Source of the DNA: Acidobacteriota bacterium | GTDB lineage: Bacteria > Acidobacteriota > Terriglobia > Terriglobales > Acidobacteriaceae | DNA: 64,000 nt | Assembly: GCA_013289685.1 (NCBI GenBank) | Contig: JABCZL010000003.1 | Span: 310,001-374,000, forward strand | Direction: 5' to 3' | Part shown: positions 1-64,000 of the stretch, in pieces | How positions within the stretch are numbered: position 1 is the first letter of the stretch | Layout: the number at the start of each line of letters is the position of its first letter | Made by a program: the position numbers and the translations under genes | Notes under the pieces: generated by a model | What the model was told of the DNA's origin: nothing | Database searches by the model: none | What the model saw: only the letters and a program-made list of their open reading frames with translations

Positions 1-719
1 CCTCCTTCGCGCTCGTCGGCGGAAACCACTTCGGCTTTCAGCCTGACGGATTGCGCAATCAGCCACTCGAGTTCCACGGGATCCCGCTTCAGGATGCGCG
101 CGCGATTCTGCTCGAAGCGCAGAAACAGTTCGATGTTTCCGATGATGCCGCACTTCAGCGCTTCGTAGAGTCCGGCTCGAAATTCGCGATCGGGCAACGT
201 CTTCAGCACCGTGGGATCGATCAGCACTACCCGCGGATGGTGAAACGTTCCCAACAGGTTCTTGCCGGCAACGAGGTTGACGCCGGTTTTCCCGCCAATC
301 GAGGCATCTACCTGTGCCAGCACTGTCGTGGGAATCTGTACCAACTCGATCCCGCGCATATACAGCGAAGCCAGCAGTCCGCCGACGTCGCCTGCGATGC
401 CACCGCCGAGAGTGACGATCACGGCCTTGCGGTCGGCCCCCAGGCGCGCCAGTTTTTCGGCGAGCGCCTCGACGGTCGCCAAGCGCTTGGTGGGCTCGCC
501 GTCAGGCATCGGAATAACCTGCGGGGTGAAGCCGCTGGCTCTCAGCGAACTGACCAGTTTCGATCCCCAGCGCTTCCGTACGGGAGGAACGGTCACCACA
601 AAAATGCGGCTGGCCTGCGGCAACAACTCGCTCAGGACAGACCCCGCTCGGCCGAGCAGACCGTTCTCGATCCAGGCCTGATAGGGCCGCGGGGGTACGT
701 GGATGGTCACTTGCGGCAT
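1..719 (-). CDS. aroB: 3-dehydroquinate synthase, partial (C-terminus outside window)
   Basis: This enzyme converts DAHP to 3-dehydroquinate, the second step of the shikimate pathway, using NAD and a divalent metal in the cytoplasm. The frame is open from the ATG at 719 to the window edge, giving 239 residues of a family usually near 360. The glycine-rich segment GGGIAGDVGG (about residues 105-114), the block PTTVLAQVDASIGGKTG (about 130-146) and the motif LYEALKCGI with metal-ligand Glu186 and Lys189 are visible. The remaining metal-binding histidines would lie off the window. It is divergent from nadB with a short shared upstream region. Confidence 0.95.
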   Translation of the reverse strand, partial: MPQVTIHVPPRPYQAWIENGLLGRAGSVLSELLPQASRIFVVTVPPVRKRWGSKLVSSLRASGFTPQVIPMPDGEPTKRLATVEALAEKLARLGADRKAVIVTLGGGIAGDVGGLLASLYMRGIELVQIPTTVLAQVDASIGGKTGVNLVAGKNLLGTFHHPRVVLIDPTVLKTLPDREFRAGLYEALKCGIIGNIELFLRFEQNRARILKRDPVELEWLIAQSVRLKAEVVSADEREG

Positions 720-803
720 GCGGTCCCATAATAGCGTATGAAGTCGAATGCTTGCCTTGGCTCGTGAAGTGGTACCATTCCCCGTCTCAATTTTGTCTTG
801 TCT

Positions 804-2357
804 ATGAAGGGTCTTCCAGCCGAGACCGACTTCGTGGTGATTGGCGCCGGTGTTGCCGGCCTGCGCGCGGCCATTGAATTGGCCGCGGCTGGACGTGTGC
901 TCGTGCTGGCGAAAAAGGAAGTTTCCGAGTCGAACCCGCAATCTGCGCCGGTCACGGCTTTGAGCGATGAAGATGAAGTCATCCTGCACCTGCAGGACAC
1001 ACTCGATGCCGGCGATCACCTGTGCAATCCAGAGGCGGTGAAGATTCTGCTGGAAGAAGGTCCGCCGCGCATCGATGAATTGATCGCGTGGGGCAGCCAC
1101 CATGGAAGCAAACTGGTTTTCGGGTTGGAGAGTGCGCACAGCCGCCACCGCAGTCTGCACTCCGAAGGGGACTCAACCGGCGGCGACATCCTGCGAGTGC
1201 TTCACGCCAAGGCAAATTCTCTGAAACACATCTCGGTGGCACCGTTTTGTTTTTCGACCGGACTGCTGACCGACGCAGGACACATCACCGGAATTTCGCT
1301 AATCGACGACAAGGGTGTTCCTCAGGAGATTGCATGCTCCGCCGTGCTGCTGGCCACGGGAGGCATGGGCCAGATTTATCGCAACACGACCAACCCTGAC
1401 GTGGCCACGGGAGATGGCGTAGCGATGGCCTTCCGAGCAGACGCGGAGGTCGGCGACCTGGAGTTCGTTCAGTTTCATCCGACGGCGCTTTACGTGAAGA
1501 AGGTGCCCCGGTTTCTGCTGTCCGAGGCGCTGCGCACAGAGGGCGCGCACTTGCGGAACTTCGAAATGAACCGCTTCATGGGCAAGTACCATCCCATGGG
1601 AGAGCTGGCGCCGCGCGATCTGGTGGCCCGCGCCATTGTTCATGAAATGGAAGTGAGCCGGGCGAAAGATCCGTTCGTGTATCTGGATTTGACGCACCTC
1701 AACACCGCGAAGGTACGGAAGCGGTTTCCGCGTACTTACGCGGCCTGCATGGCGCACAACATTGACATCACCGAGGACATGATTCCGGTGCGGCCGGCGG
1801 CACATTTCATGATCGGGGGCGTGCGTACGAACCTCGACGGCAAGACGAACGTCAACGGGCTCTACGCCGCGGGCGAGACAGCCGCGACGGGCGTGCACGG
1901 AGCGAACCGCCTGCCCAGCAATTCTCTGCTGGAAGGCCTGGTATACGGAGCGCGCACCGGCAAAGCAATGCGCGAGGGAGTAAAACCAGTGTCGCGTTCG
2001 AGCGCGCAGCCGAAAGCCGCGTATTCCAATGGACCGGTGGATACCGGCATGGAAGAAGTGATCGGGCAGATTCAGGCCGTGATGGAGAGCGAGGTCGGCA
2101 TCGTCCGCACACGCATGGGGATGCAGAAAGCGATTAAGAATCTGGAACAGATGGCAGCGAAACTGGCGCACCCGAAAACCCGCCGGGCCCACGAAGCGGC
2201 CAACCTGCACCTGGCAGCACTGCTGGTGGCGCGATCAGCTCTGGCGCGCGAGGAGAGCCGCGGCACACACTATCGGATGGATTATCCCGATCATGATGAC
2301 AAGAAATTTCTGAAGCACTCGGTGGTCCGAGCCGACAAGGTGGTCTTCGTGTCTTGA
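804..2357 (+). CDS. nadB: L-aspartate oxidase, with an unusual gap in the FAD-binding loop
   Basis: The FAD flavoprotein L-aspartate oxidase makes iminoaspartate, the first step of de novo NAD synthesis. The N-terminal dinucleotide motif GAGVAGLRAA (about residues 14-23), substrate-loop HPTALY, LLSEALRTEGAHLRN, APRDLVARAI, and the C-terminal NVNGLYAAGETAATGVHG followed by NRLPSNSLLEGLVYG match the family. The start was set at ATG 804; a TTG two codons upstream is possible. The residues that normally read AQGGIA after the SN motif are absent: the protein runs SNPQSAPVTALSDEDE, consistent with an in-frame loss of about four codons. That loop contacts FAD in the succinate dehydrogenase/NadB superfamily, so activity is uncertain. 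Confidence 0.88.
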   Translation: MKGLPAETDFVVIGAGVAGLRAAIELAAAGRVLVLAKKEVSESNPQSAPVTALSDEDEVILHLQDTLDAGDHLCNPEAVKILLEEGPPRIDELIAWGSHHGSKLVFGLESAHSRHRSLHSEGDSTGGDILRVLHAKANSLKHISVAPFCFSTGLLTDAGHITGISLIDDKGVPQEIACSAVLLATGGMGQIYRNTTNPDVATGDGVAMAFRADAEVGDLEFVQFHPTALYVKKVPRFLLSEALRTEGAHLRNFEMNRFMGKYHPMGELAPRDLVARAIVHEMEVSRAKDPFVYLDLTHLNTAKVRKRFPRTYAACMAHNIDITEDMIPVRPAAHFMIGGVRTNLDGKTNVNGLYAAGETAATGVHGANRLPSNSLLEGLVYGARTGKAMREGVKPVSRSSAQPKAAYSNGPVDTGMEEVIGQIQAVMESEVGIVRTRMGMQKAIKNLEQMAAKLAHPKTRRAHEAANLHLAALLVARSALAREESRGTHYRMDYPDHDDKKFLKHSVVRADKVVFVS

Positions 2358-2373
2358 CGAGCCAGGAATGTTT

Positions 2374-3318
2374 TCACCCTTTGCGGGTGGCGGGAAAAGC
2401 CGCGGAGATCGCGATCGAGATCAAGAGCACTCCAGCCACAACGCTCAGCGTTGCCCCGATAGGAACCGGGAAATAGTCCGCTGCGAGCATCTTCAGGCCC
2501 ACCAGAATCAGCACAACCGCTAGCCCATAATGCAGGAAGCGGAAAACCTTCATCAGCCCGGCCACTGCGAAGTACATCGAGCGCAGCCCCAGGATCGCGA
2601 ACACATTCGAGGTATAGACGATGAAGGCGTTCAAGGTGATGGCCAAGATGGCTGGAATGGAATCGACCGCGAAAAGAATGTCGGTGGTTTCGATCACCAG
2701 AAGCACCAACAGCAGCGGCGTCACGTAAAGGCGTGAGTTTTCCTGCAGGTTGCGGACAAAAAATCGGCCTCCCTGGTAGTCGGTGGTCACGGGCACCCAG
2801 CGGCGCAGCGCCTTTACCACAGGATTGGTGGAAGGATCGATCCGGTGTTCCGCGATCACGCACACGCGGATGCCGCTGTAGATCAACAGGCTACCGAAGA
2901 CGTAAAGCACCCAATGGAAGCGGGAGATCAAGCCGACCCCGGCGCCGATGAAAACACCCCGCATGACCAGCGCGCCCAGAACGCCCCAGAACAGAACGCG
3001 ATGCTGCTGCTCGTCCGGGACTGCGAAATAGTTGAAAATCACGAGGAAGACGAAGAGATTATCGACGCTGAGCGAGAGCTCGAGAACATATCCGGTAACG
3101 AATTCCAGCGCGGCCTGGTGCCCTTGCCAGAAGTACAAAAGAGCCGCGAACCCGGCGGCCAACGCCACGTACATGGCGCTCCACCCCAGCGCTGCGCGAG
3201 AGCTGACCACATGGCCTGGGCGATGGACAACGCGCAGATCCAGCACCAGCATACCCAGCGCGAAAAGATTGAACAGAATCCAGAAGTAGAGCAATGGATG
3301 TTCCTGGCGGCGCTGCAA
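2374..3318 (-). CDS. TerC/Alx-family integral membrane protein
   Basis: This is a polytopic inner-membrane protein of the TerC family; characterised members (Alx, TerC) are linked to manganese export or tellurite resistance. About nine hydrophobic segments are visible. The two family Asp motifs are present: SLSVDNLFVFLVIF near residue 85 and FAVDSIPAILAI near residue 220. The frame opens with TTG at 3318 and has no good ATG near the N-terminus. A second TTG eight codons later is preceded by AGGA and is an alternative start. The start region lies inside one arm of a long inverted repeat (3317-3412), which could affect its translation. No manganese riboswitch (yybP-ykoY) could be recognised. 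Confidence 0.85.
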   Translation of the reverse strand: MQRRQEHPLLYFWILFNLFALGMLVLDLRVVHRPGHVVSSRAALGWSAMYVALAAGFAALLYFWQGHQAALEFVTGYVLELSLSVDNLFVFLVIFNYFAVPDEQQHRVLFWGVLGALVMRGVFIGAGVGLISRFHWVLYVFGSLLIYSGIRVCVIAEHRIDPSTNPVVKALRRWVPVTTDYQGGRFFVRNLQENSRLYVTPLLLVLLVIETTDILFAVDSIPAILAITLNAFIVYTSNVFAILGLRSMYFAVAGLMKVFRFLHYGLAVVLILVGLKMLAADYFPVPIGATLSVVAGVLLISIAISAAFPATRKG

Positions 3319-3412
3319 TTGATGATTGTTGATTTCTGATGGCTGATTGAAAAGCTAAGCCGCTTGCCTTCAAGATTTTCAAGCAGCCATCAGAAATCAA
3401 TAATCATCAATT
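3317..3412. repeat. Long near-perfect inverted repeat (29-bp arms)
   Basis: Arms 3317-3345 and 3384-3412 are reverse complements with one mismatch, separated by 38 nt. The element is AT-rich compared with its neighbours. It bridges the stop codon of the M28 peptidase and the predicted TTG start of the TerC gene, so a transcript through both genes would fold here. It may be a terminator, an attenuator or a small palindromic mobile repeat. Confidence 0.85.
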
Positions 3413-4943
3413 ATTTTTGCCGTCCCCGCTGGCCGCTAACCCACTCGTCCCAAATCCCGAAAGCCTTGAGCAGTTCCACGCTGTTGGTCTCACGCATGGT
3501 TTGCTCAATCTGATCGTGGGAGAGGCGCGGGCCGATCTTCTGTGGTAGATCTGCCAACTCAACGCTCAGGGCCGCGGCCTCAGCCACGTGCTTCTTCAGC
3601 TGGGCGAAGTCGACTTTATCGTAGGTGTCAGAGATGGCGTGGTAGTTTTCGAGATAGTTTGCCTCTTGCTGATCGGCGACAAACGTGGGAACTCCCTCGA
3701 GCATGAAATCGAAGTGGTCGGTGCCCCATTCCATGTCGGTCTTCATTTCTTTGACGTCAAACTGGGCCAGGGGAGCAATCAGTTCTTTTGCGGTGTAAAG
3801 AATGTCTTTGCGACCGCCGACGGAAAATCCCGTCGTCTTTCCCGTGCCCGAGTCGTAGATGATGACGCCCGCAGCCTTGTCGAGTTCGGGACGGTGGCTG
3901 AAGGCATAAACGCGGGAACCAATCAGTCCCTGCTCTTCACCGGAGAACAGAATGAAGCGGATGGTGCGCCGCGGCTTCACTCCCGAAGCTTTGATCGCGC
4001 GCAGTGCATCGACCACCAGGGCGGCGTTGCAGCCGTTGTCGAGCGCGCCCGTGCCCAATTCCCACGAATCGAGGTGCGCGCCCAGGATTACGAACTCGTC
4101 AGGATTCTCGGTGCCTCGAATCTCCGCGATGACGTTGGAGGTCTTGATCGGCCCGCCGATCTGGTTGGGAATCGAGAGATCGGCCCACACTAAATTTCCG
4201 CTGGCTAACAGACGCGCGATGCGTTCGCCATCTTCGCGCGCCACGATGACCATGGGAAGGCGGTCGATTTCTCCGGCGTCTGTGTTGGTGTGCCGGTAGA
4301 GAATGTCGTGCTCGCGGCTGGCTATGAAAGCGATGGCCTTGGCCTTCCCTTTCACGGCGAGATCGATCACTGGCGGAGCCTTCGCATACTCGGTGAACAG
4401 GTCGCTCCATGTCTTGAGAACGGCCGTGTGAACCAAAACGATCTTTCCGGTAATATCCCCTGCCTTTTTGAAATCCGCGTCCGTACCATCGCCAACGTCG
4501 ACAATCGGGACGTGCTTCACAGGCGCGAGCGCTGGTGCCCAAGCCACAGAAACAGCCCGCACGCGGAAGGGCGACAGCACCGTTCCGCCGCCCACCTGAG
4601 AGGCGTCGACTTGGTAAGCCGTGGTCGCGGTCATCTCCGTCGCGCCTTCGGCCCAGGAGTTCGGAATGGTGAATCCCTCAGTGTGAACGCTGTCGGCCCC
4701 CGCGGCCGTGAAGGCTTGTATCCCCCACGCCACGGCATGCTGCATAGCGAGAGTCCCGGGAACGCGGCCGCCGATCTCATCGGTTAGACGATGGAGATTC
4801 GTTTCCAGCGGCGAAGGCTGGAGCGCCGCTTGAACCACCTGGTTGGCTTCGCTGTTATCGGCGGGAGGCGTTGCGGCAAGGCTGGTGGAGCGGAGGATGA
4901 AGCAGAGGATGCAAGCAAAGAACAGGGCCTTCACAGTTCGCAT
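3411..4943 (-). CDS. Secreted M28-family metallopeptidase (carboxypeptidase Q-like)
   Basis: This predicted exported di-zinc exopeptidase is 510 residues long. The start is ATG 4943, which places a clean signal peptide (MRTVKALFFACILCFILRS) at the N-terminus. A PA-like insert spans roughly residues 130-260. The catalytic domain shows the zinc ligands GAHLDSW, GALDNG, FSGEEQG with the general-base Glu, GTDHFDF and ENYHAISDTYD. The arrangement resembles plasma glutamate carboxypeptidase (carboxypeptidase Q). A second M28-fold gene lies immediately upstream on the same strand, but a palindromic spacer separates them. Confidence 0.88.
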   Translation of the reverse strand: MRTVKALFFACILCFILRSTSLAATPPADNSEANQVVQAALQPSPLETNLHRLTDEIGGRVPGTLAMQHAVAWGIQAFTAAGADSVHTEGFTIPNSWAEGATEMTATTAYQVDASQVGGGTVLSPFRVRAVSVAWAPALAPVKHVPIVDVGDGTDADFKKAGDITGKIVLVHTAVLKTWSDLFTEYAKAPPVIDLAVKGKAKAIAFIASREHDILYRHTNTDAGEIDRLPMVIVAREDGERIARLLASGNLVWADLSIPNQIGGPIKTSNVIAEIRGTENPDEFVILGAHLDSWELGTGALDNGCNAALVVDALRAIKASGVKPRRTIRFILFSGEEQGLIGSRVYAFSHRPELDKAAGVIIYDSGTGKTTGFSVGGRKDILYTAKELIAPLAQFDVKEMKTDMEWGTDHFDFMLEGVPTFVADQQEANYLENYHAISDTYDKVDFAQLKKHVAEAAALSVELADLPQKIGPRLSHDQIEQTMRETNSVELLKAFGIWDEWVSGQRGRQK

Positions 4944-5032
4944 ATGGGGTGCATTAGAAATGAAATTCTGGAAAAGCGCAAAATCAGACCGTCGAAATTT
5001 AGGGTTCACGGTGGTGCGATCAAGGAGCTTTT

Positions 5033-5129
5033 ACCGCGGAGGATGCGGAGCACGGCGCGCCGAGATCGCGGAGAGAACCGTAGATTCTCTTTGCGATCTC
5101 AGCGCATATTTCTCAGCGTCCTCTGCGGT
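5033..5129. repeat. Nested palindromic intergenic element
   Basis: Outer arms 5033-5046 and 5116-5129 pair at 12 of 14 positions. Inner arms 5062-5077 and 5085-5100 pair at 14 of 16 around a 7-nt loop. The element sits between two same-strand M28 peptidase genes. Its CCGCGGAGGATGC / GCGTCCTCTGCGG wording resembles dispersed palindromic repeats common in large soil-bacterial genomes. Confidence 0.75.
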
Positions 5130-5168
5130 TTAGCATTTGCGGTCTAACATTTGCGCTTCAACCCGCAA

Positions 5169-6170
5169 TCACTTGGGCGGCAGCGGTTCCATCTTGTCGA
5201 GGATGCGAACCGTCTCCAGGACCACCGTGCCGCTGATCTCCAGGCTCTTGGTGCTCAGCTTATCGACCGTGTCCTGAACCGTGTGGTGGAAAACATTGTT
5301 GTATCCGTAATCAATGTCGATGATGTCGGCGCAGGGAACAGCGATGCGCATAAAGGGCAGATGATCGTCAGAAATGGCGTTGCTGTGGGCGAAGAAATGC
5401 GACTGATAGCCGAGCCGCGTGGCCGCTTCGTAAACCACGCTCTCAACCCACTGGGTGGAGTTCATGTCGCGATCAATGTCGAGGTCGGCGTCGCCCAGCA
5501 TGTCGGTCAGCAGGAAAGCCTTGATCCGTTTGGCCGTGCCGTCCTGCTGCCATTTCTGCGCGAGATGGCGCGTGCCGTAGAGACTGTCGGAGTCGGACCA
5601 CGATTTCATCGCTTCTTCGGCATCGGTCCAAAGCAGCCACACGCTGTAGCCCTCGCGTTTACTGCCACGAAGCTGGTTCGCAAATTCAAGGAGAAGAGCG
5701 CTGGTAGCCGCGCCGTCGTTGGCCCCGATAAACGATGTATTCCGCAGCGGATAATTCGTATCGTAGTGGCTGGCGATGACAATGATGCCATCTTTGTTGC
5801 CCGGAAACTTCGCAATGATGTTGCGCACCGGAAACTTTCCTTCGACCGTGTCGGCGACGAAGGCATCGTCTTCTACGCTGTCGCCTTTCAAATGTCCCGT
5901 GATGTAGTCCTCGACCTTCTTGTGATTGGCGCTGCCGATCGGCCGTGGGCCCAGGGCTACGATTTCTTTCACGTATTGCATGGCTCGGTTGGCATCGAAT
6001 GCCGGGACGCCACCACTGTCGGGCGGAAACGAGAGTGTGGGCAGCGATGTGTCGGCTGGGGTGACCGGTGGCGCGCTCTGGCCCTGAGCGGCATCTTTGT
6101 CGCGGTCACAGGCCAGCACTGTCACTACACACGCCAGCAGAATCCATCGCAGATACTTCGATCCGCTCAT
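5169..6170 (-). CDS. Lipoprotein M28-fold enzyme, glutaminyl-peptide cyclotransferase-like
   Basis: This 333-residue protein has a lipoprotein signal ending in VTVLAC (Cys near residue 21). Zinc-site motifs of the M28 fold follow: IASHYDTN, IGANDGAA, LLWTDAEEAM, LLTDMLGD and NVFHHTVQDT. The DAEEA and HHTVQDT wording is closer to glutaminyl cyclases than to aminopeptidases; that enzyme turns N-terminal Gln into pyroglutamate. It overlaps tatC by 4 nt and is probably co-transcribed with the Tat genes. An aminopeptidase role cannot be excluded. Confidence 0.82.
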   Translation of the reverse strand: MSGSKYLRWILLACVVTVLACDRDKDAAQGQSAPPVTPADTSLPTLSFPPDSGGVPAFDANRAMQYVKEIVALGPRPIGSANHKKVEDYITGHLKGDSVEDDAFVADTVEGKFPVRNIIAKFPGNKDGIIVIASHYDTNYPLRNTSFIGANDGAATSALLLEFANQLRGSKREGYSVWLLWTDAEEAMKSWSDSDSLYGTRHLAQKWQQDGTAKRIKAFLLTDMLGDADLDIDRDMNSTQWVESVVYEAATRLGYQSHFFAHSNAISDDHLPFMRIAVPCADIIDIDYGYNNVFHHTVQDTVDKLSTKSLEISGTVVLETVRILDKMEPLPPK

Positions 6171-6970
6171 TGCGCCTGCTTTTCCTTCCGAGCCTCGCGC
6201 CGTTTAGGATGCACCAGGTACGCCACGCCGATGCTCAGACCATACAAAACGACCATGGGCGCGGCGAAGACGCACATGTTTACGATGTCAGGCGTAGGCG
6301 TAACGATGGCCGCAATGATGAAAATGACCAGAATCGAATAGCGGAAGTTCTTGACCATGAACTCAGGACTCATGATGCCCATCAGCGCCAGAAAGAAGAC
6401 CAGGATCGGCATCTCGAAAATCAGTCCCATGCCCAGCACAATGCTCAGAAAAAGGTTCGTGTATTCCCCGATCGTAATCATGGGCTGGAACTGCTTTCCG
6501 ACATCGATCAGAAAACCGAGAGCGCGCGGGTAGACGATCCTGTAGCCGAAGTACCCGCCCGATAGAAACAGAAAGATGGTCGAAACCATAAACGGGATGA
6601 CGTACTTCTTCTCGTTGCGATACAGTCCCGGAGAAATAAACATCCACACCTGATAGAGCACAAAGGGCGATGTCAGGAACAAACCTGACAACGCGGCAAC
6701 CTTCAAGTAAAGGTTGAAGGGGTCGGTGGGATTCAAATAGCCCAGGTGCTCCGGCAGGTGGTGATTGTGCAGCACATCAATAATGGGGCGCTGCATGAAG
6801 TCGTAGATGCGCTCCACCTTCCACCAGCAGACGCCGAACCCGACCCCTACTGCGATGATGGAATAGACGATCCGCTTGCGCAGTTCCTCGAGGTGATCGA
6901 GAAAGCCCATGGTGGGCATGGGATCTTTTTCACTGCTGCCGCTGGCGCCCGCGGCTGCGAATTCAGACAT
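6167..6970 (-). CDS. tatC: Sec-independent protein translocase TatC
   Basis: TatC is the inner-membrane receptor for twin-arginine signal peptides. The protein is 267 residues with six hydrophobic segments. The diagnostic N-terminal MGFLDHLEELRKRI motif carries the conserved Glu pair that contacts the signal peptide, and FEMPILVFFLALMGI lies in the fourth segment. The ATG at 6970 is preceded by AGGAG. It overlaps the upstream tatA/B gene by 8 nt and the downstream M28-like gene by 4 nt, which indicates one operon. A likely client in this window is the Tat-signal protein at 31701-32657. Confidence 0.95.
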   Translation of the reverse strand: MSEFAAAGASGSSEKDPMPTMGFLDHLEELRKRIVYSIIAVGVGFGVCWWKVERIYDFMQRPIIDVLHNHHLPEHLGYLNPTDPFNLYLKVAALSGLFLTSPFVLYQVWMFISPGLYRNEKKYVIPFMVSTIFLFLSGGYFGYRIVYPRALGFLIDVGKQFQPMITIGEYTNLFLSIVLGMGLIFEMPILVFFLALMGIMSPEFMVKNFRYSILVIFIIAAIVTPTPDIVNMCVFAAPMVVLYGLSIGVAYLVHPKRREARKEKQAQ

Positions 6971-7406
6971 GCGACTCCTGCGAGGTGGGAGAGGTCAGGT
7001 CATCGGGGTGGGCGGCTGCTTCAGTCGCTGGGGTGCCGGCAGTCGAGCCTGCGCCGGTCGCGAACAGGGGCTCGTCTTCGGAAGCTGCCAAGGTCCCGGG
7101 AACTTCGGTCGCCGGGGCTTCGGTCGCTGGAACTTCAGGCCCGGTGATTTCTCCCGTTGAGGCAGGCAGCGTCCGGCTGGTGACGCCTTCCGGAGGCACG
7201 GCGGGTGGAAGAATCGTCTGTTTATTCTCCACTTCCAGGTGCGCGATCTCCTGCTCGATTTGCGCTTTGAACTCGTTCGAAGCGCGCTTGAACTCGTTCA
7301 TGTACTTCCCCACCTGGCGTGCGATCTCCGGCAACTTCTTGGGCCCAAAGATGATCAGGGCCAAAAAGAATAAGAAGATCGTCTCGGAAAAGCTCATGGG
7401 CTTCAT
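6963..7406 (-). CDS. Twin-arginine translocase subunit TatA/TatB
   Basis: This small pore-forming or adaptor subunit has one N-terminal transmembrane helix (SETIFLFFLALIIFGP), the hallmark FGPKKLPEIAR hinge, an amphipathic helix, and a long Pro/Thr/Ala-rich cytoplasmic tail. ATGs at 7409, 7406 and 7397 are all possible starts; 7397 gives the classic short N-terminus. Only one TatA/B-type gene is present here, so whether it acts as TatA, TatB or both cannot be decided. Its 3' end overlaps tatC. Confidence 0.9.
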   Translation of the reverse strand: MKPMSFSETIFLFFLALIIFGPKKLPEIARQVGKYMNEFKRASNEFKAQIEQEIAHLEVENKQTILPPAVPPEGVTSRTLPASTGEITGPEVPATEAPATEVPGTLAASEDEPLFATGAGSTAGTPATEAAAHPDDLTSPTSQESHV

Positions 7407-7498
7407 CATACTGCCGGACGGAGAAAAGCGGCAATGACTGCGAGACAACCTGGTGACAGTTTTCTCCGTGAGCGGCTAAAGCTTATGATGTTGCCGCT

Positions 7499-8416
7499 AT
7501 GCAATTCTGGTTTGCCCGCGCCAGCGAAGTCTCCATCCGCGAACAGCTGGTCACTCAGGTCGTCCTCGGCATCTTGAGCGACGATCTCGCGCCCGGCCAG
7601 CGCCTCCCCAGCACGCGCGACCTGGCGCGGCGCTTTCACCTGCATCCCAACACCATCAGCGCCGGATACCGCCAACTGGAACGCGAACTCTGGGTGGAGT
7701 TCCGCCGCGGCAGCGGAGTCTACGTTCGCGCTCACAAGCCGGAGACGGCTTCCACGCCGGCTCTGGGACTCGATCAAATGATCGCCCGGCTATTCCGCTC
7801 GGCCCGAAAATTGGGCGTCACCTTGCCCATCCTTCGCACGCGTCTGCGGCAGTGGCTGGAGCTGCAACCTCCCGACCATTTTCTGCTGATTGAGCCGGAC
7901 GAAGAATTGCGGCGCATCTTGGCGGCGGAGATCGCCCGCGCTGTAACCTTCCCCGTGGAATCCTGCGGGCCGCAGGATTGTCCCAAGGCGCCAGAAGGCG
8001 GAGTCCCTGTCTTACTTCCCAACCGCGAAGCCGCGGCGCGGCAGTTGCTGCCAACCGGCACCGAGCTGATCACTCTGCAGGTTCGCTCCGTTCCAACTTC
8101 GCTCGCGGGATACCTGCCTGCGCCGTCGAGCTCTCTGGTCGGCGTGGCCTCGCGCTGGCCGGAATTTCTGAGAGTGGCGCGCGCGGTGTTGACGGCGGCT
8201 GGATTCCATCCCGACGGCCTCGTCTTTCGCGACGCGCGCGAACCCAACTGGCAACGGGGCTTGAAGCAGACGGCAGCCGTCGTATGCGACCTTCTGACCG
8301 CAGCGGAGCTTCCCGAGGGCGTCCGGGCGATTCCCTTCGCTCTGCTGTCCGAAGCATCCATCGCGGAACTGAAACGCTACGAGGAGTTCATCCGTCAGCC
8401 CATCGAGTCGTTGTAA
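7499..8416 (+). CDS. GntR-family transcriptional regulator
   Basis: This DNA-binding regulator is 305 residues long. A GntR winged helix occupies about residues 10-75 (IREQLVTQVVLGIL, LPSTRDLARRFHLHPNTIS, VEFRRGSGVYV). The long C-terminal part matches no effector domain that I recognise; it lacks an obvious aminotransferase (MocR) lysine motif and is too short for one. The gene ends 24 nt before a PLP-dependent decarboxylase on the same strand, so the two are probably one unit. Confidence 0.85.
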   Translation: MQFWFARASEVSIREQLVTQVVLGILSDDLAPGQRLPSTRDLARRFHLHPNTISAGYRQLERELWVEFRRGSGVYVRAHKPETASTPALGLDQMIARLFRSARKLGVTLPILRTRLRQWLELQPPDHFLLIEPDEELRRILAAEIARAVTFPVESCGPQDCPKAPEGGVPVLLPNREAAARQLLPTGTELITLQVRSVPTSLAGYLPAPSSSLVGVASRWPEFLRVARAVLTAAGFHPDGLVFRDAREPNWQRGLKQTAAVVCDLLTAAELPEGVRAIPFALLSEASIAELKRYEEFIRQPIESL

Positions 8417-8440
8417 AAGCAGCCCAAAAAGGAGGCACTC

Positions 8441-9799
8441 GTGAAGGAATTGCTCGCCGAAACCGCGGTCCGAGCAGCACGCTATGTGGCCGCGATTGGG
8501 GATCGCAAGGTGGTGCCGGGGTCCGAGGATATCGCGCGACTAGCGGCGTTAGGCGGGCAACTGCCCGAGTGTCCCTGCGATCCGGCAGAACTGCTGGCCC
8601 TGCTCGACGATGTGGGATCGCCCGCAACAGTGGCAACCACCAGTGGCCGCTATTTTGGATTTGTCATCGGAGGCACTCTCCCCGCGGCGCTGGCCGCGAA
8701 CTGGCTGGCGGGTGCCTGGGACCAGAATGCGGCGATGCAGATCATGTCGCCCGTGTCGGCTAAAGTCGAAGAGATCGTACGGGACTGGACTCTCGATCTG
8801 CTGGGCCTGCCGACGAGCAGTGGAATCGGGTTCGTGACCTGCACCACGATGGCGAACTTCTCAGGGCTGGCTGCGGCGCGGTCGGCTTTGCTGCAGCGGG
8901 TCGGCTGGAATGTTGAAGACGATGGAATGTTTGAAGCTCCGGCGATTCGCGTTGTAGTGGGCGAAGAAGTTCACGTATCCCTGCTGAAGGCGTTGTCGAT
9001 GCTTGGCCTCGGCCGCTCCCGCGTGATCACAGTTCCGGCGGACGGCCAGGGACGCATGCGAGCCGATCACTTGCCCGTGCTCGACGAACACACCATCGTC
9101 TGCATACAGGCGGGCAACGTCAACACCGGGGCCTTCGATCCTGCCAAAGAGATTTGCGCACGGGCGCGCGAGGCCGGGGCGTGGGTGCACGTTGACGGAG
9201 CGTTTGGACTGTGGGGCGCCGTCTCGCCTCTCTACGCGCCGCTGCTCGAAGGGGTGAGCGACGCCGATTCCTGGGCCATTGATTGTCACAAGTGGCTGAA
9301 CGTTCCCTACGATTCAGGCATGGTCGTGGTCCGGGACCCCGAGCATCTGCGTCGGGCGATGTCGGCCGGTAGCGCCGCCTACCTTGCGCAGGGCGCCGGG
9401 CGCGAGCCCTGGCAATACACGCCGGATTCCTCACGGCGTGCGCGCGGGATCGAATTGTGGGCGGCGCTGCGCTCGCTCGGCCGCAGCGGGCTGCGGGAAA
9501 TGATCGAACGCAATTGCCGCCAGGCCCGACTTTTTGCCGATCATTTACACGCTGCCGGTTTCGCCGTGCTGAACGATGTCGTTCTGAATCAGGTGCTGGT
9601 ATCGTTCGGCAGCCCCGAGCACACTCGCCGCGTCATTGTCGAAATCCAGCGAGATGGAACCTGCTGGTGCGGAGGCACGGTCTGGCATGGGCACACGGCT
9701 ATGCGAATATCGGTCTCCTGTTGGGCCACGACTGACGAAGATGTCGAGCGCAGTGTGGCCGCGATGATCCGAATCGCAATATCCGTTAAGTCCGGATAA
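8441..9799 (+). CDS. PLP-dependent group II decarboxylase family protein
   Basis: This cytoplasmic pyridoxal-phosphate enzyme is related to aromatic-amino-acid and glutamate decarboxylases. It starts at GTG 8441 behind a strong AAAGGAGG. Family landmarks are GFVTCTTMANFSGLAAAR (cofactor phosphate region), VHVDGAFGLWG (the Asp that pairs with the pyridine nitrogen) and DCHKWLNVPYDSG with the Schiff-base Lys284. At 452 residues it has the normal length. The substrate is not evident. It probably forms an operon with the GntR regulator upstream. Confidence 0.9.
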   Translation: MKELLAETAVRAARYVAAIGDRKVVPGSEDIARLAALGGQLPECPCDPAELLALLDDVGSPATVATTSGRYFGFVIGGTLPAALAANWLAGAWDQNAAMQIMSPVSAKVEEIVRDWTLDLLGLPTSSGIGFVTCTTMANFSGLAAARSALLQRVGWNVEDDGMFEAPAIRVVVGEEVHVSLLKALSMLGLGRSRVITVPADGQGRMRADHLPVLDEHTIVCIQAGNVNTGAFDPAKEICARAREAGAWVHVDGAFGLWGAVSPLYAPLLEGVSDADSWAIDCHKWLNVPYDSGMVVVRDPEHLRRAMSAGSAAYLAQGAGREPWQYTPDSSRRARGIELWAALRSLGRSGLREMIERNCRQARLFADHLHAAGFAVLNDVVLNQVLVSFGSPEHTRRVIVEIQRDGTCWCGGTVWHGHTAMRISVSCWATTDEDVERSVAAMIRIAISVKSG

Positions 9800-9812
9800 T
9801 CACTTCCTCATG

Positions 9813-9848
9813 TGGCACTTGAGAAAGTGCCCCAAACCGCGCCGCCAG
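9813..9848. repeat. Intergenic repeat copy 1 with small hairpin
   Basis: GGCACTT and AAGTGCC (9814-9820, 9825-9831) pair around a GAGA tetraloop, with no T-run after it. The stretch through 9848 resembles 10371-10407, which also follows a gene. Confidence 0.5.
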
Positions 9849-9898
9849 CATGGCGAAACCCCATACGCTGCCCTTAGCAACACCCGAGGAGGTGCAGC

Positions 9899-10363
9899 GT
9901 GAAGGCATTCTTGCAATTCTGTTTTCTACTGCTTCTGTCACTGTCCGCATTCGCTTTAGACGACGGCCATGCGCGTTATGTCGGAGGCACTGTGCCCGGC
10001 TTCACGGCCGGTGTCGTAGGACGGTTGGACACCACATCGGACATGTCTCTGATCTTCGAGCATGCCGGCCACAAGGTGGAAATTCCATACGCTTCCATCG
10101 AGTCGCACGAATACACCAAAGAAGTAGCGCGGCATCTGGGCGTGCTGCCCACCATTGTGGTCGCGCTCCTCAAGGTGCGCCAGCACCGTCATTTCTTCCG
10201 CATCTCCTACCGGCCGCAAGGCGCTGCGGCGGCGCAGGTGGTCGTTTTCGAGGTGCCGAAGCATGCGCCGAGCGCGCTCCAGGCAATCCTGCAGACTCGC
10301 GCTACCAGTACCGGCAATCCACCTCATACCTCTGGGAATCCGAACTCATGTGGCTGCGACTGA
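9899..10363 (+). CDS. Small secreted protein, function unknown
   Basis: This 154-residue protein starts at GTG 9899 behind GAGGAGG. A clear signal peptide (LQFCFLLLLSLSAFAL) is followed by a compact beta-rich segment (YVGGTVPGF, LIFEHAGHKVEIPYASIESHEY). The wording resembles PH-like or small-molecule-transport accessory domains, but I do not recognise a named family. The tail is rich in Gly, Asn and Cys. It is the first of three consecutive small exported proteins. Confidence 0.7.
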   Translation: MKAFLQFCFLLLLSLSAFALDDGHARYVGGTVPGFTAGVVGRLDTTSDMSLIFEHAGHKVEIPYASIESHEYTKEVARHLGVLPTIVVALLKVRQHRHFFRISYRPQGAAAAQVVVFEVPKHAPSALQAILQTRATSTGNPPHTSGNPNSCGCD

Positions 10364-10370
10364 TCGATGT

Positions 10371-10407
10371 GACACTCCAGAAACTGCCCTAAACGCGCGA
10401 CCGCAAC
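10371..10407. repeat. Intergenic repeat copy 2 (degenerate)
   Basis: The sequence aligns to 9813-9848 over its whole length with scattered substitutions. The stem-forming bases of the first copy are partly lost. Confidence 0.4.
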
Positions 10408-10433
10408 TTCCTGGTCGGAGCTACTCTGCGGTC

Positions 10434-10964
10434 ATGAAACACCTGCAAATCATCCGCCTGGTGCTGGTGCTCGCAGTGGCCTCCGGTGCAGTGGCGCAGT
10501 CGGCGGACTGGCAGGTACTGCAAGGCATTCCGGCGGGAACAAAGATCAAACTCATCCTCCAGCACACGCGCACCTTCGGCCACTGCCAACTCGAAGCCGT
10601 CTCCGACGATTCGCTGGATTGCTATTTCACTGCTCTGGGATCGCGGCGGTATGTGCGAGATGAGATCCGAGAAGTACGGCTCGGACACCACAGCGCGCGC
10701 GCCGGATTCTTCATTGGAGCCGCCGCCGGAGTGGGTCTAGGCACGGCCAATGGTAGCGGAGGTGCGGGCGGGCGTGTTCTCGGCGTGATTGTCGGCGTGC
10801 CGGTGCTCGGTGGCATCGGCGCTGGCATCGGCGCAATCGCGGACCCGTTTGTTCATGGCAAGACGGTATATCGCAGCGCCGATACAAGCACTAGGAAAGC
10901 TGGGGACCGTCGTCTGTCAACTCCGTCACACGATACGAATTTCGAAACGCATTTGCAGAGGTGA
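10434..10964 (+). CDS. Secreted glycine-zipper protein, function unknown
   Basis: This 176-residue protein has a signal peptide (LVLVLAVASGAVAQ), a middle beta-rich part with two cysteines (GHCQLEAVSDDSLDCYF), and a long glycine-rich hydrophobic stretch from about residue 95 (GFFIGAAAGVGLGTANGSGG). Repeated small-xxx-small spacing suggests membrane association or self-assembly. A longer open frame runs upstream from 10155, but ATG 10434 with the signal peptide is the sensible start. It ends 2 nt before the next start. Confidence 0.7.
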   Translation: MKHLQIIRLVLVLAVASGAVAQSADWQVLQGIPAGTKIKLILQHTRTFGHCQLEAVSDDSLDCYFTALGSRRYVRDEIREVRLGHHSARAGFFIGAAAGVGLGTANGSGGAGGRVLGVIVGVPVLGGIGAGIGAIADPFVHGKTVYRSADTSTRKAGDRRLSTPSHDTNFETHLQR

Positions 10965-10966
10965 TT

Positions 10967-11623
10967 ATGAAACGCAAAGAAAGATTTCTTGTTCTGTTCG
11001 CATTGCTTCTGTCTGTCTCCAGTGCGCTGGCGCAAATCGCGGACTCTCAGCCTTCGGCCGACTCTCAAACTTCGAATGACCTGCCTCATCCGGTCGCTGT
11101 CGCCCGGTGCGCCTACACGCAGGCGGACGACGTCTGCGCGAGCGCTCATCCCGACAGCCAAGGCGTCCCAAGCCCAAGCGGCGATACCACTCTGGCCCAA
11201 ATTCCGCGTCGGGCGCCGGGCCCGCCATTCCGAGGAGGGCGTCCTCCAATGGGCGGACCTGCCTATCCCGCCATGTGGCAGTCTACGCCCAGCGCCGGCC
11301 ACGCTCTAATCGGCGCTTTGATAGGAGCCGGCGTTGGGGTGGCTGTGGGTGTGCGGGGAAACGCTGGTGCACGCGCCACACTCGGTCTCGCGACGGTCTC
11401 GGCTGGACTCGGCGCCGCGATTGGCCTAAGCATTCCGTCTCTTCCCTCCCGAAACCCATACTGGCGGCGCTGGCCGCAGGATGATGATGACGAAGAGGCC
11501 CGCCAGTCCAGGCCACACAAAAGCAAATTCGCCCTATCCAAGCCAGCCTCGCCTCACGCTACATCGCCGTCGCCATCACCGATCCATGTGGAGGACGGGC
11601 TTTCCGCAGCCGGAGCGCCATAA
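10967..11623 (+). CDS. Secreted glycine-zipper protein, function unknown
   Basis: This 218-residue exported protein has a signal peptide (FLVLFALLLSVSSALAQ), then a Ser/Pro/Asp-rich linker. A glycine-zipper stretch (ALIGALIGAGVGVAVG, ATVSAGLGAAIGLSIP) occupies about residues 110-155, followed by a charged tail. It resembles its upstream neighbour in layout but not clearly in sequence. GTG 10961 is an alternative start. The function is unknown. Confidence 0.65.
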   Translation: MKRKERFLVLFALLLSVSSALAQIADSQPSADSQTSNDLPHPVAVARCAYTQADDVCASAHPDSQGVPSPSGDTTLAQIPRRAPGPPFRGGRPPMGGPAYPAMWQSTPSAGHALIGALIGAGVGVAVGVRGNAGARATLGLATVSAGLGAAIGLSIPSLPSRNPYWRRWPQDDDDEEARQSRPHKSKFALSKPASPHATSPSPSPIHVEDGLSAAGAP

Positions 11624-11655
11624 ATGACCCCATTTCAGTCCGGCAAGGAACCCCT

Positions 11656-11688
11656 TGAGCCGTCTCCTGCATCTCATGAGACGGCTCA
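11656..11688. terminator. Intergenic hairpin, possible terminator without U-tract
   Basis: Arms 11656-11666 and 11678-11688 are a perfect 11-bp inverted repeat with an 11-nt loop, downstream of the three secreted-protein genes. No T-run follows on either strand, so intrinsic termination is uncertain. Confidence 0.4.
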
Positions 11689-11811
11689 CTTCCGCGGCGG
11701 AGTTACCAAGGTGACAATCCCGGTTCGGGCGAGTCTATGGTGGTGATATACTGCCTGATATCAGCGCGGTAGCTGGGGTGGAAGCAAGCCCTCAACGAAG
11801 GAAATCTCAAG

Positions 11812-13419
11812 ATGGCCCGTAGTTCACGCCGATCACTCTTCCTGGTAGTTTTTTTTCTCCTTGCTTGCGGCTTCCTGGGCATTCTGTTTGCCCAGCGTTC
11901 CGGCCAGCAGTCGTCCTTAACCGGCGACTCGGAGGTCAAGGATAGCCTCAAGCAGTTCACCGACGTCTACGCCCTCGTCGAAGACAATTACGCCGAACCG
12001 GTGAACGCCGACAAGGCCATCTATAACGGGGCGATCCCCGGCATGCTGCACGCGCTCGATCCGCACTCGAATTTCTTCGATCCCAAATCGTACGCGCTCA
12101 TGCGCGAGGACCAGCGCGGCAAATACTACGGCGTGGGCATGACCGTCGGTCCGCGCAACAATAAAGTGATCGTGATCTATCCCTTCACCGGCACGCCCGC
12201 GTACAAGGCTGGCATTCATCCCGGGGACGTCATCATCGCGGTCGACGGCAAGTCGACCGAGAACATGAGCACCACCGACGTGGCGGATCTGCTCAAGGGA
12301 CCCAAGGGCACAACAGTTCACATCAGCATCGCGCGCGAAGGCGTGGAGAAGCCGATGGAATTCACGCTGGTCCGCGACGAAATTCCGCGCTACAGCGTCG
12401 ACGTGCACTTCCTGGTCAAGCCGGGCATCGGATACATGCACGTCAATGGCTTTAACGAGACCACCGAGCACGAGGTGGCGGACGCACTCGATTCCTTCGG
12501 CGACCTCAAGGGATTGATCCTCGACCTGCGCGGCAATCCTGGCGGCCTGCTCAGTGAAGGCGTCGGCGTCGCCGACAAGTTCCTCAAGAAGGGACAACTC
12601 ATCGTCTCTCACCATGGCCGCGCGTCCGCCGAGAAGCGTTACATCGCACAGCACGGCAACGGCGGCAAGGATTATCCCATTGTCGTTCTGGTGAACCGGC
12701 TGACCGCATCGGCGGCGGAGATTGTTTCGGGCGCGATTCAGGATCACGACCGCGGCCTGATCGCGGGCGAAGTGACGTTCGGCAAAGGTCTGGTGCAAAC
12801 CGTGTATCCACTGTCGGAAAACACCGGGCTGGCGCTGACCACGGCTCACTACTACACCCCGAGCGGACGCCTCATCCAACGTGACTACAGCAACATTTCG
12901 CTCTACGACTACTATTACAACCGCGACAGCGCCGAGAGCACAAGCACCGCCAACCGTGAGGTGAAGCTCACCGACAGCGGACGCACGGTTTACGGGGGAG
13001 GCGGCATTACTCCCGACGTAAACATTCCTCCGGTGAAGAGCAATCATTTCCAGGACACGCTGTTGCAGCACTATGCGTTCTTCAACTTTGCCAAGCGCTA
13101 TGTGGTCGACCATCACCCCACGAAGAGCTTTGAAGTCGACGATGCGACGCTCCAGGAATTCCGCAAGTCGCTCGACGAGGCGAACATTACCTACACGCAA
13201 GCCGACCTGCTCGACAACAGTGACTGGATCAAGTCAGGCATCAAATCGGAAATCTTCGTCGACGCCTTCGGGCAGGATGAAGGCATGAAGGTTCGCGCCG
13301 AATCCGATCCGGAAGTGGTCAAGGGCCTGGAGCTTCTGCCGCAGGCGAAGGCTTTGGCCGACAACGCCCGGAAGATCATCGCCGAGCACAACGGCGCTCC
13401 GGCGTTCAACCGGCAATAA
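11812..13419 (+). CDS. Carboxyl-terminal processing protease (S41A)
   Basis: This periplasmic serine protease has an N-terminal membrane anchor or signal (LFLVVFFLLACGFLGIL), a PDZ domain around residues 100-180 and the S41 core. The catalytic serine is Ser300 in RLTASAAEIVSGA, and the general-base lysine is Lys325 in TFGKGLVQ with Gln329, as in CtpA. Such proteases trim or degrade exported proteins. The 535-residue length is typical. It is followed by a strong intrinsic terminator and appears to be transcribed alone. Confidence 0.93.
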   Translation: MARSSRRSLFLVVFFLLACGFLGILFAQRSGQQSSLTGDSEVKDSLKQFTDVYALVEDNYAEPVNADKAIYNGAIPGMLHALDPHSNFFDPKSYALMREDQRGKYYGVGMTVGPRNNKVIVIYPFTGTPAYKAGIHPGDVIIAVDGKSTENMSTTDVADLLKGPKGTTVHISIAREGVEKPMEFTLVRDEIPRYSVDVHFLVKPGIGYMHVNGFNETTEHEVADALDSFGDLKGLILDLRGNPGGLLSEGVGVADKFLKKGQLIVSHHGRASAEKRYIAQHGNGGKDYPIVVLVNRLTASAAEIVSGAIQDHDRGLIAGEVTFGKGLVQTVYPLSENTGLALTTAHYYTPSGRLIQRDYSNISLYDYYYNRDSAESTSTANREVKLTDSGRTVYGGGGITPDVNIPPVKSNHFQDTLLQHYAFFNFAKRYVVDHHPTKSFEVDDATLQEFRKSLDEANITYTQADLLDNSDWIKSGIKSEIFVDAFGQDEGMKVRAESDPEVVKGLELLPQAKALADNARKIIAEHNGAPAFNRQ

Positions 13420-13435
13420 GAGCAATGGTTCTGCG

Positions 13436-13468
13436 AAAGGCCCGGATCACGTTCCGGGCCTTTTATTT
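13436..13468 (+). terminator. Rho-independent terminator of the ctp gene
   Basis: An 11-bp perfect stem (13436-13446 with 13453-13463) with a 6-nt loop is followed by a T-rich run. The rest of the 324-nt gap to 13743 holds no convincing gene; short open frames there lack ribosome sites and codon bias. Confidence 0.9.
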
Positions 13469-13743
13469 TCGCTGCAAGGGGACCTGTCAGATCAAGAAAT
13501 GCGGCCCAGAAAGGGCATCCAGAGCTGCATTGACTTCGCCATCCTGCTATGTGAGAATCCGCGCAAGAGGCTGCTTTTGCGGGGCAATGGCGAAGGCGGC
13601 GGGAGGTCGAAGTCCCTCGCGCAGGCGATTTCTGAGCCGGACACTCTGAACCGTGACCCAATGGATCTTTTTCAATCTCATGAGAAAAGCGCGGGACCGC
13701 AGATCATCTGCCAGATCGCCTATCGGGTCGGCCTGAGGCTCGT

Positions 13744-14274
13744 TTGAAACCGGTGATTTTGGTTGGGGCGGTGCTTCTGTCGGTGGTCGCAGGATGGACC
13801 GATCTGCGCAGCCGCCGCATCCCGAACTGGCTGACCGTGTCCGGGCTTGTGATCGGAATCGCCGCCAACACGGCGCTCGGTGGCTGGGGCGGGCTGAAGA
13901 CTTCCCTACTGGGCGCGGCCGTCGGATTGGCATTGCTATTACCGTTCGTGCTGCTGCGCAGCCTGGGCGCCGGTGACTGGAAACTTGCGGGGGCCCTGGG
14001 CGCGTTCGCCGGCCCAGGAATACTGGTGGATCTGTTGCTGGGATCGGTTTTCGTGGCCGGAGTGATGGCGGTGGCCTTGGTGATCTACAAAGGACGCGTC
14101 CGGCAGACGATTCGCAATATCGGCCACATCCTGATCTCGCTGGTGACTTTCCAATTGCCGGGATCGCGGGTCTCGCTGGACAATCCGGACTCGCTGAAAG
14201 TCCCGTACGGAGTGGCTCTCGCGTTTACCGTGGTGCTTTATGGGATTCTTTGGAAGATGGGAGTGGTGGCCTAG
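13744..14274 (+). CDS. Type IV prepilin peptidase (A24, TadV/CpaA-like)
   Basis: This integral-membrane aspartic peptidase cleaves Flp/Tad prepilins. The two catalytic aspartates are visible: Asp20 in WTDLRSRRIPN and Asp78 in GAGDWKLAGALG. At 176 residues it is the short TadV type lacking the methylase domain. It starts with TTG at 13744 behind a weak GAGG. The stop precedes the ATG of the TadE-like gene by one base, and the four genes to 16816 form a pilus operon. The ATPase and secretin genes of the Tad system are not in the window. Confidence 0.88.
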   Translation: MKPVILVGAVLLSVVAGWTDLRSRRIPNWLTVSGLVIGIAANTALGGWGGLKTSLLGAAVGLALLLPFVLLRSLGAGDWKLAGALGAFAGPGILVDLLLGSVFVAGVMAVALVIYKGRVRQTIRNIGHILISLVTFQLPGSRVSLDNPDSLKVPYGVALAFTVVLYGILWKMGVVA

Positions 14275-14275
14275 G

Positions 14276-14824
14276 ATGCTGCATTCAGCGCGCTCCACCC
14301 TTCGCAGACTGGCCACCGAAGCTCGCGGGGCCGAGATTGCCGAAGCCGCGGCCGTGCTGCCCTTGATGTTCATGATGCTGCTGGGCATCTTCTGGTTCGG
14401 GCAGGCCTTCAGCATCTACGGCGCCATCACCCGCGCCGCGCAGGACGGCGCCCGCGCCGGAGCGGCTCCTTATTGCGCAACCTGCTCCAGCCCAAACACC
14501 GCCGCAACCAACGCGGTCAATGCGGTCAACGCCGACCTGCTTGTATCCAAACTCGATCCCACACGGATACCAACACTCTCCTCAACCCCGGCCTTTAACG
14601 CTTGCTCCGGAGCCCCGACATCCTGCGCGACCGTGTCCGGTTCCAACGTCTGCGTGCAAGGGCCCGTCCTGTTGACGGACACCACGTCGCCAGGTGCTAC
14701 CCCAGTCTGCGGCGTTTCCGTTACGTTTCAATATCCATTTCAGTTCTGGCTTCCGTTCACCTCGCTCAACAAGCAGAGAATCCTGCTGACCGCCTCGGCT
14801 CAAGTGCGCACGGAGGCTCAGTGA
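14276..14824 (+). CDS. TadE-like pseudopilin
   Basis: This 182-residue protein has the TadE layout: a short charged N-terminus, AEIAEAAAVLPLMFMMLLGIFWFGQAF as the hydrophobic pseudopilin segment with its conserved Glu, then an exported domain with four cysteines. The ATG at 14276 lies two bases after the stop of the prepilin peptidase. The longer frame from 14240 overlaps that gene and is unlikely. Its stop overlaps the GTG of the next gene. Confidence 0.82.
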   Translation: MLHSARSTLRRLATEARGAEIAEAAAVLPLMFMMLLGIFWFGQAFSIYGAITRAAQDGARAGAAPYCATCSSPNTAATNAVNAVNADLLVSKLDPTRIPTLSSTPAFNACSGAPTSCATVSGSNVCVQGPVLLTDTTSPGATPVCGVSVTFQYPFQFWLPFTSLNKQRILLTASAQVRTEAQ

Positions 14825-15453
14825 TCTGCTCGTCCCATCTCTGGAGTTCGAACAGTCGCCTCGCGCGGTTCGCATGGCGGGACGATCGTGCCTCCCAGCT
14901 GGTCGAGTTCGCCGTCGCACTTCCACTGCTCGTGGTGTTCGTAGTGGGGATCTTCGATTTCAGTGGCGCGTTCACGCTCAAACAAAAACTCACCAACGCG
15001 GCGCGCGATGGAGCCCGCGTCGCCGCGGCCGATCCGGCGAATGATTTGAAGGGCTTCTCAACTCCCGTCCCGGCCTCGGTGATTGACGCGTTTCTAGCGG
15101 TTCACAACGATTTGGTGGCCAACAACATCAACGACTGCGGTGTCCCCCTCGGCACCGCGCCCACTACCAACTCGGGGCTGACTTGGACCTACCAGGGAAC
15201 TACCAACTGTCCTGCCGGAGGGCTGACCATCACCATTAACCGCGGATACTATTTTCCCGTCACCGGGGCCGCCCTACCCTCCGCGCTTTGCACGTCGCAA
15301 TCCGCGGGCGCGCAGACCGCGGTCATCGCCACCTGTGTCAGCATCCAGTACGCCTACCAGTGGCGATTCGGCCGCGCCGCGAGCCTTATTGGCGGCAGCA
15401 CGCTGCTACCCCCGACAATATCCGTTGTGTCGGTAGCGATGAACGAGAACTGA
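14821..15453 (+). CDS. Second TadE-like pseudopilin
   Basis: The GTG at 14821 overlaps the upstream TGA. The hydrophobic segment QLVEFAVALPLLVVFVVGIFD carries the pseudopilin Glu, followed by AARDGARVAAA, a motif common to TadE proteins. The exported region contains four cysteines that could form disulfides. It is 210 residues long. It is paired with the preceding TadE-like gene and is probably a minor pilin of the same Tad pilus. Confidence 0.82.
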   Translation: MICSSHLWSSNSRLARFAWRDDRASQLVEFAVALPLLVVFVVGIFDFSGAFTLKQKLTNAARDGARVAAADPANDLKGFSTPVPASVIDAFLAVHNDLVANNINDCGVPLGTAPTTNSGLTWTYQGTTNCPAGGLTITINRGYYFPVTGAALPSALCTSQSAGAQTAVIATCVSIQYAYQWRFGRAASLIGGSTLLPPTISVVSVAMNEN

Positions 15454-15460
15454 GAGCGGT

Positions 15461-16816
15461 ATGAAAGCGCCCGCAATTCGCAAAATTCGCCGTAGCTGCC
15501 CCGCCCGCCGGCGGGAGCGCGGCGTCACCATGGTGCTGGTGGTTTTGGCCATGGTCGGCATCATTGCCATGGCGGCGCTTTCGATCGACGTCGTCACTCT
15601 CTTCCTTGCCCGCGAGGAGGCGCAGAGAGCTGCCGATGCGGGCGCGCTCGCAGCCGCCCGAGTGATCTCAATGTCGGGGCTCACGGGGACGGCCGGTCCC
15701 GATAGCGGGGTGGCCCCGTGGACTACGATCTGCGGCGGCTCCGCCAGCGTCGCCAGTGTGATGGCTCAGGCTGTGGCACAGCAAAATAGCGTCGGGAGCA
15801 GTGCGGCTACCGTCACCGTCAGCTACTCTTCCGGATCCGGTGCGACTTTCACGGATTGTACGGCGGTACCCGGCGACGACCTGTTGGGCGTCAACCCGCT
15901 GGTGACCGTGAAAGTCGAGCGCGACAGTATGCCTACCTTGTTCTCCCGGATTTGGTCTCGAGGTGCGAAATCAGTGAGCGCCACGGCGACCGCGGAGGCA
16001 TTCAATCCCTCGAATTCTGGGAAATTTGCGGGGGGGGGGCAGGTCGTCCCCGTAACGCCGCGCTGCGTGAAGCCCTGGATCATCCCGAATCAGGATCCGG
16101 GAAACGGGGGCACTTTCGTTAAACTTGGGACGGGTGCGATTCAGAACGAAGGTATCTGGAGTGGTAGTGGCACCGGAACCGTAGGGGAAGGCTTCCTCTT
16201 ACAGGACAACTGCACGGGTTCGGACTGCAATCCGACGAATTGGGCAACAAAACCGATCGCGGCCGGCTATTACATTCCTGCTCTGGTTACCCCGCCCGCC
16301 AGCGCGATTCCTTCCTGCGCCGATGACTCGAACTATCAGAAAGCTATCGGGGGCTGCGACCAGAGTACCGTGTATGCTTGCGGCACAGTGAACGGGTCAA
16401 ACGCCGATCTTACGATAAATCCCGGGTTAGCCGGCGGTGACACCTCGGTGGCGACGCAATGCCTGATCCATCAATCGGGAGGGGCGGGACAGGACGCACT
16501 CAATGTCCTCGCTCCGTTTCCCTATCCAATCACCGCGGGATCAGCGAATCCGGTCGTTCCGCCAAATCAGCTGATCACTGCCAGCAACAGCATCGTGACC
16601 CTGCCCATCTACGATGATTCGGTGGGGACGCTGGCGGGCTCGCAGCCGGCGATTACGATTGTTGGGTTTCTGCAGGTATTTATTGACAGCGTCGACGGCG
16701 CGGGCAACCTCCAGGTCCACGTGGTGAATGTAGCTGGCTGCGGAAACGACGCGTCGACCACACTTTCGGCACCCGGATCTTCCCCCGTCCCGATCCGGTT
16801 GATCACCCCTCAATAG
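15461..16816 (+). CDS. TadG-like pilus assembly protein
   Basis: This 451-residue protein has an N-terminal hydrophobic segment (VTMVLVVLAMVGIIAMAALSIDVV) and the TadG-type sequence AQRAADAGALAAARV. The rest is a Cys-containing exported domain without a recognisable von Willebrand factor fold. A run of ten G bases (16030-16039) encodes three glycines at residues 191-193. A one-base slip there would truncate the protein. It is the last gene of the tad operon and converges on the AMIN-domain gene. Confidence 0.8.
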   Translation: MKAPAIRKIRRSCPARRRERGVTMVLVVLAMVGIIAMAALSIDVVTLFLAREEAQRAADAGALAAARVISMSGLTGTAGPDSGVAPWTTICGGSASVASVMAQAVAQQNSVGSSAATVTVSYSSGSGATFTDCTAVPGDDLLGVNPLVTVKVERDSMPTLFSRIWSRGAKSVSATATAEAFNPSNSGKFAGGGQVVPVTPRCVKPWIIPNQDPGNGGTFVKLGTGAIQNEGIWSGSGTGTVGEGFLLQDNCTGSDCNPTNWATKPIAAGYYIPALVTPPASAIPSCADDSNYQKAIGGCDQSTVYACGTVNGSNADLTINPGLAGGDTSVATQCLIHQSGGAGQDALNVLAPFPYPITAGSANPVVPPNQLITASNSIVTLPIYDDSVGTLAGSQPAITIVGFLQVFIDSVDGAGNLQVHVVNVAGCGNDASTTLSAPGSSPVPIRLITPQ

Positions 16817-16870
16817 GCAGGCGAATACCTTGTTCGCTGTTCTCTGTTTCGACGCGCTCAGCTGGGGAGA

Positions 16871-17854
16871 TTACTGGTCGGGAGTATTTTCGTCGGCGAC
16901 CGGCTTTGCATCGCCTGGTTGCGGAACTTGCCCGGGCTGAGGCGTGCGGGTTACGGGCTGCGGGTTCAGGTTCGCGGGCTCACGATCTTCGGCGTTATCG
17001 TCTTCTTGCACGCGCGGCAGAGGAGCCGGCATATATCCGGCGTCGGGACGTGTAGTCAGGATCACGCGATCCAGTTGCCCGGGATTGTTGACCGCACTCA
17101 GAATCAGAAAGTTAAATCTGGAACCATTCAGCAGCCGCGCCAGAACCTCAGGCGCCGGCGCCGGGGCAATGTCCGCCACCACTTTTTCCTGCTCCGCTCC
17201 CGCGGCAATGGAGACCTCAGCGCCGGTGCGCTGCTGCACCGCGAACAGGACCTCAGACAGCGTCACCTTATTGGCGTGGATCCCCAGCAGTCCGTTGCGA
17301 TAGGTAACGTCGAGCGGTGTCTGGGCAGCCGTCACAATACTGACCGGCGCCGCATGGGGCGTGTAATTGGTTATCACGAGGCCGGGACGAGTCGCCGGTT
17401 CGGAAGGATAGCTGCCGGCTCCAGCAGCAGCGCCGCTCGCTCCACCCATGACCGCGCCACCCATGACCTTGATGATGACCGTCCGGCCATAGGGAAAAAT
17501 CTGGTACGACTGCGCGCTCTTTAAATCGAGTACTACCCGCGTGACCGGCGGCTTCGACTGAAACAGGCCGACGCGCAAGTCTTTCACTTCTCCCCGATCC
17601 ACCGATTGACTGCGCAGCTGGCTGCTGGGCACCGCATTGGGAAAGTCGACCACCAAGCGATCGGGTCCGGTCAAGACCCGCGTCTGCGGGACGATCCGGT
17701 CGCTGGCCGCCACTTCAATTTCGACCGCGTCTTTGCTGCCCAGAACCTTCACCGAGCGCACGGAAGCCTGCGCGAGCAGTGTGGGCGCGGCCAAGGGCAC
17801 GCAGAGTCCGGCCAGCAGCAGCCGACTCCGGATAATTCGCGAAAAACTGTGCAT
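16871..17854 (-). CDS. AMIN-domain secreted protein (PilQ/secretin N-domain-like)
   Basis: This exported protein is about 327 residues. A signal peptide (LLLAGLCVPLAAPTLLAQ) is followed by an AMIN domain (RLVVDFPNAVP, VLDLKSAQSYQIFPYGRTVIIKV). A short secretin/TonB-N-like domain (about 200-260, VTLSEVLFAVQQRTGAEVSIAAG) and a Pro-rich tail follow. AMIN domains bind peptidoglycan and occur in PilQ. With the adjacent pilus genes, a role at the cell envelope for a pilus or secretin is plausible, but it lacks a secretin channel domain. ATG 17854 is preferred over 17902 because it begins the signal peptide. Confidence 0.75.
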   Translation of the reverse strand: MHSFSRIIRSRLLLAGLCVPLAAPTLLAQASVRSVKVLGSKDAVEIEVAASDRIVPQTRVLTGPDRLVVDFPNAVPSSQLRSQSVDRGEVKDLRVGLFQSKPPVTRVVLDLKSAQSYQIFPYGRTVIIKVMGGAVMGGASGAAAGAGSYPSEPATRPGLVITNYTPHAAPVSIVTAAQTPLDVTYRNGLLGIHANKVTLSEVLFAVQQRTGAEVSIAAGAEQEKVVADIAPAPAPEVLARLLNGSRFNFLILSAVNNPGQLDRVILTTRPDAGYMPAPLPRVQEDDNAEDREPANLNPQPVTRTPQPGQVPQPGDAKPVADENTPDQ

Positions 17855-18065
17855 GAATGCCTGCGCCTGGGCGGTTTCCTGATTCCAACTTACTGATTGC
17901 AACCGTAGTTCTAGCGCGATTGTAGCAGCGATTATCGCAGGCGGGGCTTACGTTGGTATTAGTACCACGGTTTCCACGAAGGTCGTCAGCGATCGAGAGG
18001 GCGTGAGCGCGACAGGCAAGGATGAAAACGAAGAGGATGACGGCGAAATGCCGAACTCGGCTAGT

Positions 18066-19040
18066 TTAGGTGTGGAGAAATCTTTGGCGGGCTTTCCAGT
18101 AAATCGCGGCCAGCCCGGAGCCGACCAGCAGCCACGTGCCGGGCTCAGGAACTTCGCCACCGCCTCCGCCTCCGCTACCGCAGGGATTCCCCTTCCCTTT
18201 TTTGCCGGTGCCGCCTTCGGTGACACCGTTGGTCGGCTTCTTTCCGCCGACGCCACAAACGCTGGGAAGCGATGGCGGAGCGATCGGAGTCCAGCCTCCG
18301 CTGCCGAACGGATCATACAAACTCAACGGCGGAGCTGGTCCCAGCCCAGGCAGCCCTGGACGATTCAGCAATGCAGACTGGAACGGACCGGGAGGGCTTA
18401 CGAAGGCTGTGCCCGTGGCAGGATGCTCCGGCTCGTCGAACTTTGCGGCTGGAGGCTCAGACCGGGAGGTCGCTTGCTGCGGAATTTCTTCCACGCGATT
18501 TGCACAGCGTGAGCGCGCGGTGATCTTGCCGTCGGTGATGACCGTCTCGCCCTTCTTGAGGCTCACTCGGTGCCGCGTCCAATAGACCTTGTTCCCGATG
18601 CGATATGAAATGTAAGCAGTACGCGCCAAAACCAGCCGCACCACTCGGGCGTGGTCGTAATCGAATCCTGCGTAGTGGGCCGCGACCACCGGATCGTGTT
18701 CCGCCGCCCACTTCAGCTCGGCCACGTCTCGCACTCCGCCCGACACCACCGAGTAGGGATACACCGGCCGGTGCTCCATCTGGCGCAATGATTCCTGCTG
18801 GGTAAGCAACAGGATGTTCCGGCTGGCCTCAACCGATGGACGATCGGGCTCGACAGATTTCGACGCTCGGAAAAGAGAGGGACTCAGATACTGAAGCGCA
18901 AACGAGGCCAGCCCGATCGCCAGACCGACACCGAACACAACCAACAGGACGCGCCGAACGTGGCGATTCCGGCGATGGCGCCGGGTCCGGCGACGCCGCA
19001 CCACTGTCTCAGCTTTTCCCGTTTCCGGTTGATTCGACAA
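18066..19040 (-). CDS. PEP-CTERM sorting-domain protein
   Basis: This 324-residue protein ends in a classic PEP-CTERM signal: VPEPGTWLLVGSGLAAIYW followed by KARQRF. Exosortases cut such tails. Unusually there is also an Arg-rich N-terminus followed by a transmembrane segment (VLLVVFGVGLAIGLASFAL, about residues 32-50) in place of a cleavable signal. The middle is a small folded region and a Pro/Gly-rich linker with two cysteines. It starts at TTG 19040 with a weak AGG. No exosortase is encoded in the window. Confidence 0.78.
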   Translation of the reverse strand: MSNQPETGKAETVVRRRRTRRHRRNRHVRRVLLVVFGVGLAIGLASFALQYLSPSLFRASKSVEPDRPSVEASRNILLLTQQESLRQMEHRPVYPYSVVSGGVRDVAELKWAAEHDPVVAAHYAGFDYDHARVVRLVLARTAYISYRIGNKVYWTRHRVSLKKGETVITDGKITARSRCANRVEEIPQQATSRSEPPAAKFDEPEHPATGTAFVSPPGPFQSALLNRPGLPGLGPAPPLSLYDPFGSGGWTPIAPPSLPSVCGVGGKKPTNGVTEGGTGKKGKGNPCGSGGGGGGEVPEPGTWLLVGSGLAAIYWKARQRFLHT

Positions 19041-19642
19041 CTTCGGCCTACCTTTGAAGATCGGTCCGGTTTGGCTTTAGACCGCGATACACTTCGCCGC
19101 ATTCGACGAGTGCAGTTCGAGGGCCATCGCCGGGCGCTTAACCTTCACAAAACGCAGAAGATATGTATTCGGATTGCCAACATGCTAACAGACAGTGCAG
19201 CCCTTTGCACAAATATGTCCGGGCAAGAGCGGGCGCTTGCGACGATCAGTGACTTTCACGCGTGAGGTACTCACACTGGCCCGCGGCGTTCGGCGCGAGT
19301 GCCCGGTATCGGCAATACCTCCGTGTACCGCTGGCGGAGTCGCACTGGCCCTTCGTTAACAAGTTTGGGTGCAGTCCTGCAAACGCAGGCATTGGAGGAT
19401 TGCATCTCCGCTTTGGCATTAAAGAATCCTAAGCGCGTCTCGCGGCCAAAGGAACGGGCCAAAGGAAGACGCAGAGTGCGCGCTCAATCGACGGCATGCT
19501 CAAGCGGCAACGCGTCCATGCCGACTATCTCAATGAGGGTGCTCGGTTGCCAGCTACTGATAGAGCATTGTCCGTGAGGCCGGTTCCGGCCTGTCCCGGC
19601 GAAGGCCGGACGGTATTTCCGCCTCGGACTTAGGAAGCAAGC
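19041..19642. other. 602-nt intergenic region without a recognised gene
   Basis: This gap separates the PEP-CTERM gene from the divergently transcribed PAS kinase. It contains short GC-rich palindromic stretches (for example CCGGTTCCGG and GGCCGGAC near 19576-19612). It probably holds the promoters of both genes. I see no tRNA, riboswitch or credible coding frame. Confidence 0.5.
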
Positions 19643-21775
19643 TTGAGTTCAACTCCCAAACTTACGCCAGAGCTTTCGTCGACCAGTGTGGGACCGGCGA
19701 ACCCGCGAACCGATCACCTCCCCTCCGATTTGTCGGTCGGACTGGTCCAGGACAGCCTGCGCAAGACCGCAGAAGAAGCTTTGCAGGGCAGCCAGGCCGT
19801 GTTTCGCACCATCGCCGAAAATTCGGGCGACCTGATCACCATCGTCGAATACCCCGGAATGCAGACCCTCTACGTCAGCTCCACCTATCCCAAGCTCCTG
19901 GGATATTCGATGGAGGAACTTCAAAATCGGAGTTCGCTCGAAGTCGTTCATCCTGACGACTTGCCCATCATTCGCCAGGCCGTCGAGAGGATGGTGCGGG
20001 AGGGAGAAGACGGAAGCATTGTGAGCGTGCGCCTTCGCCACAAGAACGGAGATTGGAGGCATGTGGAGGCGCACGGCTGTAGCCTGCGCAACAGTCGAGG
20101 TGAACTGGAGCGCATCGTTGTAATCTCACGCATCATTGACGATCGAGTCCTTGCCCAGCAGAAACTCAAAGAGCGGGAAGATCGGCTTCAACTACTGCTC
20201 GATTCGACCGCCGAGGCCATTTACGGACAGGATCTGAACGGCAACTGCACCTTCTGCAACCGGTCTCTTTTACGCATGCTGGGTTACGCGGATGCCAGTT
20301 CCGTGCTGGGAAAAAATATGCACGAACTCGTCCACCACACCCGGGCCGATGGATCCCCCTACCCGCGCGAAGAATGCCCCATCCTGAATGCATTCCGGAA
20401 AACTAGCGGGGCGCACGTCGACGACGACGTGGTGTGGCGATCCGATGGCACCTGCGTGCCCGTGGAATCGTGGTCGTATCCGGTGATGCAGGACGGCAAG
20501 ATCGTCGGCAGTGTGGCGACGCTGGTCGACATCACCGAACGCAAGGCGAGCCAGGAGGCTTTGCGGCGGGCGCACCAGGAAGCCGAGTTATTCATCAACT
20601 CGGTGCCGTCGATTCTGATCGGAATCAGCCGCGATTCCCGCATTAAACGCTGGAACCTGGCGGCGGCAAAAGTGTTTGGCCTGGCCAAGGCCGACGTGGC
20701 GGGAAAACCGTTAGCGGAATGCGGCATTCGTTGGGTGCGTTCCGATATCCAGGCGGAGTTCGATTCCTGGTGTGCCGGCCGGGAATTGCGGCGCATCGAG
20801 ACGCTTCCCTTCGTGGTCGATGGCGAAACCCGATTCCTGGGCCTGACCTTGAATTGGATCAGCGCTCCCGAGGAAGGCCTCGATGAGTTGCTGATCATCG
20901 CCTCCGATGTGACCGAGCGCGAACTTCTGGGCCAGCAGTTGCGGCAGGCGCAAAAACTTGAGGCGATTGGCCAGTTGGCCGCCGGCATCGCGCACGAGAT
21001 TAATACTCCCACTCAGTACGTGGGCGATAACACCCGATTCCTGCAGGAATCCTGGCCGTCGTTCAACGAACTCCTCGGCGTTGCCAAGGAAATAAGACAA
21101 GAAGGCGCAACGGCGGCGATCTCGTCCCCGACTCTGCAGAAATTCGACGCCCTGGTGCAAGCCGCGGACTTCGAATACCTGCAGACCGAGATTCCGCGGG
21201 CCATCGAACATTCCCTCGATGGCATTCAGCGTGTCACAAAGATCGTGCGGGCCATGAAGGATTTTTCGCATCCCGGATCGGAAGAAAAGAATTCGATTGA
21301 CCTCAACAAGACAATCGAGACCACCATCACGGTGGCGCGCAACGAGTGGAAGTACGTTGCCGAACTGGAGACCCACTTTGATCTTCAACTGCCCCTGGTG
21401 CTCTGCCATGCCGGCGAGCTCAACCAGGTGATTCTGAATCTCCTGGTCAATGCCGCGCATGCCATCACGCAAGCCGTAGGAGACGATTCTCAGCGCAAAG
21501 GAAAGATTGTGGTTTCCACCGCGCACGACCAGGACTGGGCCGAGATCTCTATTTGCGATAACGGAGCAGGAATCCCGGAGGCCGTGCGCTCGCGGGTGTT
21601 TGAGCCGTTCTTCACCACCAAACCGGTGGGAAAAGGGACCGGCCAGGGTTTGGCGCTGGCCCACACCGCCATCGTCCGGCGGCACGCCGGCAAATTATGG
21701 TTCGACTCTGAACTGGGAAAAGGAACCACTTTCTACATTCGGCTGCCCCTGGGGCAGGCGGCGGAAGCGTCCTAG
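19643..21775 (+). CDS. PAS-domain sensor histidine kinase
   Basis: This 710-residue cytoplasmic kinase has no transmembrane segment. Three PAS domains lie near residues 50-165, 180-300 and 315-425. The dimerisation/phosphoacceptor domain carries His451 in AGIAHEINTPTQYVGDN, and the ATP-binding domain shows NQVILNLLVNAAHAI and a G-rich GKGTGQGLALAH. The start TTG 19643 is preceded by AGGAAG. It is followed by two receiver proteins, so it probably phosphorylates one or both. The signal is unknown; PAS domains could bind a ligand or sense redox state. Confidence 0.9.
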   Translation: MSSTPKLTPELSSTSVGPANPRTDHLPSDLSVGLVQDSLRKTAEEALQGSQAVFRTIAENSGDLITIVEYPGMQTLYVSSTYPKLLGYSMEELQNRSSLEVVHPDDLPIIRQAVERMVREGEDGSIVSVRLRHKNGDWRHVEAHGCSLRNSRGELERIVVISRIIDDRVLAQQKLKEREDRLQLLLDSTAEAIYGQDLNGNCTFCNRSLLRMLGYADASSVLGKNMHELVHHTRADGSPYPREECPILNAFRKTSGAHVDDDVVWRSDGTCVPVESWSYPVMQDGKIVGSVATLVDITERKASQEALRRAHQEAELFINSVPSILIGISRDSRIKRWNLAAAKVFGLAKADVAGKPLAECGIRWVRSDIQAEFDSWCAGRELRRIETLPFVVDGETRFLGLTLNWISAPEEGLDELLIIASDVTERELLGQQLRQAQKLEAIGQLAAGIAHEINTPTQYVGDNTRFLQESWPSFNELLGVAKEIRQEGATAAISSPTLQKFDALVQAADFEYLQTEIPRAIEHSLDGIQRVTKIVRAMKDFSHPGSEEKNSIDLNKTIETTITVARNEWKYVAELETHFDLQLPLVLCHAGELNQVILNLLVNAAHAITQAVGDDSQRKGKIVVSTAHDQDWAEISICDNGAGIPEAVRSRVFEPFFTTKPVGKGTGQGLALAHTAIVRRHAGKLWFDSELGKGTTFYIRLPLGQAAEAS

Positions 21776-21782
21776 CGTCCTA

Positions 21783-21810
21783 ATGACCAGACGAATATGA
21801 CCAGACGAAT
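21783..21810 (+). repeat. 14-nt tandem duplication at a start codon
   Basis: ATGACCAGACGAAT occurs twice back to back (21783-21796, 21797-21810). Only the second copy is in frame with the receiver-HDOD gene. The first ATG opens a five-codon frame that stops at once. Confidence 0.9.
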
Positions 21811-22993
21811 TTTATTTGTCGATGACGAGCCCATGGTGCTCAGCGGACTGCAGCGCAGCCTGCGCCCCATGCGCTTGGAATGGGAAATGGTTTTTGCGGC
21901 GGGCGGCAACGAAGCCCTGGCCGCCATGGACCAGCAGCCCTTCGACATCATCGTTACCGACATGCGCATGCCGGGGATGGACGGTGCGCAACTGCTGGAA
22001 GAAGTGCAAAAGCGCTCTCCTCTCACTTTGCGCATGGTGCTCTCCGGACAATCGGACCGGGAGACCATTCTGCGCTCGGTCAATCCTGCGCATCAGTTCA
22101 TTTCCAAGCCTTGCGAGGGCGAAGAGCTGAAGTCCCGTCTGATCCGGGCTTTCGCCCTCAAAGATCTTTTGCAGAATCCCGGTCTGCGCGGGTTGGTCTC
22201 TAAGCTCGATAACCTGCCGAGTCTGCCCGCCGCTTACCTGGAACTCACCCAGGAGTTGCGCCGTCCGGATCCCGATCTGCGCAAGATCGACGAACTGATT
22301 GGGGCCGATATGGCCATGACCGCCAAGATCCTGAAGCTGGTGAACTCGGCTTTCTTTTGCCTGCCCTCCGTAATCTCCGGTGCTTCGCACGCCGTCAAGC
22401 TCCTCGGCCTGGACACGCTTCGCACCCTGGTGCTCACGGCGCATGTATTCGAGCAATTTCAAAGCTCGCTGCTGACCCCGGACGAAGTTCAGCAGATGTC
22501 CGACCACTCTTTAGCAGTCAGCAATAGTGCCCGGAAGATTGCGCGTTTTGAACATGCCGACCAACCGACCCAGGAGGGGGCGTTCACTGCTGGGCTGTTG
22601 CACGATGCCGGGAAGCTCATTCTGGCCTCCACTCTCTCAAAGCAGTACCAGCAGGTACTGGAGTACAAGGAAAAAGCAAACCTCGGGCTGTATGCCGCGG
22701 AACACGAAATGCTGGGCTGCACCCACGCCCAGGTGGCGGCCTATCTGTTTGGCTTATGGGGACTGCCGGGCACGATTGTGGAAGCAGTGGCGTGGCATCA
22801 CGAGCCTGCCGGCAGCTTGGGTGTGAAATTCTCCCCCGTGGCGGCGGTGCATGTGGCTAGTGCCTATCACGATGGAAAAAACAGCTTGCGGCTGCAGGAT
22901 CGAACCCCGGTCGACGCAGCTTTCCTGGCCAACATCGGTTGCGCCGATCGAGAACAGGTCTGGCGCAAACAGCTCGATAGCGAAGGGCGATGA
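21797..22993 (+). CDS. Response regulator with HDOD output domain
   Basis: The N-terminal receiver domain carries phosphoacceptor Asp55 in DIIVTDMRMPGMDG and the conserved Lys in FISKPC near residue 103. From about residue 140 an HDOD domain follows (LPSLPAAYLELTQELRRPD, MTAKILKLVNSAFF, AGLLHDAGKLIL). HDOD proteins are non-enzymatic HD relatives that act in signalling, often with c-di-GMP pathways. It lies between the PAS kinase and another receiver protein on the same strand. It is 398 residues, normal for the family. Confidence 0.9.
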   Translation: MTRRILFVDDEPMVLSGLQRSLRPMRLEWEMVFAAGGNEALAAMDQQPFDIIVTDMRMPGMDGAQLLEEVQKRSPLTLRMVLSGQSDRETILRSVNPAHQFISKPCEGEELKSRLIRAFALKDLLQNPGLRGLVSKLDNLPSLPAAYLELTQELRRPDPDLRKIDELIGADMAMTAKILKLVNSAFFCLPSVISGASHAVKLLGLDTLRTLVLTAHVFEQFQSSLLTPDEVQQMSDHSLAVSNSARKIARFEHADQPTQEGAFTAGLLHDAGKLILASTLSKQYQQVLEYKEKANLGLYAAEHEMLGCTHAQVAAYLFGLWGLPGTIVEAVAWHHEPAGSLGVKFSPVAAVHVASAYHDGKNSLRLQDRTPVDAAFLANIGCADREQVWRKQLDSEGR

Positions 22994-23035
22994 CTGCAAT
23001 GCGATTGCAGGAAATCGATCGGAAAGAGGAGCATC

Positions 23036-24196
23036 ATGGCAGAAAAAGTTCTTCTCGTAGACGATGACAGCAACATCCTTGACGGGTATCGGCGCAGCTT
23101 GAGCCGCGAGTTTCTGATGGAAACCGCCCAGGGTGGCCCGCAGGGTCTGGAACTCGCCACCACCAACGGCCCCTACGCGGTCGTAGTGTCCGACATGCGC
23201 ATGCCCGGCATGGATGGGGTTCAGCTTCTCAGCAAAATCAAGGCGCTCGCGCCCGACACCATCCGCGTCATGCTGACCGGCAACACTGACATGGATACCG
23301 CCATCAACGCCATCAACGAAGGCAGCATCTTTCGTTTCCTCACCAAACCCTGCACCAAGGAAGTGATGGGCAAAACCCTGACTGCGGCCCTGCTGCAGTA
23401 CCGCCTGGTCACGGCGGAAAAGCAGCTTCTTGAACAAACCCTGAGCGGAAGCATTCAAGTTCTGACCGAGGTGCTCAGCCTGGTCAATCCCGCCGCCTTC
23501 GGCCGCGCTGAGCGCGCCCGCCGCTATATCCACCGCATCGCCATCGCGATGAAGCTGGGAAACCCCTGGCAATACGAGGTTGCCGCCATGATGTCGCAAC
23601 TGGGTTGCGTCACCCTAGCCCCGGAAACCATCGCCGCCGTGTACAAAGGCGAGAAGCTGTTACCCAACGAGCAGGCCCAGTATGACTCCCACCCCAGTGT
23701 GGCCTATGCTCTGCTCTCGAAAATTCCTCGACTGGAACCCATCGCGTGGATGATCGAGCACCAGAACCAGCCCGTCCCTGAGACCGCCGCCTCACAGGTG
23801 GGTCCGGACATGCGCACGGGAGCGGAAATACTGCGTCTTATCCTGGCCTACGAGCAACTCATTCATAAGGGAAATTCGCGCACCGAGGCGGTGCACCAGC
23901 TCAGCCGCCAAAACCCCAACTTCAGTCCTGAGTTTTTTCAGGCACTGGTGGTATTGGATCCGAACGCCGAAGAAGGGGAAATCCGCAGCTGCCGCATCGA
24001 CGAGCTCGTGCCCGGCATGATCGTTCAACAGGAGGTCCACAGCCATGACGGAGGGTTGGTGGTTTCCAAAGGTCAGGAAGTTACTTCCACCGTCATCTCC
24101 AAGCTCAAGAATTACCAGGCCCGGCGGGTGATCGCCGGAAGCGTGACCGTCTCGATGCCCACCACCACACTGGCCTTCGTGAAGGGCGCCTCGTAG
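23036..24196 (+). CDS. Response regulator with degenerate HD-GYP-type output domain
   Basis: The receiver domain has Asp53 in AVVVSDMRMPGMDG and a Lys in FLTKPC. The second half has the outline of RpfG-type HD-GYP phosphodiesterases (LLEQTLSGSIQVLTEVLSLV, DSHPSVAYALLSKIP). The metal-binding His-Asp pair is missing: where LLHDIGK is expected the protein reads MMSQLGC. The GYP signature is also absent. It is therefore probably a non-catalytic binding or scaffold protein. ATG 23036 is preceded by GAGGAG. It is the last gene of the kinase operon. Confidence 0.82.
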   Translation: MAEKVLLVDDDSNILDGYRRSLSREFLMETAQGGPQGLELATTNGPYAVVVSDMRMPGMDGVQLLSKIKALAPDTIRVMLTGNTDMDTAINAINEGSIFRFLTKPCTKEVMGKTLTAALLQYRLVTAEKQLLEQTLSGSIQVLTEVLSLVNPAAFGRAERARRYIHRIAIAMKLGNPWQYEVAAMMSQLGCVTLAPETIAAVYKGEKLLPNEQAQYDSHPSVAYALLSKIPRLEPIAWMIEHQNQPVPETAASQVGPDMRTGAEILRLILAYEQLIHKGNSRTEAVHQLSRQNPNFSPEFFQALVVLDPNAEEGEIRSCRIDELVPGMIVQQEVHSHDGGLVVSKGQEVTSTVISKLKNYQARRVIAGSVTVSMPTTTLAFVKGAS

Positions 24197-24240
24197 ATGG
24201 GTGCGGTCATGTCTGTGAGATCATGTCCGCATGCGTGGAT

Positions 24241-24765
24241 TCATCCGATCACGTGGTATTCCGTCTGCACTAATCCACTGGCATAGGCTTGACTCCTTAC
24301 ATGACGGAGCCGGACATCGCGCGGCAGTGTCCCGAAAAGAGGAATTCCATCGCCAATCAGCACCGGCACTCGGGTGACGATGAGTCGTTGAATCAGGCCG
24401 GCGCGGAGGAAACGTTGAATGGTGATCCCGCCGTCGATGTAGAGGTTGCGGGCGCCGCTCTCTGCGAGTTTTGCAATGATCGCAGCCGGATCCCCCGCCA
24501 TCTGCTCCACGATGCCTCCGCGTACCACCGAGAAGTCAACGGGCCCGCTGCTGAGTACCACAACGCGCTTACTCCCATACGGCCAGGTCGGATACGCTAA
24601 AACCGTGTCGAAGGTCTTGCGACCGATCACCAGCGCGTCGATAGTTGCCATGAACTCTTCGTAGCCGTGGGGTTCGCCACCGCCGGGCGGCAGGAAATCA
24701 AGACTGCCGTTCGCCCGCGCGATAAATCCGTCTACGCTGATCCCGATAAAAACCGATGCTGGCAT
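24241..24765 (-). CDS. Dihydrofolate reductase-family protein (RibD C-terminal-like)
   Basis: This 174-residue protein has the DHFR/RibD reductase fold: FIGISVDGFIARANGSLDFL at the N-terminus, DALVIGRKTFDTV, and GARNLYIDGGITIQRFL for the NADPH site. Such stand-alone proteins (YyaP/YwjB type) are common and mostly uncharacterised. The start at ATG 24765 has a strong GGAGGAG. A longer frame to 24939 has no ribosome site. It converges with the receiver gene. Confidence 0.85.
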   Translation of the reverse strand: MPASVFIGISVDGFIARANGSLDFLPPGGGEPHGYEEFMATIDALVIGRKTFDTVLAYPTWPYGSKRVVVLSSGPVDFSVVRGGIVEQMAGDPAAIIAKLAESGARNLYIDGGITIQRFLRAGLIQRLIVTRVPVLIGDGIPLFGTLPRDVRLRHVRSQAYASGLVQTEYHVIG

Positions 24766-25051
24766 GGTTAGCGTCTCCTCCGCCGCAGTTCCGGACGTCC
24801 TCGAAAAGCCGTGACTCAGGTTCAAAAAGAATGAGGCGATAATACAACGACTGTTCAGTCGTCTGCAGAGGTGCGTATAGGTCGCCCTGCGTATACAATC
24901 GGCGTACAAATGGGGGAGCCGCGGAAACATCAGCCGCAAACATTCATGCCGATTATCTGGATCAGTTGTGACCGCATGCGACTGCTGAGCTGAATTCAGT
25001 TCCGCGCCTTTCTTCAGTTGCCTGGGCTGATGTTTGTTCTCCGTGCGATAG

Positions 25052-26143
25052 ATGTCGATGAAACATCGGTTCTACATCCTTGCAATCGGCGAAGCACTAT
25101 CCGTATTCGCTGTGTGTTTCGCGCTCAGCGCCTGTCGCTCCCAGTCAGTGACATCCCCTCCGACCATCACCTTCAGCCACGTGCCCTCCGAAAACTCCGC
25201 CGCGCCCGAGCAGGCACCGATTGTGGCTGGGCGTGTGACAGGGTCCCGAGCCGGACAACGAATCGTTCTGTACGCGAGAACTGACGGAAGGTGGACGGCA
25301 CAGCAATACTCGGGTGAGCCATTTACTAAGATAGAAAATGATGGCCGCTGGGCACACCCGACCCAACTTGGATCCGACTATGCGGCTCTGTTGGTGGAGC
25401 CTGGGTACAGTCCCCCAGAGCTAACCGAAACCCTACCCGCCGTCGGCCCCGGCGTGGCGGCCTTGACAATCGTCAATGACCGAGGAACCGCGGCCGTATT
25501 TCCCTCGCCGAAAACGATCAATTTCAGTGGCTACGAGTGGGCTTTGAGCAGCGGCTCCATTTACCGCGCTGGATCGAGAAACTTCTTTGACCCGGCGAAC
25601 GTTTGGACAGACGCAAATGGCGCGCTGCATCTTCGTATCTCAGGCAGTGAAGGTAAATGGACTGCCGCGGAAGTGAAGCTCACCCGCAGCCTCGGGTACG
25701 GAACCTACCGTTTTCAGGTGCGCGACGTCTCTCACCTCGAACCTTCGGCGGTTTTGACACTGGTCAGCTGGGATGGTGTAGGCACGGAACAGAATCGGCG
25801 CGAACTGGACGTTGAGCTCAGCCGTTGGGGGTACGTCAACAATGATAATACGCACTACGTCGTCCAGCCTTACTACATCCCCGCCAACATTGTGCGATTC
25901 CGGACTCCGGCCGGAGTCTTCACGCATTCTTTCCACTGGGAACCTGGGCAAGTGACCTTTTCAAGCGTCGCCGGGTCGGGCGGCGCTGGAATCCCTTTGC
26001 TCAAGCAGCATGTGTTCACTTCGGGAGTTCCGGTTGCGGGCAACGAGTCGGTACGCATATCGCTATATGTATTTGATAAGGGCCAAGTGCCGTTGAAGAA
26101 CGGAAACGAAGTCGTGATCGAGAAGTTCGAGTACCTTCCGTGA
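25052..26143 (+). CDS. GH16-like lipoprotein (beta-glucanase fold)
   Basis: This 363-residue protein has a lipoprotein signal ending in FALSAC. A short N-terminal domain is followed, from about residue 155, by a concanavalin-like region (INFSGYEWALSSGSIYRAG, SLGYGTYRFQVRDV). The GH16 catalytic signature E-L-D-V-E is visible with Glu251, Asp253 and Glu255, so it may be an active beta-glucan hydrolase. It overlaps the next gene, a Reg_prop sensor kinase, by 4 nt. An envelope-bound polysaccharide-binding or cleaving role is inferred. Confidence 0.75.
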   Translation: MSMKHRFYILAIGEALSVFAVCFALSACRSQSVTSPPTITFSHVPSENSAAPEQAPIVAGRVTGSRAGQRIVLYARTDGRWTAQQYSGEPFTKIENDGRWAHPTQLGSDYAALLVEPGYSPPELTETLPAVGPGVAALTIVNDRGTAAVFPSPKTINFSGYEWALSSGSIYRAGSRNFFDPANVWTDANGALHLRISGSEGKWTAAEVKLTRSLGYGTYRFQVRDVSHLEPSAVLTLVSWDGVGTEQNRRELDVELSRWGYVNNDNTHYVVQPYYIPANIVRFRTPAGVFTHSFHWEPGQVTFSSVAGSGGAGIPLLKQHVFTSGVPVAGNESVRISLYVFDKGQVPLKNGNEVVIEKFEYLP

Positions 26144-29100
26144 TCTCCTGGCTGAAACGACGTCAACGGGCGCTGCATGGGATTGCTTTGATGTGTCTCG
26201 TCAGCCATGCGTTCGGACTCGACCCCAATCGTCCCTTGTTCCAGTACGTCCGGGAGAATTGGAATACAGAAGCCAAATTCCCGGGTGGCGCAGTGAATGC
26301 GATCGCGCAGACAGACGACGGGTATCTCTGGATAGGCACGGACAGGGGGCTGTTTCGTTTTGACGGCTTTAATTTCGTGCGGGTCGCATTTTCTTCGACC
26401 GCCGGTCCTTCGGATGTTCCTATCTTGGGTTTGCTGACGGATGCGAGCGGAACTCTTTGGGTCCGCGTGCAAGGCTTGGATGTGCTGCGCCAAAAGGGCG
26501 GCAAATTTGAAACCGTTGCGTATGGGGTTGGACCACTGAGTCCCCATGTAACTGCCGTTTCGAAAGACAGGAATGGTGCGGTCTTGATTTCAGACCCCGT
26601 GAAGGGCACGTTCCGCTTCGAAGCAGAAAATATTCAGAGGGTTGCGACGCCCACGATGCTGCCCGGCTCGTCGCCCGTGATCTCAATGGCAGAGACATCG
26701 GAGGGCAGGATCTGGTTGGGCACCCTGGGCGCCGGCTTATTTCTTCTTGCCGATAGCCATGCCGCCGCTGTGAATGCCGCATTCCCTGAGCGAAAGATCA
26801 ATTGCCTTCTGTCCATTAGCGAACACGATTTGCTGGTCGGCACCGACAATGGCTTATATCAGTGGAACGACCAGGGCTATCGTCGAGAGGCGTTGCCTTC
26901 CTCTCTCGGCAACCTGCAAATTTTGAGCCTGCTGCAGGATCGCGATTCGAACGTATGGGTCGGGACTGACCGCGGCCTTTTGCGCATCACCACAAAAGGC
27001 GCGTCGTTTTCCGACGAAAAAGAACTTCGCGGCAACGGCGCTATCAACGTGCTATTTGAAGACCGCGAGGGAAATGTGTGGGTGGGTGGAGCGCGTGGCC
27101 TTGGGCGCATCCGAGACACAGTTTTCATGACGTTCTCTTCCGCTGCAGACCCTCGCTTCGAGAACTCCGGCCCGATTTACGGCGACGCAAAGAGTCGAAC
27201 CTGGTTCGCGCCCGGTCAAGGCGGCTTATACGCGATCAAGGATGCTCAGGTTCAACCTGGTTCGATCGCGGTCCCTGCCAACGATGTGGTTTATTCCATC
27301 GCAGGCCGCGGTGACGAAATCTGGATTGGACGCCAGCGTGGCGGGCTCACACACCTGCAATGGCGGAATGGAACCGCAACCAGCCAGACCTTCACCGAGG
27401 CCGATGGGTTGGCTCAAAACAGCGTCTATGCGGTGCTCGAGAGTCGAGATGGATCAGTATGGGCGGGCACTCTGAGCGGCGGTGTCAGCAGATTCCGTGA
27501 CGGCCGATTCACCACCTACACTGCCGCAAGCGGTCTTGCCGCGAACACCGTCTCGTCGATTCTCGAAACTCGCGATCGGACGATGTGGTTTGCGACATCC
27601 AATGGATTGAGTTCCCTGTCCAACAATCAGTGGAAAACCTATAGCACGCGGGACGGTTTACCTTCTGCACATGTGAATTGTCTTTTCGAGGATTCAGCGG
27701 GAGTATTGTGGAGCGGAACGTCTGCAGGCCTGGCGTTTCTCGTCTTCGGGAAAGTTCAAGTTCCGCCGCTGCCAGACGTTTTGCGCGGACCCATATTCGG
27801 CATCGCGGAAGATAAGAGTGGACGATTCTGGATAACGACTTCTAGTCATATCTTGCAGGTACCACGAGACAAACTGTTCACGGGTCAGACTGGAACGGGA
27901 GACATTCGCGAATATGGCCCGGCCGATGGTCTGCCGAGCAGCGAAGGAGTCAATCGCAGCAGGTCGGTAGTCAGTGACTCTGAGGGAAGGATCTGGATTT
28001 CCGTGAAGGGCGGACTGTCGGTAGTCGATCCATCTCACCTGGCGTCCGCTTGGCCCCCAGCCATTGCTCATGTGGAATCAGTAATAGCAGATGGGATGGC
28101 AGTCACTCCCATCGATTCGATCCGCGTTCCTGCTGGCCACAAAAGAATCACATTCGCATATACCGCTCTAAGCCTTGCCGTGCCAGAGCGGATTCGTTTT
28201 CGATACTTTCTGGAAGGTTTCGACCGGCAATGGAGCGAGCCCAGCGCCGCTCGCGAAGCGGTTTACACCAATTTAGGCCCGCGCACCTACCATTTCCACC
28301 TTCTCGCCAGCAATAGTTATGGAGAATGGAATGGCTCGGAGACGGTTGTCAGCATCGAGGTCGAGCCTGCACTCTGGCAGACGTGGTCGTTCCGGTCAAC
28401 ATTGGCCGTGCTTCTCGCAAGCATCGTGTTCGTGTTTTACCGGCTCCATCTGCATCGACTGACCCAACAACTGAACCTGCGTTTCGAGGAACGTCTCGCC
28501 GAACGCACGCGCATCGCTCAGGAGCTGCATGATACGTTATTGCAGGGGTTTCTCAGCGCATCCATGCAGCTACACGTGGCAGAAGATCAGCTCCCGGCGG
28601 ATTCCCCTGCGAAACCGATGATGAATCGGGTTCTCAGGCTCATGGGCCGAGTCATCGACGAAGGCCGTAACGCGGTTCGTGGTTTGCGTTCCGGGCATGA
28701 TGATTCAGACGATCTCGCGCAGGCGTTTTCCCACGTTGCTCAGGAGCTTGTCATCCAGCAAGAAGTTGACTTTCGCGTCGTCATGGAAGGCATGCCCCGG
28801 GCATTGCATCCCGTGATTCGCGACGAGGTCTACCGCATTGGCCGCGAATCCCTGGTGAATGCATTCCGCCACGCGCGCGCGAGCAAGATTGAGGTTGAGG
28901 TTGACTACTCCGCCAGCAATCTTCGCATTCTGGTCCGTGACAACGGTTGCGGGATCGATCCTGAGGTGTTGCGCGCCGGACGCGATGGGCACTGGGGGCT
29001 TCCCGGTATGCGGGAGCGAGCGGAAAAGGTCGGGGCGAAGCTCAGGGTATGGAGCCGTGCGGCTGCTGGAACGGAGGTCGAATTGACCGTGCCCGGCCAG

Positions 29101-29208
29101 GTCGCGTTTCAATCTCGTGGGTCAGTGCGTCCGCGGAAACGGTTTGCCCGATTCAATCCACGGGCTGCACCTGAAGCCAATAAGCCCGAAAGCAAACGAC
29201 CACAATGA
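26140..29208 (+). CDS. Reg_prop (two-component propeller) sensor histidine kinase
   Basis: This 1022-residue membrane kinase has a signal-like N-terminus and then many propeller repeats of the type YLWIGTDRGLFRFDG. Further copies are NVWVGTDRGLLRI, NVWVGGARGLGRI, SVWAGTLSGGVSRF and TMWFATSNGLSSL. A Y_Y_Y-type domain is near residues 680-745, a transmembrane helix near 749-770, and a HisKA_3 domain has His797 in RIAQELHDTLLQG. The ATPase domain ends with GLPGMRERAEKVGA. The start GTG 26140 overlaps the lipoprotein stop, and the stop overlaps the response regulator start. Propeller sensors of this type respond to extracellular ligands, often polysaccharides. Confidence 0.92.
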   Translation: MISWLKRRQRALHGIALMCLVSHAFGLDPNRPLFQYVRENWNTEAKFPGGAVNAIAQTDDGYLWIGTDRGLFRFDGFNFVRVAFSSTAGPSDVPILGLLTDASGTLWVRVQGLDVLRQKGGKFETVAYGVGPLSPHVTAVSKDRNGAVLISDPVKGTFRFEAENIQRVATPTMLPGSSPVISMAETSEGRIWLGTLGAGLFLLADSHAAAVNAAFPERKINCLLSISEHDLLVGTDNGLYQWNDQGYRREALPSSLGNLQILSLLQDRDSNVWVGTDRGLLRITTKGASFSDEKELRGNGAINVLFEDREGNVWVGGARGLGRIRDTVFMTFSSAADPRFENSGPIYGDAKSRTWFAPGQGGLYAIKDAQVQPGSIAVPANDVVYSIAGRGDEIWIGRQRGGLTHLQWRNGTATSQTFTEADGLAQNSVYAVLESRDGSVWAGTLSGGVSRFRDGRFTTYTAASGLAANTVSSILETRDRTMWFATSNGLSSLSNNQWKTYSTRDGLPSAHVNCLFEDSAGVLWSGTSAGLAFLVFGKVQVPPLPDVLRGPIFGIAEDKSGRFWITTSSHILQVPRDKLFTGQTGTGDIREYGPADGLPSSEGVNRSRSVVSDSEGRIWISVKGGLSVVDPSHLASAWPPAIAHVESVIADGMAVTPIDSIRVPAGHKRITFAYTALSLAVPERIRFRYFLEGFDRQWSEPSAAREAVYTNLGPRTYHFHLLASNSYGEWNGSETVVSIEVEPALWQTWSFRSTLAVLLASIVFVFYRLHLHRLTQQLNLRFEERLAERTRIAQELHDTLLQGFLSASMQLHVAEDQLPADSPAKPMMNRVLRLMGRVIDEGRNAVRGLRSGHDDSDDLAQAFSHVAQELVIQQEVDFRVVMEGMPRALHPVIRDEVYRIGRESLVNAFRHARASKIEVEVDYSASNLRILVRDNGCGIDPEVLRAGRDGHWGLPGMRERAEKVGAKLRVWSRAAAGTEVELTVPGQVAFQSRGSVRPRKRFARFNPRAAPEANKPESKRPQ

Positions 29209-29834
29209 GCACTGCCGACAGCATCCGCGTCTTCAGCGTTGACGACCATCCTCTGCTGCGCGAAGGCATTGCCGCGCTCATCAAAAGCCAGCCGGATATG
29301 GTGCTGGTCAGCGAAGCCGCCACGGGGCGTGACGCCATTCAACAGTTTCAGAAGCACCAGCCGGATGTCACGCTCATGGACCTGCGATTGCCGGACATGA
29401 ACGGCATTGACACGATGATCGCAATCCGCACGGAATTTCCCGATGCCCGCATCATCATGCTCACTACGTTCGAAGGCGATGTGGAAATCCAACGTGCCCT
29501 TGAGGCCGGAGCTCGGGGCTATATGTTGAAGAGCATGCCTCCGAAGGAACTGCTGGAAGTAATCCGCCAGGTGCATGCCGGCAAGAAGCGTATCCCGCCC
29601 GAAATTGCCGCTCACATTGCCGAGCACATCAGTGATGAAGACCTCACCGAACGTGAAGTCGAAGTGCTTCGCGAGATCGCGGGCGGCAACCGAAACCGGG
29701 ACATCGCGGAAAAACTCTTCATCACTGAAGAGACGGTCAAAGTGCACATGAAACACATCATGGAAAAACTAGGCGCCAGCGACCGGACCCAGGCGGTCGC
29801 CATCGGCGTTCGCCGCGGCATTATTCAGCTCTAA
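29205..29834 (+). CDS. NarL/FixJ-family response regulator
   Basis: This 209-residue regulator has a receiver with Asp59 (PDVTLMDLRLPDMNG), the Thr of LTTFEGD and Lys of MLKSM. A LuxR-type helix-turn-helix follows (LTEREVEVLREIAGGNRNRD, AEKLFITEETVKVHMKHIMEKL). It overlaps the kinase by 4 nt, so the pair is translationally coupled. It probably controls nearby genes through sites such as the palindrome at 29859-29878. Confidence 0.95.
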   Translation: MSTADSIRVFSVDDHPLLREGIAALIKSQPDMVLVSEAATGRDAIQQFQKHQPDVTLMDLRLPDMNGIDTMIAIRTEFPDARIIMLTTFEGDVEIQRALEAGARGYMLKSMPPKELLEVIRQVHAGKKRIPPEIAAHIAEHISDEDLTEREVEVLREIAGGNRNRDIAEKLFITEETVKVHMKHIMEKLGASDRTQAVAIGVRRGIIQL

Positions 29835-29858
29835 CCACACTCCTGAAAGCAGTCCGCT

Positions 29859-29878
29859 CGTACCACGATAGTGGTACG
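29859..29878. promoter_or_regulatory. Palindrome, candidate operator for the NarL-type regulator
   Basis: CGTACCAC-GATA-GTGGTACG is a perfect 8-4-8 inverted repeat between the response regulator and DoxX genes. It lies about 55-75 nt upstream of the DoxX start. It has the TAC-type half-sites used by NarL-class regulators. The lack of a T-run argues against a terminator. Confidence 0.5.
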
Positions 29879-29931
29879 TAACAATTCCAACCTCTAGGGA
29901 TTCGCCCAGTCACGAAACTATTTACTGTGAA

Positions 29932-30381
29932 ATGTTGACCACTTTTACGCTACGATCGACTTTCACGATCTTCCCCGATGGCCTGTCCGGCCTCGGACTG
30001 CTCTTGCTCCGGGCCACCGCGGGCACAGCACTCCTGGCTTGCGGCTTGATTCATTTCATCGCGTGGCCGGAAGCGAGACTGTTGCCGCTGACCGTAGCGG
30101 CGCTCTCGTCAATATGCGGACTGTTGCTCCTGCTTGGACTGTTCAACCGGTTAGCTTGTAGTCTTGGAGCTCTGATCAGCTTGGGAGCCGCCCTCGGGTT
30201 TATACATGTGCCCGTGTTCAACGTCTTACCGGCCATGGTCTCCGCGGTGTTTACGGCCGTAATTGCAGTGGCACTCTTGTGCCTTGGTCCGGGGGCATAT
30301 TCGCTCGATGCGCGACGCCATGGACGCCGCGAGATCATCATTCCCGCAAGGCCACACTCTTCAGACGACAGTACTCTTTGA
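29932..30381 (+). CDS. DoxX-family membrane protein
   Basis: This 149-residue protein has four hydrophobic segments (LGLLLLRATAGTALLACGLIH, TVAALSSICGLLLLLGLF, and two more) and the LLLRATAG opening seen in DoxX proteins. The family is poorly characterised; some members act in respiratory or sulfur-redox complexes. It follows a palindrome and a NarL-type regulator, which may control it. Confidence 0.72.
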   Translation: MLTTFTLRSTFTIFPDGLSGLGLLLLRATAGTALLACGLIHFIAWPEARLLPLTVAALSSICGLLLLLGLFNRLACSLGALISLGAALGFIHVPVFNVLPAMVSAVFTAVIAVALLCLGPGAYSLDARRHGRREIIIPARPHSSDDSTL

Positions 30382-30746
30382 CTCTCGCTGAACTACCTCG
30401 ATCGAGTTACCCAGCTTTCAGTCTTCTTGGGTAAGGAAAAAACACTGCATATCGGGATGCGTTCTGCTCCGCAGTTTGCGAGAGTAGCCATCACACCGAA
30501 CACCAATCGAAAACCTGGGAGGGCAGCCATGGGGATTGTGGGGACTCTCGAATTGCCAGACCAAATGAGCCCGTGTCTCCGGCTCTTCATTGATTCACTG
30601 TTCGATGATGTCGGTGTGAAGCGCGGCGCGGCGGCGTATCAGAAGCGCGCGGCGCAACCTGCGCTCCCAAGACCGCTGAGAGCGGAAGGCGGCAACGCAA
30701 ATGCAGTAGCGGTAGGTTACGAACACAATTCCTGGAGGACATCACG
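30382..30746. other. 365-nt gap holding only a doubtful small frame
   Basis: A TTG-started frame (30427-30750, 107 codons) crosses this gap and overlaps the next start by 4 nt. It has no recognisable domain, no clear ribosome site and ordinary composition, so I do not call it. The 3' end (30730-30746) contains the GGAGG used by the next gene. Confidence 0.3.
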
Positions 30747-31568
30747 TTGAAACACTACGCACTCGCAATGGAACTTAGAGCACGACAAATCATCTTCGCA
30801 ATCCTCCCGATCATGGCAATGATGTTCGGTATGGGGAAGGATCTTATGGCACAACCGAATGCATCAACGGCTGTAAAAAATGTCGTTCTCGTTCACGGCG
30901 GCTTCGTGGATGGATCCGGATGGGAAGGCGTCTATAAGATTCTCACGGGCAAAGGCTATAACGTCACGGTCGTCCAGAACCCCACAATCTCTCTTGCGGA
31001 TGACGTTGCAGTGACCAAGCGAGCCATCGACGCGCAGGACGGCCCTGTAATCCTCGTGGGCCATTCGTATGGTGGTGTGGTGATCAGCTCGGCGGGAGAT
31101 GACCCGAAGGTCGTCGGGCTGGTTTACATTTGTGCATTCGCTGCTGACACCGGTGATTCCGTCCTTTCTCTCCTCAAGAATGCTCCGGCGGATGCACCGG
31201 CTCCCCCGATTCTGCCCCCGCAGGACGGTTTCCTGTTTCTTGACCGCCAGAAATTTGCAGCATCCTTCGCCGCTGACGTAAAGCCCGAGATTGCAGATTT
31301 CATGGCCAATTCCCAAGTGCCGTGGGCACTTGCGGCCGCGAGCGGCGGGGCCACAGCGGCCGCCTGGAAGACGAAGCCGAGCTGGTATCTGCTGACCACA
31401 GAAGATCACATGATCGCTCCGGAACTCCAGCGATTCATGTCGAAGCGAGCCGGTTCCAAGGTGGTTGAAATCAAGGGAAGCCATGCGATCTACGTCTCGC
31501 GGCCCGACGCGGTGGCGACTTTGATCGAAAAAGCCGCCAACAGCGCGCCGCTCGTAGCAGCACGCTAA
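30747..31568 (+). CDS. Exported alpha/beta hydrolase
   Basis: This 273-residue hydrolase has an N-terminal hydrophobic segment (IIFAILPIMAMMFGMG), then the fold markers LVHGGFVDGSGW (oxyanion region), nucleophile elbow GHSYGGVV and the catalytic His in KGSHAIYVSRP. This set is typical of the EstC/hydroxynitrile-lyase-like branch. The start is TTG 30747 behind TGGAGGAC. The substrate is unknown. It is followed by two more hydrolase-type genes on the same strand. Confidence 0.82.
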   Translation: MKHYALAMELRARQIIFAILPIMAMMFGMGKDLMAQPNASTAVKNVVLVHGGFVDGSGWEGVYKILTGKGYNVTVVQNPTISLADDVAVTKRAIDAQDGPVILVGHSYGGVVISSAGDDPKVVGLVYICAFAADTGDSVLSLLKNAPADAPAPPILPPQDGFLFLDRQKFAASFAADVKPEIADFMANSQVPWALAAASGGATAAAWKTKPSWYLLTTEDHMIAPELQRFMSKRAGSKVVEIKGSHAIYVSRPDAVATLIEKAANSAPLVAAR

Positions 31569-31700
31569 TTCATAGAACGTGCGGTGGACATTTCCCACGT
31601 GGAAATTCTCCGGCGCACTTTAGTGGCCTTAGCTTTCGCTCTCGGTAGAGTATCTGTCGGCCTTACGGCCGGTGCGCCTGAGTATTCAGGAAGGTAATCT

Positions 31701-32657
31701 ATGATGACTAGACGGAGACTCGAAATCTCACGCCGGCAGTTTCTGGTTGCAGGAAGTCTTTCTATTGGCGCGGCTTACTTAATGCCAAGAAGCCTCTTCG
31801 CCCAGGCGGGCGATCTCGTCGGGGATGCACTAAAGGCATCCGCCACAGCAAAGATTGTGGTTCAAACCCTGCGCCGCAACGTCAGCGTTCTCTTGGGCCC
31901 GGGTGGAAATATTGCTGTTCTGACCGGCCCCGACGGCAAGGTTGTCGTGGACGCTGAAATCGTCACCACGCGTCCGAACGTCTCCGCGGCTCTGGCGAGC
32001 ATTAATTCAGATCCGATCAAGCAATTGATCAACACTCATTGGCACTTTGATCACACCGGTGGGAACGAATGGCTTCACGATGCCGGAGCTTGCATCTTGG
32101 CGCACGAGAACACGCGCGAACACCTTTTAGTAGACACGCGCGTGGAGGGCTGGAAGCACACCTTCCCCGCCGCGCCAGCAGGTGCGATTCCCTCAACTGT
32201 CTTCAAGGACGACTACACATTGCACGCCAATAGTACAACCCTTGTTCTCAAGCACTATGAGCCTGCGCACACGGACTCCGACATCTCCGCGTACTTCGCA
32301 GAGGCCGACATTCTTCATGTAGGCGACACTTTTTGGAACCGCGATTACCCCTTCATCGACTACTCCACTGGCGGCAGCATCGACGGACAGATCCGGGCGG
32401 CGGAGGCCAACCTGGCAATGGCTACGGATAAGACCATCGTCATCTCCGGTCACGGGGCGATTGGCGCCAGGGCCGACCTGGTTCTGTTCCGAGACGTGCT
32501 GGTTGAAATCCGCGACAAGGTGGCTGCTCTCAAGAAACAGGGTCGGTCCCTGCCCGAAGTTATCGTGGCCAAGCCTGGCGCACGCTATGACGCGGAGTGG
32601 GGCAACCTGTTCATGACCCCGAGTGCATTTCTTGCGCTCGTGTATCAGGGCGTTTGA
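31701..32657 (+). CDS. Tat-exported metallo-beta-lactamase-fold hydrolase
   Basis: This 318-residue protein starts with a twin-arginine signal (SRRQFLVAG, Arg11-Arg12) and a hydrophobic core. The MBL-fold metal motif NTHWHFDHTGGNEW is followed by the other ligand positions EPAHTDSD, HVGDTF and ISGHGAIG. Such proteins hydrolyse diverse esters, lactams or thioesters. Export would be through the TatC/TatA encoded at 6.2-7.4 kb. An AGGAAGG precedes the ATG. Confidence 0.88.
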   Translation: MMTRRRLEISRRQFLVAGSLSIGAAYLMPRSLFAQAGDLVGDALKASATAKIVVQTLRRNVSVLLGPGGNIAVLTGPDGKVVVDAEIVTTRPNVSAALASINSDPIKQLINTHWHFDHTGGNEWLHDAGACILAHENTREHLLVDTRVEGWKHTFPAAPAGAIPSTVFKDDYTLHANSTTLVLKHYEPAHTDSDISAYFAEADILHVGDTFWNRDYPFIDYSTGGSIDGQIRAAEANLAMATDKTIVISGHGAIGARADLVLFRDVLVEIRDKVAALKKQGRSLPEVIVAKPGARYDAEWGNLFMTPSAFLALVYQGV

Positions 32658-32803
32658 TATGGAGCAAATGATCGTATATTCAAGAGCCCACGACGAATTC
32701 GCCGCCGCCGCGCCGGTAGTCGAACGCCGTGCGGCCTGATAGACACACAGTCGTCTTCGATCCTTCTTAGAAAAAAACGATTCGCAGTCAAGGAGAAAAC
32801 GCT

Positions 32804-33643
32804 ATGCCCACAATCACAACGAAAGATGGTACGCAGATTTTCTACAAGGACTGGGGAACAGGCCAGCCCATAGTGTTCAGCCACGGGTGGCCGCTCACGG
32901 CGGACGACTGGGACGGACAAATGTTATTTTTCGGCCAGCGCGGTTATCGCGTGATCGCGCATGACCGGCGAGGACATGGCCGTTCCACGCAAACCTGGGA
33001 TGGCAATGACATGGATACCTATGCCGACGATCTGGCAGCGCTCACGGAAAAGCTCGACCTGAAAAACGCAATCCATGTGGGGCACTCGACCGGCGGCGGC
33101 GAGGTTGCCCGCTACATCGGGCGGCACGGGTCGAAGCGCGTGGCCATGGCGGTGCTCATCAGCGCCGTACCGCCCCTGATGGTGAAGACGGAGAAGAATC
33201 CGGCGGGCGCTCCTATCGAGGTTTTCGACGGTCTGCGAGCCGCGTATGTAGAGAATCGGCCGCAGTTTTACAAGGACATCACTCTTCCGTTCTACGGCTA
33301 CAATCGGCCGGGCGCGAAGATATCGGAAGGCATCCGGGAGAAATGGTGGCTCCAGGGGATGATGGGCGGGATGAAGGCGGGCTACGACTGCATCAAGGCC
33401 TTCTCTGAGACGGACTTCACCGAAGATCTCAAGAAGTTCGACGTGCCCACCCTGATTCTTCATGGCGAGGACGACCAGATAGTGCCGATTCGCGCTGCGG
33501 CCCTGCAGTCCGCAAAGCTTGTGAAGGGTGCGACACTTAAGGTGTATCCCGGTTTCCCACACGGGATGCCCACAACCCACGCGGACCAGATCAACGCCGA
33601 CCTGCTGGCGTTCATCAAGCAACGCCAGGCAGTGGCGGCATAA
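32804..33643 (+). CDS. Alpha/beta hydrolase (non-heme chloroperoxidase/arylesterase type)
   Basis: This 279-residue cytoplasmic enzyme has no signal. Motifs are the strand-loop [23 protein letters not shown], nucleophile elbow [19 protein letters not shown] with the catalytic Asp, and FPHGMPTTH with the catalytic His. This order matches the cofactor-free haloperoxidase/arylesterase group. A strong AAGGAGAAAA precedes ATG 32804. The native substrate is not evident. Confidence 0.9.
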
Positions 33644-33648
33644 GCGTT

Positions 33649-33804
33649 TGCTGGGAGCTCGTGCATAAAAGCAACGATCGGTTTCGTCGTCGCAATCACA
33701 TTTCCCCTGTTCGGATATATATGCAAGCTGCGACGGAATCATCTGAGCGCTGGTGTTCCAGATCATGTCTGACTCGAACTCCGAGTCGCAACGAGCTCCC
33801 AGCA
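33649..33804. repeat. 156-nt element with 14-bp perfect terminal inverted repeats
   Basis: TGCTGGGAGCTCGT (33649-33662) is the reverse complement of 33791-33804. The interior 128 nt has no gene. The layout is that of a MITE-like non-autonomous element, but no target-site duplication is evident. Confidence 0.6.
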
Positions 33805-33868
33805 TTCCTTAAGGCTTCGACACATCACCCTCCAAAATATGAGCGACGTGGAAAGTTCGGCGTAGATT

Positions 33869-33900
33869 TGGTGGAGCTAGTCGGGCTCGAACTATTGACC
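33869..33900 (-). other. tRNA-Ala 3'-end fragment, candidate island attachment site
   Basis: Read on the minus strand, this segment contains TTCGAGC, CCGAC, TAGCTCC and ACCA: a tRNA T-loop, T-stem 3' strand, acceptor strand and CCA end, with no 5' half. Its acceptor strand pairs perfectly with the 5' acceptor strand of the tRNA at 45316-45388 and supplies U70 for the alanine identity pair. The shared core CCCGACTAG lies in both. This fits an old site-specific integration. Confidence 0.65.
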
Positions 33901-34323
33901 GGTGTTGACAATACGCAAGTTATTGATTCTTATGCATGCCAGAAGGTCTAAAGAGGCACCAGTCCCAATCTCTGGGTACATTTTAGGTACAATGAATTTT
34001 CCCAACGCCAGCGAACAACTAGCGAATCTCCCCAGAGCTATCATGGCATGATGCCGCCTTCTGCCACGCCTCGCCTCCAGTGCGGTTCATCCCCCGTGTA
34101 GCCCATGGCGGACGAGCTCTGCACGAGTGGGCGGTCACCCAAGGGCGTCAGTGACTTCCTGCTTTGTGACAATCGCGCTAGCGTAGTTTGGACGGTTGGT
34201 GACGAGTGGCAGCGTGCATGAATTCCAGGGCGCGATCTCGGATTGCCTTATCGAGGCGGTCTGCAGTTGGCACGGGATTGAGTAGCGTATTATAAAATTC
34301 AAGTCCATTCTGGAATCTTCCAA
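33901..34323. other. 423-nt region with no recognised gene
   Basis: It follows the tRNA fragment and contains a direct-repeat-like stretch (GGTACATTTTAGGTACA near 33976-33992). No integrase remnant could be read. The last 100 nt probably hold the promoter of the DUF4118 kinase. Confidence 0.4.
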
Positions 34324-35520
34324 ATGCAGATCAGCACCGCGGCTACGGCCAAACGCACATTGTTTCGCTACGGGCTCGCGATCGGTCTCATCTTCCTTGC
34401 TCTATTGGTGTCCTTGGCGCTGCAAAACTCTTTTGGCAACCCTTTTTGGTTTTTCTTCTCTGCAGCAGTGATCCTCAGCACTTGGTTCGGCGGAGCGGGT
34501 CCCGGCTGGCTTGCTGTTATTTGTAGCACGCTCGCAGTGATGTACTACTTCACGCCACCGCTGCGTAGCTTGGCGGTAACGCCCCACGATCTGCCCTACT
34601 TTGTGACGTTCGTTGCGTGTGAAATGGGAGTGACCCAGCTGATTTCTTGGCGAAAACGCAGCGAAGATTCAATTCGACAGGCTCGTGACGAGCTTGAAGT
34701 GAGAGTTGCGGAGCGAACGGCCGAGCTCAAGAATGCAAACGATGCACTTGTGAGACAGATGGCGGAGCAGAGGCGTACAGAGGAGACGCTGCAGGCCACG
34801 CGCGCAGAATTGGCTCGCGCCGCACGAATCACTACCATCGGCGAATTGACAGCGTCGATAGCACACGAAGTCAACCAACCGCTCGCGGCAGTGGTGGCAA
34901 ACGCAGATGCCTGTGTCGCATGGCTATCTCGGAAAATGCCGGATCTTGCTGAAGCACGATCCGCAGCAGAGCGCGCCACACAGGGCGCTACGCGCGCGGC
35001 AGAAGTCATTGCCCGAATTCGTTCCCTCATCACCAAGGCTACACCAGAGAAATCCCGCGTCCCGCTTAACCGAGTCATAGAGCAAATCGCTGCTCTCGCC
35101 GAAGGGCAAGCAGAGAGGAACCATGTGGCCATTAAACTCGAACTCTCGCCGGACTTACCTATCGTATTGTGCGATAGCATCCAATTGCAGCAGGTAATCT
35201 TGAATCTGATCGTGAACGGAATCGAAGCGACGACATCTGTTACTGATCGGCCGAGAATGCTGACTCTTCGTACTGAAGCAGAGGACAAAGGCCAGGTTCG
35301 AGTTTCCGTTCGGGACTCCGGTGTTGGGCTGAACGAGGAAGTCATGGGCCGATTATTCGAGCCCTTCTTCACGACTCGTCCGAAGGGAATGGGTATGGGA
35401 CTGTCGATCAGTCGCTCGATTATTGAAGCTCACGGTGGGCGATTGTGGGCAGAGTCCAACACCTCGGGTGGAGCGACATTCCAGTTCACCCTGCCGAGTG
35501 AGGATGGGCTGACCGCATGA
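34324..35520 (+). CDS. DUF4118-type membrane sensor histidine kinase (FixL/NodV-like)
   Basis: This 398-residue kinase has N-terminal hydrophobic segments of the DUF4118/KdpD-like type (about residues 14-95) and a coiled linker (DELEVRVAERTAELKNANDA). The HisKA domain carries His181 in TASIAHEVNQPLAAVVANADA, and the ATPase domain has NLIVNGIEA and GMGMGLSISRSI. It lacks a haem-PAS domain, so oxygen sensing is not implied. It overlaps the FixJ-type regulator by 4 nt. The block belongs to the region bounded by the tRNA sites. Confidence 0.9.
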   Translation: MQISTAATAKRTLFRYGLAIGLIFLALLVSLALQNSFGNPFWFFFSAAVILSTWFGGAGPGWLAVICSTLAVMYYFTPPLRSLAVTPHDLPYFVTFVACEMGVTQLISWRKRSEDSIRQARDELEVRVAERTAELKNANDALVRQMAEQRRTEETLQATRAELARAARITTIGELTASIAHEVNQPLAAVVANADACVAWLSRKMPDLAEARSAAERATQGATRAAEVIARIRSLITKATPEKSRVPLNRVIEQIAALAEGQAERNHVAIKLELSPDLPIVLCDSIQLQQVILNLIVNGIEATTSVTDRPRMLTLRTEAEDKGQVRVSVRDSGVGLNEEVMGRLFEPFFTTRPKGMGMGLSISRSIIEAHGGRLWAESNTSGGATFQFTLPSEDGLTA

Positions 35521-36140
35521 AAGAGCCGGAGCCGGTGGTGTTCGTCATCGATGACGATCGCATGATTCGCGATGGGCTCCAAAGTCTGATCCGATCTGTC
35601 GGACTGCGGGTCGAAACGTTCGCCTCAGCCCAGGAATTTCTAGTTGCGAAGCGCCCAGACGCGCCAGCCTGTCTTGTTCTGGATGTCAGAATGCCGGAGC
35701 TTAGCGGCCTCGATCTTCAATTGAAGTTGAGAGATGGAGGCATCCCGATTCCAATCATCTTCATTACCGGACACGGGGACATTCCCATGTCCGTGCGCGC
35801 GATGAAAGAAGGAGCCCACGAGTTTCTGACGAAACCTGTTCGCGGCCAGGATCTGCTCGATGCAGTTCAGAAGGCACTGGCCAGCGACCGAACCCTCCGC
35901 CAGGAACGCAAGGAAGCCAACGAAATCCGTGGGCGATTCGAGTCCCTTACGCCGCGAGAGAAGGAAGTACTTGAACTGGTGGTTGCTGGCCTTCTGAACA
36001 AGCAGATTGCCGCTCAACTAGGAATGAGCGAGCTAACGGTTAAGACTCATCGTGCTCATGTAATGGAAAAAACCCAAGCCGAATCCCTAGCCCACCTTGT
36101 CCGCATGTCTGAGAAGCTCAAGAGCGTCTCTCGAAAGTAG
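35517..36140 (+). CDS. FixJ-family response regulator
   Basis: This 207-residue regulator has a receiver with Asp56 in CLVLDVRMPELSG, ITGHGDIPMSVRAMKEGA, and Lys in FLTKPVRG, all typical of FixJ/NodW. A LuxR-type DNA-binding domain follows (LTPREKEVLELVVAGLLNKQ, LTVKTHRAHVMEK). It is translationally coupled to the kinase upstream. The targets are not known; nearby genes are candidates. Confidence 0.93.
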   Translation: MKEPEPVVFVIDDDRMIRDGLQSLIRSVGLRVETFASAQEFLVAKRPDAPACLVLDVRMPELSGLDLQLKLRDGGIPIPIIFITGHGDIPMSVRAMKEGAHEFLTKPVRGQDLLDAVQKALASDRTLRQERKEANEIRGRFESLTPREKEVLELVVAGLLNKQIAAQLGMSELTVKTHRAHVMEKTQAESLAHLVRMSEKLKSVSRK

Positions 36141-36261
36141 GGACCTTTCTCCTCCTAAAGCAGTAGAGTTTTCAAGACAAAGCAGGATGGTTTTCAAGTC
36201 GCCCGGTTGGTAGTCTCATGCTCGCGACAGATCAAACCCGTCGCAGACTGGGTGAACCGAA

Positions 36262-36663
36262 GTGGGTGAGACTCTAACTGACGCTGGCATCATCGCAATT
36301 GTGGACGATGATGAGCCCCTGCGCGAAGCGCTGGGAAGCGTGATGAAGGCGGCCGGCTTTTCTCCCAGAACGTTTGCTTCGGCTGAGGAATTTCTCGCTT
36401 GTAACGATTGCGATGACACAGTCTGCCTGATACTCGACGTACGCCTGCCGGGCATGAGTGGGATCGAGTTGCAGAAGCGGTTGAGCAAGACGAATAGCCG
36501 GCTTCCCATCGTTTTCGTAACTGCCCACGGCGATGCCACGCTTCGAGACTCAGTGATGCGAGCCGGAGCCGCCGCTTTTCTGTATAAGCCGGTTCGGAGC
36601 GACGCATTGCTAAAAGAGATTCGCAGGGCACTGGAACAAGGTAGCGCCAACAACCAACTGTGA
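36262..36663 (+). CDS. Single-domain receiver protein (FixJ-type, no output domain)
   Basis: This is a 133-residue receiver domain alone. Asp59 sits in CLILDVRLPGMSG, with VTAHGDATL and YKPVRSDALL. It starts at GTG 36262. It has no DNA-binding domain and ends 12 nt before a sigma-54 activator that itself lacks a receiver. The two genes look like the split halves of an NtrC-type regulator, with the receiver perhaps regulating the ATPase in trans. Confidence 0.85.
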   Translation: MGETLTDAGIIAIVDDDEPLREALGSVMKAAGFSPRTFASAEEFLACNDCDDTVCLILDVRLPGMSGIELQKRLSKTNSRLPIVFVTAHGDATLRDSVMRAGAAAFLYKPVRSDALLKEIRRALEQGSANNQL

Positions 36664-36675
36664 AAGGGAGTAGCT

Positions 36676-37764
36676 ATGGCTTCCGCGTACCCGCTAAGGA
36701 CGGCTGACGAAACCACAGCGAGTTTCGCGCGACTGGCGCAATCTCGTGCCGACGCGACGAACGAAATCGTGGGGGAAAGTCCGCTGCTGCAATCCCTATT
36801 GCAACAGGTAGGGCTCGTCGCGCCGACAGACTCCACAGTTCTGATTCTGGGGGAGACGGGCACCGGGAAGGAACTGATCGCGCGTGCCATTCACCGGTTC
36901 TCCAACCGGTCGTCACGTCCATTCATCCGTGTGAACTGCGCGGCGATTCCACCTTCCCTGATCGCGTCCGAGTTATTCGGACACGAAAGAGGGGCGTTTA
37001 CCGGAGCGCTGCAGCGGCGGCAGGGACGTTTTGAGGCGGCCAACGGGGGAACGATCTTTCTCGATGAGATCGGCGAGTTGCCCATGGAAACCCAGATCAC
37101 TCTCCTCCGCGTGATTCAGGAGAGAGAATTTGAACGCGTTGGCAGTAGCCAGCCGATCCCCGTGGATGTTCGCATCATAGCGGCCACGAACCGCGACCTA
37201 GAAGCGGCCGTGGCGGATCGTACATTTCGCTCGGACATGTTTTACCGGCTGAATGTTTTTCCGATTCATGTCCCCGCCTTGAGAGAACGCCTGGAAGATA
37301 TCCCGCTACTGGTGGAGCATCTGATCGAACGTTTCGCCAAGAGAGTGGGCAAAGCATTTCGCACGATCAAGATGAATACGATCGAGACCCTGCAAGCCTA
37401 CGATTGGCCAGGCAACATTCGTGAACTACAGAATGTAATCGAAAGATCCGTCATTTTGGCCGAGGGCGATGTCTTCTCGATCGACGAGGGGTGGGTAAAA
37501 CGCGGTCTTCGGCGGCCGCGCCCGACGGCTCCACTTATCAGCTCCATTGCCGAGCGGGAGCGAGAGATGATCGAGGCTGCGCTCGCGGAAAGTGAAGGGC
37601 GCATTTCAGGACCGTCGGGAGCTGCTGCGAAGCTGGGGATCCCGCGTCAGACTCTGGACTCGAAAATCGCGAGCCTACAAATCAACAAACTGCGTTTCAA
37701 ATCGCGCCGAAACGGAATGCTTGCCATGCCGCAGGTTAATACGGGTGACGTCGATGTCGACTAA
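36676..37764 (+). CDS. Sigma-54-dependent AAA+ activator without receiver domain
   Basis: This 362-residue enhancer-binding ATPase has Walker A GETGTGKE (59-66), the sigma-54-contacting GAFTGA loop (106-111), Walker B TIFLDE (126-131), IIAATNRDLE, and the AAA+ sensor region FRSDMFYRLNVFPI. A C-terminal Fis-type helix-turn-helix follows (GAAAKLGIPRQTLDSKI). There is no N-terminal regulatory domain. An AAAGGGAG precedes the ATG. It is adjacent to the single receiver protein, which may supply control. No sigma-54 promoter was identified with confidence nearby. Confidence 0.92.
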   Translation: MASAYPLRTADETTASFARLAQSRADATNEIVGESPLLQSLLQQVGLVAPTDSTVLILGETGTGKELIARAIHRFSNRSSRPFIRVNCAAIPPSLIASELFGHERGAFTGALQRRQGRFEAANGGTIFLDEIGELPMETQITLLRVIQEREFERVGSSQPIPVDVRIIAATNRDLEAAVADRTFRSDMFYRLNVFPIHVPALRERLEDIPLLVEHLIERFAKRVGKAFRTIKMNTIETLQAYDWPGNIRELQNVIERSVILAEGDVFSIDEGWVKRGLRRPRPTAPLISSIAEREREMIEAALAESEGRISGPSGAAAKLGIPRQTLDSKIASLQINKLRFKSRRNGMLAMPQVNTGDVDVD

Positions 37765-37909
37765 CGCAATTGATTGCGGCATCGCTCTCGTGTCTCTCGT
37801 GGTCCTGATGTTCATCCTCAACCGGCTGGGGTTGATTGCGTGGTTTACGTGGATCAGTCGCCGCAAGGACCCGAATCAAGGTTCTTCCGCCAGGAGATCG
37901 CTGGAATGA
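37754..37909 (+). CDS. Small single-span membrane protein, unknown
   Basis: This 51-residue frame from ATG 37754 overlaps the end of the AAA+ gene by 11 nt. It has one hydrophobic helix ([20 protein letters not shown]) followed by a basic tail, as expected for a membrane microprotein. No homologue is recognised. The overlap with the decayed glucosidase downstream means it could also be a chance frame. Confidence 0.4.
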
Positions 37910-39406
37910 AGACGGATTGGCCGGGATCAGCGATCGCCGACAGATGATTTGCTTTGCCCTCGCGCTGTGGAACGAACGTGATCCGATTTTAAAAGAACGG
38001 ATTTTCGGTCTAACTGGAGACGAAGGTAATCACGGCGAGGACGTGAAGGAATACTACTTCTATCTTGACAGCACGCCTTCGCACTCCTACATGAAGTACC
38101 TCTACAAGTACCCCCAAGCAGAGTTTCCTTACGCGGAGTTGGCCGAGGAAAACCGACGGCGCGACAAGGGCCAAGCGGAATTCGAACTGCTCGATACCGG
38201 TGTATTCGGCGAAGATCGTTACTTCGACGTGTTCGTGGAATATGCCAAGACCGATGTCGAGGACATTCTGATCAAGGTCACGGTCGCAAACCGTGGCCCG
38301 GAAGCCGCCAATCTTCGGGTTCTGCCTACAGTTTGGTTCCGCAATACGTGGTCATGGGGAAACCGCGCCCGACGCCCGAAGCTGCACCAGGCGCGCTCCG
38401 CTCCCAACCCCGTCATCGAACTGAATCTTTCTCCAGTGAACCAAACTCAGCCCAATACCCGCTGGCTCCATTGTGAAGGCTCTCCGGAACTTCTCTTTAC
38501 CGAGAACGAGACGAACGCTCGACGGCTATTTGGAACCGAGAATCGCTCTCCCTTCGTCAAAGACGGCAGCAACGACCATGTCGTGCACGGTATCAAGGAA
38601 GCGGTCAATCCCGAACGTTGGCTCCAAAGCAGCCGCCCATTACAAACTGTCACTCGATTCGGGAGAGACAGTTGTAATAAGGATGCGACTTGCCGACTCG
38701 GACTTCAAACGAACGGGCGCGTTTGCCAGCTTCGACGAAACGTTCGCGCTCCGGCGACGTGAGGCCGATGAATTTTACGCAACGGTCATTCCTGGGGATC
38801 TTTCCGCAGACGCCCAGAACGTAATGCGCCAGGGTTTTGCGGGGATGCTCTGGTCCAAGCAGTTCTATCATTACGTCATCACGGATTGGCTGCGAGGCGA
38901 CCCGGATAACCCACGCCCACCCCAGGAGCGAAGGAAAGGGCGCAACCATCAATGGACTCACTTGTACAACGCTGACGTAATTTCCATGCCAGACAAATGG
39001 GAGTATCCGTGGTATGCCACTTGGGACCTGGCGTTCCACTGCATCCCGCTCGCCCTGGTCGACCCCGACTTCGCAAAAGAGCAGCTTGCGCTGATGCTCC
39101 GCGAGTGGTACATGCACCCCAACGGGCAAATACCCGCTTATGAATGGGCTCTGGGGGACGTTAATCCGCCCGTGCATGCATGGGCCGCATCCTCATTGGC
39201 GCGACTTGCTTCTCTTTCACGAGTACTTCCACGGCGACTCCGGTTCCGGGGTGGGTGCGAGTCATCAAACCGGATGGACCGGCGTGGTCACTAAGCTAAT
39301 GCAACAAAGCGGCGAATTTCGCGAACGCAAGAAAAGTGAGTCAGAGGCCGTCACTGCACCGGCGAGCGGAATTGAATTGTGGGACGGCGCTTCCGTACCT
39401 ACCTAG
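37895..39406 (+). pseudogene. Decayed MGH1-like glucosidase (GH63-type) pseudogene
   Basis: Three frames carry consecutive pieces of one large glycosidase. The first (37895 to about 38615) reads [32 protein letters not shown] and [21 protein letters not shown]. Near 38611-38622 the frame changes by one base. The second part continues with [30 protein letters not shown] and [20 protein letters not shown] to about 39186. The third frame resumes with [20 protein letters not shown], the usual C-terminal end. The N-terminal start and several hundred internal residues are missing. The gene is clearly non-functional. Confidence 0.85.
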
Positions 39407-39811
39407 ATGCGCATCCACGCTGGTACATTTCCGCAGTTACCGTCGGCTGAAGGCAGGACCAACGCAAGACTTGGAGTGATCTGGAAGTTGCTCTTCCACT
39501 ATCTCGACAGCACCGAAGTTGCGTGTATCGAACCCGCCTCGGCTGAGAGCATCTGGGTAGCCGCCCGGTAGCCTCATCGACGTTTTTTTCGGAGTGGCAG
39601 TGCTTTAGCTCCGAAGAGACTGTTCATTCAGTTTTGTCTGCTTTTGATCCTCAATTCGACAGGCCGCTGCACTCCTCAACAAGCACTCAACAATTCTGAT
39701 CTTTCAGCATTTCTGGAGCGTTCAGCGCGTTTCGTTGGCGTAAGTCGCGCAGACTCAGCAAATGTAATTGGCTCAACGATTGCATCTTCTCGTTGCGTCT
39801 GACGTGAGCGA
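39407..39811. other. 405-nt gap before the ECF sigma gene
   Basis: No gene or RNA is recognised. It separates the pseudogene from the ECF sigma factor and should contain the promoter of the sigma-sortase unit. Confidence 0.45.
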
Positions 39812-40513
39812 ATGAAGATCACGACGACGTGCGAGGTTTCCATGAATTGCAAACAGAAGTTCGCAGCGGACAAGCAAGATTCTTTGAGCAGCAATCGCGC
39901 AGCTAGTGAAATCGACACGAATGGTTCGGGGCACAGAATTCCGCACTCGGCGGCCCTTGAAGAGATTTGGCGAACTCATGCCAAGCAGATTCTTCGCATC
40001 ACGCAGCGAATTACGAACAATCGGGAGGACGCCGAGGATGCGCTGCAGGACTCATTCCTGCGAGCCCATGTTCACCTCCATGATTTTGAAGGCCGCTCCA
40101 GTATCGGGACTTGGCTGACGCGGATCGCGATCAATTCGGCGCTCTTGATCCTTCGCAAGCGGGCGGGCGCCGCACATGTTTCCATCGATAATGTGGGGGC
40201 CTCCGGCACCGAAGGTCTCACGCTAATTCCTGCCGACCGCGCGCCGAGCCCCGAGGCGCAGTACGCGGATCTGGAGCAGCAGGCGCTGGTCAAATCGGCG
40301 ATCGCGACAGTACGGCCTTCAATCCGCCGGGCTCTCGAACTCCGAGCGCTGGAAGAACGGTCGGCCAAAGAAATAGCCGACAGCATGGGCGTCTCCGTCT
40401 CTGCCGCCAAGTCCCGACTTTTTCACGCCAGAACTGCCGTGCGGAAGGCGATGGACGCGAAAGTCAACCGCCGCTCCCGCGCAACCGAAGGGCTTCAACT
40501 ATCGGCGGCGTAA
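39812..40513 (+). CDS. ECF-type RNA polymerase sigma factor
   Basis: This 233-residue sigma-70 family protein has region 2 (ILRITQRITNNREDAEDALQ, FLRAHVHLHDFEG, IGTWLTRIAINSALLILRKR) and region 4 (PSIRRALELRALEERSAKEI, ADSMGVSVSAAKSRLFHAR). A second in-frame ATG at 39842 has GAGG at a good distance and may be the true start. No anti-sigma factor gene is adjacent. It lies 30 nt upstream of a sortase and its LPETG substrate, so it probably drives that cassette. Confidence 0.92.
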   Translation: MKITTTCEVSMNCKQKFAADKQDSLSSNRAASEIDTNGSGHRIPHSAALEEIWRTHAKQILRITQRITNNREDAEDALQDSFLRAHVHLHDFEGRSSIGTWLTRIAINSALLILRKRAGAAHVSIDNVGASGTEGLTLIPADRAPSPEAQYADLEQQALVKSAIATVRPSIRRALELRALEERSAKEIADSMGVSVSAAKSRLFHARTAVRKAMDAKVNRRSRATEGLQLSAA

Positions 40514-40543
40514 GCGGGAAATCGATGCCCGGAGCAGACGATC

Positions 40544-41269
40544 ATGTGGAGATCTCAAAAGTCGGTCGGCGATAAGGACGGAGCCCCAGGTCGCAAGCGA
40601 ACGGCTCTGATATGGATCGAACGAGTTCTGCTTGTGTCAGGGCTGGCTCTGGTCGGCTTGTACGGTGCAGCCCGCATGGAAAGCTGGCTCACGTCTCGCG
40701 CGGCACTCGGGCACTTTGCGGCAGACGAGGCATTAGCTCAGCTGGGCAATGAGAGCGATTTGGACAACGTCCCCTCGGGTGTCGACAGGGATTCTTCCGA
40801 GCAACTCGAACTACCCGGTGTCGACTTCAGGCTTTGGGGCGAACGGCGGGTTAAGGCCTACAGGCAGAACATTGACAAACATCCTGAAACTGCACTGGCG
40901 GTGCTGCGGATTCCCAGGATTTCTCTTGAGGCCCCGCTGTTCGACGGAACCGACGATTTGACTTTGAACCACGCAGTCGGACGGATTGCGGGTACGTCCC
41001 GCCCCGGTGAGCCCGGCAACATCGGCATCGCCGGCCATCGGGACGGGTTTTTCCGCGGACTTAAAGATGTACGCGTCGGTGACGCCATCGAACTGAAGAC
41101 GCTGAAGGGAACGGACACTTACATCGTAGATCAAATCCAGATTGTCTCGCCGCGCCAGGTGGAAGTGCTACGGCCGACATCCGTTTCTTCACTCACGCTG
41201 GTCACCTGCTACCCGTTCTATTTCTTCGGCAGCGCACCGCAACGCTACATTGTAACGGCTTCTCTCTGA
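40544..41269 (+). CDS. Class D-type sortase
   Basis: Sortases are membrane transpeptidases that cut LPXTG-like signals and attach proteins to an amino acceptor. This 241-residue protein has an N-terminal membrane anchor (about 22-42) and a sortase core with His165 in GIAGHRDGFFRGL, Cys222 in LTLVTCYPFYFFGS and Arg234 in APQRYIV; all three catalytic residues are present. The wording fits class D. Its partner with an LPETG signal is the next gene, 78 nt downstream. Sortases are rare in diderm bacteria, so the acceptor here is unknown. Confidence 0.9.
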   Translation: MWRSQKSVGDKDGAPGRKRTALIWIERVLLVSGLALVGLYGAARMESWLTSRAALGHFAADEALAQLGNESDLDNVPSGVDRDSSEQLELPGVDFRLWGERRVKAYRQNIDKHPETALAVLRIPRISLEAPLFDGTDDLTLNHAVGRIAGTSRPGEPGNIGIAGHRDGFFRGLKDVRVGDAIELKTLKGTDTYIVDQIQIVSPRQVEVLRPTSVSSLTLVTCYPFYFFGSAPQRYIVTASL

Positions 41270-41347
41270 CAAGAGAAAAACGGCGAACCTGAGAACTCGA
41301 ATCTCGGCGCGCCGGCAACTGCAGATACTTCAACAAGGAGAAAACGC

Positions 41348-42124
41348 ATGAACCTCTTCAAAAAAGCAACCCTCATGAACAAGGGAGCCAGCGCGATCGT
41401 TTTGGCCTTCGTGGCCCTCGGAACGGCTTGGGCACAGGACTCAACCGTGACAACAGTTCAGCATGGACCATCCTCGTTCGACAATCAGGTGAAGAATGCG
41501 GAAGTAGTTTACGTATCAGGTAACGATCTGGTGCTCAAGCTGGAAGACGGCCGTGTCGAGCACATGGTTGTGCCTGACAGCGACAAATTTACCATCGATG
41601 GGAAAGAGGTCACTGTGCACGAACTCGTACCCGGAACGAAGTTGACTCAAACCATTACCACCACCACCACGCCGCGTTATGTCAACTCGGTCAGAACGAT
41701 TGAGGGCAAGGTGTGGCATGTGAATGCGCCCAAATCCGTGATCCTGACTCTTCCCGACAATACCAACCAGGTTTACAACGTTCCCAATCACGCCAAGTTC
41801 GTCATCGAAGGTCGGCAGAAGACGGTGTTTGATTTGAGGAAAGGAATGAAGATCAAGGCCACGATCGTTACCGACGATGAGCATACGGTAGTCGAGCAAA
41901 GCAAATTCGCTTTCGGTCAAGCGCCGTCGCAAACTCCGCGTGAAGTTGGAGTTCTATTGTTCCTTGCTCCAACGCAGCCTCAGGTCACGTTGGCCAGCGC
42001 AGAGCAGCCCGCAGAAATGCTCCCAGAAACGGGTAGTTCGCTCCCGCTGGTGGGATTGATGGGCACATTGGCAATCGCAATGTCGCTCGGGCTGTGGGCC
42101 GTTCGACGGACCCGCACGATCTGA
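41348..42124 (+). CDS. LPXTG-anchored exported protein, candidate sortase substrate
   Basis: This 258-residue protein has a signal peptide (SAIVLAFVALGTAWAQ), two related beta-rich repeats (VYVSGNDLVLKLEDGRVEHM and GKVWHVNAPKSVILTLPDNT), then a C-terminal sorting signal. LPETG occupies residues 225-229, followed by a hydrophobic helix and the basic tail RRTRTI. That is a complete cell-wall sorting signal. AAGGAG precedes ATG 41348. It is followed by a terminator, which ends the sigma-sortase-substrate unit. The function of the exported domain is unknown. Confidence 0.88.
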   Translation: MNLFKKATLMNKGASAIVLAFVALGTAWAQDSTVTTVQHGPSSFDNQVKNAEVVYVSGNDLVLKLEDGRVEHMVVPDSDKFTIDGKEVTVHELVPGTKLTQTITTTTTPRYVNSVRTIEGKVWHVNAPKSVILTLPDNTNQVYNVPNHAKFVIEGRQKTVFDLRKGMKIKATIVTDDEHTVVEQSKFAFGQAPSQTPREVGVLLFLAPTQPQVTLASAEQPAEMLPETGSSLPLVGLMGTLAIAMSLGLWAVRRTRTI

Positions 42125-42136
42125 TGTTTGACGAAC

Positions 42137-42175
42137 GGCCCGTCCGGTGGCGATTGAGCGGGGCGGGCCTTCTTT
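42137..42175 (+). terminator. Rho-independent terminator of the sortase cassette
   Basis: A nine-pair stem with one G-T pair (42137-42145 with 42161-42169) is followed by TTCTTT, 12 nt after the LPETG gene. Confidence 0.8.
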
Positions 42176-42225
42176 ACTAAGCAAGGATGACCAAAGAGCT
42201 AGACAACAGCAAAAGGAGATGTACT

Positions 42226-42972
42226 ATGAAAACCATACTGATTACCGGCTGCTCCTCAGGCTACGGCCTTGAGTCAGCTCGCTATTTCCTCTCGAGAGAC
42301 TGGAACGTCATCGCAACCATGCGGACCCCCCGCGAAGACGCTCTGCCGCGCGCGCAGTCGCTGCGTATCCTCTCGTTGGACGTGACGGATGAAAAAAGCA
42401 TCGCGGCGACCATCAAAGCGGCGGGGCCGATTGATGCCCTCGTCAACAATGCCGGCATCGGCGTCGTCGGCGCTTTCGAAGTGACGCCTCTGTCGCACAT
42501 TCGCAAGATCTTCGAGACCAACACCTTCGGCGTGATGGCGATGACCCAGGCCGTGATCCCGCAGATGCGCGAGCGACGATCCGGAGTGATTGTTAATGTC
42601 ACGTCTAGCACCACCTTGGCACCCTTCCCGTTGGCGGCAGCCTATACCGCGAGCAAGCAGGCTATCTTGGGCTTCACCGCTTCGCTGGCTCACGAGCTTG
42701 GGCATTTCAACATTCATACGAAGCTGATCGAACCCGGATACGCTCCGACGACGAAGTTCACGCAGAATACCGAGGTTCGCGTCGAAGACCTCATTCCGAG
42801 GGCCTATGCCGACTTCGCCGCTCCAATTTTCGCGGAGTTTGCGCGACCGGCGTTGACTACGAAGGAAAGCGATGTCGCCGAGGCCGTATGGCTGGCCGTG
42901 AACGACACTTCCGGGAAGCTACATTTCCCCGCCGGTGCGGATGCGGTAGCCCTTTCACGCGACGTGCGATAA
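42226..42972 (+). CDS. Short-chain dehydrogenase/reductase
   Basis: This 248-residue classical SDR has the cofactor motif TGCSSGYG (NAD(P) site), the NNAGIG strand, catalytic Ser in NVTSSTTLAP and the YTASK catalytic Tyr-Lys motif. ATG 42226 with AAGGAG is preferred to the upstream start at 42187. The substrate is not evident. It is separated from the sortase unit by a terminator. Confidence 0.9.
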   Translation: MKTILITGCSSGYGLESARYFLSRDWNVIATMRTPREDALPRAQSLRILSLDVTDEKSIAATIKAAGPIDALVNNAGIGVVGAFEVTPLSHIRKIFETNTFGVMAMTQAVIPQMRERRSGVIVNVTSSTTLAPFPLAAAYTASKQAILGFTASLAHELGHFNIHTKLIEPGYAPTTKFTQNTEVRVEDLIPRAYADFAAPIFAEFARPALTTKESDVAEAVWLAVNDTSGKLHFPAGADAVALSRDVR

Positions 42973-43042
42973 ATGCCACCTATGGCGGTTGCGCCGTCCA
43001 TCTTTATCCTTCGGCGGCGGCCTCGCTCAACACAAAAACACA

Positions 43043-43070
43043 AACGCCGACCCCGCAAGCGGTCGGCGTT
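43043..43070. terminator. Hairpin downstream of the SDR gene
   Basis: AACGCCGACC (43043-43052) and GGTCGGCGTT (43061-43070) form a perfect 10-bp stem with an 8-nt loop. No T-run follows on the plus strand; a T-rich stretch follows on the minus strand. Confidence 0.45.
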
Positions 43071-43165
43071 CGTGACCTAAGGAAAGAAATGAAGGTCAAG
43101 GCAACAGTCGTCACCGATGGCTAACATACCGTGATCAAGCAGACTAAAACTGGCCTTCCGCCAGT
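43057..43165 (+). pseudogene. Fragment related to the LPXTG protein
   Basis: One frame reads VRDLRKEMKVKATVVTDG, a stop codon, then HTVIKQTKTG. This matches VFDLRKGMKIKATIVTDD-EHTVVEQSKF in the LPETG protein (about residues 160-188) residue by residue. Only this piece is present, interrupted by a stop, with no signal peptide or sorting tail. It is the remnant of a second, decayed paralogue. Confidence 0.7.
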
Positions 43166-43260
43166 CTCCACCTCTGGCGACCCCGCACCGGATAGTGTCA
43201 CGGGATTGGGAGAATCGCGGATCGAGAAGAGAAAAACACAAGAATGCGAGGAAATCGGAG

Positions 43261-43449
43261 ATGTACACCATAGAGAAGAAAGAGAGCAATACCCTTGTTC
43301 TTGATACGAACAAACAAGTTGTTTTTTGCTCGCCCGACGAGGGCTACATCATACATAACTCGCGGGATGGCATCGAGGTTGACAAAGTATCTGCATTAAC
43401 CAACGTGCAACTATTGAGGGCGCTGGCGAAGGCGGTGAAACTAAAGTGA
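43261..43449 (+). CDS. Small hypothetical protein (62 residues)
   Basis: The frame from ATG 43261 encodes a short soluble protein (MYTIEKKESNTLVLDTNKQV, then VDKVSALTNVQLLRALAKAV). GAGG lies upstream. It has no signal or membrane segment. No family is recognised, and it may be a small regulator or a chance frame. Confidence 0.45.
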   Translation: MYTIEKKESNTLVLDTNKQVVFCSPDEGYIIHNSRDGIEVDKVSALTNVQLLRALAKAVKLK

Positions 43450-43612
43450 GTGTTTAAGGCGCGAGGCCGATGGAGCCGCCAGTAACTAAATGGTCTGGCT
43501 ACTGGGTATCCGCAGCCTGCGACCGTCAAGTGTGCGGGCGCGCGACTTTCGGACGGGCTAATTGTTTTCAAAGCGAACCACAAAACTGGATTCTAAATAG
43601 AAGGGCATAGAC

Positions 43613-44833
43613 ATGGAACCCAATCCGATTCTCTTCCGCGATCTTACCTACATATTCCTGGCGGCGGTATTTGGAGGCCTAGTGGCATGGCGTCTTCGTT
43701 TGCCTCTGATCCTCGGTTTCGTTCTCGGCGGCATCGCGGTCAGCCCGTTCACTCCGGGTCCGCATCTTTCCGATCTACACACCTTCGAATTGCTGGCCGA
43801 GGTCGGTGTGGTGCTGCTCATGTTCTCGATTGGAGTCGAGTTTTCGATCCCGGACCTGATGCGCGTGAAATGGGTTGCCCTCGTCGGGGGTCCCATCGGG
43901 ATTCTGATCATGCTGGGTGTCGCGATCGTCGCCGGTAGGTTTTGCGGATGGAGCACCACCGAAGGATTTGCGATCGGAGCGGCAATTTCGGTGGCAAGCA
44001 CCATGGTACTCGCGCGTCTGTTGAACGATACGGGAAGACTGGCCACCACCTACGGACGCGTGATGATCGCCATCACTCTCGTGGAAGATCTCGCTGTGAT
44101 CTGCATGACGGTAGTGATTCCGGTATTTGGCAACGCACAGCGCGGAGGTTTGCGGATGGCCGCCTGGGTTCTCGGCAAGGCTGTACTCTTGCTTATTCCG
44201 CTGGTCTATCTCGCCATAAAAGTGATTCCTCCCTTTCTCCGGGGAATCAAGAGAACCTGCAACTCGGAACTTCTCCTGCTGGTTGCGATTGCCATTTGCC
44301 TCGGGACGGCTGCGCTGGCGCAAGCAGTCGGGTTCTCCGTCGCGCTTGGAGCATTTCTCGCCGGTGTATCGATCAGTAGCCTGCCTGAGCTTCACGATGC
44401 TCACACCCAACTGGTTCCCCTGCGAGATGCATTCGTGGCACTTTTTTTCGTTTCGCTCGGGACGCTGGTTGATCCAGCGGTGCTATTGCACAGCCTACCG
44501 CTTCTCGGACTGATGCTGCTGCTCATTGTCGGCGGCAAATTTCTGGTCTGGAGCGTCGTCGTCTGGCTCTTTCGTTATCCGCTCAACACCGCAATTCATG
44601 TGGCTGCGGGGCTGACGCAGATTGGCGAGCTCTCATTCGTAGTGATGCAGGCCGCGCGGTCTGCGGGGATGGTAGCTGAGAACGTTTTCAGTACAGTGAT
44701 CGCCGCATCCTTGATTTCGATCTTACTCAATGTATTTATCGTGCGCGGCACGTTTGCATGGCTAGGACGGAATCCCCCCGAACAGGCCTTGATTAGGACG
44801 AAAAACGAAGTATTAGCACCAGCGATTCAGTGA
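43613..44833 (+). CDS. CPA2-family cation/proton antiporter
   Basis: This 406-residue membrane protein has about 12 hydrophobic segments. It has the Na+/H+ exchanger-type fold: LPLILGFVLGGIAVSPFTPG at the N-terminus, LLMFSIGVEFSIPDLM, SVASTMVLARLLND, and ITLVEDLAVICM with acidic residues in the membrane. It lacks the C-terminal TrkA-N domain of KefB/C, so it is the short (RosB/YbaL-like) form. A K+ or Na+ for H+ exchange role is inferred. Confidence 0.9.
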   Translation: MEPNPILFRDLTYIFLAAVFGGLVAWRLRLPLILGFVLGGIAVSPFTPGPHLSDLHTFELLAEVGVVLLMFSIGVEFSIPDLMRVKWVALVGGPIGILIMLGVAIVAGRFCGWSTTEGFAIGAAISVASTMVLARLLNDTGRLATTYGRVMIAITLVEDLAVICMTVVIPVFGNAQRGGLRMAAWVLGKAVLLLIPLVYLAIKVIPPFLRGIKRTCNSELLLLVAIAICLGTAALAQAVGFSVALGAFLAGVSISSLPELHDAHTQLVPLRDAFVALFFVSLGTLVDPAVLLHSLPLLGLMLLLIVGGKFLVWSVVVWLFRYPLNTAIHVAAGLTQIGELSFVVMQAARSAGMVAENVFSTVIAASLISILLNVFIVRGTFAWLGRNPPEQALIRTKNEVLAPAIQ

Positions 44834-44865
44834 GTCCAGGCCGATTCCCATTTGAGGAGATTTTC

Positions 44866-44976
44866 ATGATGCAAACACTGATCCTCCACTCGCTGGCTTA
44901 TTTTGTCGCTTTTTTCGTTCTCGTCGCCCTCGTGTTCACAGTCGACCGACTGCGTTTGCTGCTTTGGCGTGGTTAA
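44866..44976 (+). CDS. 36-residue membrane microprotein
   Basis: ATG 44866 is preceded by GAGGAG at good spacing. The peptide is mostly one hydrophobic helix (LAYFVAFFVLVALVFTVD) with a basic end (RLRLLLWRG). It lies 33 nt after the antiporter and may be co-transcribed as an accessory subunit. It is too short for confident homology. Confidence 0.45.
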   Translation: MMQTLILHSLAYFVAFFVLVALVFTVDRLRLLLWRG

Positions 44977-45190
44977 ATCGTCGCGAAGGCAAGTCTGAAG
45001 ACAAGGGGTCGGGGGAATATTCGAGGGTACACCGGTGAAAGCCCTGCTGCCAAGAGTCTCAATGCACTGGACCCAGGCAATAGGATTGCTTTCTCTGCGC
45101 GGGAGGCATCCATGTCACCGCGCCAAAGGCCCGATGCTCACGTTCGCTCCATCAATGCGACGCGGCCTTTCTTGCCGGGCTGCGGCAAAA

Positions 45191-45266
45191 TGGTGGACCT
45201 GGCCGGGATCGAACCGGCGACCTCATCGTTGCGAACGATGCGCTCTCCCAGCTGAGCTACAGGCCC
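45191..45266 (-). tRNA. tRNA-Ala (CGC)
   Basis: On the minus strand a complete cloverleaf is visible with encoded CCA. The acceptor stem GGGCCTG/CAGGTCC contains the alanine identity pair G3:U70 and discriminator A73. The anticodon stem CATCG/CGATG holds the loop TTCGCAA, giving anticodon CGC. It lies just downstream of the second tRNA-Ala on the same strand. Confidence 0.95.
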
Positions 45267-45315
45267 ATATAAATCCAAAAAACAATCGCGGCACACCAAA
45301 CTACCTACCCTTTTT

Positions 45316-45388
45316 GGATACTAGTCGGGATCGAACCGACGACCTCATCGTTGCGAACGATGCGCTCTCCCAGCTGAGCTATAGCCCC
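45316..45388 (-). tRNA. tRNA-Ala (CGC)-like gene with altered 3' acceptor strand
   Basis: The D arm and anticodon arm equal those of the tRNA at 45191-45266, and the T stem GTCGG/CCGAC is paired. The 5' acceptor strand GGGGCTA is the canonical alanine one. The 3' strand reads TAGTATC, giving a G3-A70 mismatch and two weak G-U pairs; the discriminator is C and CCA is not encoded. It is probably a damaged tRNA whose original 3' end now lies at 33869-33900. Confidence 0.8.
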
Positions 45389-45589
45389 TCGTATGGGTTG
45401 GATGGTTGCTCAAGTATTTTATCAGCGATCCGGAATCGGCACCAACCGGATCCGCACCCGGCGCGGGCGTTCCCACAGGTATCTCGTCGCGAACCCTCCT
45501 CAAAAAGCCCTTGACGAAATAGCGTCACCTGCGTCTAACTAGCATTAAGCTTTGGCGGTAAGCCACTTTCTTTTGGAGACTTTTCAAGG

Positions 45590-46294
45590 ATGTTTGCGCA
45601 ACTGAATCCCGCGACCGCGCGCCGGCAGCGCTGGCTCCGGATGGGTTCGGTTGCCTTCCACGCGCTCGTGCTGATCTGGGTGCTGCGCGCCCCCGAGCCT
45701 CAGTTGCTCAATCCAGTTTCAGTGGCATTGGGGCAGAATGGTAAGTCGGTCACGCGGCTCTACTGGTCGAGCAAGTCGCCCGACGACAGCAGCCACAGTT
45801 CTTCCGACACCGCGACTCAGCGTTACCGTCACCAGCGGTTGGCCCACGAGAAGCTGACGTGGAAACCTCCTGCTCAACTCGCGAAGTTGGCAACGCCCCA
45901 GAATCCACTGGCCCGCACGAATGCTGAAGATGATGCCAAGACGCAGACGCTCTCAGCCTTGGGACATGGCGCACAGGCAGGTCCCCGTTATGGAACGCTG
46001 GTTGGGGGCCCGTTCTTCGGCAACGAGATTCGTCCCGCGTTGCCGATCGCGACTTTCGACCCGGTTGTCTACCCATGGCAGTTGCCCGACTATCCAGGCA
46101 ATGAGGTTATCGAAATCACCATCGACGCACGCGGCGAGATTGTCCGGAAGACTGTGCTGCAGAGCCTCGGTCCCGACATCGATACCAAGTGCCTGGCAGC
46201 ACTCGATAACTGGCGCTTCCAGCCTGCGACTCGCAACGGCGCGCCCATTCCCTCCAAGCAGGATGCCATCTTCCCGTTTAAGGCGCGAGGCTAG
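45590..46294 (+). CDS. TonB-family protein
   Basis: This 234-residue protein has an N-terminal membrane anchor (VAFHALVLIWVLRA), a long Ser/Gln/Ala-rich linker and a C-terminal TonB-type domain (about 165-230: EVIEITIDARGEIVRKTVLQ, then KCLAALDNWRFQPATRNG). TonB proteins couple the inner-membrane proton gradient to outer-membrane receptors. No ExbB/ExbD gene is adjacent. TTTTGGAG precedes the start. Confidence 0.85.
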   Translation: MFAQLNPATARRQRWLRMGSVAFHALVLIWVLRAPEPQLLNPVSVALGQNGKSVTRLYWSSKSPDDSSHSSSDTATQRYRHQRLAHEKLTWKPPAQLAKLATPQNPLARTNAEDDAKTQTLSALGHGAQAGPRYGTLVGGPFFGNEIRPALPIATFDPVVYPWQLPDYPGNEVIEITIDARGEIVRKTVLQSLGPDIDTKCLAALDNWRFQPATRNGAPIPSKQDAIFPFKARG

Positions 46295-46496
46295 CGCTAA
46301 ACGCTCCGCACCGTCACACTGAAACAAATTTCCCGACAGCCCGGAACTTGCTTTGCAGCCTCGGGTTCAAACAACACGAGAGCTGAAATGCTCTCACCAG
46401 AATTAGCAAACAGATATGAGCGGCGCTCATCCACCATGAATGCTGGCTATCCGGCCCATAGCCACTCCACCCATCTTTAATCTTTGGAGAAAAATT

Positions 46497-47195
46497 ATGA
46501 CCAATCGCATTCGCTTCGCTTTCGCGCTAACCCTGCTTTGCGCCGCTTTGAGCACGGGCGCGCTCGCATCTTCCATGTATGTCGTCCAGGGAATTGCGGG
46601 ACGGAACTACGCAACCTCCACCGACCCCACATTTCCCGTGGACATTCTTTTAAACGACGAAGTTTGCTATGTCCATGGCTTACCCTTCGGATCGATCTCC
46701 GGTCCACTCACGTTTTTCCCCGGAACCTACGATGTCAAAGTCAGCATCGCCAACACTCTGGCGCCCTGCAGCGAGTCTCCGTTGATCGACCAGACGGTCA
46801 CCATCGATGCCAGGAGTGATTACTCGGCGGTTCTGACGCTGAACGAAGAGGGCAAGCCCACGCTGTTGACGTTCAAAAACAACTTGTCGCCGGTGGCGGC
46901 AAACATGGCCCGACTCCTGTTTGCGCAAGCGGCAAACTCCCCAGCGCTGCAGGTCATCCTGCAAAACACCACTACCAAGAAGTTGTACACCTACGCCGTC
47001 AACCCGGACACACTGCTGGATGTCAATCTTCCCGCGGACGACTACACCATCGAAATCAACCAGGGCACAACAACTTTGGTTGCTTCCACTCCCTTGCGCC
47101 TGTTTTCTCAATCGGCAAACCTGCTCTATGCCATAGGCCAGGCCAGCAACGATACGGTGGTGCTGGAAACCAGAACTCTGAGGGGTGTGATCTAG
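46497..47195 (+). CDS. Exported DUF4397-like protein
   Basis: This 232-residue protein has a signal peptide (FALTLLCAALSTGALAS) and two similar beta-sandwich halves: VVQGIAGRNYATSTDPTFPV near the start and LLFAQAANSPALQVILQN in the middle, each with a YDVKVS/YTIEIN strand. This is typical of DUF4397 surface proteins. TTGGAG precedes ATG 46497. A clean terminator follows, so it is monocistronic. Confidence 0.78.
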   Translation: MTNRIRFAFALTLLCAALSTGALASSMYVVQGIAGRNYATSTDPTFPVDILLNDEVCYVHGLPFGSISGPLTFFPGTYDVKVSIANTLAPCSESPLIDQTVTIDARSDYSAVLTLNEEGKPTLLTFKNNLSPVAANMARLLFAQAANSPALQVILQNTTTKKLYTYAVNPDTLLDVNLPADDYTIEINQGTTTLVASTPLRLFSQSANLLYAIGQASNDTVVLETRTLRGVI

Positions 47196-47213
47196 CTTCC
47201 GCTTCGATTCGAT

Positions 47214-47242
47214 GGGCCGTCCGGGGCGACGGCCCTTTTTTT
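47214..47242 (+). terminator. Rho-independent terminator
   Basis: GGGCCGTC and GACGGCCC (47214-47221, 47228-47235) form a perfect 8-bp stem with a 6-nt loop, followed by seven T bases. Confidence 0.93.
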
Positions 47243-47300
47243 ACGTGGTCTTTACATTCTTAGAATCTCGCGCCTGCCACCCGCCCGCTATAATTGAAGT

Positions 47301-47912
47301 GTGAGCGAAAATGCCATCCAGCAAGTCGCATCCGCGGATTTTCCCACTCGTTGGGGTAAATTCCGCATCTACGGCTTTCGCGGGACCTTCGGTTCCGATG
47401 GTGCCCGCCGTGTGGAAGAGGCCGTCGCGCTGGTGACCGGCGACGTCAATTCCGCGCCGCCGCTGGTACGCATTCATTCGCAGTGCCTGACCGGCGACGT
47501 TTTTCATTCTCTGCGCTGCGATTGCCGCCAGCAACTCGAACTCTCGCTCTCCTCGATTGCCGAGGAGGGAGCGGGCATCCTGATCTACGAGCAACAGGAA
47601 GGACGCGGCATAGGCCTGATGGCCAAGCTGCAAGCTTACGAACTGCAGGATGCAGGGCTCGACACGGTCGAAGCCAACGAACGTTTGGGCTTCAAGAACG
47701 ACTATCGCGACTACACGCTCCCCGTGGAGATTCTCAAAGCCCTGGGAGTCTTGCATGTGCGTCTGTTGTCGAACAATCCCGAAAAAGTGGAAGCACTGGA
47801 ACGCGCCGGAGTCCAGGTGGTCGAGCGCGTACCCTGCGAAGTCACCCCCAGCCCGCACGCCGAAGAGTATCTCAAGACCAAGAAAGAGAAACTCGGGCAC
47901 CTGTTCACCTAG
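47301..47912 (+). CDS. ribA: GTP cyclohydrolase II
   Basis: This enzyme opens GTP to start riboflavin synthesis. The protein is 203 residues, the stand-alone size with no DHBP synthase domain. The zinc cysteines are Cys62, Cys73 and Cys75 (HSQCLTGDVFHSLRCDC). Also visible are YEQQEGRGIGLMAKLQAYEL, the GTP-site ANERLGF, and LLSNNPEKV. It starts at GTG 47301. No other riboflavin gene is nearby. Confidence 0.95.
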   Translation: MSENAIQQVASADFPTRWGKFRIYGFRGTFGSDGARRVEEAVALVTGDVNSAPPLVRIHSQCLTGDVFHSLRCDCRQQLELSLSSIAEEGAGILIYEQQEGRGIGLMAKLQAYELQDAGLDTVEANERLGFKNDYRDYTLPVEILKALGVLHVRLLSNNPEKVEALERAGVQVVERVPCEVTPSPHAEEYLKTKKEKLGHLFT

Positions 47913-47963
47913 AGTTAGCTCCGCGAGTTATCTCCGCACTACCGCCAGGGGCATTCTCCGGAG

Positions 47964-48008
47964 CATTTTTGCGCCGATCATTTTTGCGTCGATCATTTTT
48001 GCGCCGAT
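47964..48008 (+). repeat. Three tandem 15-nt units
   Basis: CATTTTTGCGCCGAT is repeated three times end to end, with one substitution in the second unit. It lies 30 nt upstream of the GT87-type gene. Confidence 0.92.
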
Positions 48009-48038
48009 CTCACCGCCGTGTTCTAATGCGCTGTCGGT

Positions 48039-49397
48039 ATGGCCGCTCGTGATTCGGAAACTCGCTCGTCGTCCAGCCTTGCCCTTCTCTGCCTGACCTT
48101 GGCGATGGTTGGTGCGGCTTCGATGCTTTACTACCATCTGTGGCTGTTCATGCCTCATGTGGAGAAAGCACAGGCGGCAAAACATCTTGCAGGAGAGTAC
48201 TCCTTTGGCAATGATTTCTATCCGATCTGGCTGACGTCGCGACAATGGATTCACGGACGCCAGGATCCCTATAGCCCAACCTTAACTCGCGAAATTCAAA
48301 TTGGATTGCTCGGACGCCCTCTCGATTCGCGGCTCCCAACTGATCCTCCAGGCGACTATCGAGCGTTCGCCTACCCCGCCTTCACCGATCTGCTGCTCTG
48401 GCCGGTAAGCGAGATCCCATTTCGCACTTTGCGAATTGTGTGGTGCGTGCTGCTCACCGCCCTGCTGGCCGCAGCCGTCGTCTTTTGGGTACGGGCGTTG
48501 TCGTGGTACGTGAGCGGAGTCGTGCTGGCGATCATGCTCCTTTTGACTTTGTGCAGCTACCAGGAGCTTGAAGGTCTCTATGCGGGCCAATTGGGACTGC
48601 TGGTAGGTTTTCTTCTCGCCGCTTCGTTGCTTGCACTGCTTCGGAATCGGCTATTGCTCGCCGGAACCTTGCTGGCCCTGGCCATGATCAAGCCGCAGAT
48701 GGTGCTGCTCGCCGCCTTATATCTCTTCCTTTGGAGTGCGAATGACTGGCGCCGTCGCCGCGGTTTTGTCGTGGCTTTTCTGGCGACAATGTTCCTGCTG
48801 ATCGCGGCGTCGCTCGCCGTCTGGCCCGGGTGGATCCAGTCCTGGTTAAACGTGATCGCAGGCTACCCGCGCTATTCCACGCCCCCGCTCGCCAAGGAAG
48901 TGCTCGGATCGAGTTTAGGGAGTCACATAGGCACGCCTCTGATTATTCTTTTGCTTCTGACAGCGCTGGTGCTGGCCTGGCGGGGTCGTGCCGCCGCCGC
49001 TGGGTCTTACGAATTCTGGCTCACCTTGAGCACCTTGCTCGCCCTCACGACCATAACGCTGGTGCCCGGCCAATCCGTTTGCGATCATGTAATTCTCTTG
49101 CCCGGGATCTTCTTGCTGGCCTGCCGCAACAATTCACATAATTCTACGCGGATATTTCGGGCGCTCTTTGCAGTGGGCGCCGCCCTTCTGCTTTGGCCAT
49201 GGTTGACCGCGGTGGGCTTAGTCGTTCTGCGGCCTTTTCTTCGCCCGGAGCTGTTCTATTCAAAGGCCCTGTTTGCCCTGCCGCTGCGCACCGCCGCTCC
49301 CTTCCCGTTTGTTGTCCTCGGTCTGCTCGTCTTGGCGATCCGCGAAAAGGCACATCAGCCGCCGGAATTACTCCCTGCGACCTTTCCGCCGGTTTGA
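48039..49397 (+). CDS. GT87/DUF2029-type polytopic membrane protein
   Basis: This 452-residue protein has about ten hydrophobic segments. Motifs are FGNDFYPIWLTSRQWIHGRQ near residue 55, YPAFTDLLLWPV, LLALAMIKPQMVLLA and LTTITLVPGQSVCDHVILLP, as in GT87 polyprenyl-phosphate-mannose-dependent glycosyltransferases. The acidic residue in GNDFYP is in the expected catalytic loop. Its last codons overlap the end of the convergent DUF2520 gene by 30 nt. Confidence 0.82.
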   Translation: MAARDSETRSSSSLALLCLTLAMVGAASMLYYHLWLFMPHVEKAQAAKHLAGEYSFGNDFYPIWLTSRQWIHGRQDPYSPTLTREIQIGLLGRPLDSRLPTDPPGDYRAFAYPAFTDLLLWPVSEIPFRTLRIVWCVLLTALLAAAVVFWVRALSWYVSGVVLAIMLLLTLCSYQELEGLYAGQLGLLVGFLLAASLLALLRNRLLLAGTLLALAMIKPQMVLLAALYLFLWSANDWRRRRGFVVAFLATMFLLIAASLAVWPGWIQSWLNVIAGYPRYSTPPLAKEVLGSSLGSHIGTPLIILLLLTALVLAWRGRAAAAGSYEFWLTLSTLLALTTITLVPGQSVCDHVILLPGIFLLACRNNSHNSTRIFRALFAVGAALLLWPWLTAVGLVVLRPFLRPELFYSKALFALPLRTAAPFPFVVLGLLVLAIREKAHQPPELLPATFPPV

Positions 49398-50243
49398 TTT
49401 CAATTCTCTTCTCAGCGCTCTTTTGTTTTTCCCAGGAAGATACGCCAGCGCCGCTTTCGCGAGCGATACATAGACCTCTCGCGCAACGGGAGCACCGCGC
49501 AGCACGCGAAGATGGCGCTTCACGGTGTCGACATCGCCGCGGACAATTGGTCCGCTGAAGCTGCCCGCAGGGCCGAAAGCGGCATAGTTCGCCAGCGTCT
49601 GCAGCAGGATGGGAATCATTCGCAGCCTCGGCGCTTTTCGGCTCACACCCGCGAGTGCAGCAACCTGCTCCGTGGTGGCGAGCAGCGCGGTGAAGAGAGG
49701 CGAGGCGAACGTTGCCCAAGCGTGATAGGCGGCCTTGTCTTTCTGGCGAATCGAATAGGCGTGACCTCTCAGGTTCTCAACAACGCGCCGCGCCACGCGC
49801 ACCGCCGCCGCGTCGCCTTCAACCGCAAACGGCACGCCTGCCAGCGAAGGCCGCGAACCGAGCACAAACGTCATCAGCGGATGCACCGACGCAACCGCCG
49901 CTCCTCGCCTGCGCAGAACAGAGAGTTCGCCACTCGTGAGTGCGCCGCTGGAATGCAGCGCGACTCTTCCCTTCCATTCGATCTTCCCGGCGAGCGAGCG
50001 CGCCGCGCGAGCGATCTCAGCGTCCGGCACACAGAACCAAATCAACCCGGCGCGGACGTCTGACAGATCCGTCGAGGCCCTAGCGCCCACCTGCTTGGCC
50101 AACGCCTGTGCCTTCCTCAGCGATGCTCCGCGAGAACGCGCAATTACAGCCTCGACCGCATATCCCGCCCGCTGCAGTGCCAGCGCGAGAGCCGTCCCCA
50201 GATTTCCCGCCCCAACGATCGCGACCCGCGGCTTCGCTGCCAT
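49368..50243 (-). CDS. Rossmann-fold protein with DUF2520 domain
   Basis: This 291-residue protein has an N-terminal dinucleotide-binding motif VAIVGAGNLGTALA and a Rossmann domain resembling pyrroline-5-carboxylate or NADP-dependent oxidoreductases (WFCVPDAEIARA, ALHSSGALTSGELS, VASVHPLMTF). A helical DUF2520 domain follows (YHAWATFASPLFTALLATTE). Function of the family is poorly known. ATG 50243 is preferred to 50255. It is divergent from a Nudix gene across a palindromic region. Confidence 0.85.
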   Translation of the reverse strand: MAAKPRVAIVGAGNLGTALALALQRAGYAVEAVIARSRGASLRKAQALAKQVGARASTDLSDVRAGLIWFCVPDAEIARAARSLAGKIEWKGRVALHSSGALTSGELSVLRRRGAAVASVHPLMTFVLGSRPSLAGVPFAVEGDAAAVRVARRVVENLRGHAYSIRQKDKAAYHAWATFASPLFTALLATTEQVAALAGVSRKAPRLRMIPILLQTLANYAAFGPAGSFSGPIVRGDVDTVKRHLRVLRGAPVAREVYVSLAKAALAYLPGKNKRALRRELKSNRRKGRRE

Positions 50244-50264
50244 TCCCGGCAGCATAGCAGAAGC

Positions 50265-50320
50265 GGCCTCCGGCTTTCGCTATTCGGCTTCCGGAAGCCG
50301 AACGCCGAAAGCCGGAAGCC
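50265..50320. repeat. Nested palindrome between divergent genes
   Basis: Outer arms 50265-50279 and 50306-50320 pair at 14 of 15 bases. Inside, CGGCTTCCGGAAGCCG (50285-50300) is a perfect 16-bp palindrome. It lies between the DUF2520 start and the Nudix start and may be a REP-like element or a shared operator. Confidence 0.8.
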
Positions 50321-50334
50321 GTTATATTGTTGGC

Positions 50335-50916
50335 ATGGCGAAATCCTCCAGAAAAGCCCGTCTCGTCTCCTCCCGCACCGTATATCGCGGACCGGTTTTT
50401 ACGGTGACCACCGACCACGTCCAGGAACCCGGTGGCGTCAAGGTCAGGCGCGATGTCATCCGCCACTCCGGCTCAGTTGTCGTGCTGGCCGTGGATGATT
50501 CCGGCGCAACGCCGCGCGTTCTTCTCGAACGGCAGTATCGTCATGCGGCATCGGACTATCTGTGGGAGATACCGGCGGGCCGCATCGATCCTGGCGAGCA
50601 GGAATTGCAAGCCGCCAAGCGCGAACTGCTCGAAGAGACCGGATACACCGCCGCCAAATGGCGCCGCATCCTGAAGTTCTACGCCAGTCCCGGGTTTGTA
50701 GCCGAGACCATGTCGGTCTTTCTCGCCACCGGCCTGCGCGCGGGCGAGGCTCAGCCGGAAGAAGATGAAATCATCTACAAACGCATGGTTCCCCTCCCAA
50801 CCGCAGTGCGCATGGTCATCAGCGGAACCATCCGCGACGCCAAGACAATCTCTTCCGTGTTGTGGCTCGACCACATGACGCGCACCGCGAAGGTAAAGCG
50901 GGCTGCCAGAAAGTAG
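50335..50916 (+). CDS. Nudix hydrolase (ADP-ribose pyrophosphatase type)
   Basis: This 193-residue enzyme has a complete Nudix box from GRIDPGEQEL through AAKRELLEETGY, with the catalytic RELLEE. The sequence ILKFYASPGFVAETMSVFLA after it matches ADP-ribose pyrophosphatases (NudF-like), which hydrolyse ADP-sugars. A longer frame runs upstream but antisense to the DUF2520 gene, so ATG 50335 is the start. Confidence 0.92.
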   Translation: MAKSSRKARLVSSRTVYRGPVFTVTTDHVQEPGGVKVRRDVIRHSGSVVVLAVDDSGATPRVLLERQYRHAASDYLWEIPAGRIDPGEQELQAAKRELLEETGYTAAKWRRILKFYASPGFVAETMSVFLATGLRAGEAQPEEDEIIYKRMVPLPTAVRMVISGTIRDAKTISSVLWLDHMTRTAKVKRAARK

Positions 50917-50986
50917 CGGTCCGTGAATGCGGCATTCTCTTGACAGCCCACCCTGGCCGTTTCAAAATGCATCCTAGGAACTGTGG

Positions 50987-51019
50987 TGCACGTCCGGGGG
51001 CCCCCCTTAAGGACGTGCA
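50987..51019 (+). promoter_or_regulatory. Hairpin in the 5' leader of the cold-shock gene
   Basis: TGCACGTCC (50987-50995) pairs perfectly with GGACGTGCA (51011-51019), with an inner G5/C5 stack. It lies 24-57 nt upstream of the cold-shock ATG with no T-run. Long structured leaders control cspA translation with temperature in other bacteria. Confidence 0.6.
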
Positions 51020-51043
51020 GAAAGCGGGGGGTACGTGGAACGC

Positions 51044-51244
51044 ATGAAAGGAACCGTTAAGTGGTTCAATAACGCCAAGGGGTACGGGTTCATCGGCCGC
51101 GCAGATGGGCCAGACGTATTCGTTCACTACAGCGCAATCACTTCCGAGGGATACAAGAGCCTGCAGGAAGGCGACCAGGTGGAGTTCGAAATCACCGAAG
51201 GTCAGAAGGGCCCGCAGGCCGCGAACGTGAGCAAGGCTTCGTAA
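51044..51244 (+). CDS. Cold-shock protein (CspA family)
   Basis: This 66-residue single-stranded nucleic-acid-binding protein has the cold-shock fold: [18 protein letters not shown] with RNP1 KGYGFIG, and RNP2 [11 protein letters not shown] 51044 gives the classic N-terminus; a GTG nine bases upstream would add three residues. The transcript leader folds strongly (50987-51019). It acts as an RNA chaperone in the family. Confidence 0.96.
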
Positions 51245-51406
51245 CCGTCCACCGTGGTTGTACAGAGCGATGAGGCGGCGGTGTACCTTACTGTGCGTAA
51301 CTCGCCGCTTATTGTCTGCCCTGCGAGCATGGAGTTTGTCTAGACCCGGCTCTGGCTCTCCCGTCCAACTTTGATTAATCTTAACCTTGCCCTGGTGTGA
51401 CCAAAC

Positions 51407-53149
51407 ATGGACAACAAGGCCATCGCCAACGTTCTCTACGAGACTGCGGACCTGCTCGAAATCGACGGGCAGGACTCGTTTCGCATTCGCTCCTACCGCA
51501 ATGCCGCGCAGGCCATCGAGAATCACTCGCAGCAGATCAGGTCTCTCATCGACGATCCCAAGCAGGTCCTCGCCATCCCCGGCATCGGCAAGAGCATGCT
51601 TCGCAACCTGCAGGAACTGTTCACTGACGGCAGGCTTGCCGTTCAAACCGAACTGCTCGCAAAATACAACCCGTCGATGCTGCAGTTGCTGAAGATTCAA
51701 GGCCTGGGACCGAAGACCATCGCACTCATCTGGAGCGCCTACAAAGTCAGCGACGTCGACGGGGTGGAGAAACTGGCGCGCGCCGGAAAGATCCGCGAAT
51801 TGCCGCGCATGGGCGAGAAGCACGAAGCCAAGCTGATCAAGGCGATCGAGGACTACCGCCGCATCAGCGGCCGCTTCCTGATCGATGCCGCCGAAACCGA
51901 AGCGGAGAAACTTAGGGAATACATCGAGAAGTTCCCGGGCATCGACAAGATCACGCCCGCGGGATCGCTGCGGCGCGGCCGCGAAACCGTGGGCGACCTC
52001 GACATCCTCGTCACCGGAAAAGCCTGCACCACCGAAGAAGAACGCCAGAAGGCAATCGCCCACGTCGCACAATACCCGCCGCTCATGGATGTCATTGCCA
52101 GCGGCGACAACAAGATCAGCTTCCATGTGCGCAGCGGCATGCAGGTGGACGTGCGCCTTCTGCCGCCGGAATCGTTCGGAGCGGCCATGCAGTACTTCAC
52201 CGGATCGAAGGCTCACAACGTGGCCCTGCGCCAGCGCGCTCTCAAGATGGGCTACACCTTGAACGAGTACAGCCTGGCCACGCTCGATGGCGAGAAGCCG
52301 GTTGCGGGCAAGACCGAAGAAGAGATCTACGCCAAGCTGAACCTCGACTACATCCCACCGGAGCTGCGCGAGAATCTCGGCGAGATCGACAAAGCGCAGG
52401 AGCACGCCCTACCCCCGCTGATCACGCAGGCCGATCTGCAGGGCGACGTCCACATGCACACCGTCGAAACTGACGGGAAAAACACGATCGAAGAAATGGC
52501 CGAAGCCGCTAAGGCGCGGGGCTATAAATATATGGCCATCACCGACCACTCCAAGAACCTGGCCTTTGCCAACGGTCTGGACGACAAACGCGCGGTGGAG
52601 CACATCGCGCGCATTCGCGCGGCGGACAAACAGATCGACGGCATCACGATCTTTGCCGGCATTGAAGTGGACATCCTGGCCGACGGCGATCTCGATCTCT
52701 CCGACGAAGTGTTGGCGCAAATGGACGTCGTCATCGCCAGCGTGCACTCGGTTTTCAATCAAGAGCCGGCGAAGATGACCGAGCGCCTGCTGAAAGCTAT
52801 CGAGAATCCCAACACTTCGCTCATAGGACATCCTACCGGCCGCATTCAGCTGCGCCGCGACGCCTACGCCTTCGACATGCACGCCGTTCTGACCGCCGCC
52901 GCGAAACACAAAGTCGCGATGGAACTGAATTCCTATCCCGACCGCCTTGACCTAAACGACGTGCATCTGCGCCAGGCCAAGCAGCAGGGCGTGAAGATTG
53001 TGATCAACACCGATTCGCACCACACGTCGCACATGGAGAAGATCCGCTACGGCGTTCTGCAGGCGCGGCGAGCTTGGCTGACGAAAGAGGACGTGTTGAA
53101 CACGTTGCCCGCGGCGAAATTCGCCAAAGCCATGAAGCATGGGTGTTGA
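51407..53149 (+). CDS. polX: DNA polymerase X family protein with PHP domain
   Basis: This 580-residue protein has an N-terminal helix-hairpin-helix region (LAIPGIGKSML, LLKIQGLGPKTIALIW) and the polymerase-beta-like nucleotidyltransferase domain (AGSLRRGRETVGDLDILVTG with catalytic aspartates). A C-terminal PHP domain follows (GDVHMHTVETDG, YMAITDHSKNLAFANG, and INTDSHHTSHM at the end). The bacterial PolX family has gap-filling polymerase and 3'-5' exonuclease activity in repair. The length is typical. Confidence 0.95.
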   Translation: MDNKAIANVLYETADLLEIDGQDSFRIRSYRNAAQAIENHSQQIRSLIDDPKQVLAIPGIGKSMLRNLQELFTDGRLAVQTELLAKYNPSMLQLLKIQGLGPKTIALIWSAYKVSDVDGVEKLARAGKIRELPRMGEKHEAKLIKAIEDYRRISGRFLIDAAETEAEKLREYIEKFPGIDKITPAGSLRRGRETVGDLDILVTGKACTTEEERQKAIAHVAQYPPLMDVIASGDNKISFHVRSGMQVDVRLLPPESFGAAMQYFTGSKAHNVALRQRALKMGYTLNEYSLATLDGEKPVAGKTEEEIYAKLNLDYIPPELRENLGEIDKAQEHALPPLITQADLQGDVHMHTVETDGKNTIEEMAEAAKARGYKYMAITDHSKNLAFANGLDDKRAVEHIARIRAADKQIDGITIFAGIEVDILADGDLDLSDEVLAQMDVVIASVHSVFNQEPAKMTERLLKAIENPNTSLIGHPTGRIQLRRDAYAFDMHAVLTAAAKHKVAMELNSYPDRLDLNDVHLRQAKQQGVKIVINTDSHHTSHMEKIRYGVLQARRAWLTKEDVLNTLPAAKFAKAMKHGC

Positions 53150-53208
53150 CGTGGGGGCCCCGCTTAATGCCCTTCTGGCGTAGAATCGGCGGGTATCCAC
53201 AAATCCCT

Positions 53209-53823
53209 ATGCCCGATCCAACACCTGTCCCACCGCCCAAGCCGCCGGCAGATCAATCTGCGGCACCAGTCCAAGCAACGCCGCCTGCGCCCGCTGGGCC
53301 AACCATCCACATTGGAGAAGAATTCGGCACGGCGAAAAAGAATCTGCCACCTGCGAAGATCGTGTTGATCGCCATTGGTGCGTTGCTAGTCGTGGTGCTC
53401 ATCGCTTCCTTTCTGAAGCGAGCCAAGCCGCAGGCTTCAGGGACTCTCGACACCGTAACCGCCGTTGAGATTCCGGGGCAGACTTCGACCATGGTGGCGT
53501 TGACTTTCACGATCAACAACACCAGCGACAAGATTCTCTACGTGCGAAGCCTGCAAGGCTCCATCAAAGCACCCAGCGGAGAGGCCACTGCGGAAGCCGT
53601 GTCCGCCGTCGATTTCGAGCGATATTATCAGGCATTCCCCACGCTGAAGAACGGCGTGCAGCCGGCGCTTCCGCCGGAGACGAAAATACAGCCTGGCGAA
53701 AAAGTCGCGCGAACCATCATCGTCGTGCTTCCCATCACTCTGAACGCGTTCAACCTGCGCACGTCTACCAGCGTGATCGTCTGGCTGTATGACCAGACTG
53801 TGCCGGTGACTCTGACGAAGTAG
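53209..53823 (+). CDS. Single-pass membrane protein, unknown
   Basis: This 204-residue protein has a Pro-rich cytoplasmic N-terminus, one transmembrane helix (IVLIAIGALLVVVLIASFL, near residue 50) and an exported beta-rich domain (TMVALTFTINNTSDKILYVR). ATG 53209 is preferred; ATG 53167 would add 14 residues. The exported half resembles a small immunoglobulin-like domain, but no family is recognised. Confidence 0.7.
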   Translation: MPDPTPVPPPKPPADQSAAPVQATPPAPAGPTIHIGEEFGTAKKNLPPAKIVLIAIGALLVVVLIASFLKRAKPQASGTLDTVTAVEIPGQTSTMVALTFTINNTSDKILYVRSLQGSIKAPSGEATAEAVSAVDFERYYQAFPTLKNGVQPALPPETKIQPGEKVARTIIVVLPITLNAFNLRTSTSVIVWLYDQTVPVTLTK

Positions 53824-53829
53824 AAAGAG

Positions 53830-53874
53830 GTCGAGCTGCGCTCGACCCCTTCGGCTCCGCTCAGGGCAAGCTCG
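53830..53874. repeat. Dispersed intergenic repeat of the CCTTCGGCTCCGCTCAGG type
   Basis: GTCGAGCTGCGCTCGAC is a perfect inverted repeat with a 1-nt centre, joined to a CCTTCGGCTCCGCTCAGGG block. Translations of this block give the well-known spurious peptides CPERSRR and ALSGAEG seen across many environmental genomes. Confidence 0.65.
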
Positions 53875-53948
53875 CGATGGCGGCTGTCTCCGCATATTTT
53901 CCTGTGACCGGCTTGCGCGAATGCTGGCAAATGCGTTTCTATAGCAGC

Positions 53949-55127
53949 ATGACTTATTCCCGTTCTTCTCTTCGTGCCGTTTCTCTGCTGCTTGCGCTCA
54001 CACTGTTGAGTCTCTTCGCCGCCGCCGCACCCGCGGAACCCCAAGGCAAATATCTTTTCTACGTCGGCACCTACACCGAGGAAGGCGGCAAGAGCAAAGG
54101 CATTTATGCTTTCCGCTATGACGCGGGGACTTTCGAGATCACGCCGCTTGGGCTGGCCGCGGAGACGACGAATCCGTCGTGGGTGGCGCTGCATCCGACC
54201 GGACGATTCCTCTATGCGGTGAATGAAGTCGGGAAGTACAAGGGGCCTAACAGCGGAGGCGTGAGCGCATTCTCCGTCGATCATGCGACCGGCAAGCTGA
54301 CGTTCTTGAACGAGGTGGCGTCGCGCGGGGCCGATCCCTGCTACATTGCCGTCGACAAAACTGGCAAGTATGTTTTGGTGGCCAACTATACCGGAGGCAG
54401 CGTCGCGGCGTTCCCCATACTCGCAGATGGAAAGCTGGGCGAGGCTTCGGGCTTCGTGCAGCACACGGGCAAGGGCACGAATCCAGAGCGGCAGGAGGGA
54501 CCGCACGCGCATTCGATTGATCTGTCGCCCGACAACCGCTTTGCCATGGTCGACGATCTCGGGCTCGACGAGTTGCTGGTCTATAAGTTCGACAGCGGCA
54601 AAGGATTGCTCACGCCGAACGATCCGCCGTTCGCCAAGGTCGAGGCTGGAGCGGGCCCGCGGCATTTCGTGCTTCGGCCCGATGGCAAGTTCGCCTACGT
54701 GATCGCCGAGATGGGACACACGGTCACAGTGTTTTCGACCGACGCGGCGAGCGGAAAGCTGCAGCCTTTGCAAACGGTCACGACGTTGCCCAAGGATTTT
54801 ACCGGGCGCAACGACGACGCCGAGATCCGCATGCATCCCTCGGGCAAGTTTTTGTATGCCTCCAACCGCGGCGACGACAGCATCGCCATCTACGCAATCG
54901 ACCAGACCAAGGGGACGCTGACACAGGTAGCAATTACGCACACCGGGGGCAAAGAACCGCGCAGCTTCGAGATCGATCCCACGGGCGCACTGCTGTTTGC
55001 GGCCAACCAGAAGTCGGACAATATCGTGGTGTTTAAGATCGACCAGAAGATCGGCCAGCTGACACCAACGGGGAAGGTGCTCGATGTAGGAGCGCCGGTG
55101 TGTATCAAATTCCTAGCGGTGGACTGA
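53949..55127 (+). CDS. Exported lactonase-family beta-propeller protein
   Basis: This 392-residue protein has a signal peptide (AVSLLLALTLLSLFAAAAP) and a seven-bladed propeller of the 6-phosphogluconolactonase (Pgl/YbhE) type: YVGTYTEEGGKSKGIYAF, LHPTGRFLYAVNE, DKTGKYVLVANYTGGSV, GPHAHSIDLSPDNRF, FVLRPDGKFAYVIAE and IRMHPSGKFLYASNRG. ATG 53949 gives the best signal. Because it is exported, its substrate may not be 6-phosphogluconolactone. Confidence 0.88.
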   Translation: MTYSRSSLRAVSLLLALTLLSLFAAAAPAEPQGKYLFYVGTYTEEGGKSKGIYAFRYDAGTFEITPLGLAAETTNPSWVALHPTGRFLYAVNEVGKYKGPNSGGVSAFSVDHATGKLTFLNEVASRGADPCYIAVDKTGKYVLVANYTGGSVAAFPILADGKLGEASGFVQHTGKGTNPERQEGPHAHSIDLSPDNRFAMVDDLGLDELLVYKFDSGKGLLTPNDPPFAKVEAGAGPRHFVLRPDGKFAYVIAEMGHTVTVFSTDAASGKLQPLQTVTTLPKDFTGRNDDAEIRMHPSGKFLYASNRGDDSIAIYAIDQTKGTLTQVAITHTGGKEPRSFEIDPTGALLFAANQKSDNIVVFKIDQKIGQLTPTGKVLDVGAPVCIKFLAVD

Positions 55128-55219
55128 TTGACAGCGGGTTTCATTAGAGGTTCGTAGCGTCTCGGTAGTCATTTTGGTGGGCACGCGCCTTCCGGACCGC
55201 GGCGGTGTCTAATATCGGC

Positions 55220-55756
55220 ATGCGGCGGATCATTCTCACATTCTGGTTCCTGCTGCCCACCGGTTGCTTGTGGGCACAAAAGCCGCGCGCGAATGAACCG
55301 GAACAGGCGGCGATTCAACGCGCGAAGGGCACGCTCGTATCGTCACTCGACAGTTCGCTTCCCAAGGTGAGCCTCGAGTTCTTCTTGAACTACGAAAGTG
55401 GCGGCGCAGACATCCGGTGGCAGGTGAAAGACTGCGGAGAACAAACCGGGAATCCAGCCACGGATCGCAGGAACGATTCTCCCATGTGCGTCGAAGCAGA
55501 CTTTGCAAAAGACCAGACCGGTGTCACTGTCCTGGTTTCAGTTGGAACATTTCAGAAAGGACCGGGCGCTCCGGTAGTGTTCAATGTGACCGTCCAAGGT
55601 CCGAGCGGGAAGATCCATTCCCTGCGGCGTCTGGGTGAACTGCCCAAGGAATTGCATCGCCCGGCACCCAAATCTCCCCGAGACTTGCCGGTTCCGGTTA
55701 CTGCTTTCTCTGAATCCCCTTCCGCCGCGCCAGGTGGGTGCTCGCGCCGGGATTGA
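55220..55756 (+). CDS. Exported protein, unknown
   Basis: This 178-residue protein has a signal peptide (IILTFWFLLPTGCLWAQ), a beta-rich domain with two cysteines (VKDCGEQTG, DSPMCVEADF) and a Pro/Ser tail. No family is recognised. Its final 59 bases overlap the end of the convergent DUF421 gene. Confidence 0.65.
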   Translation: MRRIILTFWFLLPTGCLWAQKPRANEPEQAAIQRAKGTLVSSLDSSLPKVSLEFFLNYESGGADIRWQVKDCGEQTGNPATDRRNDSPMCVEADFAKDQTGVTVLVSVGTFQKGPGAPVVFNVTVQGPSGKIHSLRRLGELPKELHRPAPKSPRDLPVPVTAFSESPSAAPGGCSRRD

Positions 55757-56234
55757 TCTCGTCATATTTCAGGCACGAGATGGAGCCGTCCACTTCAAGT
55801 ACGGCGAGCGCGACCTGATCACAGCTGTTGATGCCATGCTCGCGCAGGGCGCGGTGCAACTCGTCCATGCTGACGTGCTCGCGGGCCATGTGAGATTCGA
55901 TGGGCTTGCCATCGTGTATTAGGAGCGAGGGCTCGCCTTCGATCATGCGCCGGACACGGCGGTTCGAGCCAGAAACGCTAGCTACGCCGTAGTTCATCAC
56001 GAGCAGCGTGGCGGCCGCCACCGCGCCGCCCAGCAGCGACGTGTCGGGCCCGGTCATCGCATTCTGTACGGAGTTCGACAGCAGGAGCAGCAGCGTAAGA
56101 TCGAACGGGGTCATCTGTCCGACCTCACGCTTGCCGCTTAAGCGCACACCGATCAGCACCAGCAGGTAAATCACGCCCGTGCGCAGCACAATCTGCAGCA
56201 GCACATTCGCGCCCGGGAAAAGCATTCCGTCCAT
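55698..56234 (-). CDS. DUF421 (YetF-like) membrane protein
   Basis: This 178-residue protein has three hydrophobic segments and the family blocks RLSGKREVGQMTPFDLTLLL, LLSNSVQNAMTGPD and a cytoplasmic domain (GEPSLLIHDGKP, MSMDELHRALREHGI-like region). It is inner-membrane. The role of the family is unclear. ATGs at 56234 and 56225 are both possible. Confidence 0.88.
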   Translation of the reverse strand: MDGMLFPGANVLLQIVLRTGVIYLLVLIGVRLSGKREVGQMTPFDLTLLLLLSNSVQNAMTGPDTSLLGGAVAAATLLVMNYGVASVSGSNRRVRRMIEGEPSLLIHDGKPIESHMAREHVSMDELHRALREHGINSCDQVALAVLEVDGSISCLKYDEINPGASTHLARRKGIQRKQ

Positions 56235-56262
56235 TTTTCAGTTCCGGTGTTCAGGTTCCAAT

Positions 56263-57078
56263 TCAGTTCGCCGTCACCGGCACAGGAGCGCCCTTCGGCG
56301 TGCTTAAATATCCCGTGGCTTTGTTCTTGTCCACCGTCCAGACGACGAGTTCAAACAGCATGTGGTCGCGTCCCGAGTAGAACTGAATGGGCTCGGAGAT
56401 ATTGCGATCCTTCTTCTCGATCGTCTTGTCGTCGGAGGTCACGTTCATGGTGAACTTGCCCTTCTTGACGTCGGCCTTCTTGAGTTGCAGGCTCACCGTC
56501 GAGACCGGCTGCGGTTTGGCGCCTTTCAGAAGAGTGAACTCGTAGTAGTTGCGGTCGCCTTTGTGCTTCAGAATCTCAAGGTCGCCCGCCGTGTGGGCGA
56601 TTAATCCGCTCTGCACACCCAGATCGCCAATGGTGCTGGCCAGCTTAGCTTTGGTAGCTTCGAGATCGGCCTTGGTGGAAGCGACGTCGGTCTTCACTCC
56701 ACCCACGTCGGTCTTGACACCCGCGATATCACCGGTGACGGCGCTGATCTGTGCTTTCTGTTCTTTCTCGAGGCGGCTCTCGGCGGCCTTCTGCTGCGCC
56801 CTTAGCTCGGCCACGCGCTGGGCCAACTCCTGCTTGGTCAAGCCAACCTTCTCACGCAGAGCGTCCTCCTGTGATTCCTGGGTCTGCATGCGATTCATCA
56901 GCTCTTTGACCTGGGACTGGCTGCCGCTCAGGTCGCTGTTCAGTTTCTGGATAGTCTCGTGCGTCATCCAGTGCGCGTACCCGGAAGCCGCGACAAACAA
57001 AATCGCCAGTATCGTCAGAATCCACTTGCCCGCGTTCGACTGATGTTCCATGTGCATCTGTTCGCCTTCATCGGCCAT
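56263..57078 (-). CDS. Membrane-anchored coiled-coil protein, unknown
   Basis: This 271-residue protein has a transmembrane helix (WILTILAILFVAASGYAHW, about 19-37) and a long coiled coil (about 40-130) with short repeats IAGVKTDVGGVKTDVASTKA. A C-terminal beta-rich domain follows (YEFTLLKGAKPQPVSTVSLQ). The coil separates the membrane and folded domain, as in envelope spacer proteins. Strong GAGGAGGAAG precedes ATG 57078. No family is recognised. Confidence 0.72.
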   Translation of the reverse strand: MADEGEQMHMEHQSNAGKWILTILAILFVAASGYAHWMTHETIQKLNSDLSGSQSQVKELMNRMQTQESQEDALREKVGLTKQELAQRVAELRAQQKAAESRLEKEQKAQISAVTGDIAGVKTDVGGVKTDVASTKADLEATKAKLASTIGDLGVQSGLIAHTAGDLEILKHKGDRNYYEFTLLKGAKPQPVSTVSLQLKKADVKKGKFTMNVTSDDKTIEKKDRNISEPIQFYSGRDHMLFELVVWTVDKNKATGYLSTPKGAPVPVTAN

Positions 57079-57193
57079 ACACTCTTCCTCCTCAGGAAGC
57101 TAAAGAATGGATCGCAAGAATGTCTTTAATTGTTGAGCAGGATAGTCATAGTGTCAATGGCGGCCAGGATGCCAATGCGCTATGACGATGCTG

Positions 57194-59416
57194 CTAACGC
57201 CGCAGCGCCAGCGCCTCCCGCAGAGCTGGTTCAGGATCGCGGCGCACGGCCACGGCGGCTGCGCCCAGTCGGCGCTCCATCCGCTGTCGAGCCGCCGTCA
57301 GATCGGCGGGAGTCGCCGTACTGGGAATTGCTTGCGCAACTGATTCTGACTTTACCATGCAGGCATACGCGAGTCGCGCCGGAAAGCCCGCGTTATCCAG
57401 AAAATGCCCGTAGGCAAACCAGTCCTGGGCACTGGCGCGGTTGTCGCCAATCGAATTGTCCAACTGCAGAGCGCGCTGGTAGAGGCGCAACGCGTCATCC
57501 AGCTTGCCCGTTTTGGCTTGCAATTCTGCCTCATTCACATCGGCCACACTCTCGAGCTGGGCCTGACCGGTCTGCGCCGCAAGTTTCTCCGCCAGGTGAT
57601 ACGACTGAATCGCCGGTTCAGTCTGGGAGGCTTGAGCCTGGCAATCCGCCATGCGCAGCACGACTGCAATCAACTTGTCGGGCGCGGGACGATTCTGCGC
57701 CGGCTGGTGCGCGATCTTCTGGAGGAACGAGTTGTAGTGCGTGATCGCAGCTTGTGCCTTGCCCTCCCGATCGAGTTCATAGGCGATGTAGAGATGCGCC
57801 AGCGACTGGCCGGGGTCCGCGGCCAAAGCCTGATTCCAACTGGCTAGAGCCAGGTCGGCGTGGCCGCGCTGCAGGGCCAGAACCCCACGGTCGACGAGCA
57901 GATTGGCATCGTTGGGCGTGTATTTCAGCGAGGCCTCGGTCAGATCGAAGGCTTCGTCAAAGCGGTGCTGATCGACAAGAAGGCGCAACAGCCCCTGGCG
58001 CGGAGCAGGATTGGCCGGATTGGCCTGCATCGCCTGTCTCCATGCGGCCTCCGCCTGTTGCGGTTCTCCATCTTCCATGGCGCGATGCGCGAGCCGCATC
58101 TGCAACGAGCTGTCAAACCTGTCGAGAGACGCCGCGCGCTGCAGATCGTGCATGTCGTCGGTACGAAGAGCAAGGTAGTGGCGGGCCTGATCGACCGTTC
58201 CCCAAACCAGCAGCAGCAGCGCAGCCCCGATGCGCAGCGAACGAGCCGCGACGGTGCTTCCCACCAGCCATCGGCCCATAGTGGAGAAGTGCCCTCCCGC
58301 TTCGGCCGCGGCGCTCGACATCCGCTCCCGCGAATTGAGCAGGAGCGATGCAATTCGTCCGTCGCGCAGCTTCCAGATGGCGCCATCCAGAATGAAGTGG
58401 TGAATGTTGACCAGCGCGGTGAAAATCAGGAAGCTGGCCGCGAAGTCATGATGCAACGCACGGCTGGCCAGCCATGGACCCGGCACGAACAAGGCGATAC
58501 CGCCGACCACCAGCACTCCGAAGTAGGCCAGCGGCCGCCAGTTGCGTGCAGCCTTGCTCGTAACACCGCCCGCAGCCGCGCCCGAGGCTTCACCGGCGGC
58601 TTCCCGTCGCGCGTAGTAACTAGTAATCCAGAGATACTGTGCCGAATGCATCACCGCCAGCACGCCCGAGCTGTAGCGGCTCTGCGGAATCTCCAGGCCC
58701 TTGAACAACGAAATGGCCGAGGGCAGCAGAAACCAAAGAAACTGCGACGAGAACAGCGTCAGTGACGGAATCAACTTCCGCCATCCGGTGGAGCGCACCA
58801 GGGGCGCAAGCCCGAACGCCGACAGCCCAACGAACGCCACGCCCAGCAAAATCTGTTCCCATCGGCTAACCACCTGTGGAATGCCGAGAGACAGAAAGAG
58901 TGGGTCCGTCGAGGGGCCCGTGTGGAATCCGAGAAACAGGATTAGATAGGACACAACAAAAGCGCCATATAAGGCCCGGCGTGCCGACTTATCGGGATCC
59001 GCTCCGGCGCGACGGGCGAACATCATGAACAACCCGTAATTCTGGCCGCTGTAATGCCACGGGCTCCAGGTTAAATAGATGGTGAAGATCCAGGGCAGCA
59101 GGCGCAACCAGAAATGCGACAACAGCAGCGTCAGCACCATCAGCAGCGTAATGTGGACGGTAAAGATGCGGTACTTCTGGAAGTCTTCGGCGCGGTGATA
59201 GGCGCGGTAAATCGTCGCCATGTAGTGCGGATAATTGAAGAACAGAGCCAGCGCGTAGAACACAACCGACCAGGTCCGCGCGTTCGATGCCAGCGAAAAA
59301 TACGACAGCAGCAGAAGCGGCGCCGACCACGCTCCGCAGCCGACGATCAGGTCAAGCCACGGGTTGTAGACCCAGGGCGCGGACTGCTCCTGCGGATTTG
59401 ATTGCGATTTCCCCAT
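57194..59416 (-). CDS. Polytopic membrane protein with C-terminal TPR repeats
   Basis: This 740-residue protein starts at ATG 59416, after which about ten hydrophobic segments occupy residues 20-440 (LIVGCGAWSAPLLLLSYFSL, WSPWHYSGQNYGLFMMF, FLIFTALVNIHHFILDGAIW). Histidines near the membrane segments are frequent. Four or more TPR repeats follow (AEAAWRQAMQANPANPAPRQ, ANLLVDRGVLALQRGHADLA). The layout resembles proteins of unknown role in lipid or envelope metabolism. A longer frame to 59623 has no ribosome site. Confidence 0.75.
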   Translation of the reverse strand: MGKSQSNPQEQSAPWVYNPWLDLIVGCGAWSAPLLLLSYFSLASNARTWSVVFYALALFFNYPHYMATIYRAYHRAEDFQKYRIFTVHITLLMVLTLLLSHFWLRLLPWIFTIYLTWSPWHYSGQNYGLFMMFARRAGADPDKSARRALYGAFVVSYLILFLGFHTGPSTDPLFLSLGIPQVVSRWEQILLGVAFVGLSAFGLAPLVRSTGWRKLIPSLTLFSSQFLWFLLPSAISLFKGLEIPQSRYSSGVLAVMHSAQYLWITSYYARREAAGEASGAAAGGVTSKAARNWRPLAYFGVLVVGGIALFVPGPWLASRALHHDFAASFLIFTALVNIHHFILDGAIWKLRDGRIASLLLNSRERMSSAAAEAGGHFSTMGRWLVGSTVAARSLRIGAALLLLVWGTVDQARHYLALRTDDMHDLQRAASLDRFDSSLQMRLAHRAMEDGEPQQAEAAWRQAMQANPANPAPRQGLLRLLVDQHRFDEAFDLTEASLKYTPNDANLLVDRGVLALQRGHADLALASWNQALAADPGQSLAHLYIAYELDREGKAQAAITHYNSFLQKIAHQPAQNRPAPDKLIAVVLRMADCQAQASQTEPAIQSYHLAEKLAAQTGQAQLESVADVNEAELQAKTGKLDDALRLYQRALQLDNSIGDNRASAQDWFAYGHFLDNAGFPARLAYACMVKSESVAQAIPSTATPADLTAARQRMERRLGAAAVAVRRDPEPALREALALRR

Positions 59417-59627
59417 GGTTCGGTTAAACCAACGACCCGCTGATGACGGGCACGGTCGCCACAATCTCGTGCCCACGCGGCATCTGTCGCCGCCGCACGT
59501 GGCGCTGAGTCTATGTGGCTTGACCAAATTATAGGTGGGAGAATCGCAACAACGCGTAACTGGAACGATGCCGGCGGGGTAACGAAGGTAACGAGTGCGT
59601 AACGAAGCGCGCATGAACCACATGCGG

Positions 59628-60149
59628 TTATTTAAACTTCCAGCGGGTGGACTTGGTTTGGAAGTATTTCTCCCAGAGGGCGAAGACGACTTTCGGGCGG
59701 ACCGCGAATACTGGCTCTTTCATGGAGAGAATGTCGTCTTTCATCGAGGACATATCGAAATTGTATTTGGGCTTGTACTTTGCCAGGAATTTGCGGCGCG
59801 CTGGGACGTCGGCTATTTCGGCGACGCCTTCGACGATGACGGCTTCGTTCGCGTGTTCGGTGCAGATTACGCAGTTGGGATTCTGAGCCAGGTTGCGGGC
59901 CTTGCGTGATTTGCTGCCGGTACTGAAGAGCAGGCGTCCGTCTTGCCAGAGGCCCCAGACGACCATGGTGTGGGGTGAACCGTCGGGCTTGACCGTGGTG
60001 ATCCAGTAGTTGTGCGATTTCTTCAGGCGCTGTTGGGCCCAGGACCAGGGCAGCAGGCCCTTCGTGCCTTCAGGGAAACCATAGCCGGGGGCGGCGATGC
60101 GGGAGGAATGGGGTTTGCGGGTTGAGTTATTCTTTTTCGCTGTTGTCAC
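59628..60149 (-). CDS. Pyridoxamine 5'-phosphate oxidase-fold protein
   Basis: This 173-residue protein has the split-barrel fold of flavin/F420-binding proteins: SHNYWITTVKPDGSPHTMVV, FSTGSKSRKARNLAQNPNCV and VIVEGVAEIADVPARRKF. The start is GTG 60149 with AGGAG. Such proteins use FMN or F420; which one cannot be told here. Confidence 0.85.
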   Translation of the reverse strand: MTTAKKNNSTRKPHSSRIAAPGYGFPEGTKGLLPWSWAQQRLKKSHNYWITTVKPDGSPHTMVVWGLWQDGRLLFSTGSKSRKARNLAQNPNCVICTEHANEAVIVEGVAEIADVPARRKFLAKYKPKYNFDMSSMKDDILSMKEPVFAVRPKVVFALWEKYFQTKSTRWKFK

Positions 60150-60238
60150 AAGAAACGCTCCTGCACGGTTTGCAGAGACCGTGTGTGAGAATATGCGACT
60201 GAGAGATTGTAGCTGGGATGGGATTGCGAGGGCTCACG

Positions 60239-60811
60239 ATGACCACAGCAGGTATGTCACAGAGGCCGCCAGGGTGGCGCGGATGGCTATTGCTACTGGC
60301 GGGGTTCTTGGGATTGTTTGCTGGGTTGTGCACGGTCTTTGCACTGGTCGTGACCGCGGCGGAGGCTTGGGTGGAGCATGCCCAGGCGCAGTGGCCAAAG
60401 GCGACGGCGCGCGTCCAGAGATGCGGCGTGGATATTTACACCCACAAGCCGGAGTCGTATTGGATCGATTGCAGCCTCAGCTATACGGTACGCGGGGAGG
60501 AAATTGTGTCCCACGTTCATTCGCGCAGCACGCCGGCCCCGCGACGGGTCATCTCGCAATACCCAGCTCGGCAGTTCGAGCAACTGCAAGAGTGGGTGGA
60601 TGAGCATCCCGAGGGGACGCCGATCACGGTTCATTACGATCCTGCCAATCGCAAGAAGGCAGTTCTGGTCACGACTGATATGCCGTTGGGTGGGCCACGA
60701 ACGCCGGATAACTTGAAGCTGCTGGGATTCTTTGCCGTGAGTTGTGCGGTGCTACTGACGATTGCACGAGTCGTACGGCCGCGAACTGCCGCTGTTCGTG
60801 GGTTCAACTAA
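60239..60811 (+). CDS. DUF3592-type membrane protein
   Basis: This 190-residue protein has a transmembrane segment at each end (LLLLAGFLGLFAGLCTVFAL and LLGFFAVSCAVLLTIARVV). The exported part reads WPKATARVQRCGV, YTVRGEEIVSHVHS and HPEGTPITVHYDPANRKKAV, which is the DUF3592 signature. ATG 60239 or 60218 may be the start. The role is unknown. Confidence 0.8.
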   Translation: MTTAGMSQRPPGWRGWLLLLAGFLGLFAGLCTVFALVVTAAEAWVEHAQAQWPKATARVQRCGVDIYTHKPESYWIDCSLSYTVRGEEIVSHVHSRSTPAPRRVISQYPARQFEQLQEWVDEHPEGTPITVHYDPANRKKAVLVTTDMPLGGPRTPDNLKLLGFFAVSCAVLLTIARVVRPRTAAVRGFN

Positions 60812-60859
60812 AGGCCGCTCCGTTCAAGAAGGGATTGCCATCGAGTCCTTCACCGCGTG

Positions 60860-62053
60860 TCACAGGTTCTTCTTCGTCCACTGGTCGAGGCGGTCGAGCG
60901 CCTTCTGCAGGTTCTCCAGCGAATTCGCCACGCTGAAGCGCAGGTAGCCCTCACCGAATTCGCCGAAGGCGGTGCCGGAGAGTGCTGCGACTCCAGCCTG
61001 CTCCAAGAACGCGTCGGCCAGGGGCTTCGACTTCCATCCCGTCTTCGTGATGTTGGGGAAGACGTAGAACGCGCCCTTCGGCATGCAGCAGGAGAAGCCT
61101 TTGATTTTGTTCAATCCGGCTACGAATGCATCGCGGCGGCGCTGGAATTCGTCGCGCATGTGGTCGACGGAACTCTGATCTCCGCGGATGGCTTCGATTC
61201 CCGCGACCTGGGTGAAGCTCGCAGTGCAGGAATTGGAGTTGGTCATCAGCCGCGTCATGTGCGCAGCCAGGTCGGGGCGCATCACGCCGTAGCCCATGCG
61301 CCATCCCGTCATCGCGTAGGTCTTCGAGAAGCCGTCGAGCAGAATGGTGCGCTCCTGCATTCCGGGTACCGACATGATGGAGAAATGCTGGCCGCCGTCG
61401 AAGAGCAAGCGGCTGTAGATTTCGTCGGACAGAACCATTATGTTGCGGTCGCCGATCAGCTTGGCGATCTGCTCGATGTCGCGGCGCTCCAACACTCCGC
61501 CCGTAGGATTCTGGGGTGAATTCAAAATAATCAGCCGGGTGCGGTCGTTGATGAGCGAGGCCAGTTCGTTGACGTCGAGCGAGAAATCGCGGTCTTCTTT
61601 CAGGTGGATGGGGACCGCGGTTCCGCCCACGTAGTGGATCATCGACTCGTAGATGGGGAAGCCGGGATTGGGATAGATGACTTCATCTCCCTCATCAATA
61701 AGCGACAAAATCGTGAAGAAAATAATGGGTTTGCCGCCGGGAACAACGACCACTTCGTCGCTTGTGACTTTCACGCTGCGGGTGCGGCTGATGTATTCGG
61801 CTAAGGCCTGACGTAGATCCGGCAAACCGGCGGAGGGGCCGTAGTGCGTCCAGCCTTTGCGGAGGGCGTCGATGCCAGCTTCGACCACGTTTACGGGCGT
61901 ATCGAAATCCGGTTCGCCGATTTCCAGGTGGATGATGCTCTTGCCCTGGCGCTCGAGGCCGCGCGCCTTGTTCAAAACTTCAAACGCGGTCTCGGTACCG
62001 AGCCGTGACATGCGGCGGGCCAAATGCAACTCGTGCTGGGTGGTTGGTGCCAT
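60860..62053 (-). CDS. Class I PLP-dependent aminotransferase
   Basis: This 397-residue fold-type I aminotransferase resembles aspartate aminotransferases. The motif NSPQNPTGGVL, the Asp in MVLSDEIYSRLLF, the PLP-lysine loop LLDGFSKTYAMTGWRMGYG and the C-terminal FRFSV-like LRFSVANS with the carboxylate-binding Arg are all present. CAGGAG precedes ATG 62053. Substrate range is not evident. Confidence 0.93.
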   Translation of the reverse strand: MAPTTQHELHLARRMSRLGTETAFEVLNKARGLERQGKSIIHLEIGEPDFDTPVNVVEAGIDALRKGWTHYGPSAGLPDLRQALAEYISRTRSVKVTSDEVVVVPGGKPIIFFTILSLIDEGDEVIYPNPGFPIYESMIHYVGGTAVPIHLKEDRDFSLDVNELASLINDRTRLIILNSPQNPTGGVLERRDIEQIAKLIGDRNIMVLSDEIYSRLLFDGGQHFSIMSVPGMQERTILLDGFSKTYAMTGWRMGYGVMRPDLAAHMTRLMTNSNSCTASFTQVAGIEAIRGDQSSVDHMRDEFQRRRDAFVAGLNKIKGFSCCMPKGAFYVFPNITKTGWKSKPLADAFLEQAGVAALSGTAFGEFGEGYLRFSVANSLENLQKALDRLDQWTKKNL

Positions 62054-62114
62054 GATGACAAACTCCTGAGCAGGCCAAACGGCACATTATACGCCCGGGA
62101 ACGGGGGCATAAAC

Positions 62115-62143
62115 CACGAGGGACACGAAGGTGCACGAAGGAA
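62115..62143. repeat. CACGAAGG-type short repeats
   Basis: Three imperfect 9-10-nt units of CACGAAGG follow each other. Arrays of this kind are scattered in intergenic regions of many environmental bacterial genomes. Confidence 0.6.
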
Positions 62144-62199
62144 AACTTGAACGGTGAATGCGCCGGAGTAAACTGACACTTCGGACGAAGGAGGAGGCT

Positions 62200-62688
62200 A
62201 TGACTTCTTATCTCGATGAACTTTACGCACATCAGGAATGGGCGGATGCCGAGCACTGGCGCGCGTTTGAGGCGCATCCGGCGGCGTTGGATGACAAGGC
62301 GATCCGGGAACGGCTGCTGCATATTCATCAGGTGCAGCATGGCTTTTTGTGGGTGACGAGTCCACAGCGGCCAGACCTCGCGTTCAAGAAGCTGGAGGAC
62401 TTCCATTCCATGGCGGATCTGAAGGCGTATGCGCAGCAAGGTCTCGATGATCTCGGCGAGTTATTGAAGAAAACGGATCAGGGTCGGATGGAAGAGACCA
62501 TTGAGGTGCCATGGTTCAAGCCGCCGGCGAAGATCAGTGTGCGTCAGGCTCTGACGCAGGCGGCCATGCATAGTCACTATCATCGCGGTCAAAATGCGAC
62601 GCGGCTGCGAGAGTTGGGCGGGGTGCCTCCGATGACTGATTTTATTGTTTGGCTGAAGGACGGGCAGCCGGCGGCGCAGTGGGGTTGA
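62200..62688 (+). CDS. DinB-family protein
   Basis: This 162-residue four-helix-bundle protein has YAHQEWADAEHWRAF near the start, then LHIHQVQHGFLWV and HSHYHRGQNATRL with metal-ligand histidines. ATG 62200 with GGAGG is preferred to 62158. DinB proteins include thiol-dependent transferases and proteins of unknown role. Confidence 0.87.
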   Translation: MTSYLDELYAHQEWADAEHWRAFEAHPAALDDKAIRERLLHIHQVQHGFLWVTSPQRPDLAFKKLEDFHSMADLKAYAQQGLDDLGELLKKTDQGRMEETIEVPWFKPPAKISVRQALTQAAMHSHYHRGQNATRLRELGGVPPMTDFIVWLKDGQPAAQWG

Positions 62689-62699
62689 AGGAAAAGCCA

Positions 62700-62738
62700 T
62701 TCGAACTGCGCTCGAAGGACAGCCGGGGGCGGCTGTCC
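62700..62738. repeat. Two adjacent palindromes after the DinB gene
   Basis: TTCGAACTGCGCTCGAA (62700-62716) is an imperfect palindrome, and GGACAGCC/GGCTGTCC (62717-62724, 62731-62738) is a perfect 8-bp stem with a 6-nt loop. No T-run follows. It may terminate transcription or be a dispersed repeat. Confidence 0.6.
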
Positions 62739-62835
62739 CCACATGAACCATTTCCTAGTAGAGGCTATTGCGAGACGCTGTGCTCTTCGTTTTGCGAGCG
62801 CAGGAGGCGGTCGATGGAGTAGGGGGCGCGGCGGC

Positions 62836-63843
62836 TTAGTTCGGCCCGAATATATACTCGTGGACAATTTCGCAGGGGCTCCTATCGATGGTCGCGGGGT
62901 GGCGAAATTTATCGCCCCTCATCAAGGGAAGAACGGGTGCAAAGTTTTCGGGATTCGGCGAGTAGAGGATTTCCAGTTCGTGCACCATGCCGCGACGATC
63001 GACAATTTCCCGCAGGTTTCCCAGTGGCCGCGACGGGCCGCTCGTCTCGGAGGGGGAATATTGCCTCCCCGGATCCGCGAAGGTGTACTCCGTAAAGTCG
63101 AGTGGACGCAGGGTCATCCCCGGATCGGCCGGGCTGCCGGGAAGTGCGAACGCCGCCGCCTCAACTTGGCCAGCAGGCTCAACCGCTACGTCTGCGGTGA
63201 TCAGATCCTGTTTATTACGGCCGTGCATCTGGATGTGCTGCGGAACCAACCTTCCATTGAAGACCCTCGACTTCGTGAAGTCGGTCACTGTGCCGCCAAA
63301 TACGCTTTGGAGCAGTTCTCCGGTGGGCAGAAAAAGATAACCTGGGTCATCGCCGATCATCACATAAGGTTGACCGCCGACCGCGCCGTTCTTAATCGTC
63401 CAATGCAGGTGCTGTCCCATCCGCAGCGGTGAGGAAAACCTGCGAGGAACGGGATAGAGCAGCTCTTCCAGAAACATCAGTACGCGGCTGGGCTCATAGT
63501 CGGAACTGGCCTGCATCTTTCGTCCGGCTGGGGACTCGACTTCAACCGCGTGATAGCTGCCGAAGGTCACTTCCCGCCGCCACTCGTGGGGCGCGACCCA
63601 AGTTTCCTCGTAAGTGCCATCGCCCGATATGATCTGGTCTGATTTTTCCTTGCTGAGAACGATGCCGGGGAAAGCATGGAAGGTCGCCTTCATATGAAAA
63701 GGAGTGGAGCCGAAGGCGCGCAGATTCATTTGATCGGCGGCATGCTGGAGCCACTCCGTCCCGTCCTTCGCCTTGTGGTCCTGCTGCGCTGCGGCGGAAA
63801 AGGTCAGCGTTGTGAATAACAAGGCAGCAACATAGAACTTCAT
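62836..63843 (-). CDS. Exported protein, unknown
   Basis: This 335-residue protein has a signal peptide (FYVAALLFTTLTFSAAAQ). It begins DGTEWLQHAADQMNLRAFGS and contains repeated beta strands (FHMKATFHAFPGI, YEETWVAPHEWRREVTFGSY). These suggest a lipoprotein-carrier-like (LolA/LolB-type) half-barrel, but the match is only by general pattern. The 157 nt upstream to the window end hold no recognised gene. Confidence 0.65.
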   Translation of the reverse strand: MKFYVAALLFTTLTFSAAAQQDHKAKDGTEWLQHAADQMNLRAFGSTPFHMKATFHAFPGIVLSKEKSDQIISGDGTYEETWVAPHEWRREVTFGSYHAVEVESPAGRKMQASSDYEPSRVLMFLEELLYPVPRRFSSPLRMGQHLHWTIKNGAVGGQPYVMIGDDPGYLFLPTGELLQSVFGGTVTDFTKSRVFNGRLVPQHIQMHGRNKQDLITADVAVEPAGQVEAAAFALPGSPADPGMTLRPLDFTEYTFADPGRQYSPSETSGPSRPLGNLREIVDRRGMVHELEILYSPNPENFAPVLPLMRGDKFRHPATIDRSPCEIVHEYIFGPN

Positions 63844-64000
63844 TTTTCACACCCTAGGGGTTAAAAAGCCACGTCCCAACGGGATCGGGCACGCGGCCTT
63901 CTTGAAGTTCCCGAGTTTATTCACAGCCAGAGCCAGAACATGGGACACAGCAGCCAGAGATACAGCATTTTACGAAATCGGGACAGACGCACCGCAAAAC

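What the first reader, a model, noticed from the sequence alone, without database searches (positions are those of the whole stretch)
39812..42175. ECF sigma factor - class D sortase - LPETG substrate cassette in a likely diderm bacterium
Three consecutive genes make a complete, terminator-closed unit: an ECF sigma factor, a sortase with all three catalytic residues (His165, Cys222, Arg234), and an exported protein ending in LPETG, a hydrophobic helix and a basic tail. LPXTG sorting is established for monoderm bacteria and known only sporadically in diderms. The window's other genes (TonB, Tat, PEP-CTERM, AMIN) point to a diderm host. What the sortase attaches the protein to, and whether the sigma factor senses its success, is open. 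No anti-sigma gene is adjacent.
Basis: partly seen in the sequence, partly recalled or inferred. Interest (0 to 1): 0.78.

Follow-up and report, generated by a model that had tools for sequence, protein, structure and literature searches.

The report
Dedicated sortase-substrate pair in Acidobacteria
A bacterium with two membranes carries an enzyme and, right beside it, the one exported protein the enzyme probably cuts and anchors; such pairs recur in its group, so the pair looks like a real system, while the regulator next to it is a rare local addition.

Summary
The three genes are real: ECF sigma factor (39812-40513), sortase with His165/Cys222/Arg234 (40544-41269), exported LPETG-tail protein (41348-42124), in a diderm acidobacterium (LpxC present). 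The sortase-substrate pair is the conserved unit: strict LPxT tails lie within 2.5 kb of the sortase at 116 of 174 loci, against 1 of 3,234 ORFs farther off, itself a substrate. Substrate type follows the sortase tree (27 changes; 110 when shuffled). Pairs occur in Acidobacteriota, Proteobacteria and Myxococcota. The ECF gene does not belong to that unit: it lies directly upstream in 2 of 43 window-type loci. No NCBIfam class cut-off is reached (class D nearest; class GN failed). The signal is LPxT[A/G]SxLPLxGLLG. Some lineages lost its Thr; where Ala or Gly replaces it, the sortase residue two before the catalytic His is Ser/Thr in 22 of 23 loci, otherwise mostly Ala. That residue faces the Thr in a published structure; independent origins are few and the refined reading is post hoc. 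Most likely a dedicated class-D-like periplasmic sortase anchoring one protein to peptidoglycan; the acceptor is inferred. New variant of a known kind.

The parts
39812..40513 (+). ECF sigma factor (regions 2 and 4); 30 bases before the sortase gene
   Evidence: this adjacency seen otherwise only in L150
40544..41269 (+). membrane-anchored class-D-like sortase, 241 aa
   Evidence: PF04203 98.4 bits; AF2 pLDDT 85.9, pTM 0.74; best PDB match Z 21.9
41036..41038 (+). catalytic His165; Ala163, two residues before, is the co-varying position
41207..41209 (+). catalytic Cys222
41243..41245 (+). catalytic Arg234
41348..42124 (+). dedicated substrate: N-terminal signal peptide (read by eye), two repeated beta domains, linker, sorting tail
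41477..41701 (+). substrate beta domain, first copy (residues 44-118)
   Evidence: profile match to second copy, prob 99.3, E 7.6e-21
41702..41935 (+). substrate beta domain, second copy (residues 119-196)
42020..42121 (+). sorting tail LPETGSSLPLVGLMG..., hydrophobic helix, basic end
   Evidence: TIGR01167 over cut-off; tail profile E 1.2e-10 (the window tail is one of the profile's 48 rows); helix in AF2 model
42124..42185 (+). G+C-rich hairpin with T-rich end, possible terminator
   Evidence: not listed
43068..43148 (+). remnant of a second copy of part of the substrate's second domain, with an in-frame stop
   Evidence: score 94 against a maximum of 55 in 300 shuffles

Best explanation
The sortase and the tail protein form a dedicated enzyme-substrate pair of a diderm. 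The substrate leaves by Sec, stays in the inner membrane by its C-terminal helix, and the periplasmic sortase domain cleaves LPET|G (no assay of any member was seen; inferred from the conserved triad and signal). The acyl-enzyme is then resolved by an amine, most likely the meso-diaminopimelate side chain of lipid II or of the peptidoglycan stem, leaving the two beta domains fixed to peptidoglycan in the periplasm (inferred). The ECF sigma factor is a local regulatory addition shared with one other genome, not a component of the mechanism.
For: Pair linkage: strict tail gene within 2.5 kb at 116 of 174 loci vs 1 of 3,234 ORFs farther off. In 15 few-contig genomes, chosen by me from the 71 positives, 15 of 20 tails lie within about 1.6 kb of a sortase (coordinates; the tail profile holds tails from several of these genomes). 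Substrate type tracks sortase phylogeny: 27 changes vs a shuffled mean of 110, 0 of 200 as low. Window-type substrate domain matches the proteobacterial one (prob 96-97) and the Thermoanaerobaculia one (prob 97.9). Triad intact in nearly every aligned sortase. Diderm: LpxC 334 bits. Sortase residue 163 co-varies with the residue before the cut, the strongest of 125 columns; the same position (A140, two before catalytic H142) faces the methyl of the P1 Thr in the SpySrtA-LPATS complex (PMC9520033, passages).
Against: No experiment on a member was seen. No call bears on the acceptor amine. 5 of 20 tails in the 15 genomes are not near a sortase found, and G028 has a sortase but no tail. 27 of 173 aligned sortases have no tail assigned. 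The pair is patchy: at E 1e-30, 21 same-genus genomes (the own one included) have a sortase match and at least 20 have none. Few independent origins of the co-variation and exceptions in later loci; in the published complex the methyl, not the hydroxyl, of Thr faces that residue.
Confidence: 0.6

Rival explanations
1. The sortase cuts its substrate but hands it to water or to another protein (release or polymerisation) instead of peptidoglycan.
For: Diderms have thin peptidoglycan (general knowledge); other enzymes process similar C-terminal tails in diderms (exosortase, rhombosortase: PMC1569441, PMC3237569, passages). The structural comparison ranks sortases of several classes, pilin sortases included, about equally (Z 18-22).
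Against: In this genome each sortase has one tail protein beside it and no third tail was found; the Pfam scans of neighbours that I made showed no pilin domain.
Confidence: 0.27
2. The three genes form a sensing unit: the ECF factor is controlled by the state of the sortase or its substrate.
For: ECF gene directly upstream of the sortase in the window (30 bases between) and in L150 (24 bases), a different genus with a 46% identical ECF and conserved flanks.
Against: No ECF directly upstream in 41 of 43 window-type loci nor in 14 of 14 further ones, with a profile built from ECF genes near these sortases; shared flanking genes could carry the ECF along; no anti-sigma match in the neighbours scanned.
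Confidence: 0.08
3. It is an ordinary class D sortase system that merely scores below the class cut-offs.
For: Class D models score best (127.1 and 113.8 bits); the genome's second sortase passes the LPxTATN class D model (152.1 vs 140); the best PDB sequence match is 2ln7, a class D enzyme as I recall.
Against: Window sortase fails class D (113.8 vs 165) and LPxTATN class D (127.1 vs 140); its clade and substrate family differ from those of the second sortase.
Confidence: 0.35
4. A decaying local island with no function.
For: A substrate remnant (43068-43148) and a hydrolase-like gene that looks broken lie beside it.
Against: All three ORFs are intact, with invariant catalytic residues and an intact tail.
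Confidence: 0.04

Closest known systems
Class GN sortase with VIT/VWA target (TIGR03784/TIGR03788)
   Same: Dedicated sortase beside its LPXTG-type target in Gram-negatives (PMC3237569, passages)
   Different: Window sortase scores 79.9 vs 158.25 cut-off; substrate has repeated small beta domains, no VIT/VWA match. A true GN pair exists in the same family (L128: 174.7 and 624.3 bits); the four GN-type sortases form one clade
Class D sortase, LPxTATN type (NF058671; subfamily NF033746)
   Same: Best-scoring class; LPxTA-like signals; the genome's second sortase passes NF058671
   Different: Window sortase below both cut-offs; consensus signal LPxT[AG]SxLPL; substrate of another family than that of the second sortase
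Exosortase/PEP-CTERM and rhombosortase/GlyGly-CTERM
   Same: C-terminal tripartite sorting tails in diderms
   Different: Enzymes not related to sortases (PMC1569441, PMC3237569, passages)
Braun's lipoprotein anchored by L,D-transpeptidases
   Same: Covalent protein-peptidoglycan link in a diderm (PMC8263019, passages)
   Different: Different enzyme; here the link is only inferred

Membership tests
Sortase superfamily (PF04203) | Profile match over the curated cut-off | tested here: met
   98.4 vs 26.6 bits
Sortase superfamily (PF04203) | His-Cys-Arg triad | tested here: met
Sortase superfamily (PF04203) | Sortase beta-barrel fold | tested here: met
   AF2 model; Z 21.9, rmsd 1.1 over 124 residues to 3re9
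Sortase superfamily (PF04203) | Transpeptidase activity | not testable with these tools
   needs an enzyme assay
Class D sortase (NF033746; NF058671) | Score over the curated cut-off | tested here: not met
   113.8 vs 165; 127.1 vs 140
Class GN sortase (TIGR03784) | Score over the curated cut-off | tested here: not met
   79.9 vs 158.25
Class GN sortase (TIGR03784) | Adjacent VIT/VWA target (TIGR03788) | tested here: not met
   Substrate has no VIT/VWA match
LPXTG sorting signal (TIGR01167) | Score over the curated cut-off | tested here: met
   17.4 vs 15.9; Pfam PF00746 not reached, 13 vs 20
ECF sigma factor (TIGR02937) | Score over cut-off, regions 2 and 4 present | tested here: met
   85.8 vs 42.9; Pfam regions 2 and 4

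The most novel reading that the evidence does not exclude
Diderm bacteria have a broad family of dedicated sortases, each anchoring one periplasmic protein to peptidoglycan, sometimes a lipoprotein (L185, L206, L207), which would be a sortase-built counterpart of Braun's lipoprotein tether; enzyme and signal co-evolve, so that when the signal loses its Thr the sortase gains a Ser/Thr side chain at the position that faces it.
Probability: 0.22. Interest if true: 0.8.

Novelty: new variant of a known kind. Interest (0 to 1): 0.55.

Why it matters
It moves LPXTG sorting from a monoderm trait with a few diderm exceptions towards a recurrent, modular trait of Acidobacteriota and some Proteobacteria and Myxococcota, each enzyme with its own substrate. 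It makes an open question testable: what a sortase attaches proteins to inside a two-membrane envelope. The natural change of the residue before the cut, largely matched in the enzyme, is a ready-made specificity experiment and a lead for ligases with other recognition sequences.

Tried and rejected
Conserved ECF triplet: rejected. The genome has 30 sigma-70 region 2 matches, so chance adjacency is rare and the two upstream cases probably share one ancestral arrangement (inference); ECF genes also lie downstream of two type III sortases (L113, L133). Class by structure: not resolved, sortases of classes A, C, D and E all score Z 18-22. Substrate fold: the best Foldseek hits (ModE, PotA, MalK) have E 6.5e-4 or more but TM-scores of 0.17-0.20, so no fold is claimed; no Pfam family was convincing for the body in 28 members. 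PDB sequence search for the substrate: one match at E 0.86. A VWA gene next to window-type pairs: my profile had the L150 protein among its rows, so its hit there is circular, and Pfam found nothing in it; I keep only type II (18 of 30). The first version of the co-variation, any loss of Thr goes with Ser/Thr163, was weakened by loci with Ser before the cut and Ala163 (L180, L306, L311, L312) and by L304 (Ala before the cut, Ala163); the narrower Ala/Gly version was made after seeing these. V220 to Ile also ranks high, but most of the type III rows printed there have Ile too, so I do not count it. Literature: searches listed no title on acidobacterial sortase-substrate pairs; I opened five papers for passages only, and the library lacks most subscription journals.

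Full report
What is there. The window lies in a 6.85 Mb draft genome (48 contigs, 98.9% complete). Three ORFs on the + strand, 39812-40513, 40544-41269 and 41348-42124, encode an ECF sigma factor, a sortase and an exported protein with an LPETG tail. His165, Cys222 and Arg234 are the catalytic residues and are invariant in alignments of 16 and 40 sequences; they are present in 172, 173 and 172 of 173 aligned sortases. A hairpin follows the third gene, though the simple scan did not list it.

Host. The own genome has LpxC (334 bits), so it can make lipid A and is diderm (inference from that gene). The host is therefore an acidobacterium (inference).

Own genome. PF04203 finds two sortases: the window one and one at C10:11680-12045. 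Only two TIGR01167 matches pass the cut-off, one beside each sortase, and a profile of 48 tails, the two own ones among them, finds the same two and no others at E 0.1. The C10 cluster is substrate, VWA protein, sortase; its sortase passes the LPxTATN class D model (152.1 vs 140 bits), the window one does not (127.1).

Conservation of the pair. Sortase relatives occur in 71 of 200 same-family genomes and in 81 of 396 same-phylum genomes (another query and threshold). With the window and the C10 cluster this made 175 loci, 174 of them with a sortase ORF. A strict LPxT tail with hydrophobic helix and basic end was found within 2.5 kb of the sortase at 116 of 174 loci: 117 of 3,761 ORFs within 2.5 kb against 1 of 3,234 farther off. 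That one is the window-type substrate of L052, 4.9 kb from its sortase; one of the 117 is a short opposite-strand ORF in L193. The consensus is LPxT[A 65%, G 28%]SxLPLxGLLG. In 15 genomes chosen for few contigs (of the 71 positives), 15 of 20 tails lie within about 1.6 kb of a sortase; the others are G050:C8, G106:C2, G106:C11 and two in G004; G028 has a sortase and no tail. Within the genus the sortase is patchy: 21 genomes with a match at E 1e-30, the own one included, and at least 20 without.

Substrate types. By protein family the neighbours fall into types: I (window type, 43 loci), I-prime (30, Proteobacteria and Thermoanaerobaculia), II (30, C10 type), III (14), IV (27, usually no Thr in the signal, often with an FAD oxidase gene of Pfam DAO next to the sortase; some rows were put in IV by that oxidase alone), GN (4), two small groups (7) and 19 without a label. 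On a tree of 172 sortases the nine labels need 27 changes against a shuffled mean of 110, 0 of 200 as low; many forks of this 125-column tree are open and near-copies help clustering. The window substrate is a tandem duplication of a domain of about 70 residues (prob 99.3, E 7.6e-21), matching the single domain of I-prime substrates (prob 96-98). Substrates of types II, III and IV showed no such match to the window family. AlphaFold gives beta domains, a low-confidence linker and a C-terminal helix (pLDDT 84, pTM 0.48). The fold has no convincing PDB match.

The sigma factor. An ECF gene directly upstream of the sortase is present in the window (30 bases between) and in L150 (24 bases), 2 of 43 type I loci, and in 0 of 14 further type I loci. 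L150 belongs to another genus of the family (G611, g33). Its ECF is 46% identical, its substrate 54%, and the flanking response regulators (81%, 72%), sigma-54 activator (72%) and antiporter (77%) are shared, but the order is substrate, unnamed gene, ECF, sortase, antiporter. The link is thus old enough to be seen in two genera, and was not found in the other type I loci examined.

Enzyme-substrate co-variation. In 25 of the 146 loci with an assigned signal the residue before the cut (P1) is not Thr: 11 Ala, 9 Gly, 5 Ser. Sortase residue 163, two before the catalytic His, is Ser or Thr in 24 of these 25 and in 7 of 121 with Thr (Fisher p 3e-20, not corrected for kinship), the strongest of 125 columns. 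In the SpySrtA-LPATS structure the methyl of P1 Thr faces A140 and V206 (PMC9520033, passages); the catalytic residues there are H142 and C208, so A140 is the same position. It is the methyl, not the hydroxyl, that faces it, so a literal hydroxyl swap is only one reading. Phylogenetic support is thin: 5 changes of P1 on the tree, 3 independent pairs on well-supported branches, of which 2 agree and 1 does not differ (made without L180). Later loci: of 29 phylum loci, 18 have a Thr tail, 17 with Ala163 and one with Thr163 (L243); two of the 18 (L226, L229) repeat earlier loci, and 10 of the 29 had no readable tail. Of 40 further loci, 15 new ones have a Thr tail, all with Ala163. With Ala before the cut, L302 and L303 (the same locus as L235) have Thr163 and L304 has Ala163. 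With Ser before the cut, L306, L311 and L312 have Ala163. Summed: Ala or Gly, 22 of 23 with Ser/Thr163; Ser, 4 of 8. The narrower reading, that it is Ala or Gly that goes with Ser/Thr163, was made after seeing these data.

How it most likely works. Shown by computation: conserved pair, intact triad, sortase fold model, signal and enzyme that vary together, LpxC in the host. Inferred: periplasmic cleavage at LPET|G and transfer to an amine, most likely diaminopimelate of peptidoglycan precursors. No call bears directly on the acceptor.

Known context. [quoted passage not shown] What I did not find in print, within the eight searches named under Tried and rejected, is the widespread acidobacterial pair, its substrate family, its extended signal, or the co-variation.

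Noticed in passing
L185:5815-5922, L206:986-1093, L207:5771-5869 (tails) and their ORFs: Deltaproteobacteria/Myxococcota: 89-98 aa proteins 22-111 bases upstream of a sortase with a Cys after the N-terminal hydrophobic stretch (lipobox-like by eye), a Pro/Glu-rich linker and an LPKTAS tail; possible lipoproteins bound by sortase.
   Followed up: partly
L084-L137, type IV loci: 27 sortase loci in which the paired tail, where one was read, lacks Thr (LPx[A/G/S]..SxLPLLSVIG), except L115; many have a DAO-family FAD oxidase gene beside the sortase.
   Followed up: partly
window 43068-43148: Remnant of a second substrate copy with an in-frame stop, between the SDR gene and the antiporter.
   Followed up: yes
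window 37836-39406: Overlapping ORFs in different frames, one with a weak MGH1-like glycoside hydrolase match (24.3 bits, cut-off 27): looks like a broken hydrolase gene just upstream of the ECF gene.
   Followed up: partly
window 35517-37764 and type I loci: Receiver-domain ORFs lie within 4 kb of the sortase at 15 of 43 type I loci but 9 of 131 others.
   Followed up: no
L168:6819-8366 (same locus as L057), L063, L064: 439-516 aa proteins with LPQTASPLPL tails beside sortases of the window's clade; the L168 one has a PEGA domain (30.8 bits).
   Followed up: no
L003:10395-11456: Acidobacterial VWFA protein (TIGR03436, 219 bits) between substrate and sortase; a VWA gene lies within 2.5 kb at 18 of 30 type II loci.
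   Followed up: partly
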